From Mesorhizobium sp. 113-3-3 (lineage in GTDB: Bacteria; Pseudomonadota; Alphaproteobacteria; Rhizobiales; Rhizobiaceae): a stretch of DNA of 64,000 nucleotides. Below, piece by piece: positions 1 to 64,000 of the stretch. Made by a program: the position numbers and the translations under genes. The stretch covers positions 1,240,001 to 1,304,000 of the forward strand of contig NZ_AP023243.1 in assembly GCF_016756495.1 (NCBI RefSeq), read 5' to 3'. Position 1 is the first letter of the stretch; each line of letters starts with the position of its first letter. The notes beneath the pieces were generated by a model that was given only the letters and a program-made list of their open reading frames with translations, was not told the origin of the DNA and did no database searches.

Positions 1-426
1 CATCTGGCCGACCTTGGCGACGAGCAGCACGTCCGTCGATTTGTTCTGATCCTCGGCATCGCTGATCGTGCGGCGGTGGATGACGGCGAAGGGCACGGCC
101 TTGTCGCCATTGGTTTCGATGCGCCACTCGACCTTGGCCGCGGATGAATTGAAGCCTGAAAAACTTTCCCAGGCGGACGTCATGTCGCCGCCAGGCGGAA
201 ACCCGTAGAAAAGCGACTCGCGGGCGTCGTCATAAGCGATGAGCACGGGGTAGCCGCGATAGCCCGAACAGGCGAGATCGGCCCAGTCGCCATCGCCTTG
301 TTCGGCCTGCGCGTAGGTCACGCAATCCTTCTTCGAATCGAGGTCGGTGTAGGCGCTGGATATGTCGCCGGCATGAGCCGCCTGACACAGGCCGGCAAAC
401 GCAAGCGGGATCAGAATGGCGCGCAT
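1..426 (-). CDS. Secreted hypothetical protein (3' truncated by window edge)
   Basis: The visible 142 codons start at an ATG at 426 preceded by CGGAGATTTTCGTC, a good ribosome binding site, and run off the left edge without a stop. Residues 1-19 (MRAILIPLAFAGLCQAAHA) look like a Sec signal peptide with an AHA cleavage site, so the product is probably periplasmic. The mature part begins GDISSAYTDLDSKKDC and contains a second cysteine in DLACSG, so a disulphide is possible. I do not recognise the family. The TetR gene downstream of its start lies on the same strand and ends 45 bp upstream of this start, so the two could be cotranscribed. Confidence 0.75.
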   Translation of the reverse strand, partial: MRAILIPLAFAGLCQAAHAGDISSAYTDLDSKKDCVTYAQAEQGDGDWADLACSGYRGYPVLIAYDDARESLFYGFPPGGDMTSAWESFSGFNSSAAKVEWRIETNGDKAVPFAVIHRRTISDAEDQNKSTDVLLVAKVGQM

Positions 427-470
427 GACGAAAATCTCCGGTTCGGGCCGGAGCAACGTACCGCCAAACG

Positions 471-1091
471 CTATTTCTTCAAGCTTGCTAAGATCAGCAG
501 ATCGGCGTTCGTCGCCACCGACTGCGCGGGACCGCCAAGGCCGAACAGCTGGCCGCTGATATATGCGCCCTCGATCAAAAGCAGCAGCCCATCACCCAGC
601 GTGTCGGCGTCCTGCGCGCCCATCGCGGCGGCCATGGCGCGCAAGCGGCGGCGCAGCTCCTGCTTGTTGGCCTCGCTGACGACACGCGCCGGATGGCCGC
701 GCTCGGGATATTCCACCGCCGCGTTGGTCATGCCGCAGCCGCGATAGTCGGGCTTTTGTGTGCGCTTGCCGACGCGGGTCAGAAAGGCGCCGATCTGGGC
801 GCGCGGGTCGCCGGGATGGGCGTCGATCGCCTCGTCGAAACGCTCCCAGAATTCGTGGTCATACTGACGCAGATAGGAAGCGGCCAACTCGTCCTTGGAA
901 GGGAAGCTGCGATAGAGGCTGGGCTTGGTGACGCCGGCGCGCTTGACGATCTCGTCGACGCCGATCGCCCTGATACCGCGCCGGTAGAACAGGTCATAGG
1001 CCACGTCGAGGATCTTCTTGGCGGCCTTCGGCGGCGCCGATGCATGATCGTCGCTGATGGATAGTTCAATATTTTTGTCGGCTGGCATCAT
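471..1091 (-). CDS. TetR/AcrR family transcriptional regulator
   Basis: A 206-residue protein of normal TetR length. An N-terminal helix-turn-helix is visible at about residues 25-70 (ILDVAYDLFYRRGIRAIGVD, then EIVKRAGVTKPSLYRSFPSK), followed by a ligand-binding C-terminal half I cannot assign further. It is divergent from the MFS gene at 1163, and the 71-bp gap carries the palindrome TACCGATCGGTA plus a near copy, so it probably represses the transporter and itself. Two adjacent ATGs (1091 and 1088) are possible starts and neither has a strong ribosome binding site. The inducer is unknown. Confidence 0.92.
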   Translation of the reverse strand: MMPADKNIELSISDDHASAPPKAAKKILDVAYDLFYRRGIRAIGVDEIVKRAGVTKPSLYRSFPSKDELAASYLRQYDHEFWERFDEAIDAHPGDPRAQIGAFLTRVGKRTQKPDYRGCGMTNAAVEYPERGHPARVVSEANKQELRRRLRAMAAAMGAQDADTLGDGLLLLIEGAYISGQLFGLGGPAQSVATNADLLILASLKK

Positions 1092-1100
1092 GGAACTCGA

Positions 1101-1130
1101 TTGACAGTGTTACCGATCGGTACGTATACA
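1101..1130 (+). promoter_or_regulatory. Sigma70-like promoter of the MFS gene
   Basis: TTGACA (1101-1106) and TATACA (1125-1130) separated by 18 bp match the housekeeping promoter pattern. The spacer contains the TACCGATCGGTA operator, the arrangement expected for direct repression. The transcription start would fall near 1137, leaving a leader of about 26 nt before the ATG at 1163. Confidence 0.65.
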
Positions 1131-1160
1131 GGCTCCCATCTTGCAACGTACCGGTCAGTA
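1111..1160. promoter_or_regulatory. Putative TetR operator pair
   Basis: A perfect 12-bp palindrome TACCGATCGGTA lies at 1111-1122, and a degenerate copy TACCGGTCAGTA at 1149-1160. They are 38 bp apart in the gap between the divergent TetR and MFS genes. The first sits inside the promoter spacer and the second just upstream of the MFS start codon. The assignment to the neighbouring TetR protein is inferred from position. Confidence 0.6.
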
Positions 1161-1162
1161 AC

Positions 1163-2446
1163 ATGATAGCTCAGTCCCGTCCGTTTGGCCAGCGCTACGC
1201 TTTCGTCGTGGTCGGTGTCATCTTCCTCTGCCTGCTGATAGCCGCCGGGCTGCGCTCGGCGCCCGCCGTCATGATGCTGCCGCTGGAAAACAGTTTTGGC
1301 TGGCGGCGCGATATCATCTCGCTGGCCGCCGGCGTCGGCATCCTGCTCTATGGTCTGACGGGTCCTTTCGCCGCCGCGTTGATGGAGCGGATCGGGCTGC
1401 GCCGCACGCTGATCGCATCGCTGGTGGTGATGTCGGGCTCGACCGCTCTCAGCCTGCTGATGACCGAGCCCTGGCATCTCTTCATCACCTGGGGCGTCTT
1501 CTCGGGCATCGGCTCCGGCGCCGTCGCCAGCGTGCTTGGCGCCACCATCGTCAACCGCTGGTTCAAGACCAATCGCGGCCTCGTCATGGGATTGATGTCG
1601 GCCTCCAGCGCCACCGGCCTGCTGGTGTTCCTGCCGCTGCTGGCCTCGCTGGCGCAATCGGGCGGCTGGAAGCCGGTCGCCATCGCGGTCGCGGTCGCAA
1701 CGGCCTGTCTCCTGCCGCTGGTGTGGCTGCTGGTGCCAGAGCGCCCGGCCTCGATCGGCATGGTGCGCTATGGCGCCGAGGCCGACGACGTGCCACCGAC
1801 TTCGCCCGCATCGCAGGGCAATTTCCTCGCGCATACGCTCAACACATTGCGCCGCGCGGCCGGTACCCGCGTCTTCTGGTACCTGTTCGCCACCTTCTTC
1901 GTCTGCGGTTTCACCACCAACGGGCTGGTCGGCACGCATCTGATCGCCTTCTGCGGCGACATGGGCATCGGCGAGGTCCAGGCCGCCGGCCTGCTGTCGA
2001 TGATGGGCATTTTCGACCTGATCGGCACGACGCTGTCGGGCTGGCTCACCGACCGTTTCGATCCGCGCAAGCTGCTCGGCGTCTACTATGCCATCCGTGG
2101 CCTGTCGCTGATCTATCTGCCCTATTCCGGCTTCTCGGCGACCAGCCTGATCATCTTCGCCGTGCTCTACGGTCTCGACTGGATCGCCACCGTGCCGCCG
2201 ACGCTGCGGCTCGCCAACGAGGCGTTCGGCGACCGCAGCGGCCCGATCGTGTTCGGCTGGATCGTCGCCGGCCATCAGGTTGGTGCGGCCACCGCGGCCG
2301 CCTTCGGCGGCACGATGCGCGAGCTGCAGGGCAATTACGAACTGGCCTTCCTGATCGCCGGCATGACCGCCATCGCGGCGGCCTGTATCTCACTGCTGAT
2401 CAACACGAGCCGGCCGGCTTTCGACCCGGAGCCGCAAACCGCTTAA
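1163..2446 (+). CDS. MFS transporter (oxalate/formate antiporter-like)
   Basis: A 427-residue polytopic inner-membrane protein with about 12 hydrophobic segments in two halves separated by a hydrophilic loop near residues 200-225. The cytoplasmic loop 2-3 region ALMERIGLRRTL and the equivalent WLTDRFDPRKLLG in the second half are MFS signature loops. The overall look (NRWFKTNRGLVMGL, LVPERPASIGM) is that of the monocarboxylate/oxalate-formate antiporter branch, but the substrate cannot be read. The start ATG at 1163 has little Shine-Dalgarno complementarity. It is divergent from, and probably controlled by, the TetR gene. Confidence 0.9.
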   Translation: MIAQSRPFGQRYAFVVVGVIFLCLLIAAGLRSAPAVMMLPLENSFGWRRDIISLAAGVGILLYGLTGPFAAALMERIGLRRTLIASLVVMSGSTALSLLMTEPWHLFITWGVFSGIGSGAVASVLGATIVNRWFKTNRGLVMGLMSASSATGLLVFLPLLASLAQSGGWKPVAIAVAVATACLLPLVWLLVPERPASIGMVRYGAEADDVPPTSPASQGNFLAHTLNTLRRAAGTRVFWYLFATFFVCGFTTNGLVGTHLIAFCGDMGIGEVQAAGLLSMMGIFDLIGTTLSGWLTDRFDPRKLLGVYYAIRGLSLIYLPYSGFSATSLIIFAVLYGLDWIATVPPTLRLANEAFGDRSGPIVFGWIVAGHQVGAATAAAFGGTMRELQGNYELAFLIAGMTAIAAACISLLINTSRPAFDPEPQTA

Positions 2447-2471
2447 GACTGGTTAGCTCAAATTGCGGTCG

Positions 2472-2500
2472 AAGGCGATCGACGGCAGTCAGGTCGCCTT
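2472..2500 (+). terminator. Weak hairpin after the MFS gene
   Basis: AAGGCGA (2472-2478) pairs with TCGCCTT (2494-2500) around a 15-nt loop, followed by TGCGTTTAAT. It is positioned 25 bp after the MFS stop. The stem is short and the T run poor, so the call is tentative. Confidence 0.35.
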
Positions 2501-2557
2501 TGCGTTTAATAGAGCATAGATGATTGCTGCTGTTGGGACGGCAAATGGGCCGACCAC

Positions 2558-2842
2558 TCAATCCGGGTAGCAGACCATCGGAATGTTCGGCCACACGGCG
2601 GTATCGCAGTTGGCCGCGTCCTGGCGTTGCTTGAAGGCGGCGGTGACCGGGCCGGTCACCACCGGGTCAACGCCGTCGGGCGCATCGGCAAAGGCCTGCT
2701 CGGCAGTCTGGTTGTCTGACTGCGCAACGGCGCGCGCGCCTTTCTGGGTCGCGGCAGCCGACTGCGCGGCGTTGGCCGCCAGCAGCAGGGCAAACGCCAC
2801 GGAGGCGATGAGTGGCCAAAATCGGTTGAGTTTATCGGTCAT
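2558..2842 (-). CDS. Small secreted protein of unknown function
   Basis: Ninety-four residues from the ATG at 2842 (MTDKLNRFWPLIASVAFALL). The N-terminus is a typical signal peptide with a basic start, a hydrophobic core and a probable cut after ANAAQSAAA. The mature chain is short and polar and ends CDTAVWPNIPMVCYPD, with two cysteines that may form a disulphide. An in-frame start at 2896 would add 18 residues in front of the signal peptide, which is less likely. I do not recognise a named family. It is divergent from typA, sharing a 198-bp gap. Confidence 0.7.
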   Translation of the reverse strand: MTDKLNRFWPLIASVAFALLLAANAAQSAAATQKGARAVAQSDNQTAEQAFADAPDGVDPVVTGPVTAAFKQRQDAANCDTAVWPNIPMVCYPD

Positions 2843-2947
2843 GTCGGTCGAACTGCCCGGGCCCTGAAAGGTTCCCGCCTTGGTTAACAAAATCATCTCA
2901 CACGCAGATGCTTAAGATTTGATGAGTATTTGGTGTCGCGCTTCCCC

Positions 2948-2963
2948 TTTCGCAACTGCGAAA
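2948..2963. promoter_or_regulatory. Inverted repeat upstream of typA
   Basis: TTTCGCA-AC-TGCGAAA is a perfect 7+7 bp inverted repeat with a 2-bp centre, lying 77 bp upstream of the typA start. It has the size of a dimeric regulator site; the regulator is unknown. Confidence 0.4.
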
Positions 2964-3039
2964 AACCCTGTATGAGCCGCGCAACCGAAAGAGGCAGCGC
3001 CTTTGGCCTGCTGCCTGCAACGCTTCCGAGACCCAGAAC

Positions 3040-4869
3040 ATGAAACTCCGTAATATCGCGATCATCGCGCACGTCGACCATGGAAAGACCACCCTTGTCG
3101 ACCAGCTTTTGAAGCAGTCCGGCTCCTTCCGCGACAATCAGCGCGTCGCCGAGCGCGCCATGGATTCCAACGACCTCGAAAAGGAACGCGGCATCACCAT
3201 CCTGGCCAAGGCGACCTCGGTCGACTGGAAGGACACCCGCATCAACATCGTCGACACACCCGGCCACGCCGATTTCGGCGGCGAGGTCGAGCGCATCCTG
3301 TCGATGGTGGATTCGGCCATCGTGCTGGTCGACGCCGCCGAAGGCCCGATGCCGCAGACCAAGTTCGTCGTCGGCAAGGCGCTCAAGGTCGGCCTGAAGC
3401 CGATCGTGGTCATCAACAAGATCGACCGTCCGGACGCCAGGCATGTCGAGGTGGTCAACGAGGTGTTCGACCTGTTCGCCGCGCTCGACGCCACCGACGA
3501 GCAGCTCGACTTCCCGATCCTCTACGGTTCGGGCCGCGACGGTTGGGTCTCGGAAAATCCGGAAGGCCCCAAGGACCAGCAGCTGGCGCCGCTGTTCGAT
3601 CTCGTCATCAAGCATGTGCCGGCGCCGACCGTTCATCCTGGTCCGTTCCGCATGATCGGCACCATCCTGGAAGCCAACCCCTTCCTCGGCCGCATCATCA
3701 CCGGCCGTATCGAATCCGGCACGCTGAAGGCCAACCAGGCGGTCAAGGTGCTGCACCATGACGGCACCCAGATCGAAACCGGCCGTATCTCGAAGATCCT
3801 GGCTTTCCGCGGCCTCGAGCGCCAGCCGATCGAAGAGGCTCAGGCGGGCGACATCGTCGCCATTGCCGGCCTGTCGAAAGGCACCGTGGCCGATACGTTC
3901 TGCGATCTGACGGTGACGGAAGCGCTGCATGCGCAGCCGATCGATCCGCCGACCGTGACCATGTCCTTCCTCGTCAATGACAGCCCGCTCGCCGGCACCG
4001 AAGGCGACAAGGTGACCAGCCGCGTCATCCGCGACCGCCTGCTGCGCGAGGCCGAAGGCAATGTCGCGCTGAAGATCGAGGAATCGCCCGACAAGGATTC
4101 GTTCTTCGTCTCCGGCCGTGGCGAATTGCAGCTCGCCGTGCTGATCGAGACGATGCGCCGCGAAGGCTTTGAAATCGCCGTGTCGCGTCCGCGCGTCGTC
4201 ATGCAGAAGGGTGAGAACGGCGAATTGCTGGAGCCGGTCGAGGAAGTCGTCATCGACGTCGACGAGGAGCATGCCGGTGTCGTCGTGCAGAAGATGTCGG
4301 AGCGCAAGGCCGAGATGGTCGAACTGCGCCCCTCCGGCGGCAATCGCCAGCGCATCGTCTTCCACGCGCCGACGCGCGGCCTGATCGGCTACCAGTCGGA
4401 ACTTCTGACCGACACGCGCGGCACCGCCGTGATGAACCGGCTGTTCCATGCCTACGAGCCCTACAAGGGCGAGTTGCCGGGCCGCACCAACGGCGTGCTG
4501 ATCTCCAACGAGCAGGGCGAATCGGTCGCCTACGCCATGTGGAACCTGGAAGATCGCGGCCCGATGGTCATCGATCCGGGCGTCAAGGTCTATCAGGGCA
4601 TGATCATCGGCATCCATTCCAGGGACAACGACCTCGAAGTGAACGTGCTGAAGGGCAAGAAGCTGACCAACATCCGCGCCGCCGGCAAGGATGAGGCAGT
4701 CAAGCTCACCCCGCCGATCCGCATGACGCTGGAACGCGCGCTGGCCTGGATCCAGGACGACGAGCTGGTCGAGGTGACGCCGAAGACCATCCGCCTGCGC
4801 AAGCTCTATCTCGATCCGAACGAGCGCAAGCGTTTCGAAAAGTCGTCCAAGGCGGTCGGCGCGGCGTAA
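3040..4869 (+). CDS. typA: Translational GTPase TypA/BipA
   Basis: A full-length 609-residue ribosome-associated GTPase of the EF-G-like superfamily. The G domain has G1 [10 protein letters not shown] (about residues 8-17), the switch region [10 protein letters not shown]3 DTPGHADFG and G4 NKID. It is followed by the beta-barrel domain II, the two alpha/beta domains with [20 protein letters not shown], and the BipA-specific C-terminal domain. TypA binds the 70S ribosome near the A site and supports ribosome assembly and growth under stress, including cold. It stands alone as a transcription unit and ends at a strong hairpin. Confidence 0.98.
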
Positions 4870-4890
4870 TTTTTTCATCCGACGATTTTC

Positions 4891-4925
4891 GAGAGGGGCG
4901 GAGCACCAGATGCTCCGCCCCTCTC
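4891..4925. terminator. Bidirectional terminator hairpin between typA and the DUF1062 gene
   Basis: GAGAGGGGCGGAGCA (4891-4905) pairs perfectly over 15 bp with 4911-4925 around the loop CCAGA. It lies between two convergent genes, 21 bp after the typA stop and 4 bp from the DUF1062 stop. There is no long T run on either side. Confidence 0.75.
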
Positions 4926-4929
4926 TCGT

Positions 4930-5556
4930 TTATCCGCCGGCCGCGCGGATGATGGCCTGGTGATCCGGCTCGCCGGCCAGGTCGATACGGATCGTCATTC
5001 CCTGACGGACCGGCTTGCGTAAGGCTTTGGCGCCGTCCGGATCGACGACCAGAAGGCGCCGTTCCTCCAGCGCCTGCAGCCGCGAGCGCGAAATGCCGAG
5101 TTCGCCGGCGAGCAGGCGATCAAGCCGCAGCGATGTCGGCATTTCCAGCCCAAGCTGGAGCTCCAGGGCCGCCGCTTCTTCCCCGGCGCCGCCGAGCAAT
5201 CGCTTGTGCACGGCGACATCGGGAAACTCCTCGACGCGCCCCACCTGGTTGCGCAGGGCGACGATGTCGAAGGCATGGCGCCGCGCCAGCCCCGGATCGT
5301 TGCTCTCGAGCGCCCGTAGCAGGGCCGGTTCGATGTCGCGGCGGTTGCAGCGTTCGAAAATGCCGAAATTCCAGGAATTGTCGCAATCGACGCAGCGGTA
5401 GATCAGCCAGACGTCGATGCGCTTGCCGTTGGCGTTGACGCGGAATTTTCCGCTGCAGCGATAGGCCTTCACGCCGCCGCAGCGATTGCAATTGATCAGC
5501 GGTTTGGGGGCGATTTGGGGCGCGATCGCCCAGTGGATACGCACAGTAGAAGACAT
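4930..5556 (-). CDS. DUF1062 domain-containing protein
   Basis: A 208-residue soluble protein. The N-terminal third carries cysteine pairs consistent with a zinc ribbon: CNRCGG (about residues 23-28) and CVDCDN (about 55-60), with WNFGIFERCNRRDI after them. The C-terminal half is helical and includes LLAGELGISRSRLQALEERR, which resembles a DNA- or RNA-binding helix-turn-helix. The layout fits the uncharacterised DUF1062 family as I remember it; no biochemical role is known to me. A 15-bp palindrome lies just upstream of its start. Confidence 0.8.
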   Translation of the reverse strand: MSSTVRIHWAIAPQIAPKPLINCNRCGGVKAYRCSGKFRVNANGKRIDVWLIYRCVDCDNSWNFGIFERCNRRDIEPALLRALESNDPGLARRHAFDIVALRNQVGRVEEFPDVAVHKRLLGGAGEEAAALELQLGLEMPTSLRLDRLLAGELGISRSRLQALEERRLLVVDPDGAKALRKPVRQGMTIRIDLAGEPDHQAIIRAAGG

Positions 5557-5996
5557 GCCGGTAAGCCCTTCCCGTCGGGAAGTTCATCAGGTCGGCACAA
5601 TCGAGATGCCCCTGCGGGCGCGGCGTGGCGGGTGGCTGCGGAGATGGTGAAGTCAGGAGTCGCCGGCGGAAAGCGCGCGACAGCGGTTCAGCAGTGCCAA
5701 ACCGGTCTCGAACCGCCGCCCAGAGGAACACGTGAACATGAACAGGCACCGCGGATGCGGCGCCATGCAGGTGTGTCGGGGGAGTTGACGAGACCGGCGG
5801 TTACTGAGGCAAAGTGAAGCTCGAAATTGTTTCGCGGCGGGTCTTCTAGCCGTAGTCGACGAGGACGGCAAGGATGCCAGTGGCTTGAAACGAATGACGG
5901 CAAACTTGTCTGGAGACGATCGATCGTCGAGGCGACGGGAAGGAGTGGCCAGCGGCGACGCCGGCGATCGATGCTTGTGACATGTCCAGCGCGAAA
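5557..5996. other. 440-bp gap without a recognisable gene
   Basis: No reading frame here looks like a real protein in composition. The only clear structure is the palindrome CTTCCCGTCGGGAAG at 5568-5582, 12 bp upstream of the DUF1062 start, which could be an operator or a hairpin in its leader. The gap borders the AT-rich phosphoesterase gene and may be remnant sequence from its acquisition. Confidence 0.5.
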
Positions 5997-6824
5997 TTAC
6001 CGTCGGCTCCAGCCACTTGCGATCACCCTTCTGACGACGCTGGTGCCCAAGGGGGGTATGCCCTCTATGTCTTCAATGGTCCGCAAGACGGAATAGTGAT
6101 CAATCTTTTCGGAGTAACGTCCTGAATCGATTCCGAATCCGTAAAATACAGTGAATATATGGTTCTCTGTATGGTAGTCGTCTTCATCGAACGTCACTAT
6201 CAAAAGGCTGTTGTTTTTCTTCGTCCAGGCGGCGTAACCTCCAAGGTGATTTTTCAACCAAGTGTCAGCCGTCTCTATTGTGCCGTCATGCATGTCATTT
6301 TCGAGATTGGGAATCACGAAACTGACGGACGGTAGCTTCGCGTAGTCGCGAGGGAGGTCGGCAAGAGACTTCTCAAATCCCTTCGCGTCGGCGAACGATT
6401 CCCAGGGATTATGTTTTCGCGGCGACCCGGCCTCGACGTAGCCCGTAAATGTCTTGCCGTGAGCCCGAAGACGAGCGGCCAGGTTCGGCGCAGCAAAGGC
6501 GTGCATGCCATCGTCATGCACGCCTTGTGTTAAGCCGCTGAACAGCGCGAAATAATTGGGTTGGCTGGGGTGAGCAACCCCATAGGATCGATCGAACAGC
6601 GCGCCGCCTCTTGCCAGCCTATTCAAATAGGGAGCGGTTCGTCCCGCCAGAGAAATCTGCTCAAAGGTGTGGTTCTCCATGATCACGACAACGACGTGAT
6701 CATATTTCGGTGGCTTCCTCGACGATGCTGCAGCCTGGGGCGCTTGGCTCGGCACCATGTTGGCGAGCAGAACAGCCAGCATGGAGAACCGTCGAACGAC
6801 CCCGCGCCAACTTTGCACAATCAC
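5997..6824 (-). CDS. Secreted phosphoesterase-family protein (acid phosphatase-like)
   Basis: A 275-residue protein from a GTG at 6824 preceded by AGGAGGAG. The N-terminus is a signal peptide (about residues 1-33, hydrophobic core MLAVLLANMV). The motif VVVVIMENHTFEQ (about 45-57), then GVAHPSQPNYFALFSG and IVTFDEDD, match the PF04185 phosphoesterase family that includes acid phosphatases and phospholipase C. MENH is the usual metal/nucleophile region, and SQPNY and DEDD supply further ligands. The gene is visibly AT-richer than its neighbours (24 G+C out of 60 at 6121-6180), which suggests transfer. Substrate unknown. Confidence 0.85.
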   Translation of the reverse strand: MIVQSWRGVVRRFSMLAVLLANMVPSQAPQAAASSRKPPKYDHVVVVIMENHTFEQISLAGRTAPYLNRLARGGALFDRSYGVAHPSQPNYFALFSGLTQGVHDDGMHAFAAPNLAARLRAHGKTFTGYVEAGSPRKHNPWESFADAKGFEKSLADLPRDYAKLPSVSFVIPNLENDMHDGTIETADTWLKNHLGGYAAWTKKNNSLLIVTFDEDDYHTENHIFTVFYGFGIDSGRYSEKIDHYSVLRTIEDIEGIPPLGTSVVRRVIASGWSRR

Positions 6825-6995
6825 GAAAACTCCTCCTCCCGGCTGTGCGGCAAGATCGACCTGACTGCAAGTCGGGCATGACAGTCAAGGGCATGGCCAA
6901 ACGTGGAGCCGGTCTGGGATCTGCTGCTATCGACATTGCAAGCGGTGATGTCGATCGGATATTGTGCGCCCTTCAACCGCTTGTAAGGCCCCGCC

Positions 6996-7610
6996 ATGCA
7001 TCTCGCCTCGCTGCTGATTTTCGCCGCCGCTCTCTTCGTTGCCGCCGGGTCGCCGGGTCCGTCGATCGCGGCGCTGGTGGCGCGCGTCATCGCGAAAGGG
7101 TTCCGCGACGTGTTTCCGTTCCTGCTCGCCATGTGGATCGGCGAGGGCATCTGGCTGTCGCTGGCGGTGTTCGGACTGGCCGTGGTGGCGCAGACCTTTC
7201 ACTTCGCCTTTGTTGTCGTGAAATGGGTCGGCGTCCTCTATCTCGCCTACCTCGCCTGGAAGATGTGGACGGCGCCTGTCGATGCCAAAGAGGGCGAGAT
7301 GCCGCGCGAGGATTCAGCCGTAAAGCTGTTCTTCGCCGGCATGGCGGTGACGCTCGGCAACCCGAAGATCATGATGTTTTATCTGGCGCTGCTGCCGACC
7401 ATCATCGACCTCGCTTCGGTCAGCATCGTCGGCTGGGTCGAACTGACCGCGACCATGGCGGTGGTGCTGATCGCCATCGATCTCGCCTGGGTGCTCGCCG
7501 CCGCGCAGGCGCGCAAGCTTTTGAAAAGCAAGCGCGCCATGAAGATCGCCAACCGCGTCAGCGCGACCACGATGGCCGGCGCTGCCGCGGCGATCGCGGC
7601 TCGATCCTGA
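6996..7610 (+). CDS. LysE/RhtB family amino acid exporter
   Basis: A 204-residue inner-membrane protein with five to six hydrophobic segments. It shows the family N-terminus with AAGSPGPSIAALVARVIAKG (about residues 15-34), the VVKWVGVLYLAYLAWKMW segment and NPKIMMFYLALLP. These are the standard RhtB/LysE landmarks. Members export homoserine, threonine, leucine or related amino acids; the specific substrate is not readable. The ATG at 6996 follows TAAGGCCCC. It is convergent with the YCII-like gene, with only 9 bp between stop codons. Confidence 0.92.
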   Translation: MHLASLLIFAAALFVAAGSPGPSIAALVARVIAKGFRDVFPFLLAMWIGEGIWLSLAVFGLAVVAQTFHFAFVVVKWVGVLYLAYLAWKMWTAPVDAKEGEMPREDSAVKLFFAGMAVTLGNPKIMMFYLALLPTIIDLASVSIVGWVELTATMAVVLIAIDLAWVLAAAQARKLLKSKRAMKIANRVSATTMAGAAAAIAARS

Positions 7611-7619
7611 GACGAAGCG

Positions 7620-7946
7620 TCAACCCATCATATTGATGATCGGCGCGATCTCGACATTGCAGTTTGGCATGGCCAGCATCGGGCAGCCCTTGGCCTTCTC
7701 CGCGGCATCGTTTATATCCCTGGCCTCGATGATGGAGTAGCCGCCGGTCGGGTTGCTGCCGCCGTTGTTTTCTATCTTGCCGCCGGGCAGGACGGTCTTC
7801 GACATGCCGACCGGATTGCCCGGATCGACAACGGCCGAGCCAAGCTTTCCAAACCAGCCTGACCAGGCGTCGGTCATCGCCTTTCGCTCGGCTTCGCTCG
7901 TCGGCATCTTGCCCGAGCCGTGATAGACGTAGAGAAACTTCGCCAT
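7620..7946 (-). CDS. YCII-like (DGPF) domain protein
   Basis: A 108-residue small soluble protein. The start ATG at 7946 is set by the strong site GGGAGGAGAAC directly upstream; the longer frame back to 8030 has no such site. The fold signature is MAKFLYVYHG at the N-terminus and GGYSIIEARDINDAAEKAKG in the centre, as in YCII-related/DGPF proteins (dimeric ferredoxin-like fold). The C-terminal CPMLAMPNCNVEIAPI gives two cysteines. The function of such proteins is generally unknown; some are fused to sigma factors. Confidence 0.8.
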   Translation of the reverse strand: MAKFLYVYHGSGKMPTSEAERKAMTDAWSGWFGKLGSAVVDPGNPVGMSKTVLPGGKIENNGGSNPTGGYSIIEARDINDAAEKAKGCPMLAMPNCNVEIAPIINMMG

Positions 7947-8078
7947 GTTCTCCTCCCTTGATGAGCGGCATCGAACCGGCATGCGGTCACGCCGCCTGAC
8001 GATCATCGGACCAAACCGGCAAACAAGCAACGAGAATGCGCGATCGCTAATATACGGGGCGTTGGGGAGCGACGGTCC

Positions 8079-8642
8079 CTATCGCGCCATGGCGTGGTAT
8101 TCGTCGTTCGGCCGCATGTCGATCGCCGCCGCCACCCGGTTCGACATGTTGAAGAAGGCCGCGGTCGAGGCGATGTCCCAGATGTCGCGGTCGCTGAAGC
8201 CGGCCTTCCGAAGCGCGGCCCGGTCGGCCTCGACGATCCTGGCCGGCTCCTCGGTCAGCTTGACGGCGAATTCGAGCATCGCGGCCTGCCTCGGCGACAG
8301 ATCGGCGGCGCGGAAATTCATCACCATCATCTCGCCGAAGGCCGGATCACCGGACAGCTGGCGCACCGCGGCGCCATGCGCGGTCAGGCAATAGTAGCAA
8401 TGGTTGATCGAGGAGACGGCGACCGCGATCATCTCGCGCTCCAGCTTCGACAGGCCGGATTCACCCAGCATCAGATCGTTGTACATGTCGGTGAAGGCGC
8501 GCAGTTTCTTGTCGTCGAAGGCGTAAGCCTTGAGCACGTTGGGAACGAGGCCGAGCTTCTCCTCGCATTTGGCGAAATAGGCCTTTGTCGGCTCGCTCAG
8601 CTTTCCCGAGGCCAGATCCAATGCTGATATTTTGCCGGTCAT
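8079..8642 (-). CDS. AhpD-like / carboxymuconolactone decarboxylase family peroxidase-related protein
   Basis: A 187-residue all-helical protein. The key segment is INHCYYCLTAHGAAV (about residues 79-93), the CXXC-XXX-H redox motif of AhpD-type alkylhydroperoxidases. The rest (VPNVLKAYAFDDKKLRAFTD, then LSKLEREMIAVAVSS) matches the peroxidase-related subgroup. It would reduce peroxides or act as a thiol-dependent redox partner in the cytoplasm. The upstream neighbour on the same strand is the YCII-like gene with 132 bp between, so an operon is uncertain. Confidence 0.88.
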   Translation of the reverse strand: MTGKISALDLASGKLSEPTKAYFAKCEEKLGLVPNVLKAYAFDDKKLRAFTDMYNDLMLGESGLSKLEREMIAVAVSSINHCYYCLTAHGAAVRQLSGDPAFGEMMVMNFRAADLSPRQAAMLEFAVKLTEEPARIVEADRAALRKAGFSDRDIWDIASTAAFFNMSNRVAAAIDMRPNDEYHAMAR

Positions 8643-8779
8643 GGGGTCATTTCTCCTCGTCGGGCGCTGCCTTGTGATCGAATTCCGATAAATCGAGGCT
8701 AGCCGTCAAACCTTTGTCGCCAAACAGCGGTCATCTGCTACGATAGTCGTAAAAGCATTCGACGGGAGGGAATAGCGTC

Positions 8780-11700
8780 ATGGCCAGCGTGAAATCCGCA
8801 GCGAAGCCGAAAAAAAAAGCCTCATCAGCGACAAAGACCGAGGAAAGGCCAGTCAGGCTTGCCGATTACCTGCTCGCCCGCGCGCCCGCGGAAGACATCG
8901 CCGCCTATGAGGCGACCGACCTGGCACGTGCCGCCGAACTCGCCGGCCAGGCCGTCGCCGGCCACAGGAAGGGCGGGTGCGTCGTCGCCGTCGAGGCTGA
9001 TTCGGGCGTCGTCCGCGAAGGCCGTCCGGTCACGGTCATCACCGTCGTCAACGACAACATGCCGTTCCTGTTCGATTCCATCCTGGGTGAGATCACCGAG
9101 ACATCGGGCGAACCGACCCTTGTCACCCACCCGGTCATCACCGTGCGCCATGGCAAGAACGGTGTCGAGGAAATCCTCGGCGACGGCAATTTCGCCAGGG
9201 ACGACGGCAATCATGACCGGCTGAGCGTCATCCATGTCCACATACCGCGGCTGACAGCGGAGGCGGCGAGCGCTCTGACCGAAAGGCTGCGCAAGATGCT
9301 TGGCCAGGTCCACGCCGCCGTCAAGGACTGGAAGCCGATGCTCGCCCGGCTCGACCAGGCGATCTCCGAGTTCCGCTATTCGGCGGTGCCGCTCGACAAG
9401 AACAGTGTCGCCGAGGCGATCGCCTTCCTGGAATGGCTGCGCGACGACAATTTCACCTTCCTCGGCATGCGCGAGTTCAAATACTCGGGCGGCGAGGAAA
9501 GCGGCAATCTGGAGCGCGCCGACAAGCCCGGCCTCGGCATCCTCAGCGATCCCGATGTGCTGGTGCTGCGGCGAGGCACCGAAGCGGTGACGACGACGCC
9601 CGAAATCCGCGCCTTCCTGCACGGACCGGAACCGCTGATCGTCACCAAGGCCAATGCCAAGTCTTCCGTGCATCGGCGCATCTATCTCGATTACATCGGC
9701 GTCAAGACCTATACCCCGAAGGGCGCGCTGGCCGGCGAACTGCGCATCGTCGGCCTGTTCACCTCGACTGCCTACACGCGCTCGGTGATGAAGATCCCGT
9801 ATCTGCGCTCCAAGGCCGAAACCATCATCGCCAAGTCCGGCTTCGACCGGAACGACCATTCCGGCAAGGCACTGATCAACGTGCTGGAAAGCTATCCGCG
9901 CGATGAACTGTTCCAGGTGCCGGTGCCGATCCTGCGCAAGCATGCCGCGGCCATTCTCGGCCTGGTCGAGCGGCCGCGCGTGCGGGCGCTGGTGCGCGCC
10001 GACCAGTTCGACCGCTTCGTCTCGATCCTCGTCTTCGTGCCGCGCGACCGCTACGACAGCGTCGTGCGCGAGAAGATCGGCGCCTATCTGAAAACCGTCT
10101 TCGAGGGCCGGCTCTCGGCCTATTACCCAGCCTTCCCCGAAGGCGGGCTGGCGCGCGTGCATTTCATCATCGGCCGCTCCGGCGGCAAGACGCCGAAGGT
10201 GGAGCAGGCGACGATCGAGGCGGCCATCCGCGACATCGTGCGGACCTGGGAGGATGCCCTTTCCGACGCGGCGGACGCGGGCGGCGGCGACCAGGCGTTG
10301 AAGGCCATCGCCGCAAGGCTGCCGGAAAGCTATCGCGACTCCTTCAGCGCGGCGGTGGCGCTGGTCGATGCCGGGCGAATCGCCAGGATTAGCGCCGACA
10401 ATCCGATCGCCATCGACTATTATCGCCATGCCGAGCAGAAGCCGCACCAGGCGGCGCTGAAGATCTATCACCATGGCAGCCCGGTGGCGCTGTCGCGGCG
10501 CGTGCCGGTGCTGGAAAACATCGGCTTCCGCGTCATCAGCGAGCGCACCTTCGAGGTCGGCGACGGCCCGTCCGGCATGGTCTTCATCCACGACATGGAG
10601 CTTGAGAACGCCTACGGCAAGCCGATCGACCTTGCCGACGGCGGCGCGCTGTTCGAGGACGCCTTCCTGTCGGTGTGGCGCGGTGACGTCGACAATGACG
10701 GCTATAATGGCCTTGCCCAGACCGCCGGCCTGTGGTCCGGCGAAATCACCATCCTGCGCGCCTATGGGCGCTACCTGCAGCAAGTCGGCATTCCGCAAAG
10801 CCAGGATTTCATCGCCGCGGCATTGAACCGCTATCCCGAGATCGCGCGCGGCCTGCATGCGCTGTTCATCGCAAGGCTTGGCCCGACGGCCGAGGGTGAA
10901 GGCGTGGTGGCGGCAAAGCACCTCAAGGCCAAGATCAAGGACGCGTTGGAGGATGTGCCCAACATCGACGACGACACCATCATCCGCCGCTACCTCAACC
11001 TGATCGAAGCCTCGCTGCGCACCAATCATTTCGTTGCCGATACGAAGCAGAAAGGCCAGTCGCTGGCCATCAAGCTCGAATCGCAGGCGGTCGAGGGTCT
11101 GCCGGCGCCACGGCCGTGGCGCGAGATCTTCGTCTACGGTTCCGAGGTCGAGGGCCTGCATCTGCGCTTCGGCCCGGTGGCGCGTGGCGGCCTGCGCTGG
11201 TCGGACCGCGCCCAGGACTACCGCACCGAGGTGCTCGGCCTGGTCAAGGCGCAGCAGGTCAAGAATGCCGTCATCGTGCCGGTCGGCGCCAAGGGCGGCT
11301 TCTTCCCCAAGCGCCTGCCGGTTGGCGGCAGCCGCGACGCGATCTTCGAGGCCGGCACCTCGGCCTACAAGAATTTCGTTTCCAGCCTTTTGTCGATCAC
11401 TGACAATATCGGGCTGGACGGTGTCATCCCGCCGGCCGGCGTTGTCAGGCGCGACCAGGACGATCCCTATTTCGTCGTCGCCGCCGACAAGGGCACGGCG
11501 ACTTTCTCCGACACCGCCAACGCCATCTCCGAGAAGCATGGCTTCTGGCTCGACGACGCCTTCGCCAGTGGCGGTTCGGCTGGCTACGACCACAAGAAGA
11601 TGGGCATCACCGCCAAGGGCGCATGGGAAGCGGTCAAGCGGCACTTCCGCGAGATCAACCGCGACATCCAGACCTCGCCCTTCACCGTTGTCGGTGTCGG

Positions 11701-13570
11701 CGACATGTCGGGCGACGTGTTCGGCAACGGCATGCTGTTGTCGCCGCAGACAAGGCTGATCGCGGCCTTCGACCATCGCGACATCTTCATCGATCCCGAT
11801 CCCGACATGGCGGCCTCGATGGCCGAGCGCGAGCGCATGTTCGCGCTGCCGCGTTCGAGCTGGCAGGACTACGACAAGTCGAAGCTGTCGGAAGGCGGCA
11901 TCATCGTCTCGCGCAGCCAGAAGTCGATCACCTTGCCGGCGGCGGCCGCGGCGGCGATCGGCCTTGCCAAGATCACCGCCACGCCGGCCGAGATCATGAC
12001 CGCCATCCTCAAGGCGCCCGTCGATCTCCTGTGGTTCGGCGGCATCGGCACGTATCTCAGGGCCTCCGGCGAAACCAATGCCGAGGTCGGCGACCGCGCC
12101 AATGACGCCATCCGCATCACCGCGCTCGACGTGCGCGCCAAGGTGATCGGCGAGGGCGCCAATCTCGGCGTCACGCAGCGGGCGCGCATCGAGTTCGGCA
12201 TGAATGGCGGGCGCTGCAACTCCGACGCCATCGACAATTCAGGCGGCGTCAACTGCTCCGACGTCGAGGTCAACATCAAGATCGCGCTGGCGTCGGCCAT
12301 GCGCAAGGGTTCGCTGACGCGCCCGGCCCGCAACAAGCTGCTCGCCGAGATGACCGGCGAGGTCGGCGGGCTTGTCCTGTCCAACAACTACCAGCAAACG
12401 CTGGCGCTTTCGATCGCCCGCAAGCGCGGCCTTGCCGACATCGCGCATCAGGCCCGCTTCATGTCGGCGCTGGAAGCACGCGGCCTGCTCGACCGCGCCG
12501 TGGAGACGCTGCCGTCACCGGCGGCCCTTGCCGAGCGCGAGGCGCGCGGCGAGCCGTTGACCCGGGCCGAGCTCGGCGTGCTGCTCGCCTATGCCAAGAT
12601 CGTGCTGTTCTCCGATATCGTCGCCAGCGACGTGCCTGATGACGCGCATTTCGACCGTGACCTGATGGGCTATTTCCCCGACCGGATGGCGAAGAAATAT
12701 GCCGCCGAAATCCACGGCCACAGGCTGCGCCGCGAGATCATCACGCGTGTCGTCGCCAACGATTTGGTCAATCGCGGCGGCCCGTCCTTCGTCAACCGGC
12801 TGCAGGAAGCCACGGGGCGCACCGCCGCCGATGTGGTGCGCACCTTCGCCGTGGTGCGTGACGGCTTCGTGCTGCCGGCGCTCTACAGGGAGATCGACGC
12901 GCTCGACAACCAGATCGACGGCCAGGTGCAACTCGATCTCTACCAGATGGTGAGCCGGCTGATCTACGTGACCAGCGGCTGGTATCTCAAGAACGATGCC
13001 GGGACGGCACCGCTCGGCCAGCGCATCGCCGAGTTGCAGGACGCGCGCAAGGCGCTGGAACCGAAACTGGTTTCGCTGCTGCCGGCCTTCTCGCGAGAGC
13101 GGATCGAGGAGAAGCGGCACGGGCTGTTCAAGGCCGGTGCGCCGGAAAGGCTGGCCGAGCAGCTGGCGCTGAGCGAGGTGGCGGAACTGATCCCCGACAT
13201 CGCGCTGACCGCGCGGATGGCAAATGCCGACATCGTGGCGGCGGCCAAGGCGTTCTTCGCGGTCAGCGATGCCTTCCGCATTCCGCGAGTCGAGGACGCC
13301 GCGCGCTCGATCACACCGTCGGACTACTATGACCAGCTGGCGCTGTCGCGCGCCACCGATACGATCGGCGCGGCACGGCGCGGCATCGCGGTCGCCGCGC
13401 TCACCGGCCACGCCAAGGCCGCCGATCCCGTTGCCGCCTGGCTGGAAGCCGGCGGCGAACGCGTGGCACGCATCCGCGAACGGCTGCAAGCGCTGACCGA
13501 AGGCGGCGACATCACCGTGTCACGGCTGTCGGTGGCGTCGGGGCTGATGAGCGATCTGACGGGGATGTGA
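8780..13570 (+). CDS. gdhB: NAD-specific glutamate dehydrogenase, large (180-kDa) type
   Basis: A 1596-residue protein, the usual size for the L_180 class found in Streptomyces, Pseudomonas and alphaproteobacteria. It oxidatively deaminates glutamate to 2-oxoglutarate and ammonium with NAD. The long N-terminal region (about 1-700) holds ACT-like regulatory segments. The catalytic core includes RFGPVARGGLRWSDRAQDYR, VPVGAKGGFFPKRLP with the active-site lysine region, and GVGDMSGDVFGNGML in the Rossmann part. The C-terminal 400 residues are helical. The ATG at 8780 follows GGGAGGGAATAGCGTC. It is monocistronic, with an intergenic repeat element downstream. Confidence 0.97.
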   Translation: MASVKSAAKPKKKASSATKTEERPVRLADYLLARAPAEDIAAYEATDLARAAELAGQAVAGHRKGGCVVAVEADSGVVREGRPVTVITVVNDNMPFLFDSILGEITETSGEPTLVTHPVITVRHGKNGVEEILGDGNFARDDGNHDRLSVIHVHIPRLTAEAASALTERLRKMLGQVHAAVKDWKPMLARLDQAISEFRYSAVPLDKNSVAEAIAFLEWLRDDNFTFLGMREFKYSGGEESGNLERADKPGLGILSDPDVLVLRRGTEAVTTTPEIRAFLHGPEPLIVTKANAKSSVHRRIYLDYIGVKTYTPKGALAGELRIVGLFTSTAYTRSVMKIPYLRSKAETIIAKSGFDRNDHSGKALINVLESYPRDELFQVPVPILRKHAAAILGLVERPRVRALVRADQFDRFVSILVFVPRDRYDSVVREKIGAYLKTVFEGRLSAYYPAFPEGGLARVHFIIGRSGGKTPKVEQATIEAAIRDIVRTWEDALSDAADAGGGDQALKAIAARLPESYRDSFSAAVALVDAGRIARISADNPIAIDYYRHAEQKPHQAALKIYHHGSPVALSRRVPVLENIGFRVISERTFEVGDGPSGMVFIHDMELENAYGKPIDLADGGALFEDAFLSVWRGDVDNDGYNGLAQTAGLWSGEITILRAYGRYLQQVGIPQSQDFIAAALNRYPEIARGLHALFIARLGPTAEGEGVVAAKHLKAKIKDALEDVPNIDDDTIIRRYLNLIEASLRTNHFVADTKQKGQSLAIKLESQAVEGLPAPRPWREIFVYGSEVEGLHLRFGPVARGGLRWSDRAQDYRTEVLGLVKAQQVKNAVIVPVGAKGGFFPKRLPVGGSRDAIFEAGTSAYKNFVSSLLSITDNIGLDGVIPPAGVVRRDQDDPYFVVAADKGTATFSDTANAISEKHGFWLDDAFASGGSAGYDHKKMGITAKGAWEAVKRHFREINRDIQTSPFTVVGVGDMSGDVFGNGMLLSPQTRLIAAFDHRDIFIDPDPDMAASMAERERMFALPRSSWQDYDKSKLSEGGIIVSRSQKSITLPAAAAAAIGLAKITATPAEIMTAILKAPVDLLWFGGIGTYLRASGETNAEVGDRANDAIRITALDVRAKVIGEGANLGVTQRARIEFGMNGGRCNSDAIDNSGGVNCSDVEVNIKIALASAMRKGSLTRPARNKLLAEMTGEVGGLVLSNNYQQTLALSIARKRGLADIAHQARFMSALEARGLLDRAVETLPSPAALAEREARGEPLTRAELGVLLAYAKIVLFSDIVASDVPDDAHFDRDLMGYFPDRMAKKYAAEIHGHRLRREIITRVVANDLVNRGGPSFVNRLQEATGRTAADVVRTFAVVRDGFVLPALYREIDALDNQIDGQVQLDLYQMVSRLIYVTSGWYLKNDAGTAPLGQRIAELQDARKALEPKLVSLLPAFSRERIEEKRHGLFKAGAPERLAEQLALSEVAELIPDIALTARMANADIVAAAKAFFAVSDAFRIPRVEDAARSITPSDYYDQLALSRATDTIGAARRGIAVAALTGHAKAADPVAAWLEAGGERVARIRERLQALTEGGDITVSRLSVASGLMSDLTGM

Positions 13571-13589
13571 GGGTTCTTGCGAAGGTTGG

Positions 13590-13770
13590 CGCCGCCCCTC
13601 ATCCGGCTGCCGCCACCTTCTCCCCGTATAGTGACGGGGAGAAGGGAACTGGTCGCAAGGCCGGCGCCCATTCTGCGACGTCGACAATTGGCGAAAACCT
13701 TCGCGACAGCGTCTTTCTCCCCGTTACTATACAGGGAGAAATGCCCGGCAGGGCAATGAGGGGCGGCGCG
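13590..13770. repeat. Rhizobial intergenic inverted-repeat element (RIME-like)
   Basis: Two related arms face each other: GCGCCGCCCCTCAT near 13589-13602 and its inverse ATGAGGGGCGGCGC at 13756-13769. Each arm contains its own hairpin: CCTTCTCCCCGT/ACGGGGAGAAGG at 13616-13645 (12-bp perfect stem, 6-nt loop) and TTTCTCCCCGT/ACAGGGAGAAA at 13714-13741 (one mismatch). This architecture matches the RIME-type mosaic elements described in Rhizobium and Sinorhizobium; the exact family name is from memory. It fills the gap between gdhB and the MFS gene. Confidence 0.75.
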
Positions 13771-13844
13771 ACGCTTGTCATTTGCATGGCCATCGAAAAC
13801 ATGCAGACATGGCGCCCGATGCGGGCGCGGCCGGGGGAATCATC

Positions 13845-15221
13845 ATGGCGGTAGAAACAGTGCAGCGTGCGTCCGGGCGCGGCATCTGGGGGTGGATGTT
13901 CTTCGACTGGGCGGCGCAGCCGTTCTTCACGGTCGTCACCACCTTCATCTTCGGTCCCTATTTCGTTTCGCGCATGGCGAGCGATCCCAACACCGGACAG
14001 GCGGTCTGGGGCTATGGCATCGCCGCCGCCGGGCTGGTCATTGCCGTGCTGTCGCCGATCCTCGGCTCGATCGCCGACCAGACCGGGCCGCGCAAGCCGT
14101 GGATCGCCTTCTTCGCCGCGATCAAGATCACCAGCCTCGCCTTGCTCTGGTTCGCCGCCCCCGGCTCGAACCTGTTCCTGGTCGTGGCGCTGTTCTCGCT
14201 GGCTTCGGTGGCGGCGGAATTCTCCACCGTGTTCAACGATTCGATGATGCCGCGCCTTGTGCCGAAGAGCGAGATCGGCCGCATCTCCAACATGGCCTGG
14301 GGGCTCGGCTATCTCGGCGGCATGATCGCGCTGATCTTCGTCGTCACTTGTCTCGCCGGCTCGCCGGAGACCGGCAAAACCATCATCGGCATCACCCCGC
14401 TGTTCGGCCTCGATCCGCATCTGGGCGAGGACGCGCGCGCCACCGGGCCGCTGTCGGCCGGCTGGTATTTCCTGTTCATCCTGCCGATGTTCCTGTTCAC
14501 GCCGGACGCCATCAAGGGCATTCCGATCGGGCCGGCGGTGCGCGAAGGCCTGTCGGAACTGAAATCGACACTGGCCGAGGTGCGCAGGCGCGGCGGCATC
14601 TTCCGCTTTCTCGTCGCCCGCATGATCTACCAGGACGGCGTCAACGCGCTGCTGGCGCTCGGCGGCACCTTCGCGGCCGGTATGTTCCATTGGTCGATCA
14701 CCGAGATCGGCATGTTCGGCATCATACTCAATGTCGTGGCCATCTTCGGCTGCTGGATCGCGGCGCGCCTCGACACCGCGCTCGGCTCCAAGGCCGTGGT
14801 CATGATCGCGCTGGTCATGCTGTCGGTCGCCACCGTCGGCGTCGTCTCGACCGGCCCGGGCTTCACGCTGCTCGGTCTGATCCAGCTGCCGACCACTGAT
14901 TCCGGCGGGCTGTTCGGCACGGCGGCCGAAAAGGCCTACATCCTGTACGGCCTGCTGATCGGCCTGGCCTTCGGCCCGGTGCAGGCGTCATCGCGCTCCT
15001 ACATGGCGCGTAGCGTGACGGCGGCGGAATCCGGCCGCTATTTCGGCATCTACGCGCTGGCCGGCCGGGCAACCAGCTTCCTGGCGCCGTTCCTGGTGGC
15101 GACCATCACCGCGCTCAGCGATTCGGCACGGCTCGGCATGGCGGTGATCATCCTGTTCCTGGCGATCGGCATGGCGATCCTGGTCAGGACGCCCTATCCG
15201 GCCGACCGGCCGGCGGAGTGA
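13845..15221 (+). CDS. UMF1-type MFS transporter
   Basis: A 458-residue membrane protein. The start at 13845 ([20 protein letters not shown]) follows GGGGGAATCATC; an in-frame ATG at 13782 would add 21 hydrophilic residues and overlaps the repeat element region. [20 protein letters not shown] near the N-terminus, the loop [13 protein letters not shown] and the late segment [19 protein letters not shown] are characteristic of the UMF1 (Atg22/YxiO-like) MFS family. Substrates in bacteria are not established. It is bracketed by two different repeat elements and convergent with purH. Confidence 0.9.
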
Positions 15222-15224
15222 GCT

Positions 15225-15344
15225 CACCCTCCCCCTTTTGGGGAGGGTCGATCCGCGAAGCGGAGCGGGTGGGGGTGGCGCCATCACCCCACCCCGGCGC
15301 GCTCGCAAGCGAGCGCACCGACCCTCCCCATCGAGGGGAGGGTA
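15225..15344. repeat. Intergenic double-hairpin repeat element
   Basis: Two outward hairpins share the stem CCCTCCCC/GGGGAGGG: 15227-15247 (loop CTTTT) and 15322-15342 (loop ATCGA). Between them lie inverted segments rich in GCGAAGCGGAGCG and GCGCTCGCAAGCGAGCGC with a GTGGGG/CCCCAC pair. The whole forms a long imperfect palindrome between the convergent MFS and purH genes and may also terminate both. This kind of CCCTCCCC element recurs widely in rhizobial intergenic DNA as far as I recall. Confidence 0.7.
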
Positions 15345-15351
15345 AGGGCGC

Positions 15352-16968
15352 TCAATGTCTAAAATGCCTGACCCCGGTAAACACCATCGCGATGCCGTGC
15401 TCATCGGCCGCAGCGATGACGTCCTTGTCGTTCATCGAGCCGCCCGGCTGGATGACGGCGGTGGCGCCGGCAGCGACCGCGGCAAGCAGGCCGTCGGCGA
15501 AGGGGAAGAAGGCGTCGGAGGCGACGACCGAGCCCTTTGTCAGAGGCTCGGCCATGCCGGCAGCCTCGGCCGCGTCGAGCGCCTTCCGGGCGGCGATGCG
15601 GGAGGAATCGACGCGGCTCATCTGGCCGGCGCCGATGCCGACCGTGGCGCCGTCCTTGGCGTAGACGATGGCGTTCGACTTGACGTGCTTGGCGACGCGG
15701 AAAGCGAATTTGAGATCGGCCATCTCCGCCGGCGTCGGCGCACGCTTCGTCACCACCTTGAGCTCAAGGTCGTCGACCACGGCGTTGTCGCGGCCCTGGA
15801 CGAGCATGCCGCCGGCCACGGATTTGACCGTCGTCCCCGCCGAACGCGGGTCCGGCAGGCCGCCGGTGACCAGCAGGCGCAGGTTCTTCTTGGCCGCGAC
15901 GATCGCCGCCGCCTCGTCCGTGGCATCGGGCGCGATGATCACTTCGGTGAAGGTTTTCACGATCTCCTGCGCCGCTTCGGCGTCGAGGGTGCGGTTGAGG
16001 GCGACGATGCCGCCAAAGGCCGATACCGGATCGCAGGCGAGCGCCTTGGCATAGGCTGCCTTCAGCGAGATGCCCTCGGCGACGCCGCACGGGTTGGCGT
16101 GCTTGATGATGGCGACGGCGGCGGAACGGACGGGATCGAACTCGCCGGCCAGTTCGAAGGCCGCGTCGGTGTCGTTGATGTTGTTGTAGGAGAGCTGCTT
16201 GCCCTGCAACTGCCGCGCCGTGGCGACGCCAGGGCGCTTGTCGCCATTGACGTAGAAGCCGGCGCCCTGGTGCGGGTTTTCGCCGTAGCGCATCACCTCG
16301 GCCAGCCTGCCGCCAAAGGCGCGCCAGGTCGGATGCTCGATCTCCAGCGCCTCGGCGAACCAGCCGGAAATCGCCGCGTCATAGCTGGCGGTGCGAGCAA
16401 AGGCCTTGGCCGCCAGCTTCTTGCGGAAATCCAGCGACAGGGAGCCGATGTTCATTTCCAGCGCGTTCAGCACCGAGGCATAGTCGCTCGGATCGGTGAC
16501 GATGGCGACATAGGCGTGGTTCTTGGCCGAGGCGCGGATCATTGCCGGGCCGCCAATGTCGATGTTCTCGACGATCGCCGCATAGTCGGCGCCGGAGCGA
16601 CGGACTTCCTCGAACGGATAGAGATTGGAGACGAGGAGGTCGATCGGCTCGATGTGGTGCTTGCGCATCGCCGCCGCATGCTCGGGGTCGTCGCGCACGC
16701 CAAGCAGCGCGCCATGCACCGACGGATGCAGCGTCTTGACGCGGCCATCCATGATCTCGGGGAAGCCGGTGAGCTCGGAGACGTCGCGCACCGCCAGGCC
16801 TGCCTCGGCTAGAGCCTTGGCGGTGCCACCGGTCGAGACCAGTTCGACACCGGCGGCGGCCAATGCCCTGGCGAAGTCGATGAGGCCGGTCTTGTCGAAC
16901 ACCGAAAGCAAGGCACGGCGTACGGGGACGAGATCGGGTGCGGGAATGTTCTTGGCGGCGACGGCCAT
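15352..16968 (-). CDS. purH: Bifunctional AICAR transformylase/IMP cyclohydrolase
   Basis: A 538-residue enzyme for the last two steps of de novo IMP synthesis. The N-terminal IMP cyclohydrolase (MGS-like fold) shows [18 protein letters not shown] and [19 protein letters not shown] (about residues 18-55). The C-terminal AICAR transformylase shows [21 protein letters not shown] with the catalytic Lys-His region, and [11 protein letters not shown] chose the ATG at 16968 (MAVAAKNI), which gives the usual rhizobial length; the frame extends 16 codons further upstream. The heparinase-like gene lies 94 bp upstream on the same strand, so cotranscription is likely. Confidence 0.97.
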
Positions 16969-17062
16969 GGGCTGGCGGCCTTTCACGGCTGGAGGGGCAA
17001 GCCCGCGCCGTAGCACATGACATCAGGAAATCAAGCGGCAAGCTTGCCGGTGGCCGGCGCGG

Positions 17063-18835
17063 TCAGTTGTTATCCGGATAGCCGGCGATGCTGGTGCGCG
17101 TCAGCTGCCAGTGGACTTCGGACACGTCAGAGGCCTTGAAGGCAAGCACGATCTGCCGGCTGCGGCGCGGGCCGCCAAGACCGGCGAAATAGATCGATTC
17201 CTCGACCTCCGGCACCACTTCGTCTGCTGTGAACACCCAGCTGTCGGCCTGATCGGCTGTCAGCACCAGGCGGTCGTGCTCGTCCTGCAAAAGGTTGATG
17301 TCGGGGTGGACATGGAAACGCACGGTGATGAAGTCACGGCCATTGTTGCGGATCGCGGCTCCGCCGGGGCGCTGGAACCGGTCCCGGCCGGCCAGCACAT
17401 TGCCGTTCGTCGACAGTTTCAGCTCGCGTTCATGCAGGAAGCCGAAGCGCGGGACATAGCCGTCATGGCGGGCGACAAAACCCTGGACGCCCTTCTGGTC
17501 GGTGCGCTTGCACTGCACATGCTGCGGGCCGCCGATCAATGGCGAGCCGAGCAGGTCGTTGACGCGCAGCGAATGGCTGAAGCGTGCCGACGAGGTGTCG
17601 TTGATGGTGGCGGTCGAGTGCGCGGCGGTGGCGCGCGCCAGCGGCCGGAACTCGGCGGCGCCATAGGTGTCGATGCCTGCATTGACGATGTAATGCTGGC
17701 GGCCGGACGACAGCTCGAAGGCGAGGCAGCCGGCGTGTGCTGCGTTGGACACGTCGACCGGCGGCGGCAGGCCGGTGTCGGCGATGACGGTGACGCCCCC
17801 CATCGACAGCCTCTCATAGCCCGAATGCGGGGCGTGCAGCAGCGGCGCGCCGGCGGTGTCGTCATGGCGCAATATTGTGGCGATGCGGTCATGGATGGTG
17901 GCGCCCATGCCGTTGAAACGGGCGAGGCTGCCATCCTGGTGGCGGAAGAAGCGCAGCGCCGGTAGCATGCGGTCGATGGCGCCGATCAGTGCCTGCGGCG
18001 GGGTCTCCGCCTGGTTGGCGTAGGTCTGGCGCAGCGGCAAAAGGTCGGCGAGGATTTCCAGCACCGACATTGGATTGCGTGAGATATGGCCGCCATCGGC
18101 GAGGATCTGGCGGTTGAGTTCCTCGGCGAGGTTGCGGGTGGCGCCGCGCAGCGCCGAAGCCGGCGCGGGCAGGGAAAGCGCGGCGAAGGCAAGGGCTATG
18201 CGGGCGCGCAGCCGGTCCTTGCCGTCGGGCATCTCGCGCGCCATCGACCTGAGATAGCGGATTTGGACGGCCAGCGATTTCAGGAAGGCGCGGTAGAAGG
18301 GGAATTCGGCGCCCTGCAGCACGACGGAAGAATGCTGCAACCAGGCAATGATGCGCTTGGCGGTCGTCCCGGGCTCCCAGGCGATGCCGGCAATGTTGTT
18401 GCCGTGCATGGCGATCCAGTCGGACACCAGGGCACGCGCATTGGCGGCGGCAAGTTCGGTACCGGCGGCGCGCATGTGGCGCAGCCAGCGAAAACCATGC
18501 AGCGTCTTTTGCCAGCCGTGATTGGGCACGTTGATCTGGAAGGGCGACTTGCCGCCGGTTTCGACCAGGTGCCCCGACAGGGGATAGCGGCCGTAATAGA
18601 TCTCCAGCGCGATCTGCGGGTCGGCCAGCCGCAGGTCCGGCGGCGCGATCAGGACGCGTTCGGGCGTGCGGCCGGAATAGCGCCAGCGATAGACCGGCCC
18701 GGCGCGCAAGCGCCGGCGCGTCTTGCGCCAGAACTCCTTCGCGACCAGCGTCCACAGACGCGTCGTGTTGCTGGCAGCCAGTGCCAAAAGCCCTCCTGGT
18801 CGTCCTTTACCCCAGCGCAAGCTTATATGATTCAA
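17063..18835 (-). CDS. Heparinase II/III family protein
   Basis: A 590-residue protein with an N-terminal alpha/alpha toroid-like region (about 60-330, e.g. HGWQKTLHGFRWLRHMRAAG, and ISRNPMSVLEILADLLPLRQ) and a C-terminal beta-sandwich heparinase II/III domain beginning near residue 335 (GGVTVIADTGLPPPVDVSNA, then LAFELSSGRQHYIVNAG). I see no convincing signal peptide; the N-terminus is basic. Heparinase-like lyases cleave acidic polysaccharides, but in rhizobia this purH neighbour has no defined substrate that I know of. It is conserved next to purH and rsmB in rhizobia as I remember, suggesting a housekeeping envelope role. Confidence 0.88.
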   Translation of the reverse strand: MNHISLRWGKGRPGGLLALAASNTTRLWTLVAKEFWRKTRRRLRAGPVYRWRYSGRTPERVLIAPPDLRLADPQIALEIYYGRYPLSGHLVETGGKSPFQINVPNHGWQKTLHGFRWLRHMRAAGTELAAANARALVSDWIAMHGNNIAGIAWEPGTTAKRIIAWLQHSSVVLQGAEFPFYRAFLKSLAVQIRYLRSMAREMPDGKDRLRARIALAFAALSLPAPASALRGATRNLAEELNRQILADGGHISRNPMSVLEILADLLPLRQTYANQAETPPQALIGAIDRMLPALRFFRHQDGSLARFNGMGATIHDRIATILRHDDTAGAPLLHAPHSGYERLSMGGVTVIADTGLPPPVDVSNAAHAGCLAFELSSGRQHYIVNAGIDTYGAAEFRPLARATAAHSTATINDTSSARFSHSLRVNDLLGSPLIGGPQHVQCKRTDQKGVQGFVARHDGYVPRFGFLHERELKLSTNGNVLAGRDRFQRPGGAAIRNNGRDFITVRFHVHPDINLLQDEHDRLVLTADQADSWVFTADEVVPEVEESIYFAGLGGPRRSRQIVLAFKASDVSEVHWQLTRTSIAGYPDNN

Positions 18836-18925
18836 GAACTTATGCGAAGGCGGATTTCTGCCAACCGACCCACTTCAGGCGGCCGTGGACGGGGTCGCCC
18901 CCAAAAAAGTCGCGCCTGCCGCGAC

Positions 18926-19783
18926 TTATGTCCTCTTGTGGCGGCGGCGAAACTCGCTGGGCGAGCAGTTTTCGCGGTCGCGAAAGAGCCGGGAGAAGTA
19001 GAAGGCATCGCCGATGCCGACCGTCGACGCCACCGTCTCGACAGGCGAATCGGTGGCCGCCAGCAATTGCTTGGCGAGATCGAGCCGGATGCGCAGCTGA
19101 AATCCCTTCGGCGACAGCCCGGTGTGCAGGACGAACTTGCGCCGCAGCGTTGCCGGCGACATGCCGAATTTCGCGGCAAATGCGCTGACGTCCAGCGGTT
19201 CGGCGGCGCGGCGCCGCAAATCGTCGATCACAGACCGGAAGTCGGGGTGGTTCTCGCCGCTGCTCCGGGCGACCGTCTGCCGGGCGGCTCGCATGACCAG
19301 CGCATGCATGGTCGCGGCGGCTTCGGCCTGGCTCAGCGCCGTGTCCTGGGACAGTTCGGCATGCAGCCGGTCGAACAGAAGCTGTATGCCGCCAGGGTCG
19401 GACAAGGGAACGACCGGTGCCTGCTCGGCGATCAGCCGCATGCGCGTGAAATCGCGCGTCAACGCCCCGTCGAAGAGCGCCCAACGTTCGCTCCAGCCGG
19501 CCTCGTCCGGCCCGTAGGAATGGATCCTGTCGGGAAACAGCCAGAAAAGGCTGGGCCCGACGATCGCCTGCCTGCCGGCGGCCTTGGTTTCGAGCCAGCC
19601 TCGCCCTTCCTCCACCAGCACCACGGCAAAATCCGGGAGCTTTCGCCTGACGATGGCCCGGTCGACGCGGTGCCGGCCTGTTCCCGTCACCGACAGGCCG
19701 CCCATGCCAGCCGGCGGCGATCGGTACAAGGCATAGGGTCGGTCGATCATGAGCGAAAAGTCCAGGTCAGTTTTTCTGTCCAT
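18926..19783 (-). CDS. AraC family transcriptional regulator
   Basis: About 285 residues if begun at the ATG at 19783 (MDRKTDLDFSLMIDRP); the open frame continues 67 codons upstream but that part overlaps the divergent gene and does not look like protein. The N-terminal half is a cupin-like sensing domain (VVLVEEGRGWLETKAAGRQ). The C-terminal about 100 residues are a double helix-turn-helix: LDVSAFAAKFGMSPATLRRK and VETVASTVGIGDAFYFSRLF, ending SPSEFRRRH. It is divergent from the dioxygenase-like gene at 19845 and probably regulates it. Confidence 0.9.
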   Translation of the reverse strand: MDRKTDLDFSLMIDRPYALYRSPPAGMGGLSVTGTGRHRVDRAIVRRKLPDFAVVLVEEGRGWLETKAAGRQAIVGPSLFWLFPDRIHSYGPDEAGWSERWALFDGALTRDFTRMRLIAEQAPVVPLSDPGGIQLLFDRLHAELSQDTALSQAEAAATMHALVMRAARQTVARSSGENHPDFRSVIDDLRRRAAEPLDVSAFAAKFGMSPATLRRKFVLHTGLSPKGFQLRIRLDLAKQLLAATDSPVETVASTVGIGDAFYFSRLFRDRENCSPSEFRRRHKRT

Positions 19784-19844
19784 GGCAAGAAGCAGGATGG
19801 CAGCGTATTCCCTTGCCAGGATTGGGGCAATGAAGGTGATTGAA

Positions 19845-20777
19845 ATGTCGATATCAGCCGATGTAAGGGCATTACCAGGCGCCCCGCCGGTTGCGCTGAC
19901 AGCCAACGGCAAGGTGCTGTCGACGATGCCGAACAGGCTGGGGTACCTTTCCCCGACAGATCCTTCCGTCGGCGTCGAGGCCATTCGCCGCCTTTATGCG
20001 GCTCAAGGCTATGTCTGGCTGAAAGGCCTTTTGCCGCGCGGCGAGGTGATCGACTTTCGCGGCTGGGTGCTTTCGCATCTTGCCGAGAGCGGACTTTTGA
20101 AGCCGGCGACCGACCCTTCGCTCGGTGTCGCCTCCGACAGTGCCTTCGATCGCCAGCGCGCCGAGCGCCGCTTGATGTCGCTGGTCCGCTCGACCGCCTA
20201 TGAGGGCTTTTGCGCGCAGCCGCGCCTATCGCGTCTGATGGACGCCTTCACAGGTGGCTTGTCCTACCTGCACAAGCGAAAGATCATGCGCTTCACCTTG
20301 CCAGGCAGTTCCACCACGACACCAGCGCATTACGACCTCGTCTATCTGCGCGGAGGCACCAGCCGCGTGGTGACGGCCTGGATACCGATCGGCGACACGT
20401 CGATCGACATGGGAGGGCTCGTCTACCTGGAGGGATCGCATGCCATCGGCACTGCCCTGGAAACACAGTTCGCCAGGGACAATGCCGATCTCAGCCCCGC
20501 GGAACGCATCAGTGCCTACAACCGCAACATGACCGAAGGCGGCTGGGTGTCGAAAGATCTGCCCGAAATGGCGGAACGGTTCGACACGCGCTGGCTGATG
20601 GCGGATTTCGAGGCGGGCGACATCGTCCTTCACTCGCCCTACATGATCCATGCCTCCACCACCAACCAGAGCAGGAACGGGCTGATCCGGCTGTCGACCG
20701 ACATCCGCTACCAGAATGTCGACGACGAAATCGATGCTCGCTGGAGCAATCACTGGAGCCTGGACGACATGCTTTAG
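19845..20777 (+). CDS. Phytanoyl-CoA dioxygenase (PhyH)-like Fe(II)/2-oxoglutarate oxygenase
   Basis: A 310-residue protein from the ATG at 19845, chosen because AAGGTGATTGAA lies directly before it. The double-stranded beta-helix features are readable: the proximal iron ligands in PAHYDLVYLRGG (HXD at about residues 168-170), GGLVYLEGSHAIG, and the distal ligand in YMIHASTTNQS followed by GLIRLSTDIRYQ, whose arginine would bind 2-oxoglutarate. The substrate is unknown; relatives hydroxylate small metabolites. The 61-bp gap shared with the AraC gene should hold both promoters. The pair appears inserted between the heparinase gene and rsmB. Confidence 0.85.
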   Translation: MSISADVRALPGAPPVALTANGKVLSTMPNRLGYLSPTDPSVGVEAIRRLYAAQGYVWLKGLLPRGEVIDFRGWVLSHLAESGLLKPATDPSLGVASDSAFDRQRAERRLMSLVRSTAYEGFCAQPRLSRLMDAFTGGLSYLHKRKIMRFTLPGSSTTTPAHYDLVYLRGGTSRVVTAWIPIGDTSIDMGGLVYLEGSHAIGTALETQFARDNADLSPAERISAYNRNMTEGGWVSKDLPEMAERFDTRWLMADFEAGDIVLHSPYMIHASTTNQSRNGLIRLSTDIRYQNVDDEIDARWSNHWSLDDML

Positions 20778-20792
20778 GCGGCGCGCCGTACC

Positions 20793-22178
20793 TCAGACCG
20801 CACGACGCATGCGGGCGGCGAAGAAGCCGTCCAGGCCAGAGCGCTCCGGCGTGCCGAGGTCGAGGTCGGCGGGCGTGGTGCGCAGCGTGCCTTGCGGCGT
20901 CAGGAAAGGGTCGATGCCGGCGACCTCGCCTTGCCGCAGCGGATCGTCGACGACCGTGGCCGTGTCCTTGAGAAAGGCACGATGCAGGTCTTCGCCTTCC
21001 AGCGGGTCGAGCGAACAGTTGGAAAAGACGATCCGGCCGCCGGGCCTGACCAGCGTGACGGCGCGGGCAAGCAACCGCCCTTGCAGGTCGGCGAGCTTTT
21101 CGACATCGGCCGCCGTCTTGGTCCACGGCACGTCGGGATGCCGGCGCACCGTGCCGGTCGACGAGCAGGGTGCGTCGAGCAGCACGGCGTCGAACAGTTC
21201 CTTCGGCTCATATTTGAGGAGGTCGGCCTGAACGATCTCGGCCGCCAGGCCGAGGCGGTCGAGATTCTGCGCCAGCCGCGCCAGCCGGTTCTTCGAGGTG
21301 TCGACCGCGGTGACCCTGGCGCCGGCCAGGATCAATTGCGCGGTCTTGCCGCCGGGCGCGGCGCAGAGGTCGGCGACGCGCAATCCCCCGACGTCACCGA
21401 AGAGCCGCGCCGGCAGGCTGGCCGCGGCATCCTGGACCCACCAGGCGCCTTCCGCGAAGCCGGGCAGGTCGGTGACGGCTCCGGCAAGATTTTCCACGCG
21501 CACCGTGCCGGTGGGCAGCACGATGCCGCCAAGCTTTTCGGCCCAGAGTTCGGGATCGGCCTTGACCGAGAAGTCGACGGGCGCCTCGTAACGGTGCGCA
21601 GCGAGAATGAGCTTCGCCTTGTCGGCGCCGTAGGCTGCTTTCAGCCGGTCGGAGAACCATTTTGGCGCTTCATCGGTGGCCGCAAGGGCGGCGGGCAGCT
21701 CGGTTTCCTTGGCCCGCGCCAGCGTGCGCAGCACGCCGTTAACGAAACCGGAGAAGCGCTGCGTGCGCGGATCGGACTTGGCGTGGGTGACCGCGAGGTC
21801 GACAGCGGCGCTGTCGGGAATGTCGAGGAACAGGATCTGCGCGGCCGCTACATGCAGTATGTGCGACAGTGCCGTGGCGTTGGGTGGCAGCGGCTTTTCC
21901 AGCCTGCGCGCCAGCAGCCCGGTGATGGTCATGCGGAAGCGCAGCGCGGTGACCAGGATGGCGCGCACCAGGCCACGGTCGCGCAAATCGAGCGCCTTGT
22001 ATTGCGGGTGGCCGTTCTCATGGTCGGTCAGCCCGTCGAGCGGCGTCCGGGCATCGATGACGGCGGCAAGCAGCCGTGCCGCCGCCTTGCGGGCGGCGAG
22101 ACCGGCGACGAATTCGCCGTCTCCATGATCCTGACTGCCTGAGCCTGCGCGCCGAGGTCCCGCCACGCTCACGACCAT
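20793..22178 (-). CDS. rsmB: 16S rRNA (cytosine-5) methyltransferase RsmB-like
   Basis: About 461 residues. The N-terminal 140 residues form a NusB-like RNA-binding domain ([20 protein letters not shown]). The C-terminal SAM-dependent methyltransferase has the SAM loop [15 protein letters not shown], motif [17 protein letters not shown] and motif [14 protein letters not shown], with both cysteines of the RsmB/NOP2 mechanism present. It methylates C967 (E. coli numbering) of 16S rRNA. The start at 22178 overlaps the htpX stop by 10 bp and follows CAAAGG; an upstream in-frame start at 22211 is possible. Translational coupling to htpX is likely. Confidence 0.93.
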
Positions 22179-23188
22179 CGGCCTTTGGGCCCGGTCGGAT
22201 TGCGACCCCATGGATTGGCCTTCGGCCTTTCGGGCTCAGCCGGCTGTTCCGCTTGCGGGGCCTGGCCCCACGGGCCGGACGACTGTTGTTGCTCCGCCTG
22301 CCGGGACGCCGGCGCCTGGCGCGAAGCGGCCTGGGTGCCGCCGCCTGCCATCTGCCCCGCCATCTCCTGCAACGCGGCGATGCGGTTGTCGGTGCTCGGG
22401 TGGGTGGAGAACAGATTGTCCATGCGCTCGCCGTGCAGGGGATTGATGATGAACAGATGCGCCATCGCCGGATTGCGCTCCGCATCGGGGTTGGGAATGC
22501 GTTCGGCGCCGCGGGCGATCTTGTCAAGCGCCGATGCCAGCCACAGCGGGTGTCCACAGATTTCGGCGCCGCGCCGGTCGGCCTCGTATTCGCGGGTGCG
22601 GCTGACCGCCATCTGCACGATCATGGCGGCAAAGGGCGCGACGATCATCGCCGCCAGCACGCCGACAAAGCCGAACGGGTTGTTGTCGCGGTTGCCGCCG
22701 AGGAAAAAGGCGAAATTGCCGAGCATCGAGATGGCGCCGGCAAAGGTGGCGACGATGGTCATGGTCAGCGTGTCGCGGTGCTGGACGTGGGCGAGCTCGT
22801 GCGCCATCACCGCCGCGACCTCTTCATGGGTCAGCCGCTGCAACAGGCCGGTAGAGGCGGCGACCGCCGCGTTCTGCGGGTTGCGGCCGGTGGCGAAGGC
22901 GTTGGGCTGCGGATTGTCGATCAGATAGGTTTTCGGCATCGGCAGGCCGGCCTGCTTGGCCAGCGCCTGGACGATGGCGTAATATTCCGGCGCGTTCTTC
23001 TCGTCGACCTCGACGGCACGGTTCATCGACAGCACCATCTTGTCGGCGTTCCAGTAGCTGAACAGATTGGTGCCGGCGGCGACCAGCAAAGCGATCATCA
23101 TGCCGCCCGTTCCGCCGATCAGGAAGCCGACGCCCATGAACAGCGCCGTCATCGCGGCAAGAAGCATGGCGGTGCGAATGGTGTTCAT
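22169..23188 (-). CDS. htpX: Zinc metalloprotease HtpX
   Basis: A 339-residue M48-family membrane protease. Two N-terminal membrane segments (about residues 5-45: [20 protein letters not shown]) are followed by the zinc site [16 protein letters not shown] (HEXXH about residues 131-135). Two further hydrophobic segments come after it ([20 protein letters not shown]). The distal zinc glutamate is in [14 protein letters not shown]. The C-terminal about 70 residues are Gln/Pro/Ala-rich and probably disordered. HtpX degrades misfolded membrane proteins. The start follows CAGGAGCAGACG. It lies upstream of and overlaps rsmB. Confidence 0.97.
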
Positions 23189-23287
23189 CGTCTGCTCCTG
23201 TCCAGATGAAGAGGGATCGATTGTCGTGGGTTCATGGCTATATGATGGGAAACGCCTGCCGCTGTTTCAATCCGCGTGGAATATCGC

Positions 23288-23509
23288 ATGACCGACGAAA
23301 CCAGTAAAACGCCCGCTGGCCTGGATGATGATGCGCCGCCAAAAGAGCTGACGCCGGCGGCCCGCCGAGCGCTGGCCGAGGCCGAGGCTCGACGCACCGC
23401 GTATCGCGAGAAGGAAGCCGCCCTGCCGAAGGAGATCGGCGGGCGCGGCGGCAGGGAACCCGGCCGCTACGGCGACTGGGAAGTCAAAGGCCTGACCAGC
23501 GACTTCTAA
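23288..23509 (+). CDS. DUF1674 / SDHAF4-like succinate dehydrogenase assembly factor
   Basis: A 73-residue protein, charged and mostly disordered in the first 50 residues (AARRALAEAEARRTAYREKE). It ends in the diagnostic C-terminal motif REPGRYGDWEVKGLTSDF. That motif defines the DUF1674/SDHAF4 family, whose eukaryotic members chaperone flavinylated SdhA before complex II assembly; bacterial homologues are assumed to do the same. It stands divergently from htpX, and its stop is directly followed by a hairpin repeat element. Confidence 0.88.
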   Translation: MTDETSKTPAGLDDDAPPKELTPAARRALAEAEARRTAYREKEAALPKEIGGRGGREPGRYGDWEVKGLTSDF

Positions 23510-23514
23510 GGTAT

Positions 23515-23667
23515 GCTGATATTCAGGTGAGGCCGGCCTGCAAGCGATGGTTCCCTGCGCTTCCCCGTTCTACTGCGTCGCAGTAGAACTGAGCTCACGT
23601 ACTTTAGTACGCTCCGCTCCGGTTCTCGGAAACCATCGCTTTCGACTCGGCCTGACCTGAATCTCAA
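23515..23667. repeat. Long-hairpin intergenic repeat, copy 1
   Basis: The outer arms GATATTCAGGTGAGGCC (23517-23533) and GGCCTGACCTGAATCTC (about 23649-23665) are imperfect inverses. Inside, AAGCGATGGTTCC pairs with GGAAACCATCGCTT, and the tip contains CGTAC-TTTA-GTACG (23598-23611). An additional palindrome GTTCTACTGCG-T-CGCAGTAGAAC (about 23567-23589) is inserted in this copy and absent from the second copy at 31998. It lies between the convergent DUF1674 and HAD genes. Confidence 0.8.
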
Positions 23668-23698
23668 CACACCTTTAGGCGGACGTCGTGTCACATCG

Positions 23699-24364
23699 TT
23701 ATGCAGCGTTGCGCTGAGCCTCAAGTGCCAGCCAGCCGCGTTCGTCGATGGTGATGCCGACGCCGTCATAACCGGGGATCGCGGCATGCGGTGTTTGCAT
23801 CGGGTGCGAATGCGTGGCGCTGATCACCATGACCGCGGCTTGCGCGGCCTCGGCCGCTGCGATGCCGGCCGGAGCATCCTCGAACACAAGGCAGTCGCGC
23901 GCATCGAAGCCGAGCCGTTGTGCGCCAAGCCGGAAGCAGTCGGGGGCCGGCTTGCCGCGGGAAACGTCTTCGGCCGCAACGATGATCGCCGGGACAGGAA
24001 TGCCGGCAGCCTCCATGCGTGCCAGCGCCAGGGAGCGCGGCGCCGAGGTGACGACCGCCCAGCTTTCGCCCGGCAGCGCCTTGAGAAAGGCCACGGCGCC
24101 GGCAATCGGGACAATGCCGTCCAGATCGGCGGCTTCGGCCTTCAGCAGCAGGTCGGCCTCATGCGCCGGGTCGACGCCTGGCAGGGCAAGGTTGGTAATG
24201 GTCTCGATCGCCCGCACGCCGTGGATCGTCGGCAGGAAGGCCGCGACGTCGAGGCCATGGCGGCGCGCCCAGTCGCTCCACACCCGCTCCGCCGAGGCGA
24301 TGGAATTGATGAGCGTGCCGTCCATGTCGAAAAGGAAGGCCGCGAATTTTCTGCCAGCAAACAT
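23699..24364 (-). CDS. HAD-family hydrolase (sugar-phosphatase-like)
   Basis: A 221-residue protein from the ATG at 24364, preceded by CAAGGAAAATC; the longer open frame upstream is not protein-like. HAD motif I is FLFDMDGTLINS (about residues 11-22, nucleophile Asp), motif II VVTSAPRS, the motif III lysine is in SRGKPAPDCF and motif IV is FEDAPAGIAAAEAA. The helical cap between motifs I and II marks subfamily IA, similar to 2-deoxyglucose-6-phosphate or other sugar phosphatases. The true substrate cannot be read from sequence. Confidence 0.9.
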   Translation of the reverse strand: MFAGRKFAAFLFDMDGTLINSIASAERVWSDWARRHGLDVAAFLPTIHGVRAIETITNLALPGVDPAHEADLLLKAEAADLDGIVPIAGAVAFLKALPGESWAVVTSAPRSLALARMEAAGIPVPAIIVAAEDVSRGKPAPDCFRLGAQRLGFDARDCLVFEDAPAGIAAAEAAQAAVMVISATHSHPMQTPHAAIPGYDGVGITIDERGWLALEAQRNAA

Positions 24365-24532
24365 GATTTTCCTTGAAGTCCGGGGTGCGTGTCGAGGGAG
24401 GGCGCAACCGTAACGTGAAGGCGCGGACCTGGAAAGGCACGGGGGCATATTTTGCGACGGTCCAGGGAACCACAGCCACCTGGCGACGTTGCAACCGCAT
24501 TGTTTTTCCATGACGATCGAAGGGGACGTGCG

Positions 24533-25402
24533 ATGCTGATCCGGCTCGGCTACGAAATCGCCATTGAATGCGCCGAGGCCACTCCGGTGATTTCGCTGCT
24601 CGAGATTCACAAGGACAGGCAGGCCGACATCAAGCGGCAGACGCGCGTCCTGACTTCACCTTCGGTGCCGACGAGGCTCTATCAGGACCTGCATGGCAAT
24701 GGCTGCCGCCGCTTCATTGCGCCCGCCGGCACCTTCCGCATCCTGTACGATGCGGTCGTCGAGGACAGCGGCGAGACGGATGAGGTCAACACGCTGGCCC
24801 GGGAAATGCCGGTGGCTGAATTGCCCGACGAGGTGCTTGGCTATCTTCTTGGCAGCCGCTATTGCGAGACCGATCATCTCAGCAGTCTCGCCTGGCAACT
24901 GTTTGGCCATCTTCCCTCCGGCTGGGCGCGGGTGCAGGCGATCGTCGACTATGTCCACAACCGGCTGTCGTTCGGTTACGGCTACGCGCGTTCAACCCGC
25001 ACGGCGGCGCAGGCGCATGAAGAACGGGTCGGCGTCTGCCGCGATTTCGCCCATCTGGCGATCACGCTCTGCCGCTGCATGAACATTCCTGCGCGCTATG
25101 TGAATGGCTATCTCGGCGACATCGGCGTGCCGCTCGATCCGGCGCCGATGGATTTCTCGGCCTGGATGGAAGTGTTCCTCGACGGCAAGTGGTACACGTT
25201 CGATCCGCGCCACAACCGGCCTCGCACCGGCCGCGTCGTCATCGCCCGCGGCCGCGACGCCACCGACGTGCCCTTGCTGCACAGCTTTGGTCCGCACCGG
25301 CTCAGCCTGTTCAAGGTGTGGACCTACGAGCAGGAGGGCAATCTGTTCAATCCGCCCTATCACGGCATCGACAGGACGGTCAGTGCACAGACGTTGGCGT
25401 AG
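24533..25402 (+). CDS. Transglutaminase-like family protein
   Basis: A 289-residue protein starting at the ATG at 24533 after AGGGGACGTGCG. The N-terminal about 110 residues are the bacterial transglutaminase-like N-domain (IRLGYEIAIECAEATPVISL). The core has the catalytic Cys in EERVGVCRDFAHLAI (about residue 169), His/Asp in FSAWMEVFLDGKWYTFDPRH, and the family motif NIPARYVNGYLGD. Such cytoplasmic proteins are probably cysteine proteases or amidases rather than crosslinkers. There is no clear operon partner. Confidence 0.88.
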   Translation: MLIRLGYEIAIECAEATPVISLLEIHKDRQADIKRQTRVLTSPSVPTRLYQDLHGNGCRRFIAPAGTFRILYDAVVEDSGETDEVNTLAREMPVAELPDEVLGYLLGSRYCETDHLSSLAWQLFGHLPSGWARVQAIVDYVHNRLSFGYGYARSTRTAAQAHEERVGVCRDFAHLAITLCRCMNIPARYVNGYLGDIGVPLDPAPMDFSAWMEVFLDGKWYTFDPRHNRPRTGRVVIARGRDATDVPLLHSFGPHRLSLFKVWTYEQEGNLFNPPYHGIDRTVSAQTLA

Positions 25403-25713
25403 TCCTTCGCGCTGTTAGTGCCGCAATCCCGGGACAGTTGGTTCGGTTCGGCACAGAGAGCCTGTGCCGCAACAGCACGTCGCGGAACACTCAGCGGCTG
25501 CTTCAGGTTGAGCATGGTAAGCGGTTCGTAAACGCGACTGGGGCCACGTTGTTAGCGTTTACCGTTCGTTGACCCTTGTTAAGAGGGAAATCAAACAAAA
25601 ACAACAGATTGATGGTTCACGGCTCGGTTCCGGCGCTCGGCGGGCGGCTTCCGGCTGGAATCCTGCATTGCCCCTATTGCGGCGACGAGGCCGAGGCATG
25701 CGGAGGCTGTTGG
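25403..25713. other. Gap upstream of the TadG-like gene
   Basis: There are no convincing genes in this 311 bp. The stretch from about 25550 to 25610 is AT-richer (GTTAGCGTTTACCGTTCGTT, then AAATCAAACAAAAACAACAG) and is the likely promoter and leader of the gene at 25714. I could not assign exact -35/-10 boxes. Confidence 0.4.
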
Positions 25714-27075
25714 ATGCGAAATTACGGGGGTCTTGTTCACGCGGTCGGCGGGTTCGCCAGACACAGCGGTGGAAATTTCACAATCCTGTTCGGCTTTGCT
25801 GCCTCGGTCCTGGCGCTGGCCGCCGGCTTCTCGGTCGACATCTCGCAGCTCTACAACGCCCGGTCGAGTCTGCAGGGCGTGGTCGACGCCGCGGTGACGT
25901 CAACGGCGCGCGACCTGACGACCGGCGTCATCAAGGAGGCCGACGCCAACAAGGCGGTGCAGAACTTTCTCGTGGCCAACAATACGGCGGGCATCCTGCA
26001 GCCCGACCAGATCGTGCTCGACAGACTGGTCGTCGACAGGACCGCCAAAACGGTGCAGGCGGATGTCCATGTCGATGTCGCCCTGTTCTTCCCGGTTTTC
26101 GGCATGGGCAATACGAAGCGCGTCACCGCGTCGACGACATCGCTTTATTCGGACAAGACCATCGAAGTGGCGATGATGCTCGATGTGACGGGATCGATGG
26201 CCGGTCAGAAAATCCAGGACCTGAAGACCGCCGCGGCCAATGCGGTGGATAGTTTCCTGGGCGGCCAGGACCCGAACAGGCCGCGGGTGCGGGTGTCCAT
26301 CGTGCCCTATGCCAACTCGGTCAATGCCGGCCAGCTGGCAGCCAGCAGCGTCTATGTTGAAACCAACGCCGGCCAGCGCAAGCAGGCGCCCGGCAATGCG
26401 AGCCCTCAGCTTGCCTCGGCGTCGCCGCGTCCGGACAATTGCGCCACCGAACGCAAGGGGGTCGATCAGTATTCGGACGCGGGTCCCGACTCCAGCATGG
26501 TCAATCGCGACTATCTTTTGTCGGGCTTTGCCACGAAAACAGGCACCGCCGCTTGCCCGGTCGCCGCGCTCGTGCCTCTGACAGCCGACGCTGCCACACT
26601 CAAGAATGTCATCAAGGATCTTGTCGCCTCGGGCGGTACCGCCGGCCATATCGGCGTCCAGTGGACCTGTTATATGCTCTCGGAAAGCTGGGGCAGCGTG
26701 CTCAACGCTTCGCAGCGGCCAGCCAAGTTCGATCCGAAGAAAGTCGGCAAGTACGCAATCCTGATGACGGACGGCGAATTCAACCTGTCCTATTTCGACG
26801 CCACCGGCGTTGACGGGGTCTACAACGACGCCGGCAAGGAGACGACCCGCACGGCGGCGACAAAGCTCTGTGCCGCCATGCGCGACAAGGGCATAGAAAT
26901 CTTCACGATCGGCTTCAAGCTCGATGAGGCGAATGCGGTCACGACGCTGCAGACCTGTGCCAGCCCCGATACGGGTTCAGCCAAGCACTTCTACCAGGCC
27001 GCCGACGGCGTCGAACTGGATACGGCCTTTCAGACCATCGCCCGCAACATCGAGACCCTGGCGTTGACGAAATAG
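25714..27075 (+). CDS. TadG-like pilus assembly protein with von Willebrand factor A domain
   Basis: About 453 residues. I chose the ATG at 25714 because GCGGAGGCTGTTGG precedes it; the frame is open upstream to a TTG at 25576. A basic/polar start leads into one membrane segment (FTILFGFAASVLALAAGFSV, about residues 22-41), the TadE/TadG N-terminal pilin-like signature followed by DISQLYNARSSLQGVVDAAV. The VWA domain starts near residue 150: MMLDVTGSMAGQKIQDLKTA is a MIDAS-like DXTGS motif, and the late strand is ILMTDGEFN. No other tad/flp genes are nearby, so this is an orphan copy. Confidence 0.88.
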   Translation: MRNYGGLVHAVGGFARHSGGNFTILFGFAASVLALAAGFSVDISQLYNARSSLQGVVDAAVTSTARDLTTGVIKEADANKAVQNFLVANNTAGILQPDQIVLDRLVVDRTAKTVQADVHVDVALFFPVFGMGNTKRVTASTTSLYSDKTIEVAMMLDVTGSMAGQKIQDLKTAAANAVDSFLGGQDPNRPRVRVSIVPYANSVNAGQLAASSVYVETNAGQRKQAPGNASPQLASASPRPDNCATERKGVDQYSDAGPDSSMVNRDYLLSGFATKTGTAACPVAALVPLTADAATLKNVIKDLVASGGTAGHIGVQWTCYMLSESWGSVLNASQRPAKFDPKKVGKYAILMTDGEFNLSYFDATGVDGVYNDAGKETTRTAATKLCAAMRDKGIEIFTIGFKLDEANAVTTLQTCASPDTGSAKHFYQAADGVELDTAFQTIARNIETLALTK

Positions 27076-27092
27076 GGCTTGGCCCAAAGGAA

Positions 27093-27125
27093 AAGGCCGC
27101 CGCTTCTTTCGAAGCCGGCGGCCTT
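27093..27125 (-). terminator. Rho-independent terminator, best read on the minus strand
   Basis: AAGGCCGCCG-CTTC pairs with GAAGCCGGCGGCCTT with a single bulge. On the minus strand the stem is followed by TTTTCCTTT, a usable U tract; on the plus strand the following bases (CCGTGTTTCC) are poorer. It can serve the TadG-like gene, but its polarity fits the small minus-strand gene at 27195-27266 better. Confidence 0.7.
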
Positions 27126-27194
27126 CCGTGTTTCCGTCCATGGCGCGGCCTGTGGCGGCAACCCCTTCGGGTCACCTGCCGCGCATCTCGCGCC

Positions 27195-27266
27195 TTAACG
27201 GGAAGACTGCTTCCCGAAAGTGCAATCCGCTGAGGCCACGTTCTGGAAAACGAAATCACTCGACAT
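27195..27266 (-). CDS. Candidate 23-codon small protein gene
   Basis: The ORF starts at the ATG at 27266 and encodes 23 residues beginning MSSDFVFQNVASADC and ending KQSSR. Directly upstream on the minus strand is GAAAGGAGGTGATCC, a 15-nt perfect complement of the classical 16S rRNA 3' end; so extended a site is rare by chance. A promoter-like pair lies further upstream (27303-27331) and a terminator follows (27093-27125), giving a unit of about 205 nt. No family is recognised. It could be a real microprotein, a leader peptide, or the coding part of a dual-function RNA. Confidence 0.55.
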   Translation of the reverse strand: MSSDFVFQNVASADCTFGKQSSR

Positions 27267-27302
27267 CGGATCACCTCCTTTCGATTTGTTGAACACACAG
27301 AC

Positions 27303-27331
27303 ATGATGGGGTGCGTCGCGGGAAATGACAA
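27303..27331 (-). promoter_or_regulatory. Promoter-like sequence for the 23-codon ORF
   Basis: On the minus strand TTGTCA (complement of 27326-27331) and CATCAT (complement of 27303-27308) are separated by 17 bp. The -35 is one mismatch from consensus; the -10 is weak. The implied start would leave a leader of about 30 nt before the ATG at 27266. Confidence 0.4.
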
Positions 27332-27449
27332 GTGCCGGGCTGAAAAAGGCGTCCTGCCGGAAAATGCCGCCCAGTCCGGTCTGCGTGCTTAGGCTTGCGA
27401 TCCACGGCTCAAATGGACAACATGGCGTCATCAGGTCACGGGAGGGACC

Positions 27450-28712
27450 ATGGACGCCACCGAGAGGGCCGCGCGCATCGTTCGAACGGTGATCGAGGCG
27501 CTGAAGCCGGGTTTTGCCGTCAGGCTGTGGACCGGGGAACGGATCGGCCCAGCCGGCGGCCCGGTGCTTGCCATCAACGATCAGGATATCGTCTGGCAAC
27601 TGGCCCGCCGGCCGAATTTCTCGACGCTGCTCGAAATGTGGATTTCCAGGACGATCGACGTCGAGGACGGCTCGCTGTTCGATCTCTACGCCCTGCCGTC
27701 ACAGGGCAAGCTGAGGCTGAAGGCGCTGCCGAAACTGGCGATCCTGCGCGACCTGCCCGCCGTCTTGTTTTCGCGACGGCAGATGACGAAGCGGGCCGAT
27801 CTTGCCGGGCACAACCCCTTTGTCAGCGGTTCGAACAAGCAAGCGATCGAACATCACTACGACATTTCCAACGCCTTCTACCGGCTCTTCCTCGACGAGC
27901 GCATGGTCTATACCTGCGCCTACTTCACCGATTTCGCCAACGGCATCGACCAGGCGCAGAAGGACAAGCTCGACCATATCTGCCGCAAGCTGAGGCTGAA
28001 GCCGGGTGACCGGCTGCTCGACATTGGCTGCGGCTGGGGCGCGATGCTGATCCATGCCGCCAAGCACTATGGCGCCATCGGCCATGGTGTGTCGCTGTCG
28101 GAGGAGCAGACCCGGCTGGCGCGCGAGCGCATCCGCGCCGAGGGGCTGGAGGACAAGATCACCATCGACATCAAGTCCTACACCGAGCTCGACGGCAGCT
28201 ACGACAAGATCTCGTCCATCGGCATGTTCGAGGCGGTCGGCCTCGCCAATCACGCCACCTATTTCTCGACCGTCCACCGGCTGTTGAAGCCAGGCGGCAT
28301 CTATCTGCATCATGCCATCACGAGGCGCGGCAAGGGCGGCACGCGCAAGACTTTGCGCAAGGGCGCGGAATACAAGGCGTTGATCAAATACATCTTCCCC
28401 GGCGGCGAGGTCGACACGATCGGCATGACATCAGGCAATCTCGAGGCGCATGGCTTTGTCATCGCCGACGTCGAGAATCTGCGCGAACACTATGCCCGCA
28501 CCTGCAGGCTGTGGGCCGAGCGCCTGCAGGCGCGCTTCGACGAGGCGATCGCCGAGGTCGGCGAGCCCAAGGCACGGCTATGGCTGCTTTATCTCACCGG
28601 CTGTTCGATCACCTTCGATCGCGGCTCGGCGCAGATTTTCCAGACCGTCGTCACCAAGCGCGCGCGGGGGCCAAGCGGCCTGCCGCCGACGCGGGCCGAC
28701 CTTTATCGGTAG
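27450..28712 (+). CDS. cfa: Cyclopropane-fatty-acyl-phospholipid synthase
   Basis: A 420-residue SAM-dependent enzyme that methylenates cis double bonds of membrane phospholipid acyl chains. The N-terminal about 110 residues are the lipid-binding lobe. The segment IEHHYDISNAFYRLFLDERM (about 133-152) followed by YTCAYF, the SAM loop LLDIGCGWGAMLIHAA (about 188-203), and SIGMFEAVG with the conserved Glu are characteristic. Rhizobia often carry two paralogues; which one this is cannot be told. The start ATG at 27450 follows GGGAGGGACC. Confidence 0.95.
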   Translation: MDATERAARIVRTVIEALKPGFAVRLWTGERIGPAGGPVLAINDQDIVWQLARRPNFSTLLEMWISRTIDVEDGSLFDLYALPSQGKLRLKALPKLAILRDLPAVLFSRRQMTKRADLAGHNPFVSGSNKQAIEHHYDISNAFYRLFLDERMVYTCAYFTDFANGIDQAQKDKLDHICRKLRLKPGDRLLDIGCGWGAMLIHAAKHYGAIGHGVSLSEEQTRLARERIRAEGLEDKITIDIKSYTELDGSYDKISSIGMFEAVGLANHATYFSTVHRLLKPGGIYLHHAITRRGKGGTRKTLRKGAEYKALIKYIFPGGEVDTIGMTSGNLEAHGFVIADVENLREHYARTCRLWAERLQARFDEAIAEVGEPKARLWLLYLTGCSITFDRGSAQIFQTVVTKRARGPSGLPPTRADLYR

Positions 28713-29461
28713 CTACAGAAAGCGCATCGCGTCGCCGACCTTAATGCCGGCCGGCCTGTCCACCGTGCAGTAGACGCCAAGGTTGTGCGCGTTGTGGCGG
28801 ACCAGATTGCGCAGGATACCGGGATCGTGGTCGAAGCCGTCCTGGCTGATGATGGTGAAGCCGCAGCGGCGGCAGGGTTCGGAAATCGTCAGGAGCAAGT
28901 CGCCGATGGCGAGCTTGCGGCCGATCCATTCGGTTTCGGGAAACGAGCCTTCGACCGCTGCCATGTCGACAATGATGTTGGGGCGGAAGCGGCGCGGGTC
29001 GGCGGCGCCTTCCGGATGCAGCGCTTTCAGCCGCGCCAGCGAGGCCGTGGTCAGAAGATGGATCGGCGCCTTTGCGTAGCGGGCCGCGGTGACGGGGCCG
29101 GCATAGGCTGGCGGCGCATTCTCTCGGCCAAACGGCCGAATCGAGGCGGCGAAGCCGAGATAGGTCGATAGGGCTCGGTCGCATTCGGCGCCGGGTGCGC
29201 TCAGCCAGTCGCCGCCGGGGATGGCGATCTCCAGGTCGCGATCATTGGCCAGCCGGGTGCGGATGCGCGGCACCTTGTGCCATTTCGCCTCGCGATCGGG
29301 CCGCGCGATCTCATTGTCCGAGGTATCGACGAGGCCGAACATGCGGTCGCCCGCCATGCCCGCCGGTCCGACCAGGATGGCGTCCTGGCGCTCGCCGGCG
29401 AGCGAACTCGCCGGGTAACGCCAGAGCTGGCTGACCGAGCCCAATGCCGCTTCGCCTGCCA

Positions 29462-29462
<1 letters not shown>
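28713..29462 (-). CDS. MOSC domain-containing protein
   Basis: A 249-residue protein with the MOSC N-terminal beta-barrel (SQLWRYPASSLAGERQDAIL, then GDRMFGLVDTSD) followed by the MOSC domain. The MOSC domain includes RFRPNIIVDM, EWIGRKLAIGDLLLTISEPC and the conserved cysteine region EPCRRCGFT. MOSC proteins bind molybdenum cofactor or transfer sulphur; the stand-alone ones include YcbX-like reductases of N-hydroxylated compounds. Its ATG at 29462 overlaps the acs stop (TGATG), so it is translationally coupled to acs. The physiological link to acetate activation is unclear. Confidence 0.9.
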
Positions 29463-31417
<1,955 letters not shown>

Positions 31418-31720
31418 TCCTGACTTTCCTCCCATACCAATCCGCCGGCTTGAACCGCCGGCTGGATCGCGGCGAAGCGGCCGCGAATTCGGCGGCATTA
31501 TTACCAGTTCCGCCGTGACGGCAACATTAGACGTTGGATTCGCGCGGCGGGATGCCGCAGGGGCATCCTCAGACGTTGTCAGCACTCGGGGTGGCTCGCT
31601 GCTAACCGTATGTTTTCGCGTCGAAAAGCCAGTTTCGATCAGGAAAAATCAATAGACAGTTAAGCAACGGCGCGCACACTCTGACGTTGGGAGGAAAGGA
31701 GACTCAAGTTGGGGACCGCC
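31418..31720. other. Divergent promoter region of acs and usg
   Basis: A 303-bp gap between divergent genes with no coding signal. It contains one short inverted repeat GATGCC-GCAGG-GGCATC at 31551-31567 and an AT-rich stretch near 31620-31660 (CAGGAAAAATCAATAGACAG) suited to a promoter. No named regulator site was recognised. Confidence 0.45.
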
Positions 31721-31993
31721 ATGCGCGACCATTCCGAAATGGACCTGATGCTCAAAGGCTATGGGCTGACCACGGCCAAGATTCTCTATCATTTTCCCGA
31801 TCATCCGCACCTGCTGCAGAGCTTCATCTGGCAGGACTACGACATCGCTCCGCGGTTTCCGGTGCTGATCAAATTCATCGAATTCTGGAAGGCCAAACTG
31901 GATGGGCCGCTGCATTCGGTCGTCTACACCCACCAGAAGCTGATCGCGCCGAATGAATGGCGCAAGGTGGATGGGGAGTTCGTGCTGCACTAA
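31721..31993 (+). CDS. usg: Usg family protein
   Basis: A 90-residue protein (MRDHSEMDLMLKGYGLTTAK, then ILYHFPDHPHLLQSFIWQDY, ending VDGEFVLH). The sequence is strongly reminiscent of the Usg family, small conserved alphaproteobacterial proteins first noted next to tryptophan genes in Caulobacter; no function is established. I used the ATG at 31721; a TTG at 31709 preceded by AAAGGAGACTCAAG is an equally serious start and would add four residues. A repeat element begins directly after the stop. Confidence 0.88.
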   Translation: MRDHSEMDLMLKGYGLTTAKILYHFPDHPHLLQSFIWQDYDIAPRFPVLIKFIEFWKAKLDGPLHSVVYTHQKLIAPNEWRKVDGEFVLH

Positions 31994-31997
31994 GGCC

Positions 31998-32126
31998 TGC
32001 CGATATTCAGGTGAGGCCGGCCTGCGAATGGCGGCTTCCTGCGCTTCCGGCTCACGTACGAAAAGTACGCTCCGCTCCGGTTCTCGGAAGCCACCATTCT
32101 CGACTTGGCCCGACCTGAATCTCGAC
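31998..32126. repeat. Long-hairpin intergenic repeat, copy 2
   Basis: This has the same architecture as the element at 23515. The outer arms are GATATTCAGGTGAGGCC (32002-32018) and GACCTGAATCTC (32112-32123). The inner arms are GAATGGCGGCTTCC and GGAAGCCACCATTC, and the tip is CGTAC-GAAAA-GTACG (32055-32069), followed by the shared CTCCGCTCCGGTTCTCGGAA. It lacks the extra palindrome seen in copy 1. It lies between convergent usg and the aldo/keto reductase gene. Confidence 0.8.
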
Positions 32127-32149
32127 GCCTTAACTTTGGCGCGCGGTGG

Positions 32150-33184
32150 TCACACCGCCGGCGGGTTCAGCCGGGCAAAACCTTCCTGGCGGCGGTACGG
32201 AAAATACGGATAGGGCGCTGTGACTTCGCTGGCCGCGTCGAGTTTTTTCACCTGCTCCGGCGTCAGCGACCAGCCGACGGCGCCGAGGTTCTGGCGCAAT
32301 TGTTCCTCGTTGCGGGCGCCGATGATGACGGAGGAAACGGTCGGGCGCTGCAGCAGCCAGTTGATGGCGATCTGCGGCACCGTCTTGCCGGTTTCCCGCG
32401 CCACCGCGTCCAGCGCATCCATCACCCGGTAGATATGTTCGTCCTCGACCGGTGGGCCGAAGCTTGCGGTGTCATGCAGCCGGCTCTTTTCCGGCAGCTT
32501 CTGGCCACGGCGGATCTTGCCGGTGAGGCGGCCCCAGCCGAGCGGGCTCCACACCAGCGCGCCGACGCCCTGGTCGAGGCCGAGCGGCATCAGTTCCCAC
32601 TCATAGTCGCGGCCGACCAGCGAATAGTAGACCTGGTGCGCGGCGTAGCGCGGGTAGCCATGCTTGTCGGCCGCCGCAAGCGACTTCATCACCTGCCAGC
32701 CGGAGAAGTTGGAGACGCCGACATAGCGCAGCTTGCCGGAACGCACGAGTTCGTCCAGCGTCGACAGCACCTCCTCGATCGGCGTGCCGGCATCGAAGGC
32801 ATGCAACTGCAACAGGTCGATGTAATCGGTGCCGAGGCGCTTCAGCGCGGCGTCCACGGATTTGATCAGGCGCGAACGCGAGGAGCCGTAGTCGGCCGGT
32901 CGGTCGCCCATCGGCAAGGATGTCTTGGTCGAGATCAGCACGGCATCGCGCCGGCCCTTGATGGCCTCGCCGAGCACCTCTTCCGAGGCGCCATTCGAAT
33001 AGACATCGGCCGTGTCGAACAGATTGACGCCGGCCTCGAGGCAAATGTCGACCAGCCGCCGCGCTTCCCTGGCGTCGCTGTTGCCCCAGGCGCCGAACAG
33101 CGGACCAGAGCCACCGAAGGTTCCCGCGCCAAATGAGAGGGCGGGCACTTTCAGGCCCGATGCGCCGAGACGTCGATAGTCCAT
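32150..33184 (-). CDS. Aldo/keto reductase
   Basis: A 344-residue NADPH-dependent TIM-barrel oxidoreductase. The start at 33184 (MDYRRLGASGLKVPALSFGA) follows CAGGAGTAAGAAA. Features: FDTADVYSNGASEEVLGEAI with catalytic Asp/Tyr, LISTKTSLPMG with the catalytic Lys, DYIDLLQLHAFD with the His, KLRYVGVSNFSGWQ and the cofactor-binding VSSVIIGARNEEQLRQNLGA. The substrate is unknown. It shares a strand with the MFS gene 57 bp upstream of its start and may be cotranscribed with it. A second, diverged aldo/keto reductase lies at 36790. Confidence 0.93.
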   Translation of the reverse strand: MDYRRLGASGLKVPALSFGAGTFGGSGPLFGAWGNSDAREARRLVDICLEAGVNLFDTADVYSNGASEEVLGEAIKGRRDAVLISTKTSLPMGDRPADYGSSRSRLIKSVDAALKRLGTDYIDLLQLHAFDAGTPIEEVLSTLDELVRSGKLRYVGVSNFSGWQVMKSLAAADKHGYPRYAAHQVYYSLVGRDYEWELMPLGLDQGVGALVWSPLGWGRLTGKIRRGQKLPEKSRLHDTASFGPPVEDEHIYRVMDALDAVARETGKTVPQIAINWLLQRPTVSSVIIGARNEEQLRQNLGAVGWSLTPEQVKKLDAASEVTAPYPYFPYRRQEGFARLNPPAV

Positions 33185-33241
33185 TTTCTTACTCCTGGTG
33201 GTTGGAAGAGGTGTCGAGAGAAATCCGTTCGCCAACGATCG

Positions 33242-34423
33242 TCAGGGCCGGACGGTGACCGGCGCGCCGAGCGCGCTGGCGCGATCGAGGCGCAGCGCCA
33301 GCCCGGCGACGCCGAGTGCCGCGACCGGCAGCAAGGCGGCGACCCAGGTGAGCGAACCCAATCCAAGCCCATGGGCGATGACCGCGCCGCCGAGCCACGC
33401 GCCGGCGGCGTTGCCGAGATTGAAGGCTGCGATGTTGAAGGACGAGGCCAGGCTCTGGCCGGCGCCTTGCGCCTTGTCCAGCACCCACATCTGCAGCGGC
33501 GCCACGGTACCGAAGGCGGCGGCCCCGAGCAGGCCGACATAGATCACGGCCATGACCTTGCTGTGGATGGCGAAGCTCATGGTGGCGAGCACCACGGCCA
33601 GCACCACGAGGCTGCCCAGCACCGCCGGCACCAGCCAGCGATCAGCGACCTTGCCGCCGGCGAGATTGCCGGCAATGAGGCCGCCGCCGAAGATGAGCAG
33701 GATCGGCGACACGGCCGCTTCCTTGAAGCCGCTGATCTCAGTCAACAGCGGGGCAATATAGGTGAAGACGGCAAAGACGCCGGCATAGCCGAGCACGGTG
33801 GTGGCGAGGCCGAGCAGGACCGGCGTGCGGCGCAGCACGGCAAGGTCGGCGCGCAGGTCGCTCTTTTCGGGCGCGACCTGGCTGCGCGGCACCAGGGCCA
33901 GGATGACGGCGAAGGCGGCTAGGCCGACCACGGTCAGGGCCCAGAAGGTCGCGCGCCAGCCGAAGGCCTGGCCGAGCCAGGTGCCGAAGGGCACGCCGAG
34001 GATGTTGGCGATGGTGAGCCCGGTAAACATCAGCGCGATCGCCGAGGCCTTCTTGTTGGGGGCGACCAGGCCGGTGGCCACGACAGAACCGACGCCGAAG
34101 AAGGTGCCATGGGCAAAGGCGGTGACGATGCGGGCGCCCATCAGGGTCCAGTAGTCGGGCGCCAGCGCACAGGCGAGATTGCCCAGCGTGAAGATCGCCA
34201 TCAGTGCCAGAAGCACGGTCTTGCGCGGCCAGTTGCCGGTGGCGATGGTCAGCAGCGGCGCGCCGATGACGACGCCCAGCGCATAGCCGGAAATGAGCTG
34301 GCCGGCGGCCGAGATCGAGACGCCGAGGTCTTTGCTGACATCGATGAGCAGACCCATGATGACGAATTCGGTGACGCCGATGCCGAAGGCGCCGGCGGCG
34401 AGGGCGTAGAGAGCGAGAGGCAT
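33242..34423 (-). CDS. MFS transporter, DHA1 (AraJ/YdhP-like) family
   Basis: A 393-residue 12-segment membrane protein. The N-terminus LALYALAAGAFGIGVTEFVI followed by MGLL is the hallmark of the AraJ/YdhP arabinose-efflux/drug:H+ antiporter branch, and the loop NWPRKTVLLALMAIFTLGN is the motif A region. The start ATG at 34423 is preceded by TGGAAGTGGAAAC. Members export drugs, sugars or purine nucleosides; the substrate is not determinable. It is divergent from the LysR gene and upstream of the aldo/keto reductase, suggesting a small LysR-controlled detoxification unit. Confidence 0.92.
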   Translation of the reverse strand: MPLALYALAAGAFGIGVTEFVIMGLLIDVSKDLGVSISAAGQLISGYALGVVIGAPLLTIATGNWPRKTVLLALMAIFTLGNLACALAPDYWTLMGARIVTAFAHGTFFGVGSVVATGLVAPNKKASAIALMFTGLTIANILGVPFGTWLGQAFGWRATFWALTVVGLAAFAVILALVPRSQVAPEKSDLRADLAVLRRTPVLLGLATTVLGYAGVFAVFTYIAPLLTEISGFKEAAVSPILLIFGGGLIAGNLAGGKVADRWLVPAVLGSLVVLAVVLATMSFAIHSKVMAVIYVGLLGAAAFGTVAPLQMWVLDKAQGAGQSLASSFNIAAFNLGNAAGAWLGGAVIAHGLGLGSLTWVAALLPVAALGVAGLALRLDRASALGAPVTVRP

Positions 34424-34511
34424 GGCGGTTTCCACTTCCAAGACGGCCCGTTAAGGCGACGAGCGCCTTGTCCAACCCGCGCCCCGACCCCTGAGATCGT
34501 GTCGCCATGCA

Positions 34512-34561
34512 CTGTGAACCAGACTTGCGTTGGGCACATTTTCTGTGAAATAGATTCACAG
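34512..34561. promoter_or_regulatory. Putative LysR operator
   Basis: A perfect inverted repeat CTGTGAA-ATAGA-TTCACAG (34543-34561) abuts the LysR start codon. A third half site CTGTGAA lies at 34512-34518, 31 bp upstream of the first half, about three helical turns. The pattern of one strong palindrome plus an offset half site in the divergent gap is typical of LysR-type regulation. Confidence 0.6.
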
Positions 34562-35467
34562 ATGGCGAGATCCGACATCAATCGCTCCGGCGAGATCGAA
34601 GTCTTCGTGCGCGTCGTCGAGGCGGGCAGCTTATCTGCCGCGGCACGTGCGTTGCGCATGACGCCATCAGCCGTCAGCAAGCTGATCGCGCGGCTGGAAG
34701 CCCGGCTTGGCGCGCGGCTGGTCAGCCGCTCGACGCGCAAGCTGCAGCTGACGCCGGAGGGAACGGCGTTCTACGACAGCGGGCTGCGCATCCTCGCCGA
34801 CATGGCCGCGGCCGAGCGCGAGGCGGCGGCCGGTGCAGCACCGCGCGGGCGGCTGCGCGTCAACACCTACGTGCCCTTCGGCGTGCACCGGCTGATCCCG
34901 CTGCTGCCGCGCTTCCTTGAACGCTATCGCGAAATCTCGGTCGATCTGGTGCTGACCGACAGTGTCATCGACCTGATGGCGGAGCGTGCCGATGTCGCCG
35001 TCCGTGCCGGGCCGCTTGGCGAATCAAGGCTGGTGGCGCGCAAGCTCGGGCAGAGCCCGGTGGCGGTGGTCGCGGCCCCATCCTACCTCGAAGCGCACGG
35101 CACGCCGCTGACGCCGGCCGATCTCGACCGCCACAACCGCATGGGCTTCGGCTTCGTCAGGCATATCGACGGTTGGCCGTTCCGCGACGCGGAGGGCCGC
35201 GCCATCATGATCCCGATCACCGGCAACATGCTGGTCAGCGACGGCGAGGCGATGCGGCTGATGACGCTGGCCGGAACCGGCATCTCTCGGCTGGCGCGCT
35301 GGCATGTCGCGGCCGATATCGCCGCCGGGCGGCTGGTGGCGTTGCTGGAGGATTTCAATCCGGGCGACGAGGAGGCCACCCACGCCGTCTATGTCGGCCA
35401 GGGCCGGCATCTGCCGGCGCGGGTGCGGGCCTTTCTCGATTTCCTGGCCGAGACCGTGAGGCTCTAA
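34562..35467 (+). CDS. LysR family transcriptional regulator
   Basis: A 301-residue protein. The N-terminal winged helix-turn-helix is FVRVVEAGSLSAAARALRMT with PSAVSKLIARLEARLGARLV (about residues 15-54). The effector domain begins near residue 95 (GRLRVNTYVPFGVHRLIPLL). It belongs to the DsdA/PecT-like group that frequently controls a divergent transporter. Its start codon directly abuts the inverted repeat at 34543-34561, so autoregulation by steric block is plausible. Confidence 0.95.
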   Translation: MARSDINRSGEIEVFVRVVEAGSLSAAARALRMTPSAVSKLIARLEARLGARLVSRSTRKLQLTPEGTAFYDSGLRILADMAAAEREAAAGAAPRGRLRVNTYVPFGVHRLIPLLPRFLERYREISVDLVLTDSVIDLMAERADVAVRAGPLGESRLVARKLGQSPVAVVAAPSYLEAHGTPLTPADLDRHNRMGFGFVRHIDGWPFRDAEGRAIMIPITGNMLVSDGEAMRLMTLAGTGISRLARWHVAADIAAGRLVALLEDFNPGDEEATHAVYVGQGRHLPARVRAFLDFLAETVRL

Positions 35468-35586
35468 GCAAATGCGCTTTTCAAGCGCCGTTCGACAACC
35501 CGGCGGGCGGGCTATGGAATCCCGTCCGGCCATCGCAGGTGCCGCCGCCCAGGCACTGGGAGCGTTGGCAGTTCAGGAGGCGTGAA

Positions 35587-36297
35587 TTGGTCCGCGTGGT
35601 CACGGCATTCCTGCTTGCAATCGTGACATGGCTGCATGCCCCGACGATCTGCGAGGCTGCCGAGGTCGCCACACCTGCCGCGAACGCCAGTGACAACGAC
35701 GTCAAGCAACTGCTCTCAGTAGTCCTGGCGCAAACGGAGGATTTCTGGGGCGCCACCTTCAAGGCCGGCGGATCGACCTATGAGGAGCCCAAGCTGGTGC
35801 TGTTCACCGGCTTCATCGCGACTGCATGCGGTGTTGTTTCTAGGACGTCATACTGCGCGGCGGACCAGAGAATCTATCTCGATCCGGCGTTTCCCGGGCT
35901 TCGAGAGATCGGGTCGATTGGCGACTTCGCCAAGGCGCTGATTCTCGCCCGAGAAGTTGGGCACCATGTGCAGAACATCTCGGCCGTTCCGCAGAAGCTT
36001 GTCGCTGACGGCGACCAGCAAGCCGCCATCATCCGGTCGGAACAGGTCGAACTGCAGGCCGATTGTTTTGCCGGACTGTGGAGCCACTATGTTCAGGACA
36101 AGGGGCTGTTAGAAGACACCGATCTGGCGCAAGCCAGAGAGCTGCTGCGATCTCTCGGAGACGATCAGCCCGCCAATGCCTTCGGAAATTCGACGGCCAA
36201 GAGGTACGGCACCTCGGAACAGAGGATCCGCTGGTTTGATCGGGGCCTTGCCGGAAAGGCGATCGCGGACTGCGATACTTTTGCGGATCCGCTTTGA
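35587..36297 (+). CDS. YpfJ-like neutral zinc metallopeptidase homologue with altered HEXXH motif
   Basis: A 236-residue secreted protein. A TTG start at 35587 is supported by CAGGAGGCGTGAA; no ATG fits. Residues 1-25 (VVTAFLLAIVTWLHAPTICEA) are a signal peptide. The body aligns by eye with the PF04228 neutral zinc metallopeptidase family: YCAADQRIYLDPAF, GDFAKALILAREVGHHVQNI and VELQADCFAGLWSHYVQ. The zinc-binding HEVGHH of the family reads REVGHH here, so the first histidine ligand is replaced by arginine and catalysis is doubtful. It is shorter than typical members. Likely a pseudoenzyme or decaying gene. Confidence 0.82.
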   Translation: MVRVVTAFLLAIVTWLHAPTICEAAEVATPAANASDNDVKQLLSVVLAQTEDFWGATFKAGGSTYEEPKLVLFTGFIATACGVVSRTSYCAADQRIYLDPAFPGLREIGSIGDFAKALILAREVGHHVQNISAVPQKLVADGDQQAAIIRSEQVELQADCFAGLWSHYVQDKGLLEDTDLAQARELLRSLGDDQPANAFGNSTAKRYGTSEQRIRWFDRGLAGKAIADCDTFADPL

Positions 36298-36335
36298 TGC
36301 CGAGCCAGCCGTTGCCCTGTCGGGGAGTTGCGCCT

Positions 36336-36641
36336 TCATTGGCCGACAGACTTCAAGGCTTTCCTGATCTTTTCGATGACCGTGCCGATGTCCGACCGCC
36401 CGGAAGTGTATTCTCCATCCGGGTCATAATATGCGTCCCGCAGCTGCTCCAAACGAGCAATGACAGTGGTTGCGTAGTCATGCGCCGTACCGGCGACGAC
36501 GACCTTTTCGAATTCGCCCTGCGCGGCACTGACCGCGCCGACGCAGACTTTCCAATCGTAGGGGCTGGCTGAAGCAGCGGCGTGGCGATCAGCCATGATT
36601 GCCACGATTATGTCTCGAAATTGCGCGGCGGATGGTGCCAT
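36336..36641 (-). CDS. Hypothetical protein, 101 residues
   Basis: An ORF from the ATG at 36641, preceded by CTGGAGACGACG. The product is soluble and probably helical (SAAQFRDIIVAIMADRHAAA, then VIARLEQLRDAYYDPDGEYT), with no signal peptide, membrane segment or recognised domain. It is convergent with the metallopeptidase-like gene 38 bp away. A ribosome binding site and plausible composition support it; no homology call is possible. Confidence 0.55.
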   Translation of the reverse strand: MAPSAAQFRDIIVAIMADRHAAASASPYDWKVCVGAVSAAQGEFEKVVVAGTAHDYATTVIARLEQLRDAYYDPDGEYTSGRSDIGTVIEKIRKALKSVGQ

Positions 36642-36726
36642 CGTCGTCTCCAGACATCGCTGCTTCGGCTTCATGATGGTAGCCGCAACCGCGTCCGGTA
36701 CAAGGCGGCCGTGCGGGCGAAACGCT

Positions 36727-36760
36727 AAAAAGCCGCGCGCCCGAAGGAACGCGCGGCTTT
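36727..36760 (-). terminator. Terminator of the aldo/keto reductase gene
   Basis: AAAGCCGCGCG (36729-36739) pairs perfectly over 11 bp with CGCGCGGCTTT (36750-36760). On the minus strand the stem runs into a TTTTT tract (complement of the A run at 36727-36731). It lies 30 bp past the stop of the aldo/keto reductase at 36790. Confidence 0.85.
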
Positions 36761-36789
36761 CTGGAAAATCGCGTCTTGTTGGAGACGGA

Positions 36790-37839
36790 CTATGCCTTCG
36801 CCACGAATGGCGCCGGGCGACGGCCGGCGGCCTGGCGCTCCAGCATCCAGCCGGGATATTCGGACGGCAGCGCGCTGACCTCGTCCAATTTGGCGAGATC
36901 GTCCGCGTCGAGCTTCACTGCAGCCGCGGCAAGGTTTTGTTCGAGCTGATCCATGCGGCTGGCGCCGATGATCACGCTCATCACGAAAGGTTTGGCCAGG
37001 ACATAGCCGAGCGCCACGGTGGCGACGCTGACATCATGCTTCCCAGCGATCTCGCGCATGATGGCGACCGCCGCCCAGGCACGATCCTCGTTGACCGGCG
37101 GGAAGTTGAAGGATGCGCGGCGGCCTTCGCCATTGCCGGGCGCGCCGGGGCCGTATTTGCCGGAGAGCAGGCCGCCGGCCATCGGCGACCACACCATCAG
37201 CCCGAGTTTCTCCTCGTTGATGAGCGGCACGATTTCGCGTTCGAGATCGCGGCCGGCGATCGAATAATAGGACTGGATGGTCTCGAAGCGGGCAAGGCCC
37301 TTGCGGTCGGCGATGCCGAGCGCCTTGGCGATGCGCCACGCCGCCCAGTTGGAAACGCCGACATAGCGGACCTTGCCGCTGGCAACGAGATCGTCCAGCG
37401 CCCGCAGCGTCTCGTCGATCGGCGTCACCGCGTCGGTGCCGTGCAGCTGATAGAGATCGATATGGTCGAGTTGCAGCCGTTCGAGGCTGGCGTCGACCGA
37501 ATCCATGATGTGGCCGCGCGAGGAGCCGCGATCGTTCGGACCCTGGCCCATGGCGCCATGCACCTTGGTCGCGATGACGACGTCCGACCTGGCGACGCCG
37601 AGGTCCCTGAGCGACTGGCCGAGCAGGCGCTCGGACTCACCGAAGGAATAGACATCGGCCGTGTCGAAGAAATTGACGCCGGCGGCGATCGAGCGGCCGA
37701 CGATCTCGTTGACGCCCTTCTGGTCGAGGCTGGCGATCAGCCCCCACTGGGCATTCTGGCCGGCGGCGCCGAAAGTCATGGTGCCGAGGCACAGTTCGGA
37801 GACGAACATCCCCGTATTTCCAAGCTGGTTGTAACGCAT
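36790..37839 (-). CDS. Aldo/keto reductase
   Basis: A 349-residue TIM-barrel NADPH oxidoreductase beginning MRYNQLGNTGMFVSELCLGT. Catalytic and cofactor features: VNFFDTADVYSFGESERLLG, VVIATKVHGAM, HIDLYQLHGTD, VRYVGVSNWAAWRIAKAL and VMSVIIGASRMDQLEQNLAA. The ATG at 37839 follows CCTGGAGCCTTCGCC; the open frame extends upstream but is not protein-like. It is only moderately similar to the copy at 32150, so it is a paralogue rather than a recent duplication. Substrate unknown. It ends at a strong terminator. Confidence 0.93.
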   Translation of the reverse strand: MRYNQLGNTGMFVSELCLGTMTFGAAGQNAQWGLIASLDQKGVNEIVGRSIAAGVNFFDTADVYSFGESERLLGQSLRDLGVARSDVVIATKVHGAMGQGPNDRGSSRGHIMDSVDASLERLQLDHIDLYQLHGTDAVTPIDETLRALDDLVASGKVRYVGVSNWAAWRIAKALGIADRKGLARFETIQSYYSIAGRDLEREIVPLINEEKLGLMVWSPMAGGLLSGKYGPGAPGNGEGRRASFNFPPVNEDRAWAAVAIMREIAGKHDVSVATVALGYVLAKPFVMSVIIGASRMDQLEQNLAAAAVKLDADDLAKLDEVSALPSEYPGWMLERQAAGRRPAPFVAKA

Positions 37840-37949
37840 GGCGAAGGCTCCAGGAGAAATGTGTGATGACACAAAACAAATAGGAACGGAACGTTTCGTT
37901 TCCAGTCGTGGCGCAGCCAGCTTATCGGACTGGCCCAAAGGCGTGGGTG

Positions 37950-38612
37950 TCAGCGGCTACCAAAGATCGCCGAGCCGACCCTGACGCTGGTGGCGCCGAA
38001 GGCGATGGCGGTCTCGTAGTCGCCGGACATGCCCATGGACAGCTTTTCGACGCCGGCCTCGCGCGCAAGCTTCTCCAGCAAAGCGAAGTGCGGACCGGGG
38101 TTCTCGTCCGCCGGTGGGATGCACATCAGGCCTTCGACTGCGAGGCCGTGGACATCGCGGCAGCGGGCGACGAAGGCCACCGCGTCTCGCGGCTCGATGC
38201 CGGCCTTCTGCGGCTCGGAGCCGGTGTTGACCTGTACATAGAGTTTCGGTGCGCGGCCTTGCCGTGCGATCTCCTTGGCGAGTTCGGCGGCGATCTTGTC
38301 GCGGTCGACCGTCTCGATGACGTCGAACAGCGCCACCGCTTCCTTGGCCTTGTTCGATTGCAGCGGCCCGATCAGATGCAATTCGATGGCGGGAAAAGCC
38401 TGCTTCAGATCAGGCCATTTGCCTTGCGCCTCCTGCACGCGGTTCTCGCCGAAGACGCGCTGGCCGGCCTCGATGACGGGGCGGATGTCGGCGGCGTCAA
38501 AGGTCTTGGAGACGGCGACCAGCGTCACCGCGCCGGCCTCGCGGCGGGCCTCCTGCTCGGCGGCGGCGATCTTCGCCTGGACCGCGAAAAACTGCTGAAC
38601 GGTGTCACCCAT
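37950..38612 (-). CDS. YggS/PLPBP family pyridoxal phosphate homeostasis protein
   Basis: A 220-residue single-domain TIM-barrel PLP-binding protein. The start at 38612 (MGDTVQQFFAVQAKIAAAEQ) gives normal length. The PLP lysine lies in VTLVAVSKTFDAADI (about residue 36); other landmarks are FGENRVQEAQGKW, IELHLIGPLQSNKAKEAV and LSMGMSGDYETAIAFGATSV ending VRVGSAIFG. Family members maintain PLP and amino acid homeostasis without known catalytic turnover. It is divergent from leuS across about 155 bp. Confidence 0.96.
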   Translation of the reverse strand: MGDTVQQFFAVQAKIAAAEQEARREAGAVTLVAVSKTFDAADIRPVIEAGQRVFGENRVQEAQGKWPDLKQAFPAIELHLIGPLQSNKAKEAVALFDVIETVDRDKIAAELAKEIARQGRAPKLYVQVNTGSEPQKAGIEPRDAVAFVARCRDVHGLAVEGLMCIPPADENPGPHFALLEKLAREAGVEKLSMGMSGDYETAIAFGATSVRVGSAIFGSR

Positions 38613-38768
38613 ATGCAAATCCCGCTGTTTTGACCCGCGTTTTTGGCCGCCGCGATGCCCATATGGTTGACGGGTTTGCCAAACCATGGTGAACACCCGG
38701 ACCACATTCCCTGAACCGCAGAGTCAGTCGCCCGCGGTTCGCGCCTGCTTTTAAGTGAAAAACGTCCC

Positions 38769-41393
38769 ATGGCAACCGAACGATACAATCCGCGCGCGTC
38801 AGAGCCCAAATGGCAGAAGGCCTGGGCCGAAAAGAAGCTGTTCGAAGCGCGCAATGACGACCCGAAGCCGAAATACTACGTGCTCGAGATGTTTCCCTAT
38901 CCGTCAGGGCGCATCCATATCGGCCACACCCGCAATTATACGATGGGCGACGTGGTGGCGCGCTACAAGCGGGCCAAGGGTTTCAACGTGCTGCACCCGA
39001 TGGGCTGGGACGCCTTCGGCATGCCGGCCGAAAACGCGGCGATGCAGAACAAGGTCCATCCCAAGGAATGGACCTACCAGAACATCGCCACCATGCGCGA
39101 GCAGCTCAAGGTCATGGGCCTGTCGCTGGACTGGGCGCGCGAGTTCGCCACTTGCGACGTTGACTACTACCACCGCCAGCAGATGCTGTTCCTCGATTTC
39201 GTCGAGAAGGGGCTAGTGACGCGCAAATCCTCCAAGGTCAACTGGGACCCGGAGGACATGACGGTGCTCGCCAACGAGCAGGTTATCGACGGGCGCGGCT
39301 GGCGCTCCGGCGCGTTGGTGGAACAGCGCGAACTGACGCAATGGTTCTTCAAGATCACCGATTTTGCGCAGGACCTGCTGGATTCGCTCGACGGCCTCGA
39401 CGAATGGCCGGAAAAAGTGAAGCTGATGCAGCAGAACTGGATCGGCCGTTCGGAAGGCCTGCTGATCCGCTGGCCTCTGGCCTCGGACGTTGCCGGCGAG
39501 CACGAGCTGGAAGTCTACACGACGCGGCCCGACACCATTTTCGGCGCCTCGTTCATGGCCGTTGCCGCCGACCATCCGCTGGCCAGGAAGGCCGCCGAGA
39601 CCAATCCGGAACTGGCGAAGTTCATCGACGATATCAGACATATGGGCACTTCGGTGGCCGCGCTTGAGACGGCCGAGAAGAAGGGTTTCGACACCGGCAT
39701 CCGCGTCGTCCATCCGTTCGACGACAGCTGGACGCTGCCCGTCTATGTCGCCAATTTCGTGCTGATGGAGTACGGCACCGGCGCCATCTTCGGCTGCCCG
39801 TCCGGCGACCAGCGCGATCTCGACTTCGCCAACAAATACGGCCTGCCGGTGATCCCGGTGGTGATGCCGGAAGGCGGCGACGCCAAGACCTTCCAGATCA
39901 CGGAAGAGGCCTATGTCGACGACGGCGTGATGATCAATTCGCGCTTCCTCGACGGCATGAAGCCGGACCGCGCCTTCGACGAAGTGGCGAAGCTGCTGGA
40001 GCAGAAGACGATCGGCAACCGGCCGATGGCCGAGCGCAAGGTGAATTTCCGCCTGCGCGACTGGGGCATTTCGCGCCAGCGCTACTGGGGCTGCCCGATC
40101 CCGATGATCCATTGCGAGGATTGCGGCGTGGTGCCGGTGCCGAAGGCCGACCTGCCGGTCAAGCTGCCCGACGACGTCGATTTCGACCGGCCGGGCAACC
40201 CGCTCGACCGGCATCCGACCTGGCGGCATGTGAAGTGCCCGCAATGCGGCAAGGACGCACGCCGCGAAACCGACACGATGGACACTTTCGTCGATTCGTC
40301 CTGGTATTTCGCTCGCTTCACCGCGCCCTGGGCGCATGAACCGACCGATCCCAGGGCGGCCAATGAATGGCTGCCGGTCGACCAGTATATCGGCGGCATC
40401 GAGCACGCGATCCTGCACCTGCTCTATTCGCGCTTCTTCACTCGCGCCATGCGCGAGACCGGCCATGTCGACCTGGCCGAGCCGTTCAAGGGCCTTTTCA
40501 CGCAAGGCATGGTGGTGCACGAAACCTACCGCGCCGGATCGGCTTCGAACGGCCGCTGGCTGGCGCCGACCGAGGTGCGGCTGGAGGGCGTCGAGGGTGA
40601 ACGCCGCGCCTTCGACATCGCCACCGGGGAGCCTGTCACCATCGGCCCGCTGGAGAAGATGTCGAAGTCGAAGAAGAACACGGTGAGCCCCGAGGACATC
40701 ACCGACGGCTACGGCGCCGATACGGCGCGCTGGTTCATGCTGTCGGATTCGCCGCCCGAGCGTGACGTCGAATGGACCGATGATGGCGCCGCCGGCGCGC
40801 ACCGCTTCATGCAGCGCATCTGGCGGCTGGTGTCGACGGCCGCCGAGACGCTGGCAGGCGTCAAGCCCGTAGCGGCTGACACCGGCGAGGCGGGAGCGGT
40901 CTCGAAGGCCACGCACAAGATCCTGAAGGCGGTCGGCGAGGACATCGAGAAGCTCGGCTTCAACCGCGCCATCGCCCGCATCTATGAACTGGCCAATGTG
41001 CTGACCACGCCGCTCAACCAGGTGGCGGAAGGCAAGGCCGATCCGGCACTGCAAGGCGCCTGCCGCCAGGCGGTGGAGATCCTGGTGCATCTGATCGCGC
41101 CAGTGATGCCGCACCTGGCCGAAGAGTGCTGGGAGGCGCTCGGCGGCACCGATCTGGTCGCCGAACGGCCATGGCCGGTCTTCGACCTGGCGCTGGTCGT
41201 CGACAATGAAGTGACCTATCCGGTGCAGGTCAACGGCAAGAAGCGGGGGGATTTGACAATTGCCCGCGACGCGGACCAAGGTGCGGTCGAAAAAGCGGTA
41301 TTGGCTCTCGACTTCGTGCAGAAAGCGCTCGAAGGTAAGGCTCCGCGCAAGGTGATCATCGTGCCGCAGAGGATCGTCAATGTCGTTGCCTGA
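38769..41393 (+). CDS. leuS: Leucyl-tRNA synthetase
   Basis: An 874-residue class Ia synthetase. The HIGH motif is [20 protein letters not shown] (about residues 43-62) and the KMSKS loop is [16 protein letters not shown]. The CP1 editing domain shows [20 protein letters not shown] and later [20 protein letters not shown] zinc-knuckle-like pair CEDC and CPQC is present ([31 protein letters not shown]), and the anticodon-binding helical domain follows. It attaches leucine to tRNA-Leu. The 3' end overlaps lptE by 14 bp, so the two are coupled. Confidence 0.99.
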
Positions 41394-41958
41394 TCGGGAA
41401 AAGACGGAGCTGAGCCGTCTGCTGCGCCGCGTCGCGCTTGCCGGCCTTGTCGGCTCGCTGGCGCTGGTTTCGGCCTGCACGGTGCGGCCGCTCTATTCCA
41501 ACGCGCCGTTGTCGACGGGAGTGAGCGCCAATGCCGAACTGGCGTCGATCGCCATCAAGCCGGTCAAGACGCGTTACGCCCAGCAGGTGCGCAACAATCT
41601 GATCTTCGGCTTCGGGCGTGGCGCCGGCGAACCGGCGTCGCCGCTTTATTCGCTGGATCTCAGCGTGACCGAAGCTGTTGAATCCTCGGCCCTCGTGCAG
41701 GTCGGCACCGATGAGGACGAGCCGACCGCCGGCTCGGTGACGCTCACCGCCAATTATACGCTGACCGATGCGAAAACCGGCGCCGTCATCACAGTCGGCA
41801 AGCGTTCTATCACCTCGTCCTTCGACAGGCCGCGCCAGGAATTTGCCTCGTATCGCGCGCAGATCGACGCCGAGAACCGCGCCGCGCGCGAATTGGCGGA
41901 GGCGCTGCAGCTGTCCATCGCCCAAGATATGGTCCGGCACGGCAAGAAGGCTGGCTAG
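41380..41958 (+). CDS. lptE: LPS-assembly lipoprotein LptE
   Basis: A 192-residue lipoprotein. A signal peptide with lipobox LVSAC (cysteine about residue 33) is followed by TVRPLYSN, the start of the LptE/RlpB mature protein. The mature part alternates beta strands ([27 protein letters not shown]) and a terminal helix ([20 protein letters not shown]). With LptD it forms the outer-membrane translocon for lipopolysaccharide. It overlaps leuS; in many rhizobia holA follows lptE, but here no such gene follows before ftsK. Confidence 0.93.
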
Positions 41959-42002
41959 CGCCACCTTATTTCCACGCAAAACGTTGCCTCGATCCTGATG
42001 CA

Positions 42003-42038
42003 CGGCCCGCTTCGCGACGGCCGGGAGTTTTCTTTTTT
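42003..42038 (+). terminator. Probable terminator of leuS-lptE
   Basis: A short G+C stem (CGGCC at 42003-42007 with GGCCG at 42019-42023, or CCCG with CGGG) is followed directly by TTTTCTTTTTT at 42028-42038. The position 45 bp after the lptE stop and the strong T tract support termination, though the stem is short. Confidence 0.5.
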
Positions 42039-42056
42039 GACCCGACGCATGTGCAT

Positions 42057-42089
42057 GAGTGGGTGATCGTGGATGACGATCACCCACTC
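42057..42089. other. Perfect 14-bp hairpin upstream of ftsK
   Basis: GAGTGGGTGATCGT (42057-42070) and ACGATCACCCACTC (42076-42089) pair without mismatch around the loop GGATG. No T run follows in either direction, so it is not a standard terminator. It lies 126 bp upstream of the ftsK start and could be an operator, an RNA structure in the leader or a repeat remnant. Confidence 0.6.
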
Positions 42090-42214
42090 GAATCCGGCAC
42101 GTGCGCCATCGCCGCGAAAGATGCGTTTCGGCCGCTCCAAAAGCGCCGGCGGGAAGCAACTGTTAACCACTCGCTCCCTATGTCTCAGCAGACATTTCAG
42201 CGTGAGTCTTGAGA

Positions 42215-44803
42215 ATGGAATCCAAGCGTTTTCCTCGGGTCAGTTCATTGAAGCCAGCTTCGCCCGATGACCCCGAGGGAAAGCGTTTCAGCGGCCCGGG
42301 CGGCAAGCTGGACGGCCAGCAGTCGGGCGCCGCCGCGGGCGGCAATTTCCCGCCGCCTGTCGATCTCGGCGGCAACGAAAGTCCAGCCTGGCAGGAGTAT
42401 TTCTTCCTGGCGCCCAATGTGCGGTTTACCCGCACGCCGGACTATGAAGCCAGCCCGCGCCATCCGCGCCAGGTCACCTCCGAGCAGGACGAACAGCCGG
42501 CACCGCCGGCGCGGCAACCCGTCGCACAGCCTGCCGCGACCACGACGTCGTCCGTGCTCCCGTCCTCGGCATCGGCTGCGGCGATGAAGAGCCGGAACGC
42601 CGCTTTGGAAGCCGCCCGGCCGCCCGCCGGCGACAAAGCCGTGATGCATGAAAGATCGCCGGCCTCGGTTCCGCCAAGGCATACCAGCGAAAAGGCGCGG
42701 ACTGTCGTGACGGCCGGTGCGAGGGCTGCCGCGACGGCACGTGCATCCGCACCGGCCGCGTCCGCCCAGGCAATGGCGGCGCCGGCCAGGACGACAGGCC
42801 GCGAAACCGTCCGCTGGCCCTATCTGTCGGATCACGTCTTCTTCGAGCTCATGGCGCCCTACATGATCGAAGGTTCGTCGCCCACGCCGCGAGCCGTCCC
42901 GGCGCCCCGCGTGTCCGCGCCTGTTGTTGTCCCTGGACGCGTCGACGCCCGCGCCGCGCCCACGGCCGACCCGACCGCGTCGTTCCGCGTCATCGACTGG
43001 CTTCCAGGCCAGCAGGCCCCTGCCGCTTTGCCGGATGTCCGGCCGGCCAACTCCAACGAAGCCGTGGTTCAGCCGGCGGCGGCAGGTGTGCCGCAGCGAG
43101 CCCGGGATCGGGTCGCAGCCCCGGCAGTCGCGGGCAATGCCGCTCCGGCGCAAGGTGCGCAAGTCGCGGAGGAGGCCGTTCAGGCCCCAGCTGCGCGCGC
43201 GTCTTCGCCGCTGCCAAGGGTCGGCAAGATCGTGCCGGCCACGACCGGCGAGGCGTATGAACTTCCCTCCGAGGAACTGCTGCAGCAGCCGCCGGAAGGG
43301 CAGGGTTTCTATATGTCGCAGGAGCGGCTCGAGCAGAATGCCGATCTCCTGGAAAGCGTGCTGGAGGATTTCGGCGTCAAGGGCGAGATCATCCACGTTC
43401 GCCCGGGTCCGGTCGTCACCCTCTACGAGTTCGAGCCGGCGCCGGGCGTCAAATCGTCCCGCGTCATCGGCCTCGCCGACGACATCGCCCGCTCCATGTC
43501 GGCGATCTCGGCGCGCGTCGCCGTCGTGCCCGGCCGCAACGTCATCGGCATCGAGCTGCCGAACGAAACGCGCGAGACCGTCTATTTCCGCGAGCTGATC
43601 GAATCGCAGGGTTTCCGCAAGACCAGCTGCAAGCTGGCGCTTTGCCTCGGCAAGACCATCGGCGGCGAGCCTGTCATCGCCGAACTGGCGAAGATGCCGC
43701 ATCTGCTCGTCGCCGGCACCACCGGCTCCGGCAAGTCGGTTGCCATCAACACCATGATCCTGTCGCTGCTCTACCGGCTGAAGCCGGAAGAATGCCGGCT
43801 GATCATGGTCGATCCGAAGATGCTGGAACTCTCGGTCTATGACGGCATCCCGCATCTTCTGACGCCCGTCGTCACCGATCCCAAGAAGGCGGTCACCGCG
43901 CTCAAATGGGCGGTGCGCGAGATGGAGGACCGCTATCGCAAGATGGCGCGGCTCGGCGTGCGCAACATCGACGGCTACAATGAGCGCGCCGCCCAAGCCC
44001 GCGACAAGGGCGAGGCGGTCGTCATGACGGTGCAGACCGGCTTCGAAAAGGGCACCGGTGAGCCGCTGTTCGAGCAGCAGGAAATCGACCTTGCGCCGAT
44101 GCCCTACATCGTCGTCATCGTCGACGAGATGGCCGACCTGATGATGGTCGCCGGCAAGGAGATCGAAGGCGCCATCCAGCGCCTGGCGCAGATGGCGCGC
44201 GCCGCCGGCATCCATCTGATCATGGCGACGCAGCGTCCCTCGGTCGATGTCATCACCGGCACGATCAAGGCCAACTTCCCGACCCGCATCTCCTTCCAGG
44301 TCACCTCCAAGATCGACAGCCGTACCATTCTGGGCGAGCAGGGCGCCGAGCAGCTGCTCGGCCAGGGCGACATGCTGCACATGATGGGCGGCGGGCGCAT
44401 TTCGCGCGTGCACGGCCCCTTTGTCTCCGACGCGGAGGTCGAGCATGTCGTGGCGCATCTGAAGGCCCAGGGACGCCCGGAATATCTGGAAACCGTGACA
44501 GCCGACGAGGATGACGAAGAGGTCGAAGACGACCAGGGCGCGGTCTTCGACAAGGGATCGGTCGCGGCCGAGGACGGCGATTCCAGCTATGAGGAAGCGG
44601 TCAAGGTGGTGGTGCGCGACAAGAAGTGCTCGACGTCCTACATCCAGCGCCGCCTGGGCATCGGCTACAACCGCGCCGCATCCCTGGTCGAGCGCATGGA
44701 GAAGGAAGGCCTGGTCGGCGCGCCCAACCATGTCGGCAAGCGCGAGATCATCATGGGCCGGCGCCCGCCGGTGGCCGCGCCTGACGACGACGGCGTGGAA
44801 TGA
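42215..44803 (+). CDS. ftsK: FtsK/SpoIIIE-type DNA translocase without membrane domain
   Basis: An 862-residue protein. The N-terminal about 350 residues have no membrane segments; they are Ala/Pro-rich and disordered, interrupted by two aromatic islands ([18 protein letters not shown] and [18 protein letters not shown]). The motor follows: alpha domain, then beta domain with Walker [17 protein letters not shown] and Walker [14 protein letters not shown]. The gamma domain is a winged helix ([20 protein letters not shown]) that reads KOPS-type sequences and activates XerCD. Many rhizobia carry this soluble FtsK plus a membrane-anchored one. An acidic stretch ([13 protein letters not shown]) precedes gamma. 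Confidence 0.95.
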
Positions 44804-44842
44804 TCGGCCGCCCTTTCGGCAATCGGACTTCTTCCCACGCAT

Positions 44843-44876
44843 AATGAAAATGGCCGGTCACCCGGCCTTTTTCATT
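44843..44876. terminator. Bidirectional terminator between ftsK and the transaldolase gene
   Basis: The core GGCCGG (44852-44857) pairs with CCGGCC (44862-44867) around the loop TCAC, extended by AATGAAAA/TTTTTCATT on the flanks (44843-44876) with one mismatch. U-rich tails occur on both strands. It sits between convergent genes. Confidence 0.85.
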
Positions 44877-44890
44877 GAAGCGGCGCGATC

Positions 44891-45547
44891 TCAGCCGATC
44901 TTCTGGCCGGTCTTGGCCCAGTCGGCGAGGAACTGTTCCAGGCCCTTGTCGGTCAGCGGGTGCTTGACCAGCGCCTTCAGCGTCGCTGGCGGCGCCGTGA
45001 TGACATCAGCACCGATCAGGGCCGCCTGCTTGACGTGGTTCACCGTGCGCACCGATGCCGTCAGGATCTCGGTCTGGAAATCGTAATTGTCGTAGATCTG
45101 GCGGATCTCCTGGATCAGCTCCATGCCGTCCGAGCCGGTGTCGTCGATGCGGCCGACGAAGGGCGAGATGAACGAGGCCCCAGCCTTGGCGGCGAGCAGC
45201 GCCTGGTTGGCCGAGAAGCACAGCGTGACGTTGACCATGCGGTTCATCTGGGTGCGGATCGTCTTGCAGGCCTTGAGGCCGTCCAGCGTCAGCGGCACCT
45301 TGATGCAGACATTGGGGGCGATCTTGGCCAGCACCTCGGCCTCAGCCATCATGTCCTTGTATTCGGTCGCCACGACTTCGGCCGAAACCGGGCCAGCAAC
45401 GATATCGCAGATCTGCTTGGTGACGTCGGCGATCTTGCCGCCCGATTTGAGAATCAGCGACGGATTGGTGGTGACGCCGTCGAGCAGCCCCAGATCATTC
45501 AGCTCACGGATATCCTTGATGTCGGCGGTGTCGACAAAAAATTTCAT
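44891..45547 (-). CDS. fsa: Fructose-6-phosphate aldolase / type 3B transaldolase
   Basis: A 218-residue TIM-barrel enzyme beginning [20 protein letters not shown]. The short length and [28 protein letters not shown] (Schiff-base lysine in IKVP, about residue 84), [20 protein letters not shown] and [20 protein letters not shown] define the FSA/TalC subgroup. Alphaproteobacterial members are usually annotated as transaldolase; whether this one prefers sedoheptulose-7-phosphate transfer or fructose-6-phosphate cleavage cannot be decided by eye. It is divergent from priA. Confidence 0.95.
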
Positions 45548-45637
45548 GGCGGTCTCCTGACGATTTCCTCGTGCTTGGGAAGGCACGTTCAGCGTTGCTC
45601 TTTGATCTAGACCAAAGTCGGGGCAAGGTCACGCCTC

Positions 45638-47821
45638 ATGATTGAAGATTCGCCCTTTGTCGCAGCCGCGCCGGTGCTGGTGCCGATGCCTGCCGAACGC
45701 CCCTACACCTATGCCGTGCCGGCCGGCATGCGCGTGGTGCCGGGGTCGATCGTGCGCGTGCCGCTCGGGCCGCGCCAGGTCGCCGGCATTGTCTGGGACG
45801 GCGTGGTCGAGACCGTCGACGCGAAAAAACTGCGCCCGATCGAACGGGTTTTCGACTGTCCGCCGATAGACCGTTCGATGCGCCGTTTCGTCGACTGGGT
45901 GGCGCAATACACATTGTCGGCGCCCGGCATGGTCGCGCGGATGCTGCTGCGAGCGCCCGAAGCCTTTGACCCGGAACCGTGGATCGAGGGGCTGCAGCGC
46001 ACGCTTATCGTTCCCGACCGGATGACGGATGCGCGGGCGCGTGTATTGGAGACCGCCGAGGGCGGGCTGGCCTGGACACGATCCGGCCTTGCTCACGCCG
46101 CCGGCGTGTCGTCGACGGTGATCGAGGGGCTGAAGGCGCAAGGCGTGTTCGAGACGGTGATGATCCCGCCGCGCCCGGTGGTGGCAGCACCCGACCCGAG
46201 CTATGCCGTGCCGGAATTGATGCCGGACCAGAGTGACGCCGCATCGATGCTGCGCGCCAACGTCGCGGCCGGCGCCTTCAACGTCGCGCTGCTCGATGGC
46301 GTCACCGGGTCGGGCAAGACGGAGGTCTATTTCGAGGCGGTGGCGGCGGCACTCGACCGGGGCAAGCAGGTGCTGATCCTTTTGCCGGAAATCGCGCTGA
46401 CCCACGCTTTCCTCGAACGCTTCCAGCAGCGCTTCGGCGCCAAGCCGGGCGAATGGCATTCCGACCTGCCGCCCAGGATGCGCGAAAAAGTCTGGCGGCA
46501 GGTGGCTGAGGGCACGGTGCGCGTCGTTGCCGGCGCGCGCTCGGCGCTGTTCCTGCCGTTCAAGGAGCTTGGCCTGATCGTGGTCGACGAGGAGCACGAC
46601 CCCGCCTACAAGCAGGAAGACCGTGTCTTCTACAATGCGCGCGACATGGCGGTGGTGCGCGGCCATATTGGCGGCTTCCCGGTGGTGCTGGCGTCGGCGA
46701 CGCCATCGGTCGAGAGCCGGGTCAATGCGAGCCAAGGCAAATACAACAGAGCCGTCCTCTCCGCCCGTTTCGCCGAGGCGGCGCTGCCGCAATTGAAGTC
46801 GATCGACATGCGGCGCGCCCCGCCGGCGCGCGGCGGCTTCCTGTCGCCAGTGCTGATCGACCATATGCGCAAGACACTGGAGAAGAAGGAACAGTCGCTG
46901 CTGTTCCTCAACCGGCGCGGCTACGCGCCGCTGACGCTGTGCCGGGTCTGCGGCCACCGTTTCGGCTGCCCGGTCTGTTCGGCATGGCTGGTCGAGCATC
47001 GCTTCCGCGGCCAGCTGGTCTGCCATCATTGCGGACACAATGAACGCCGCCCCGAAGCCTGCCCGGAATGCGGCACGCTCGATCATCTGGTTGCCTGCGG
47101 CCCGGGCGTCGAGCGCATCGCCGAGGAGGTCGTCACGCATTTCCCCGATGCGCGCACCATCGTTCTGTCATCCGACCTGATGGGCGGTGTGCGGCGGCTG
47201 CGGTTGGAACTGGAGGCCATCGCCGATGGTGAAGCCGACATCGTCATCGGCACGCAGCTTGTCGCCAAGGGGCACAATTTTCCCAACATGACGCTGGTCG
47301 GCGTCGTCGATGCCGATCTCGGTCTCGCCAATGGCGATCCGCGCGCCGCCGAGCGCACTTTCCAACTGCTCAGCCAGGTGACAGGCCGCGCCGGCCGCAC
47401 CGGCAAGAAGAGCCTCGGCCTGCTGCAGACTTTCCAACCCGATCATCCGGTGATGCGGGCAATCGTCTCGGGCGATGCCGAGGCTTTTTACGAACGCGAG
47501 ATCGCCGAGCGCGAACGGGCGGCACTGCCGCCCTTCGGCCGGCTGGCCGGCGTCATCGTCAGCGCGGTGACGCGCGCGGAAGCGGAAGGGCATGCGCGCG
47601 GCCTGCGCCGCGCCGCGCCGGAGGCCAAGGATCTGTTCGTGCTGGGGCCAGCCGAGGCGCCGCTCTCCCTGCTCGGCGGTCGCCACCGCTTCCGCCTGCT
47701 GATCCAGGGCGAACGGCGCGCCGACATGCAAGGCTTTATCCGCGCCATGCTGGCCAATGGGCCGAAGCAGCGCGGTTCGGTGCGGGTGCAGGTGGATATC
47801 GACCCGCAGAGCTTTTTGTAA
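45638..47821 (+). CDS. priA: Primosomal protein N' (replication restart helicase PriA)
   Basis: A 727-residue helicase that reloads the replisome at stalled forks. The N-terminal about 200 residues are the 3'-DNA-binding domain. The helicase shows Walker A DGVTGSGKTEVYFEAV (about 226), Walker B LIVVDEEHDPAYKQED, LASATPSVES, and the two-zinc cysteine cluster CRVCGHRFGCPVCSAW ... CHHCGHNERRPEACPECG (about 439-478). Motifs V/VI follow (IVIGTQLVAKGHNFPN, then LLSQVTGRAGR). It is 90 bp from the divergent transaldolase gene. In many rhizobia priA lies close to atpH; here about 4.8 kb separates them. Confidence 0.97.
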   Translation: MIEDSPFVAAAPVLVPMPAERPYTYAVPAGMRVVPGSIVRVPLGPRQVAGIVWDGVVETVDAKKLRPIERVFDCPPIDRSMRRFVDWVAQYTLSAPGMVARMLLRAPEAFDPEPWIEGLQRTLIVPDRMTDARARVLETAEGGLAWTRSGLAHAAGVSSTVIEGLKAQGVFETVMIPPRPVVAAPDPSYAVPELMPDQSDAASMLRANVAAGAFNVALLDGVTGSGKTEVYFEAVAAALDRGKQVLILLPEIALTHAFLERFQQRFGAKPGEWHSDLPPRMREKVWRQVAEGTVRVVAGARSALFLPFKELGLIVVDEEHDPAYKQEDRVFYNARDMAVVRGHIGGFPVVLASATPSVESRVNASQGKYNRAVLSARFAEAALPQLKSIDMRRAPPARGGFLSPVLIDHMRKTLEKKEQSLLFLNRRGYAPLTLCRVCGHRFGCPVCSAWLVEHRFRGQLVCHHCGHNERRPEACPECGTLDHLVACGPGVERIAEEVVTHFPDARTIVLSSDLMGGVRRLRLELEAIADGEADIVIGTQLVAKGHNFPNMTLVGVVDADLGLANGDPRAAERTFQLLSQVTGRAGRTGKKSLGLLQTFQPDHPVMRAIVSGDAEAFYEREIAERERAALPPFGRLAGVIVSAVTRAEAEGHARGLRRAAPEAKDLFVLGPAEAPLSLLGGRHRFRLLIQGERRADMQGFIRAMLANGPKQRGSVRVQVDIDPQSFL

Positions 47822-47871
47822 GGTCGCGACGTCGGCGATAGGCTGCTGGCCAGCGAGAAACGGAAGATCAT

Positions 47872-48567
47872 ATGAAAACCCTTGGCTTGCTCGGCGGCAT
47901 GAGCTGGGAATCGACCGCCATCTACTATCGCCTGCTCAACGAGATCGTGCGCGAGCGCCTTGGCGGGCTGCATTCGGCGAAGCTGCTTCTGTGGTCGTTC
48001 GACTTTGCCGAGATCGCCGAGCGGCAGCATCACGGCGACTGGGACGGCGCCGGCGTGCTTCTGGTCGAGGCGGCGCGCAAGCTGGAGGCGGGCGGCGCGC
48101 AAGGGCTGCTTCTGTGCACCAACACCATGCACAAACTGGCTGACCAGGTGCAGGCGTCGGTGTCGATCCCGCTGATCCACATCGCCGACGCCACCGCGAC
48201 GGTGATCCAGCGCGCCGGCATGCAGCGTCCGGCGCTGCTGGCGACGCGCTTCACCATGGAGCAGGATTTCTACAAGGGCCGGCTCGCCGACAAATACGGC
48301 CTGTCGCCGGTTGTGCCCGATGCCGCGGGACGCGACATGGTGCATCGCATCATCTATGACGAGCTCTGTCAGGGCATCGTCACCGAAGCCTCGAAGGCGG
48401 CTTACATCGAAGAGGCCGAACGGCTGCGCCGTGACGGGGCCGCCGACAGCATCATCATGGGCTGTACGGAAATCACCATGCTGATCGGACAGGACGATTT
48501 CGACATTCCGGTGTTCGACACGACGCACATCCATGCCGAGGCGGCCGTGGAATTCATGCTGTCCTGA
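47872..48567 (+). CDS. Aspartate/glutamate racemase family protein
   Basis: A 231-residue cofactor-independent racemase-like protein beginning MKTLGLLGGMSWESTAIYYR, the YgeA/RacX-type N-terminus. The two catalytic cysteines are present in LLLCTNTMHKLAD (about residue 82) and IIMGCTEITMLIG (about residue 195), so racemisation of an acidic or broad-specificity amino acid is plausible. The start follows CGGAAGATCAT. It sits 50 bp after priA and could be cotranscribed; no other racemase pathway gene is nearby. Confidence 0.92.
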   Translation: MKTLGLLGGMSWESTAIYYRLLNEIVRERLGGLHSAKLLLWSFDFAEIAERQHHGDWDGAGVLLVEAARKLEAGGAQGLLLCTNTMHKLADQVQASVSIPLIHIADATATVIQRAGMQRPALLATRFTMEQDFYKGRLADKYGLSPVVPDAAGRDMVHRIIYDELCQGIVTEASKAAYIEEAERLRRDGAADSIIMGCTEITMLIGQDDFDIPVFDTTHIHAEAAVEFMLS

Positions 48568-48603
48568 AGCAATCTGTCCTGAAGCGATTCAAGGGAAAGC
48601 GTG

Positions 48604-51579
48604 TCAGGGCGGGGCAGCCACGGCGACTGTTCCGCTGCCGACGACTTTCAGCTTCCATCCGTCCGCTTCCGTGCCGGCCAGGTTGAGATGGCCGGTGAGA
48701 AAGTACAGGCGATCGGTGTCGGGGCCCTTGGCGGTGCAGAACCGGTCCTGCAGATAGGATGGCGGCGTCGCCTGGTAGTAGAGATCCGCCTCGATGCTGG
48801 CAGGGCGTGCGCCCTTCGGCAGATCGGCAAGCGGGATCGAGTAGTTCAGCGTGTCGCTGCCGCCCTCGACATAGTCGGGGTCGTCCTCGACGGCCGTTGT
48901 GCCGACATCGACGGCGAGCTCTTCATCCGCGCCCAGGGCCTTGGCGATTTCCAGCCGGTCCGAGAGCGGCAGGAAGCCCGAAGGCAATATGCGGTTGTCC
49001 TTCACCTCCGTGCAGATCGACAGGAAGCTGGTGGTCAGTTCGCCCTCCGGCTTCGAATGGGCATTGCAGACAGGATTGGGCGTATCGGCCGGAGGGGTGG
49101 ATACCAGCTCCTGATAGATCTGGACCTGATCCTGGCGCGTGATCTTCTGGTAGTGCGGCTGATGCGGCCGTTCGCCGGGGTGCACGCGGCCGGAACAATC
49201 GTCTTTCCACCAAAGTTCGCCATCGAGCGGCTTGCCGTTGGCGCCGACGATGACGCCGGCGGCGTTGGTGCGACCGGAGACCCAGAGCGGCTCGCCGTTC
49301 TGGTCGAACACGCTGAAGGTCACAAACGCGCGCCGGAAACCGACGCCGGAGGGAAATTTGTGACCGGCAAGGTTCTTCACCGTCACCTTGGCGTCGAGCG
49401 TGTCGGCGGTCAGGGCAAGGTTGCTGACGGCGACGGTGGCGGTTGCCTGCGAGGCCTGGTCGAGCATCGCCTGCTCGGTGAGGACGAGCGGATCGACGGC
49501 CTTGTTGCCCATCATCGGATCGCGCGTCCGGATGCCGAAGACATCGGGAAACTGCTGCGCCATCTTGACCAGGAATACATTGAGGCCAACCAGGGTGTGG
49601 CGGGCAAAGCCCTCGCGAGCCAGAAGGTCCGGCGCGTTGCTGGATTCCGTCTGCGGGAAATTCAGATTCTCCTGGATGCTGGCGATCTTGCTCGTCGTCG
49701 GCGATCCGTCCTTTTGCGTCGACGGCATGTGGCAGCCCTGACAACTGCGCGGCGTTGCGCCGGGGCCGAGCGGAAGCGGCCCGTCCGGGGTGCTGCCGGT
49801 TCGATAGGCGCTGAACGCCCATTCCGGATAGGTCGTCTGCTCATAGATATGCGCCAGCGTGCTGGTGCCTTGCAGAACCGGCAGATGGACCGTGTGGCAG
49901 GTCCCGCAAACCTCGGAACTCATGATCGTGGCGTCGTGAACCGGTTTGATGCCGAGAGCGGTATGCATCGGCCCGACCTCCGGTTTCTCGAAGGGGCCGA
50001 TCAGCGTATCAGGCGAACCGACCATGAAGCTGCCGGTGAAGGTCTTGGCAAAACCGGTTGCGTGCGGATTGAGCAGCGCCTGACGCTCGTCGACGCAAGC
50101 ATTCTGCGGCTGATCAGCGAGCGGTTCGCTGGCCTTGGTGTTGAGCACCATGCGGTGACACGACGTGCAGGTGATGCCGTCGCGGGCAAGCATGCCGTAA
50201 TTGGCGTGCGCGGCGCTCGGATTGTCGGCCGGCCATGGCGTCGCATCGACCATTGCGCGCGAGAACGGTTCGCATTTGCCCGTGCGCGCCTTGTCGTCGA
50301 TATGAAACTGCCGCTCTCCGGCTATGCCGTGGCAGCCGAGGCAGACGTCCTGCACCACGCCCGACATTTTGGGGTGAAAGCTCTGCGTTTCACTGGCCAG
50401 TTGCGCAAAAAATATGGGATCGCGGCCGCCCAACCCCATCGGCGAGGTTCGCCAGGTCGTAAAGGGCGACAGGTTGATCAGCCCGACACCATGCGGGTTC
50501 GGCTGGGTCATGTCGAACTGCAGCCCGGTGCTGCCGGCATCATGGCAGCCAAGGCACTGGCTGGAGGTCAGGAAAGTGTCCGATGCATCGGGGCCTTTGG
50601 CCCCAACCCAGGTGTTGTCGTAGGTCTCGGAAGGCATTCGCGAGACGGTGTCGTAGCTCGGCATCTCGCGGACATAGGCCTGCAGCGCGGCGATCACGTC
50701 GGCGTTCGGACTGTAGAGCGGTTGACCAAGGCGCGGGCTGGCATTGACCGGCAAAACGACGGTCTGGTGCAAAGTCGGAGCCGGCGCCGCGTCGAAGAAA
50801 TCCTGTGCGAGATAGTTGAGCGGCTTGCCTGGCTCGCCGGCGATATTCTTGGGCGATGCGAAAGTCAGATTGTCGGCGGCCGAGGCATGACAGTTCATGC
50901 AATATTGGGCAAAGCCCATGTTGGGCAGGCTGTTGTTGTCGGCCGGCAAGGCTGGCCAATCCGGCGTCCAGCCGCTCTGGCTGCCAAAGCCGTACCACCC
51001 CCAGAACCAGCCGTCGTAAGAGGCGCTGGCATCGCGGATCATGATCGCAGCGCCGCTGGTTGGAAAAAGCTTGACGGAATCGACCGTCCGGCAATCGGAT
51101 GCCGGCTCGGAAAACATCTCCTTCACCATGATAGCGCCATCGGGTACGGGCGGCGGATGATCGACCTCGCCCTCGGCCGAGCGGTTCTTGCGAAGCCAGT
51201 CCGCCATCTCGGGCGAGTACCAGATCATCACAGGCGCATGGGTTCCGAAATCCTTGCCCTGCCAGGCGCCGTTGACCAGGGTCGCGATGCGCGGTCCGGC
51301 CTGGCGCACGAATTTGTCGTGCACCCATCCGGCGGCCTCATCGCGGTAGCAATAGCCGCCGAGATATTGGTTGAGCTTGTTCTCGTAGTCCCCCAGGGGA
51401 AGCGCCGAGGGCTTCTTGATCGTGGCTTCGAGCTGGTGGCAGACCAGCGGATCGGCCGGAACCAAGGCTGTCGGCCGTCCCGCGATGCAGTCGGCGCGCG
51501 CGTCTTGCGTGATCCCGGCAAGGGCGGCCGCGGTGACCCAGATGCGGGCCAGATTCAACGCCCCACCGAGATTCGGCAT
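48604..51579 (-). CDS. Secreted hexahaem c-type cytochrome with P460-like N-terminal region
   Basis: A 991-residue protein from the ATG at 51579 after GCGGAGAAGATC. Residues 1-29 are a Sec signal peptide (cut near DARA). Six CXXCH haem sites occur at about residues 227-231, 342-346, 413-417, 471-475, 558-562 and 613-617. The region about 95-231 (PDGAIMVKEMF, ASASYDGWFWGWY, QYCMNCHA) resembles cytochrome P460. After the haem block, about residues 700-990 form a haem-free beta-rich domain (DAKVTVKNLAGHKFPSGVGF). It must be periplasmic for cytochrome c maturation. Electron donor, acceptor and substrate are unknown, and there is no partner oxidoreductase beside it. Confidence 0.88.
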   Translation of the reverse strand: MPNLGGALNLARIWVTAAALAGITQDARADCIAGRPTALVPADPLVCHQLEATIKKPSALPLGDYENKLNQYLGGYCYRDEAAGWVHDKFVRQAGPRIATLVNGAWQGKDFGTHAPVMIWYSPEMADWLRKNRSAEGEVDHPPPVPDGAIMVKEMFSEPASDCRTVDSVKLFPTSGAAIMIRDASASYDGWFWGWYGFGSQSGWTPDWPALPADNNSLPNMGFAQYCMNCHASAADNLTFASPKNIAGEPGKPLNYLAQDFFDAAPAPTLHQTVVLPVNASPRLGQPLYSPNADVIAALQAYVREMPSYDTVSRMPSETYDNTWVGAKGPDASDTFLTSSQCLGCHDAGSTGLQFDMTQPNPHGVGLINLSPFTTWRTSPMGLGGRDPIFFAQLASETQSFHPKMSGVVQDVCLGCHGIAGERQFHIDDKARTGKCEPFSRAMVDATPWPADNPSAAHANYGMLARDGITCTSCHRMVLNTKASEPLADQPQNACVDERQALLNPHATGFAKTFTGSFMVGSPDTLIGPFEKPEVGPMHTALGIKPVHDATIMSSEVCGTCHTVHLPVLQGTSTLAHIYEQTTYPEWAFSAYRTGSTPDGPLPLGPGATPRSCQGCHMPSTQKDGSPTTSKIASIQENLNFPQTESSNAPDLLAREGFARHTLVGLNVFLVKMAQQFPDVFGIRTRDPMMGNKAVDPLVLTEQAMLDQASQATATVAVSNLALTADTLDAKVTVKNLAGHKFPSGVGFRRAFVTFSVFDQNGEPLWVSGRTNAAGVIVGANGKPLDGELWWKDDCSGRVHPGERPHQPHYQKITRQDQVQIYQELVSTPPADTPNPVCNAHSKPEGELTTSFLSICTEVKDNRILPSGFLPLSDRLEIAKALGADEELAVDVGTTAVEDDPDYVEGGSDTLNYSIPLADLPKGARPASIEADLYYQATPPSYLQDRFCTAKGPDTDRLYFLTGHLNLAGTEADGWKLKVVGSGTVAVAAPP

Positions 51580-51941
51580 GATCTTCTCCGCATTCGAGAT
51601 CCTGCCTGCCGCACTCCGTCCGCACAGATTTCACAAGTGATCGTGAAACATGTGCAATTGCTAAAATGAACAAGCAGTCGACGAAATAAACATCGAGACC
51701 ATAATACTTGGCTTACGTTGCGGCAAGGCACGCGATCTATACTGTCGAAGAAATTGCACTCAGCATGCTCGCGTCCGTGGATTTTCTTGCGCAACAGCCA
51801 TATCCGCCGTGGAACCGGTGCTCACCAGTCGGGCATCCCCTGGGAGGCCTTGGCGAAACCTCGGCGTGCCGGCCGTGCGCTTGACTTCCGTCACGGGTGA
51901 CATTCAATGCATCCGCAATTCTTGTGAGGGGGTGAGACACA
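51580..51941. other. Divergent regulatory gap before the cytochrome and membrane-protein genes
   Basis: A 362-bp stretch with no convincing gene. An inverted repeat TTTCAC-N8-GTGAAA at 51629-51648 lies about 50-70 bp upstream of the cytochrome start codon, and an AT-rich stretch (GTGCAATTGCTAAAATGAAC, then GAAATAAACATCG) follows at 51651-51695. These could be the operator and promoter of the cytochrome gene. Confidence 0.5.
51629..51648. promoter_or_regulatory. Inverted repeat in the cytochrome promoter region
   Basis: TTTCAC (51629-51634) and GTGAAA (51643-51648) are perfect inverses 8 bp apart. The geometry would suit a dimeric regulator, possibly of the CRP/FNR type, but neither the CRP nor the FNR consensus is matched well. 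Confidence 0.4.
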
Positions 51942-52337
51942 ATGGACTTTGCGCTTCCATGGCCGACGAGCCAGGGCGAATGGCTGGCCTGGTCGAGCGC
52001 CGTCTTCACCGTCCTGCTCGGACTTCTGTTTTTCCTGGCACCGAACCTCGCCTTCCGCATCCTGCGCCTGCAGGCCAAGCCTGAGAAAACGGCGGCGATC
52101 GCCGAGGGGCGCGGCAGGATGTCGGGCTTCTATCTCGGCGTCGGCCTGTGCTGCATCCTGTTGGCGCAGCCGCTGGTTTACATGGCGCTCGGCTTCTCCT
52201 GGCTGTTCACCGCCTTCGGCCGGCTGCTGTCGATGATGTCGGATGGCGCCAACACACCTTTCAATTGGGTTTCCATTGTGGTGGAATTGGTCCTGGCGGC
52301 GTTGCCGCTTGCCTTTGCCTTCGGCTTTGTGCCCTGA
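51942..52337 (+). CDS. Small membrane protein of unknown function
   Basis: A 131-residue protein with about four hydrophobic segments: WLAWSSAVFTVLLGLLFFLA (15-34), GFYLGVGLCCILLAQPLVYM (62-81), FSWLFTAFGRLL and VSIVVELVLAALPLAFAFGF (110-129). The polar loop LRLQAKPEKTAAIAEGRGRM lies between segments 1 and 2. The ATG at 51942 follows GAGGGGGTGAGACACA. It is reminiscent of a small rhizobial membrane family found near the ATP synthase operon, but I cannot name it with confidence. It lies 247 bp upstream of atpH on the same strand. Confidence 0.75.
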   Translation: MDFALPWPTSQGEWLAWSSAVFTVLLGLLFFLAPNLAFRILRLQAKPEKTAAIAEGRGRMSGFYLGVGLCCILLAQPLVYMALGFSWLFTAFGRLLSMMSDGANTPFNWVSIVVELVLAALPLAFAFGFVP

Positions 52338-52583
52338 ATCCCTAGCTATTCCGGCGCGCAGGACCCTGGTCTTTTGCCGGATGCGACAATAGTGCCTGAA
52401 AAGCATGCGGAACGACGCATTGCGGTCTTAAAATGCCTGTGCTAGACGGCAATCGACTTTCGGCCGGGGATAGCGGAAGCCGCGCCTCCGTGCTTGAAAA
52501 AATGCAGTAAGGTCAAAGATTTAGCCAGAGTTTTTGCTCGCGCCAACAATCTGCGGCCTGTCAGACAAGAGAAAAGACGGTCC

Positions 52584-53144
52584 GTGGCTCAATCGTCATC
52601 GCCAATCTCAGGTGTCGCAGAACGCTATGCGGGTTCGCTGTTCGAGCTCGCCCTGCAGGCAAATTCCGTGGCCAAGGTCGAGGCCGACCTCAACAGTTTC
52701 GAGGCGATGCTCGCGGGCAGCTCGGACCTGACCCGGCTCATCAACAGCCCGGTGTTCTCCAGCGAGGAGCAGGCCAAGGCCATCGCGGCGATCGCCGACA
52801 AGGCAGGCATAACCGGCCTCACCGGTAATTTCCTGCGCGTCGTCGCCCGCAATCGTCGCCTGTTCGCCGTGCCCGGCATGATCAAGGCGTTCCGCCAGAT
52901 CGCCGCCGAACACCGTGGCGAGACCGCTGCTGAAGTGACGTCGGCGCACGAGCTGACGGCTGCCCAGCAGACCGAACTCAAGGCGGCGCTGAAAAGCGTT
53001 GCCGGCAAGGACGTGGCCATCTCCGTCACCGTCGATCCGTCGCTGCTCGGCGGTCTGGTGGTCAAGATGGGCTCGCGCCAGATCGATACGTCGCTCAAAA
53101 CCAAACTCAATTCGCTCAAGCTTGCACTGAAAGAGGTCGGCTGA
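52584..53144 (+). CDS. atpH: ATP synthase F1 subunit delta
   Basis: A 186-residue stator subunit linking F1 to the b subunits. I chose the GTG at 52584 (reads [20 protein letters not shown]), which gives the standard length and N-terminus; the frame is open 30 codons upstream but that part is atypical. The N-terminal helical bundle (residues about 10-110) is followed by the C-terminal [20 protein letters not shown], the family signature. It is the first gene of atpHAGDC, and its stop overlaps the atpA start (TGATG). Confidence 0.95.
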
Positions 53145-54673
53145 TGGACATCCGCGCCGCGGAAATTTCCGCAATTCTGAAAGACCAGATCAAGAATTTC
53201 GGCAAGGAGGCCGAGGTCTCCGAAGTCGGACAGGTGCTGTCCGTCGGTGACGGTATCGCCCGCGTCTACGGCCTCGACAATGTCCAGGCCGGCGAGATGG
53301 TCGAATTCCCCGGCGGCATCCGCGGCATGGCGCTCAACCTCGAAGCCGACAATGTCGGCGTCGTCATCTTCGGCGCCGACCGCGACATCAAGGAAGGCGA
53401 CACCGTCAAGCGCACCGGCGCCATCGTCGACGTTCCGGTCGGTCCTGGCCTGCTCGGCCGCGTCGTCGACGCGCTCGGCAACCCGATCGACGGCAAGGGC
53501 CCGATCAAGGCGACCGAACGCAAGCGCGTCGACGTCAAGGCGCCCGGCATTATTCCGCGCAAGTCGGTGCATGAGCCGATGTCGACCGGCCTCAAGGCCA
53601 TCGACGCGCTGATCCCGGTCGGCCGTGGCCAGCGCGAGCTGGTCATCGGTGACCGTCAGACCGGCAAGACCGCCATCATCCTCGACACGATGCTCAACCA
53701 GAAGTCGGTGCACGACAACGGCCCCGAGAAGGAAAAGCTCTACTGCGTCTACGTCGCCGTCGGCCAGAAGCGCTCGACCGTCGCGCAGTTCGTCAAGGTG
53801 CTGGAAGAGCGCGGCGCGCTCGAATATTCGATCATCGTCGCCGCCACCGCGTCCGATCCGGCGCCGATGCAGTTCCTGGCGCCGTTCGCCGGGTGCACCA
53901 TGGGCGAGTATTTCCGCGACAACGGCATGCATGCGCTGATCAGCTACGACGATCTGTCCAAGCAGGCCGTCGCCTATCGCCAGATGTCGCTGCTCCTGCG
54001 CCGCCCGCCGGGCCGCGAAGCCTATCCGGGCGACGTCTTCTACCTGCACTCGCGCCTGCTCGAGCGCGCCGCCAAGCTCAATGACGATCTGGGCAATGGC
54101 TCGCTGACGGCTCTGCCGGTCATCGAAACCCAGGCCAACGACGTGTCGGCCTACATCCCGACCAACGTGATCTCGATCACCGACGGCCAGATCTTCCTCG
54201 AAACCAACCTGTTCTTCCAGGGCATCCGTCCGGCCGTCAACGTCGGTCTGTCGGTGTCGCGCGTCGGTTCCTCGGCGCAGATCAAGGCGATGAAGCAGGT
54301 TGCCGGCTCGATCAAGGGCGAGCTCGCGCAGTACCGCGAAATGGCGGCCTTCGCGCAGTTCGGCTCGGATCTCGACGCCGCCACGCAGCGCCTGCTCAAC
54401 CGCGGATCGCGCCTGACCGAACTCCTGAAGCAGCCGCAGTTCTCGCCGCTGAAGACGGAAGAGCAGGTCGCGGTGATCTTCGCCGGCGTCAACGGCTATC
54501 TCGACAAGCTGCCGGTCAACCAGGTCGGCAAGTTCGAGCATGGCCTGCTCAGCCACATGCGTGCGGCGGGCAAGGACGTTCTCGATGCCATCCGCAAGGA
54601 AAAGGCGCTGTCGGACGATCTGCGCGCCAAGCTGAAGGCAGAGATCGACGCTTTCGCCAAGACCTTCGCCTGA
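53144..54673 (+). CDS. atpA: ATP synthase F1 subunit alpha
   Basis: A 509-residue non-catalytic nucleotide-binding subunit of F1. The P-loop is [20 protein letters not shown] (about residues 162-181), and the signature [14 protein letters not shown] of the family reads [20 protein letters not shown]. The N-terminal beta-barrel contains [20 protein letters not shown]. It forms the alpha3beta3 hexamer with AtpD. Its start overlaps the atpH stop by one base, and atpG follows after 32 bp. Confidence 0.99.
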
Positions 54674-54705
54674 GCGAAGCGACAAGACGGGATCAGGTTT
54701 GAAGC

Positions 54706-57256
<2,551 letters not shown>

Positions 57257-57257
57257 A

Positions 57258-57349
57258 GAAGCGAATAGCGAATAGGGAGTAGCGAATAGGGCAAGGTGAG
57301 CCGAGCGAGTTTCTTCCCTACTCGCTACTCACTATCTCCTACTCGCTAA
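57258..57349. repeat. Hairpin-forming AGCGAATAG repeat between atpD and atpC
   Basis: The left arm is a direct repeat of AGCGAATAG(GG) units (57260-57291). The right arm (57316-57347) contains TACTCGCTACTC and CCTACTCGCT, the inverse with about 26 of 32 positions matching. The loop is about 24 nt. The element lies inside the operon, between the atpD stop and the atpC start, so it is transcribed. Confidence 0.75.
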
Positions 57350-57356
57350 AGTGATC

Positions 57357-57764
57357 ATGGCTGAAGCTTTCAAATTCGAACTGGTCTCGCCGGAGCGCCT
57401 GCTGGTTTCCGAGCAGGTCGAATCCGTCGTCATTCCGGGCGCCGAAGGCGAGATGACCGTTATGGCGCATCACGCGCCGGTCATGACCACGATCAAGCCG
57501 GGTGTCGTCACAGTGAAGACCGCCTCGGGCGGCGAAGAACGCTATGTCGTGTTCGGCGGTTTTGCCGACATCGTCCCGGCCGGCTGCACGCTGCTGGCGG
57601 AATCGGCAGTGGCGGTGAAGGATGTCGACCGGGCCGATCTCGCCCGCCGCATCCAGGAAGCCAAGGAAGATGCCGCCGACGCCAAGGACGACCAGGCGCG
57701 CAGCAAGGCCGAGCAATTCCTCAGCCAGCTCACGACGCTGGAAGGCGCGATCATTCCGGCCTGA
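57357..57764 (+). CDS. atpC: ATP synthase F1 subunit epsilon
   Basis: A 135-residue protein starting MAEAFKFELVSPERLLVSEQ. The N-terminal beta-sandwich (about residues 1-85) includes VESVVIPGAEGEMTVMAHHA followed by PVMTTIKPG, and the C-terminal two-helix part (DLARRIQEAKEDAADAKDDQ) is present, so the inhibitory arm is retained. It is the last gene of atpHAGDC; F0 genes are not in this window, as is usual in alphaproteobacteria. It ends at a strong bidirectional terminator. Confidence 0.98.
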   Translation: MAEAFKFELVSPERLLVSEQVESVVIPGAEGEMTVMAHHAPVMTTIKPGVVTVKTASGGEERYVVFGGFADIVPAGCTLLAESAVAVKDVDRADLARRIQEAKEDAADAKDDQARSKAEQFLSQLTTLEGAIIPA

Positions 57765-57786
57765 AATCCATACCAATGACTTGATC

Positions 57787-57811
57787 AAAAGCGGGGCCTT
57801 GCCCCGCTTTT
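57787..57811. terminator. Bidirectional terminator after atpC
   Basis: AAAAGCGGGG (57787-57796) pairs perfectly with CCCCGCTTTT (57802-57811) around CCTTG. T runs are present on both strands. It serves the atp operon and the convergent mannitol dehydrogenase family gene, whose stop is 2 bp away. Confidence 0.92.
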
Positions 57812-57812
57812 C

Positions 57813-59306
57813 TTATATGCCCAAGGCTGCGAAGGCCAATGTCGGGCCATCGCGCCGCAGGTGGACGAGATGCACGGCCACGAGTTCGATCAGCGTCTGG
57901 CGCTCGGCATGGTCTCCGGCGAAGCCGGCCAGGTCGAACACGGCCGTCACGGTTTCGTTCGCCGGCAATTGCTGGTCCAAAAGTGCCGTCAACGCCGCGT
58001 CTAGCGGATCGGTGAAATGGTTTTCGGGCAAGGTTTTTCCGCGCGCGGCACAGGCGGCGATCCAGGCCGCGACCACCAGCGTGAGATGCACGAACTCGGT
58101 GCCGGCTTCGAGGCACTCGAGGGCGGAAGCGATGATGCGCTGCGGCAGTTTCTGGCTGCCGTCATTGGCGATCTGCGCCGTGCGGTGGGCGAGCGCGGTG
58201 TTTGAAAATCGTTCGGCAAGCTCGGCTGTGTAGGTCGATGTGTCGAGCCCGGCATCTTCCGGCAATGTCGGGATGGCCTCTGCCCACAACCCATCGACAA
58301 ATTGCCGGATCGCCGGATCGGCGAAGGCGCGGTCGACCGTGGCGTGGCCGCTGAGCAGGCCGAGATAGGCGATGCCCGAATGCGCGCCGTTGAGGAGCCT
58401 GAGCTTCATGTCCTCGAAGGGGCCGACATCGCCGACCATGGTGACGCCGAACTTTTCCCAGTCCGGCCGGCCGGCGGAAAAATTGTCCTCGACCACCCAT
58501 TGGCGGAACGGCTCGGTCATCACGGGCCAGGCATCGTCGACGCCGAGTTCGCCGGCGATGCGTGCCCGGTCGGCGTCGGTGGTTGCCGGCACGATGCGGT
58601 CGACCATGCTCGACGGGAAGGCGACATGGTTGGCGATATGGTCGGCGATTCCAGTGTCGCCTGCCGTGGCAAGCGTGGCATCGCGCAATCCGGCGAATTC
58701 GGTCAGCAGCCGGTGCAGCGTGGCGCCGTTGGCCGGCAGGTTGTCGCAGCACAGCACGGTGAAGGGCGGTGTGCCGGCGGCCAGTCTTCGGGCAAGCGCC
58801 TCGGCGAGGAAGCCATGCGCCGTCTTTGGCAACTGTGGATTGGCCAGATCGTGGATGATGTCGGGATGGGCGGCGTCCAATCCGCCGCCCGCGGCCCGCA
58901 GATAGGCCTTTTCGGTGATGGTCAGCGTGACGATGCGGGTGCGCGGATCGGTCAGCGCGGCCAGCACCGCGCCCGGATCTTCCGGCGCCACCAGCATCGA
59001 CTGGATCGAGCCGATGACCCGCAGCTCCTCCTCGCCGCTGCTGCGGATCGCCAGCGTGTAGAGCCCGTCCTGCGGCGTCAGCGCATCGCGCGTGTCGGGG
59101 CTGCGCAAGGAAACGCCTGTTATGCCCCACTCCGTTTCGCCCGCCGCAAGGCACTCGTCGACATAGGCGGCCTGATGGGCGCGATGGAAGGCGCCGACGC
59201 CGAGATGCACGATGCCCGGAGCAATGCGGCCGCGGTCATATGCAGGGACTTTGGGGCCGGCGGGCAGCTTGTGTAGCGTCGCGTCGGACAGATGGCTTCT
59301 GGTCAT
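57813..59306 (-). CDS. uxuB: Mannitol dehydrogenase family oxidoreductase (fructuronate reductase-like)
   Basis: About 497 residues from the ATG at 59306 (MTRSHLSDATLHKLPAGPKV); another ATG lies two codons upstream. The N-terminal Rossmann domain has IAPGIVHLGVGAFHRAHQAA (about residues 28-47), the family signature, and the polyol dehydrogenase core contains TVLCCDNLPANGATLHRLL, FPSSMVDRIVP and KLRLLNGAHSGIAYLGLLSG with the catalytic Lys. Neighbouring uxaC makes NADH-dependent fructuronate or tagaturonate reduction the likeliest job, but mannitol oxidation cannot be excluded. It is divergent from uxaC. Confidence 0.87.
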   Translation of the reverse strand: MTRSHLSDATLHKLPAGPKVPAYDRGRIAPGIVHLGVGAFHRAHQAAYVDECLAAGETEWGITGVSLRSPDTRDALTPQDGLYTLAIRSSGEEELRVIGSIQSMLVAPEDPGAVLAALTDPRTRIVTLTITEKAYLRAAGGGLDAAHPDIIHDLANPQLPKTAHGFLAEALARRLAAGTPPFTVLCCDNLPANGATLHRLLTEFAGLRDATLATAGDTGIADHIANHVAFPSSMVDRIVPATTDADRARIAGELGVDDAWPVMTEPFRQWVVEDNFSAGRPDWEKFGVTMVGDVGPFEDMKLRLLNGAHSGIAYLGLLSGHATVDRAFADPAIRQFVDGLWAEAIPTLPEDAGLDTSTYTAELAERFSNTALAHRTAQIANDGSQKLPQRIIASALECLEAGTEFVHLTLVVAAWIAACAARGKTLPENHFTDPLDAALTALLDQQLPANETVTAVFDLAGFAGDHAERQTLIELVAVHLVHLRRDGPTLAFAALGI

Positions 59307-59394
59307 CACCATACCGGGGCTGGGAGGCTGTGGATGACAGGCGGCGTAACACCTGTTCGCGCCTGCCGCAAGGATGCCGCTTTGCCAACGCACA

Positions 59395-59423
59395 TTGACA
59401 TCGCCTTGGCCCGAACGTACCGC
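59395..59423 (+). promoter_or_regulatory. Candidate uxaC promoter
   Basis: A consensus -35 TTGACA at 59395-59400 is followed 17 bp later by the weak -10 TACCGC. It lies 29-57 bp upstream of the uxaC start. A weak -10 would fit dependence on an activator or release from a repressor. Confidence 0.35.
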
Positions 59424-59451
59424 TATCGAGAGTGGAGGAGCCGCTTTCCCC

Positions 59452-60861
59452 ATGGTCGCGCTGACCGATCCGGACCTGCTGTTTCCGCCAGAAGCGCATT
59501 CGCGCTCGCTTGCCCGCGACCTCTACGCCGGCATCAAGGACCTGCCCATCGTCAGCCCGCACGGCCACACCGATCCGCGCTGGTATGCGCTGAACGAACC
59601 GTTCCCGGATCCGGCGCAACTGCTCATCGTGCCCGACCACTACATCTTCCGCATGCTGTTCAGCCAAGGCGTGAGGCTGGAGGATCTCGGCGTGGCGACG
59701 CTCGACGGTGCGCCGGTGGAGACCGACGGCAGGACGATCTGGCGGCGCTTTGCCGAGCATTATTACCTGTTTCGCGGCACGCCGACGCGGCTGTGGTTCG
59801 ACCATGTGCTGGCGCATCTGTTCGGCATAGAAGAGCCGCTGGATGCAGCGACGGCCGACCGCCATTACGACACTACCGCGACGGTGCTGCAGTGGGAGAA
59901 TTTCCGCCCGCGCGCCTTGTTCGAGCGCTTCAACATCGAGGTCATCGCCACGACCGAAGGCGCGCTCGACGATCTCAAATGGCACAAGATGATCCGCGAC
60001 AGCGGCTGGGAGGGCCGCGTCGTCACCGCCTATCGGCCGGACGCGGTCGTCGATCCCGATTTCGAAGGTTTTTCGGCCAATCTCGACCGGCTTGGCGAGA
60101 TCACCGGCTGCGATACCGGCAGCTGGGCCGGCTATCTCGACGCGCATCGGCAGCGGCGCGCCCTCTTCAAGAGTTTTGGCGCGACCTCGTCCGACCATGG
60201 CCATCCGACGGCGGAGACCGCCAATCTTTCCGACGCGGCGGCGCAGGAGCTGTTCAACCGCGTCCGCCGCGGCTCGCAGGACGAGCGCGAGCGTAAACTC
60301 TTCCGCGCCCAGATGCTGACCGAAATGGCCAAGATGAGCAGGGATGACGGGCTGGTGCTGCAGATCCACCCAGGCTCCTGGCGCAATCATTCGCCTTCCA
60401 TTTTCCAGAGGTTCGGCCGCGACAAGGGTTTCGATATTCCGACGCGGACCGACTATGTGACGGCGCTGAAGCCGCTGCTCGACTGTGTCGGGCTGGAGCG
60501 GGACCTGACGGTGATCCTCTTTACGCTCGACGAGAGCAGCTACGCGCGCGAACTGGCGCCACTGGCCGGCGTTTACCCGGCGCTGAAGCTCGGCCCCGCC
60601 TGGTGGTTCCACGACAGTCCGGAAGGCATGCGCCGGTTTCGCGAGATGACGACGGAAACCGCCGGCTTCTACAACACTGTCGGCTTCAACGACGACACCC
60701 GTGCGTTTCCCTCGATCCCGGCCCGCCACGATGTGGCGCGGCGAGTCGACTGCGCCTTCCTCGCGCGCCTTGTCGCCGAGCACCGGCTGCGCGAGGACGA
60801 GGCGCATGAGCTGGCACGGGAATTGGCCCATACGCTGGCGAAGAAGGCGTACCGGCTTTGA
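59452..60861 (+). CDS. uxaC: Uronate isomerase (glucuronate isomerase)
   Basis: A 469-residue amidohydrolase-fold enzyme that isomerises glucuronate to fructuronate and galacturonate to tagaturonate. The start at 59452 follows GGAGGAG at about 10 nt. Metal and substrate motifs: LPIVSPHGHTDPRWYALN (HXH near residue 40), DHYIFRMLF, LQIHPGSWRNHS and GPAWWFHDSPEGMRRF. It is first in a presumed operon with kduD (58 bp downstream) and the KdgF-like cupin gene, and divergent from the uxuB-like gene. Confidence 0.97.
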   Translation: MVALTDPDLLFPPEAHSRSLARDLYAGIKDLPIVSPHGHTDPRWYALNEPFPDPAQLLIVPDHYIFRMLFSQGVRLEDLGVATLDGAPVETDGRTIWRRFAEHYYLFRGTPTRLWFDHVLAHLFGIEEPLDAATADRHYDTTATVLQWENFRPRALFERFNIEVIATTEGALDDLKWHKMIRDSGWEGRVVTAYRPDAVVDPDFEGFSANLDRLGEITGCDTGSWAGYLDAHRQRRALFKSFGATSSDHGHPTAETANLSDAAAQELFNRVRRGSQDERERKLFRAQMLTEMAKMSRDDGLVLQIHPGSWRNHSPSIFQRFGRDKGFDIPTRTDYVTALKPLLDCVGLERDLTVILFTLDESSYARELAPLAGVYPALKLGPAWWFHDSPEGMRRFREMTTETAGFYNTVGFNDDTRAFPSIPARHDVARRVDCAFLARLVAEHRLREDEAHELARELAHTLAKKAYRL

Positions 60862-60919
60862 TGGCGGCGGCTAAACAACGCCGGCCGTTGGATCAGCGTG
60901 ACAGGCTGACGGTGCGCAC

Positions 60920-61696
60920 GTGAACAATACCGGCATCGATCTCTCCGCCTTCGGCCTGGCCGGCAAGCGCATCCTGGTCACCGGCGCCAACACCGGCATC
61001 GGACAAGGCATTGTCCTTTCCATCGCCCGCGCCGGCGGTGTGGTGATCGGGGTTGGCCGCTCGCCGATGGACGATACGGCGAGCAAGGTGGCGGCCATTG
61101 GCGGCCGGTTCGAGGCGGTGAGCGCCGACCTTGCCGACACGTCGGCCGCCGGACCGATGCTCGATCGGGTGTGGGACGAAAGCGGGCCGCTCGACGGGCT
61201 GGTCAACAATGCCGGAATCATCCGGCGCGCCGATGCCGTCGATCTGACCGAGACCGACTGGGACGACGTCATGGACGTCAATTTGAAGACGGTCTTTCTG
61301 CTCTGCCAGTCGTTCGCCAGGCGCGCGCTTGCGGATGGCCGCCGGGGCAAGATCGTCAACATCGCTTCGGTGCTGAGTTTCCAGGGCGGCATCCGCGTCG
61401 CGTCCTACACCGCCTCGAAACATGGCGTGCTCGGCATTACCCGGCTGCTCGCCTGCGAATGGGCGGCCAAGGGCATCAACGTCAACGCCATCGCGCCGGG
61501 CTATGTCGAGACCAACAACACGCAGGCGCTGCGCGCCGATCCCGACCGCAGCGCCGCCATTCTCGGGCGCATCCCTGCCGGGCGCTGGGGCGAGCCGTTG
61601 GATATTGGCGATGCCGCCGTCTTCCTGCTGGCTCGGGCTTCCGACTACATGCATGGCGCGGCGGTGCCGGTGGATGGCGGCTGGCTGGCGCGGTGA
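60920..61696 (+). CDS. kduD: 2-dehydro-3-deoxy-D-gluconate 5-dehydrogenase (SDR family)
   Basis: A 258-residue short-chain dehydrogenase from a GTG at 60920. The NAD motif is RILVTGANTGIGQGIVLSIA (about residues 18-37), then NNAG and the catalytic Ser-Tyr-Lys in NIASVLSFQG ... SYTASKHGVLG. The phrase FGLAGKRILVTGANTGIGQG and the downstream KGINVNAIAPGYVETNNTQA closely resemble KduD, which reduces 2,5-diketo-3-deoxygluconate in uronate and pectin breakdown. Context with uxaC and a KdgF-like cupin supports this over other SDRs. Confidence 0.9.
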   Translation: MNNTGIDLSAFGLAGKRILVTGANTGIGQGIVLSIARAGGVVIGVGRSPMDDTASKVAAIGGRFEAVSADLADTSAAGPMLDRVWDESGPLDGLVNNAGIIRRADAVDLTETDWDDVMDVNLKTVFLLCQSFARRALADGRRGKIVNIASVLSFQGGIRVASYTASKHGVLGITRLLACEWAAKGINVNAIAPGYVETNNTQALRADPDRSAAILGRIPAGRWGEPLDIGDAAVFLLARASDYMHGAAVPVDGGWLAR

Positions 61697-61712
61697 GGAG
61701 AGGACAACGACG

Positions 61713-62051
61713 ATGACGAAGCCCAAGATCTTCGCGCATGCCGGCGAGGGCGCCTGGACGCCGACCCCCGACGGCAACAGGCGGCGTGTTCTCCTCTCGA
61801 CCGATGAGCTGATGCTGGTCGAGTTCGGCTTCGACAGGGGCGGTGTCGGCGCCTTGCATTCGCATCCGCATGTCCAGTCTAGCTATGTCGCCGAGGGCCG
61901 TTTCGAGGTGACCATAGACGGTGAAACCGAAATCCTCGAGGCGGGCGGCAGCTTCATCGTGCCGTCCGGCCTCGTGCATGGCGTCAAGGCGCTGGAAGCG
62001 GGACGGCTGGTCGACAGTTTTACCCCGCGCCGGGCTGATTTCCTCGCCTGA
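61713..62051 (+). CDS. kdgF: KdgF-like cupin protein
   Basis: A 112-residue single-domain cupin from the ATG at 61713, preceded by GAGGAGAGGACAACG. Metal ligands are visible in ALHSHPHVQSSYVAEGRFEV (HXHXXXQ type, about residues 49-68) and the second cupin motif GGSFIVPSGLVHGVKALEAG. KdgF converts 4,5-unsaturated uronates from pectin or alginate to linear ketouronates, feeding KduI/KduD. The gene is 16 bp after kduD. The assignment rests on motif plus neighbourhood. Confidence 0.85.
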   Translation: MTKPKIFAHAGEGAWTPTPDGNRRRVLLSTDELMLVEFGFDRGGVGALHSHPHVQSSYVAEGRFEVTIDGETEILEAGGSFIVPSGLVHGVKALEAGRLVDSFTPRRADFLA

Positions 62052-62087
62052 GATGGCCGCCGATTTCGCTGCTATTCGAAAATGAGA

Positions 62088-62119
62088 AAACCCGCGCCCC
62101 TTGGAAAAGGCGCGGGTTT
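62088..62119 (+). terminator. Terminator after the uronate operon
   Basis: AAACCCGCGCC (62088-62098) pairs perfectly over 11 bp with GGCGCGGGTTT (62109-62119) around a 10-nt loop, with TTTG following. It lies 37 bp after the kdgF stop. Confidence 0.88.
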
Positions 62120-62229
62120 GTTGCCTGGGCGCTTGTCGCGCCGCGGTACTCGAAACATCACCGCAGGACAGGAAACCTGCCGGATCATGGTGAATATAAA
62201 CTTAATGCGCGGAGGCTCTCGGCGATTGG

Positions 62230-63651
62230 TCAGGTGATCCGTCGAAGCAAGCCGAAAAGCCGCTCGAACGTCTTGCCGTAGGGCGGTCGCAGCAGGGCGC
62301 CGGCGCTCAAGCGCGACTGCAGGAAAACCGGCTTCTCCTTGCTGAAGGTGCGGAAACCCCATTGCCCGTGATAGGCGCCCATGCCGCTGGCGCCGACACC
62401 GCCGAAAGGCTGGTTCTCCTGCACCAGATGCAGCATGCAGTCGTTGATGGTGACGCCGCCGGCGACCGTCTCGCGCAAGATGCGCTGGCGGTTGGTGCTG
62501 TCATTGCCGAACCAGTAGAGCGCCAGCGGCCGGTCGGCCTGGTTCACATGGCTGATCGCCTCGTCGACGGTGCCGTATTCGACGATCGGCAGAACCGGGC
62601 CGAAAATCTCCTCACGCATCAGCCGCAGGTCAGGTCCGGCGTTTCGAACCAGGGTCGGCAGAAGCTTGCGGCTCGCGGTGCCGAGATCTTCGCCGGCCGG
62701 GTTGATTTCGGTGACATCAGCACCGGCCTCGCGGGCTTCCGCGATCATGGCGCGCAGGCGCTGAAGGTGCCGGTCGCTGATGATGGCGGTATAGTCGGGG
62801 TTGTCGCGGAGCGTTGGGTAGAGCCGCGCCACAGCGGTTGCGAGTTTCGCGGCGACCGTGCCTGCCTGCCCCTTGGGCACCAGCAGATAGTCGGGCGCGA
62901 TGCAGGTCTGCCCGGCATTGAGCAGCTTGCCATAGGCGATGCTGGCCGTTGCCGCGTCGAGATCGCAGGAGGGATCGAAGATCGCCGGCGACTTGCCGCC
63001 GAGTTCGAGCGTGACCGGGGTCAGGTTGGCGGCCGCGGCGATCGCGACCTGGCGGCCGACCGGGGTCGAGCCGGTGAACAGCAGATGATCGAACGGCATC
63101 GACACGAAAGCCTTGCCCATCTCGGCGTCGCCGGTGATGACGCTGAGCTCATCGGGGGCGAAGTGCTCGCTGGCCAGCCTGGCGAGCAGCGCCGAGAAGG
63201 CCGGTGTCAGTTCAGACGGCTTGACCAGCACGCGGTTGCCGGCGGCGAGCGCTGCCGTGACCGGCGCGACGGCAAGCTGGAACGGGTAATTCCACGGCGA
63301 GACGATGCCGACCACGCCAAGCGGCTGCGGCAGGAGCCGGTTTCGCCCCGGCAGGAACGGCAAGGTGGTGGCGACGCGACGCTCCCGCATCCAGCCTTTC
63401 ACATGGGAAAGCGTATGGCGAATGCCGGCGCGCACGACAAACAGTTCGGCAAGGCGCGTCTCGTGCGCCGAGCGGCCGCCAAAGTCGGCGTCTATCGCGG
63501 CGCAGATGTCGGCCTCATGCCGCTCGGTCAGGGCCAGCAGGCGTTTCAGCCGGTCCTTTCGCACGCTGAGGTCCGGAAAGGGCTGCCTCTCGAAGGCGGC
63601 GCGCTGCAAGCGGAATCGCTCGCCGAGGACATCCTGTCTCACCTGCAGCAT
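62230..63651 (-). CDS. Coniferyl-aldehyde-dehydrogenase-type aldehyde dehydrogenase
   Basis: A 473-residue NAD(P)-dependent aldehyde dehydrogenase. The start at 63651 follows GGGAGGGCGCG. Features: VVGIVSPWNYPFQLAVAPVT, LLFTGSTPVGRQVAIAAAAN, the catalytic Glu in TLELGGKSPAIF (about residue 244), the catalytic Cys in NAGQTCIAPDYLLVP (about residue 278) and the C-terminal FGGVGASGMGAYHGQWGFRT. This ending and length fit the CALDH subgroup acting on aromatic or long-chain aldehydes. It is preceded on the same strand by the probable TetR gene, its likely regulator, only 36 bp upstream. Confidence 0.92.
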   Translation of the reverse strand: MLQVRQDVLGERFRLQRAAFERQPFPDLSVRKDRLKRLLALTERHEADICAAIDADFGGRSAHETRLAELFVVRAGIRHTLSHVKGWMRERRVATTLPFLPGRNRLLPQPLGVVGIVSPWNYPFQLAVAPVTAALAAGNRVLVKPSELTPAFSALLARLASEHFAPDELSVITGDAEMGKAFVSMPFDHLLFTGSTPVGRQVAIAAAANLTPVTLELGGKSPAIFDPSCDLDAATASIAYGKLLNAGQTCIAPDYLLVPKGQAGTVAAKLATAVARLYPTLRDNPDYTAIISDRHLQRLRAMIAEAREAGADVTEINPAGEDLGTASRKLLPTLVRNAGPDLRLMREEIFGPVLPIVEYGTVDEAISHVNQADRPLALYWFGNDSTNRQRILRETVAGGVTINDCMLHLVQENQPFGGVGASGMGAYHGQWGFRTFSKEKPVFLQSRLSAGALLRPPYGKTFERLFGLLRRIT

Positions 63652-63687
63652 CGCGCCCTCCCTGGCTCGCCTGGCCAAGCTTACATC

Positions 63688-64000
63688 CTAGCGTGTGAAG
63701 GAATCCAGCGGAGGTACAGATGTCGCTGGGGAAGGTGCCATCCGAGCCTCCCCGTGCAAGCTTCTGGCGGCAAGAGACAGGATTATTTCGTACAGTTCGT
63801 CCCGGGCCTGGCCGGCGCTGATGTCTCCCATCGCAGCGGCTTCCGACACGGCATCCGCTGCCCCCAGCATTGCCCACAGGCCGGCTGTTGCAATTCCGGC
63901 ATCTCCGGTGAAAGGGGCCAGCACGCGGCGGCACTTTTCGATGAAGCCTGCGCGATAGTCGCGCTTGATCCTTTCGAGTTCAGGGGAGCCGGCAAGGGCG
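63688..64000 (-). CDS. C-terminal part of a probable TetR-family regulator (truncated by window edge)
   Basis: The last about 104 codons of a minus-strand gene enter from the right edge (frame ALAGSPELERIKRDYRAGFI, then EKCRRVLAPFTGDAGIATAG, ending VPPLDSFTR). The helical pattern, with WAMLGAADAVSEAAAMGDIS followed by AGQARDELYEIILSLAARSL, resembles the ligand-binding C-terminal domain of TetR proteins; the DNA-binding part lies outside. The stop is 36 bp upstream of the aldehyde dehydrogenase start, so the two are likely an operon. Confidence 0.65.
   Translation of the reverse strand, partial: ALAGSPELERIKRDYRAGFIEKCRRVLAPFTGDAGIATAGLWAMLGAADAVSEAAAMGDISAGQARDELYEIILSLAARSLHGEARMAPSPATSVPPLDSFTR

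Follow-up and report, generated by a model that had tools for sequence, protein, structure and literature searches.

A small RNA unit of Alphaproteobacteria, related to CC2171, that keeps a near-complete anti-16S site, a start codon and a stop codon around a drifting peptide

The 64,000-nucleotide stretch of the Mesorhizobium sp. 113-3-3 genome analyzed here (the window) carries a compact unit on its minus strand between two plus-strand genes assigned by Pfam, i.e., a Tad/VWA-domain gene (25576-27075), the end of which faces the unit, and a CMAS-family (cyclopropane-fatty-acid-synthase-like) gene (27450-28712), which starts behind the promoter of the unit. The Tad/VWA gene adjoins the unit in 9 of the 24 same-genus loci (own included), and the CMAS gene in 2. 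The parts of the unit are as follows:

27326..27331, minus strand: -35-like box TTGTCA, read from the sequence, with CTTGTC, CTTGCC or similar at the matching place in same-genus relatives
27303..27308, minus strand: -10-like box CATCAT, 17 nt downstream of the -35 box, read from the sequence
27086..27300, minus strand: whole predicted transcript, approximately 210 nt, the 5′ end being placed from the -10 box
27288..27293, minus strand: 5′ leader TTCAAC
27268..27282, minus strand: extended Shine-Dalgarno (SD) site GAAAGGAGGTGATCC, complementary to the 16S 3′ tail except its last base
27195..27266, minus strand: 23-codon open reading frame (ORF) with its stop (ATG...TAA), peptide MSSDFVFQNVASADCTFGKQSSR, read from the sequence
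27250..27259, minus strand: 5′ strand of the long-range helix P1 (codons 3-6), from the Rfam CC2171 consensus structure and pairing tests
27199..27216, minus strand: hairpin CGGGAAG-CAGT-CTTCCCG overlapping the last ORF codons, from covariation
27128..27137, minus strand: 3′ strand of P1, immediately before the terminator stem, from pairing tests
27086..27125, minus strand: intrinsic terminator AAGGCCGCCGGCTTC-GAAA-GAAGCGGCGGCCTT and a T-rich tract, read from the sequence

A first-pass annotation of this DNA had proposed the promoter pair (TTGTCA at 27331-27326, 17 nt, CATCAT at 27308-27303), the 23-codon minus-strand ORF and the G+C-rich hairpin (27125-27093, followed by TTTTCCTTT), all of which are confirmed by direct reading, and the comparisons described below support its concept of a compact unit and show the translation start to be conserved. 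The CATCAT box is kept in most same-genus relatives and altered in, for example, loci L013, L015, L022, and L023, and the SD 15-mer carries a single substitution in each of L012 and L028.

The SD site is separated by one base (G) from the ATG (27266-27264) and is exceptional in its surroundings. The 15-mer GAAAGGAGGTGATCC occurs exactly once in the window, and the sole other site within 3 mismatches has 3 of them, the mean number of sites within this distance in the shuffled window being 1.54; the 14-mer AAAGGAGGTGATCC is present in one copy in its own 7.7 Mb genome, in a count that excludes rRNA because no 16S gene was found in the sequence searched. Since the 16S end was read in relatives (as AGAAAGGAGGTGATCCAGCC on the complementary strand in L220, L221, L226, and L230), the 15-nt complementarity to 16S rRNA directly before the ATG, as claimed in the first-pass annotation, is real. 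The predicted duplex between GAAAGGAGGTGATCC and the 16S tail reaches -28.2 kcal/mol, whereas the 39 long ORFs of the window have a median of -9.6 and a best value of -16.0 kcal/mol, although the best candidate start near each 5′ end was used for them, which favours this background; the further claim of a site far beyond those of ordinary genes is thus borne out. In the predicted minimum-energy fold of the window RNA, a small local hairpin forms around the SD; by that model, ribosomes would not find the landing site fully open.

The distribution of the unit was followed with several kinds of search. By blastn, it was found in 24 of 25 same-genus genomes including its own (23 of the 24 others) and in 30 of 41 genomes in total, and short matches were also obtained in some of the order's other families; one match outside the genus (L030) is not a unit. 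Scanning of named genomes with the pattern CAACN{2,8}AAAGGAGGTGATCCRRTGTC yielded at least 118 loci, and the orders among the matches listed, which we take from the placement of the genera to be Rhizobiales, Sphingomonadales, Rhodobacterales, Caulobacterales, Acetobacterales, and Rhodospirillales, are accompanied by two loci (L078 and L088, also among the matches listed) titled Proteobacteria only. The bare 14-mer is present in 93 of 289 genomes of the class and absent from 196, and the reversed control is present in 2; 30 of these class loci were fetched and comprise 11 16S ends and 19 units, all with ATG or GTG right after the SD, and the figure of 93 therefore overstates the number of genomes that bear a unit with the 14-mer because some matches are 16S ends. 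The pattern AAGGAGGTGATCCNRTG, which excludes 16S ends, is found in 63 of 121 alphaproteobacterial genomes versus 1 of 178 from other classes of the phylum.

Within the family, the 14-mer is present in 73 of 151 genomes, and the 30 loci fetched comprise 23 units, 5 16S ends (one of which, L232, has an altered downstream base), and 2 sites without a start codon. A covariance model built from 44 units (R1) was applied to 32 family genomes without the exact 14-mer and gave a match at E ≤ 0.1 in 24 of them, 23 of these below 1e-9, and thus performed better than a mismatch pattern search, which matched 3 of the same 32. Among the 23 variant units obtained in this way (L259-L281), 14 carry AAGGAAGGTGATCC, 5 carry another form with the same extra base, and 4 are without it; the extra base lies within the anti-16S site and introduces one bulge into the 16S duplex (-24.2 versus -28.0 kcal/mol). 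Some genomes without the exact 14-mer thus carry variants, and others may be without the unit.

The unit is a stand-alone element with no shared neighbour gene in the loci examined. Briefly, the downstream gene is convergent in 45 of the 69 loci in which it could be scored by heuristic ORF calls, and in 29 loci the unit is overlapped by a long ORF, which may be real or spurious; ten flanking proteins from nine loci include seven with Pfam families, all different, and three without a Pfam family. A cis-acting leader or attenuator is rejected because there is no constant downstream gene on the same strand. The 216-base unit was without a match in the phage and plasmid record collections, and a phage or plasmid origin is likewise rejected.

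For the comparative analyses, 184 distinct units were collected, leaving out identical cores, ORFs of more than 70 codons, 16S ends, and cut loci. A start (ATG or GTG) within 2 nt of the site was required for this set, and start conservation is therefore judged from the fetched 14-mer loci, where ATG or GTG follows 19 of 19 non-16S sites from the class and 23 of 25 from the family. Among the 184 units, the start is ATG in 112 and GTG in 72, and the spacing from the SD is 1 nt in 183 and 0 nt in 1; in L191, the SD and the ATG are one base closer together than elsewhere, and the leader lacks the usual CAAC. A G precedes AAAGG in 173 of 184 units, and the position corresponding to the last 16S base is C or T, not A, in 158 of 184, where the complementarity stops. 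CAAC lies at most 14 nt before AAAGG in 62 of the 68 units that were not drawn from a CAAC-containing pattern, and, of 40 units retrieved with the bare 14-mer, 35 have a CAAC-containing stretch.

The ORF is 14-59 codons in length (18-26 codons in 167 of 184 units), and its stop is kept beyond what the other stop triplets in the same alignments show. Among 137 nearest-neighbour pairs, which are not fully independent, 93 with an unchanged stop and 9 with a gap were set aside; of the 35 changed aligned stop triplets, 20 are still a stop and 15 have lost it at its place, compared with 11 of 93 still a stop for other stop triplets (Fisher 4.5e-7). Start, spacing, and stop are thus conserved, as would be expected of a functional small protein (SEP), and the first-pass annotation, which had staked its proposal on conservation of the ATG, the frame, and the SD in related genomes, is upheld on that point.

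By contrast, purifying selection on the amino-acid sequence is not evident, although the same test is strongly positive in neighbouring genes. Nearest-neighbour differences within seven equal-length groups (123 of the 184 units) give 272/296/244 substitutions at codon positions 1/2/3, and single-base codon changes, summed over the 7 groups, comprise 86 synonymous (83.5 expected) and 203 non-synonymous (205.5 expected) ones, whereas the same count for the two neighbouring genes in same-genus loci is 267/184/711, with 580 synonymous changes versus 230.5 expected. Weak peptide selection could be masked in this comparison by RNA constraint, which can also lower synonymous change. Insertions and deletions are multiples of three in 33 cases versus 125 others, in alignments that are poor. 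Of the 40 units obtained by scanning with the bare 14-mer, 37 have Ser at the second codon, and apart from MS there is little that peptides from one order have in common with those from another. Depending on the frame, the conserved 3′ motif yields EQP, GAA or SSL; a C-terminal EQP peptide motif is rejected because the same nucleotides are read in three frames. Furthermore, the peptide string MSNEIS was without an occurrence in the open-access papers searched.

The nucleotides that recur across frames belong to a hairpin near the stop codon, defined as a G-C-closed CA[AG][CT] loop with at least 4 pairs. Shuffling predicts 0.3 MSS-type units and 0.1 Rhodobacter-type units with such a hairpin, whereas 73 of 76 and 14 of 18, respectively, have one. 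It is read in all three frames where it lies inside the ORF and is located after the stop in the Rhodobacter types. In 44 aligned units, 93.5% of its cells are paired, double changes occur at 7 of 7 pairs, and the covariation score is 0.638 versus 0.300 in shuffles and at most 0.310 in slid versions. The hairpin is missing in 65 of 65 MSH/MSHG-type units and found in 2 of 25 others and is therefore not universal.

The second conserved pairing, P1, connects the beginning of the ORF with the segment before the terminator. The Rfam CC2171 structure already pairs CAUUGUC (codons 3-5) with GACAAUG before the terminator; in sphingomonads, CAUGGUUCAGC can pair with GCUGACCAUG, and in the window P1 is formed by GUGAUUUCGU and ACGGAAACAC with one A-A mismatch, most of it appearing in the predicted fold. 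When codons 2-8 were paired with the 28 nt before the terminator in 176 units, the cognate duplexes were stronger than shuffled ones in 5 of 5 groups (p 3e-4 to 1e-13) and stronger than those from exchange within the group in 4 of 5, the Rhodobacter group being the exception (p 0.46). For the best 7-pair helix, the share of paired cells is 89.7% in 48 TCTCA-type units, with a UA/GC/CG exchange at pair 4 and a shuffled maximum of 85.1%, and 79.8% in 42 SS-type units, barely above the shuffled maximum of 79.1%. A terminator-like hairpin is present in 177 of 184 units by a heuristic. Conserved RNA structure thus accompanies the ORF, as in a dual-function or translated sRNA. As a separate observation, Rhodobacter-type units (e.g., L063, L072, and L082) carry a CCTCCT-containing stretch after the stop that is not seen in other types and that, judging from its letters, might base-pair with the SD or with purine-rich segments of the ORF.

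The closest known RNA is CC2171 (RF01867), which is filed in Rfam as a Caulobacter sRNA. At the curated cut-offs, Rfam gave 0 matches in the window, whereas a relaxed search aligned CC2171 with 27290-27094; the score of 35.2 bits falls short of the cut-off (75), and the E value is 7.2e-6 for 531 bases and 2.5e-5 for the genome. The full model (1-159) is aligned, including CAACAAUCGAAAGGAGGUGAUCC, the start region, and the terminator; several pairs of the long-range helix are non-standard in this alignment, and different pairs make up a helix at that position. With a full-length match below the cut-off, the unit of the window is a diverged relative of CC2171 by sequence comparison and not a member by the rule of Rfam. 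When 18 diverse loci were scanned, 6 passed the cut-off, and each of these has a VSH-type ORF (two from Brevundimonas and one each from Bosea, Methylobacterium, Falsiroseomonas, and a MAG labelled Rhizobium); at least one other locus of the VSH type (L080) fails it, and loci of Sphingomonas (L059), Ruegeria (L063), Bradyrhizobium (L094), and Mesorhizobium (L001) lie below it. In the class, 26 of 115 genomes have a match at E ≤ 0.001, 4 of them over the cut-off, with scores grading from 90.5 to 27.7 bits, and among 14 named control genomes a match was obtained in Caulobacter vibrioides only.

CC2171 is named in PMC11701678 and PMC5596092, and the available parts of both are silent on an ORF or 16S complementarity. 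The available part of the latter lists the predicted sRNA MH_s33 of Mesorhizobium huakuii, a 215-nt RNA-seq product labelled RF01867 CC2171, which is probably the orthologue of the unit, matched by label rather than by sequence; the nine RNAs tested there by Northern blotting came from the novel set and not from the Rfam-labelled one to which MH_s33 belongs. Furthermore, SEP1 of Sinorhizobium meliloti (23 aa, pI 4.18) had the highest translation efficiency among 54 Ribo-seq candidates, according to the available part of PMC10117765. Among the 23 family variant units, 20 encode peptides of 23-24 aa with pI values of 4.05-10.83, 18 of these 20 being below 7 and the 23-aa ORF nearest to SEP1 in pI being that of L270 (pI 4.05), and SEP1 may thus be the Rhizobiaceae form of this ORF, a likeness of length and pI rather than of sequence. 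The CC2171 RNA family, a Mesorhizobium member, and P1 in the Rfam structure for the CC2171 type are on record. The extension of P1 to the other types comes from the present pairing tests, and the open-access papers searched did not describe how widely the unit extends, its near-complete anti-16S site, the stop-codon hairpin, or the combination of a conserved start and stop with a peptide that drifts.

Some other systems resemble the unit in single respects. The icaR mRNA of Staphylococcus aureus reportedly pairs its 5′ and 3′ untranslated regions, a 3′ segment binding the translation-start region, which is similar in outline, although icaR is an ordinary protein-coding mRNA and shows no sign of common descent with the unit. 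The STAB-SD of Bacillus cry mRNA is said to be a strong SD-like site that binds 16S rRNA; unlike the site described here, it is said to lie away from a start codon and to stabilize a downstream gene. Extended SD sites of S. aureus pair over a long stretch near the start codon, as here, and are treated as a general start-site feature in the available part of PMC13009471, whereas the full-length site occurs once in its own genome here. The Caulobacter SisA-D sRNAs carry an anti-SD motif, the opposite of the site of the unit (PMC12559287, in the part available), and the available parts of PMC2873474, PMC12218461, and PMC5082802 contain nothing recognizable as this RNA.

Across the collected units, the SD, start, spacing, stop, P1, terminator, and, in two clades, the stop-codon hairpin are conserved, and no constraint on the peptide is detectable. 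On balance, we lean towards a structured small mRNA under selection for ribosome loading and for its fold, in which ribosome traffic switches the fold and the RNA rather than the peptide is the output. The CAAC-containing leader, the near-full anti-16S SD, and the fixed spacing would recruit the 30S subunit at near-maximal strength. P1 sits where the initiating ribosome would sit, so that initiation would have to open it, and the hairpin, in or beside which the ORF of the Mesorhizobium-type and Rhodobacter-type branches ends, would have to be opened or masked by a terminating ribosome. With a leader that looks built for loading and helices placed at the sites of initiation and termination, ribosome occupancy would set the conformation of the RNA and perhaps its lifetime or its ability to bind targets, and the small RNA would act in trans. 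A more specific form of this proposal, which we put forward tentatively as a possibility with the balance against it, is a class-wide sensor of ribosome occupancy, in which the RNA would hold nearly the strongest ribosome site that a cell can have, a throw-away ORF serves as the moving switch through P1 at its start and the hairpin at its stop, and the conformation reports ribosome supply to other RNAs.

The first-pass annotation had suggested a highly translated microprotein; on this reading, the RNA features would only serve expression. The conserved start, spacing, and stop, the serine at codon 2, and the possible link to SEP1 through the short and mostly acidic variant peptides (as far as the available part of that source goes) speak for this reading; it is nevertheless weakened, and we regard it as unlikely, in view of the absent codon-position bias, the strongly positive result of the same test in neighbour genes, peptides that have little beyond MS in common between orders, and a hairpin and 3′ motif indifferent to the frame. 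The lack of detectable peptide constraint agrees with an abundant RNA that holds small subunits through its 15-nt 16S duplex and tunes the pool of free ribosomes, the ORF only releasing them, as do a complementarity of near full length at about -28 kcal/mol kept in several orders and the frequent G before AAAGG. Such a 30S decoy is quite improbable in our estimate, with the single copy in its own genome, the one-base bulge in the site of many family genomes, and P1 and the stop-codon hairpin left unexplained.

A conventional base-pairing sRNA, the strong ribosome site of which would merely shield its 5′ end from RNases by analogy with STAB-SD, would fit a stand-alone unit with a terminator and conserved structure and the annotation of CC2171 as an sRNA in Rfam, but it leaves the kept stop codon unexplained, and we think it very unlikely. 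The first-pass annotation had also considered that the plus strand mimics the 16S tail; this is rejected because the start codon, the stop, the covarying helices, and the terminator are all on the minus strand. A coincidence or a stray 16S fragment read backwards would explain why the site equals the complementary sequence of the 16S end. However, 184 distinct units share the promoter, start, stop, fold, and terminator, the complementarity ends at the last 16S base (C or T in 158 of 184) with no further 16S sequence after it, and the fragment is rejected, its chance being next to nil.

If the sensor proposal holds, the unit would be a riboregulator whose signal is translating itself, and neither a peptide nor a cis-linked gene. 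An RNA filed as a Caulobacter sRNA proves to be a gene found across a large part of a bacterial class, with start and stop kept while the peptide drifts, and the family, with some 200 members in hand, separates being translated from coding for a useful protein. It thereby lends itself to a clean test of whether the loading of ribosomes can act as a regulatory signal in its own right, and it also carries a warning, as ribosome profiling could score such RNAs as small proteins.

At the upper end of the length range, the ORFs behind the matching SD in three Azospirillum loci (L113, L154, and L172) reach 57-59 codons and begin like secreted proteins, with a hydrophobic stretch followed by small residues, which gives them the look of a short ORF lengthened into a genuine gene.
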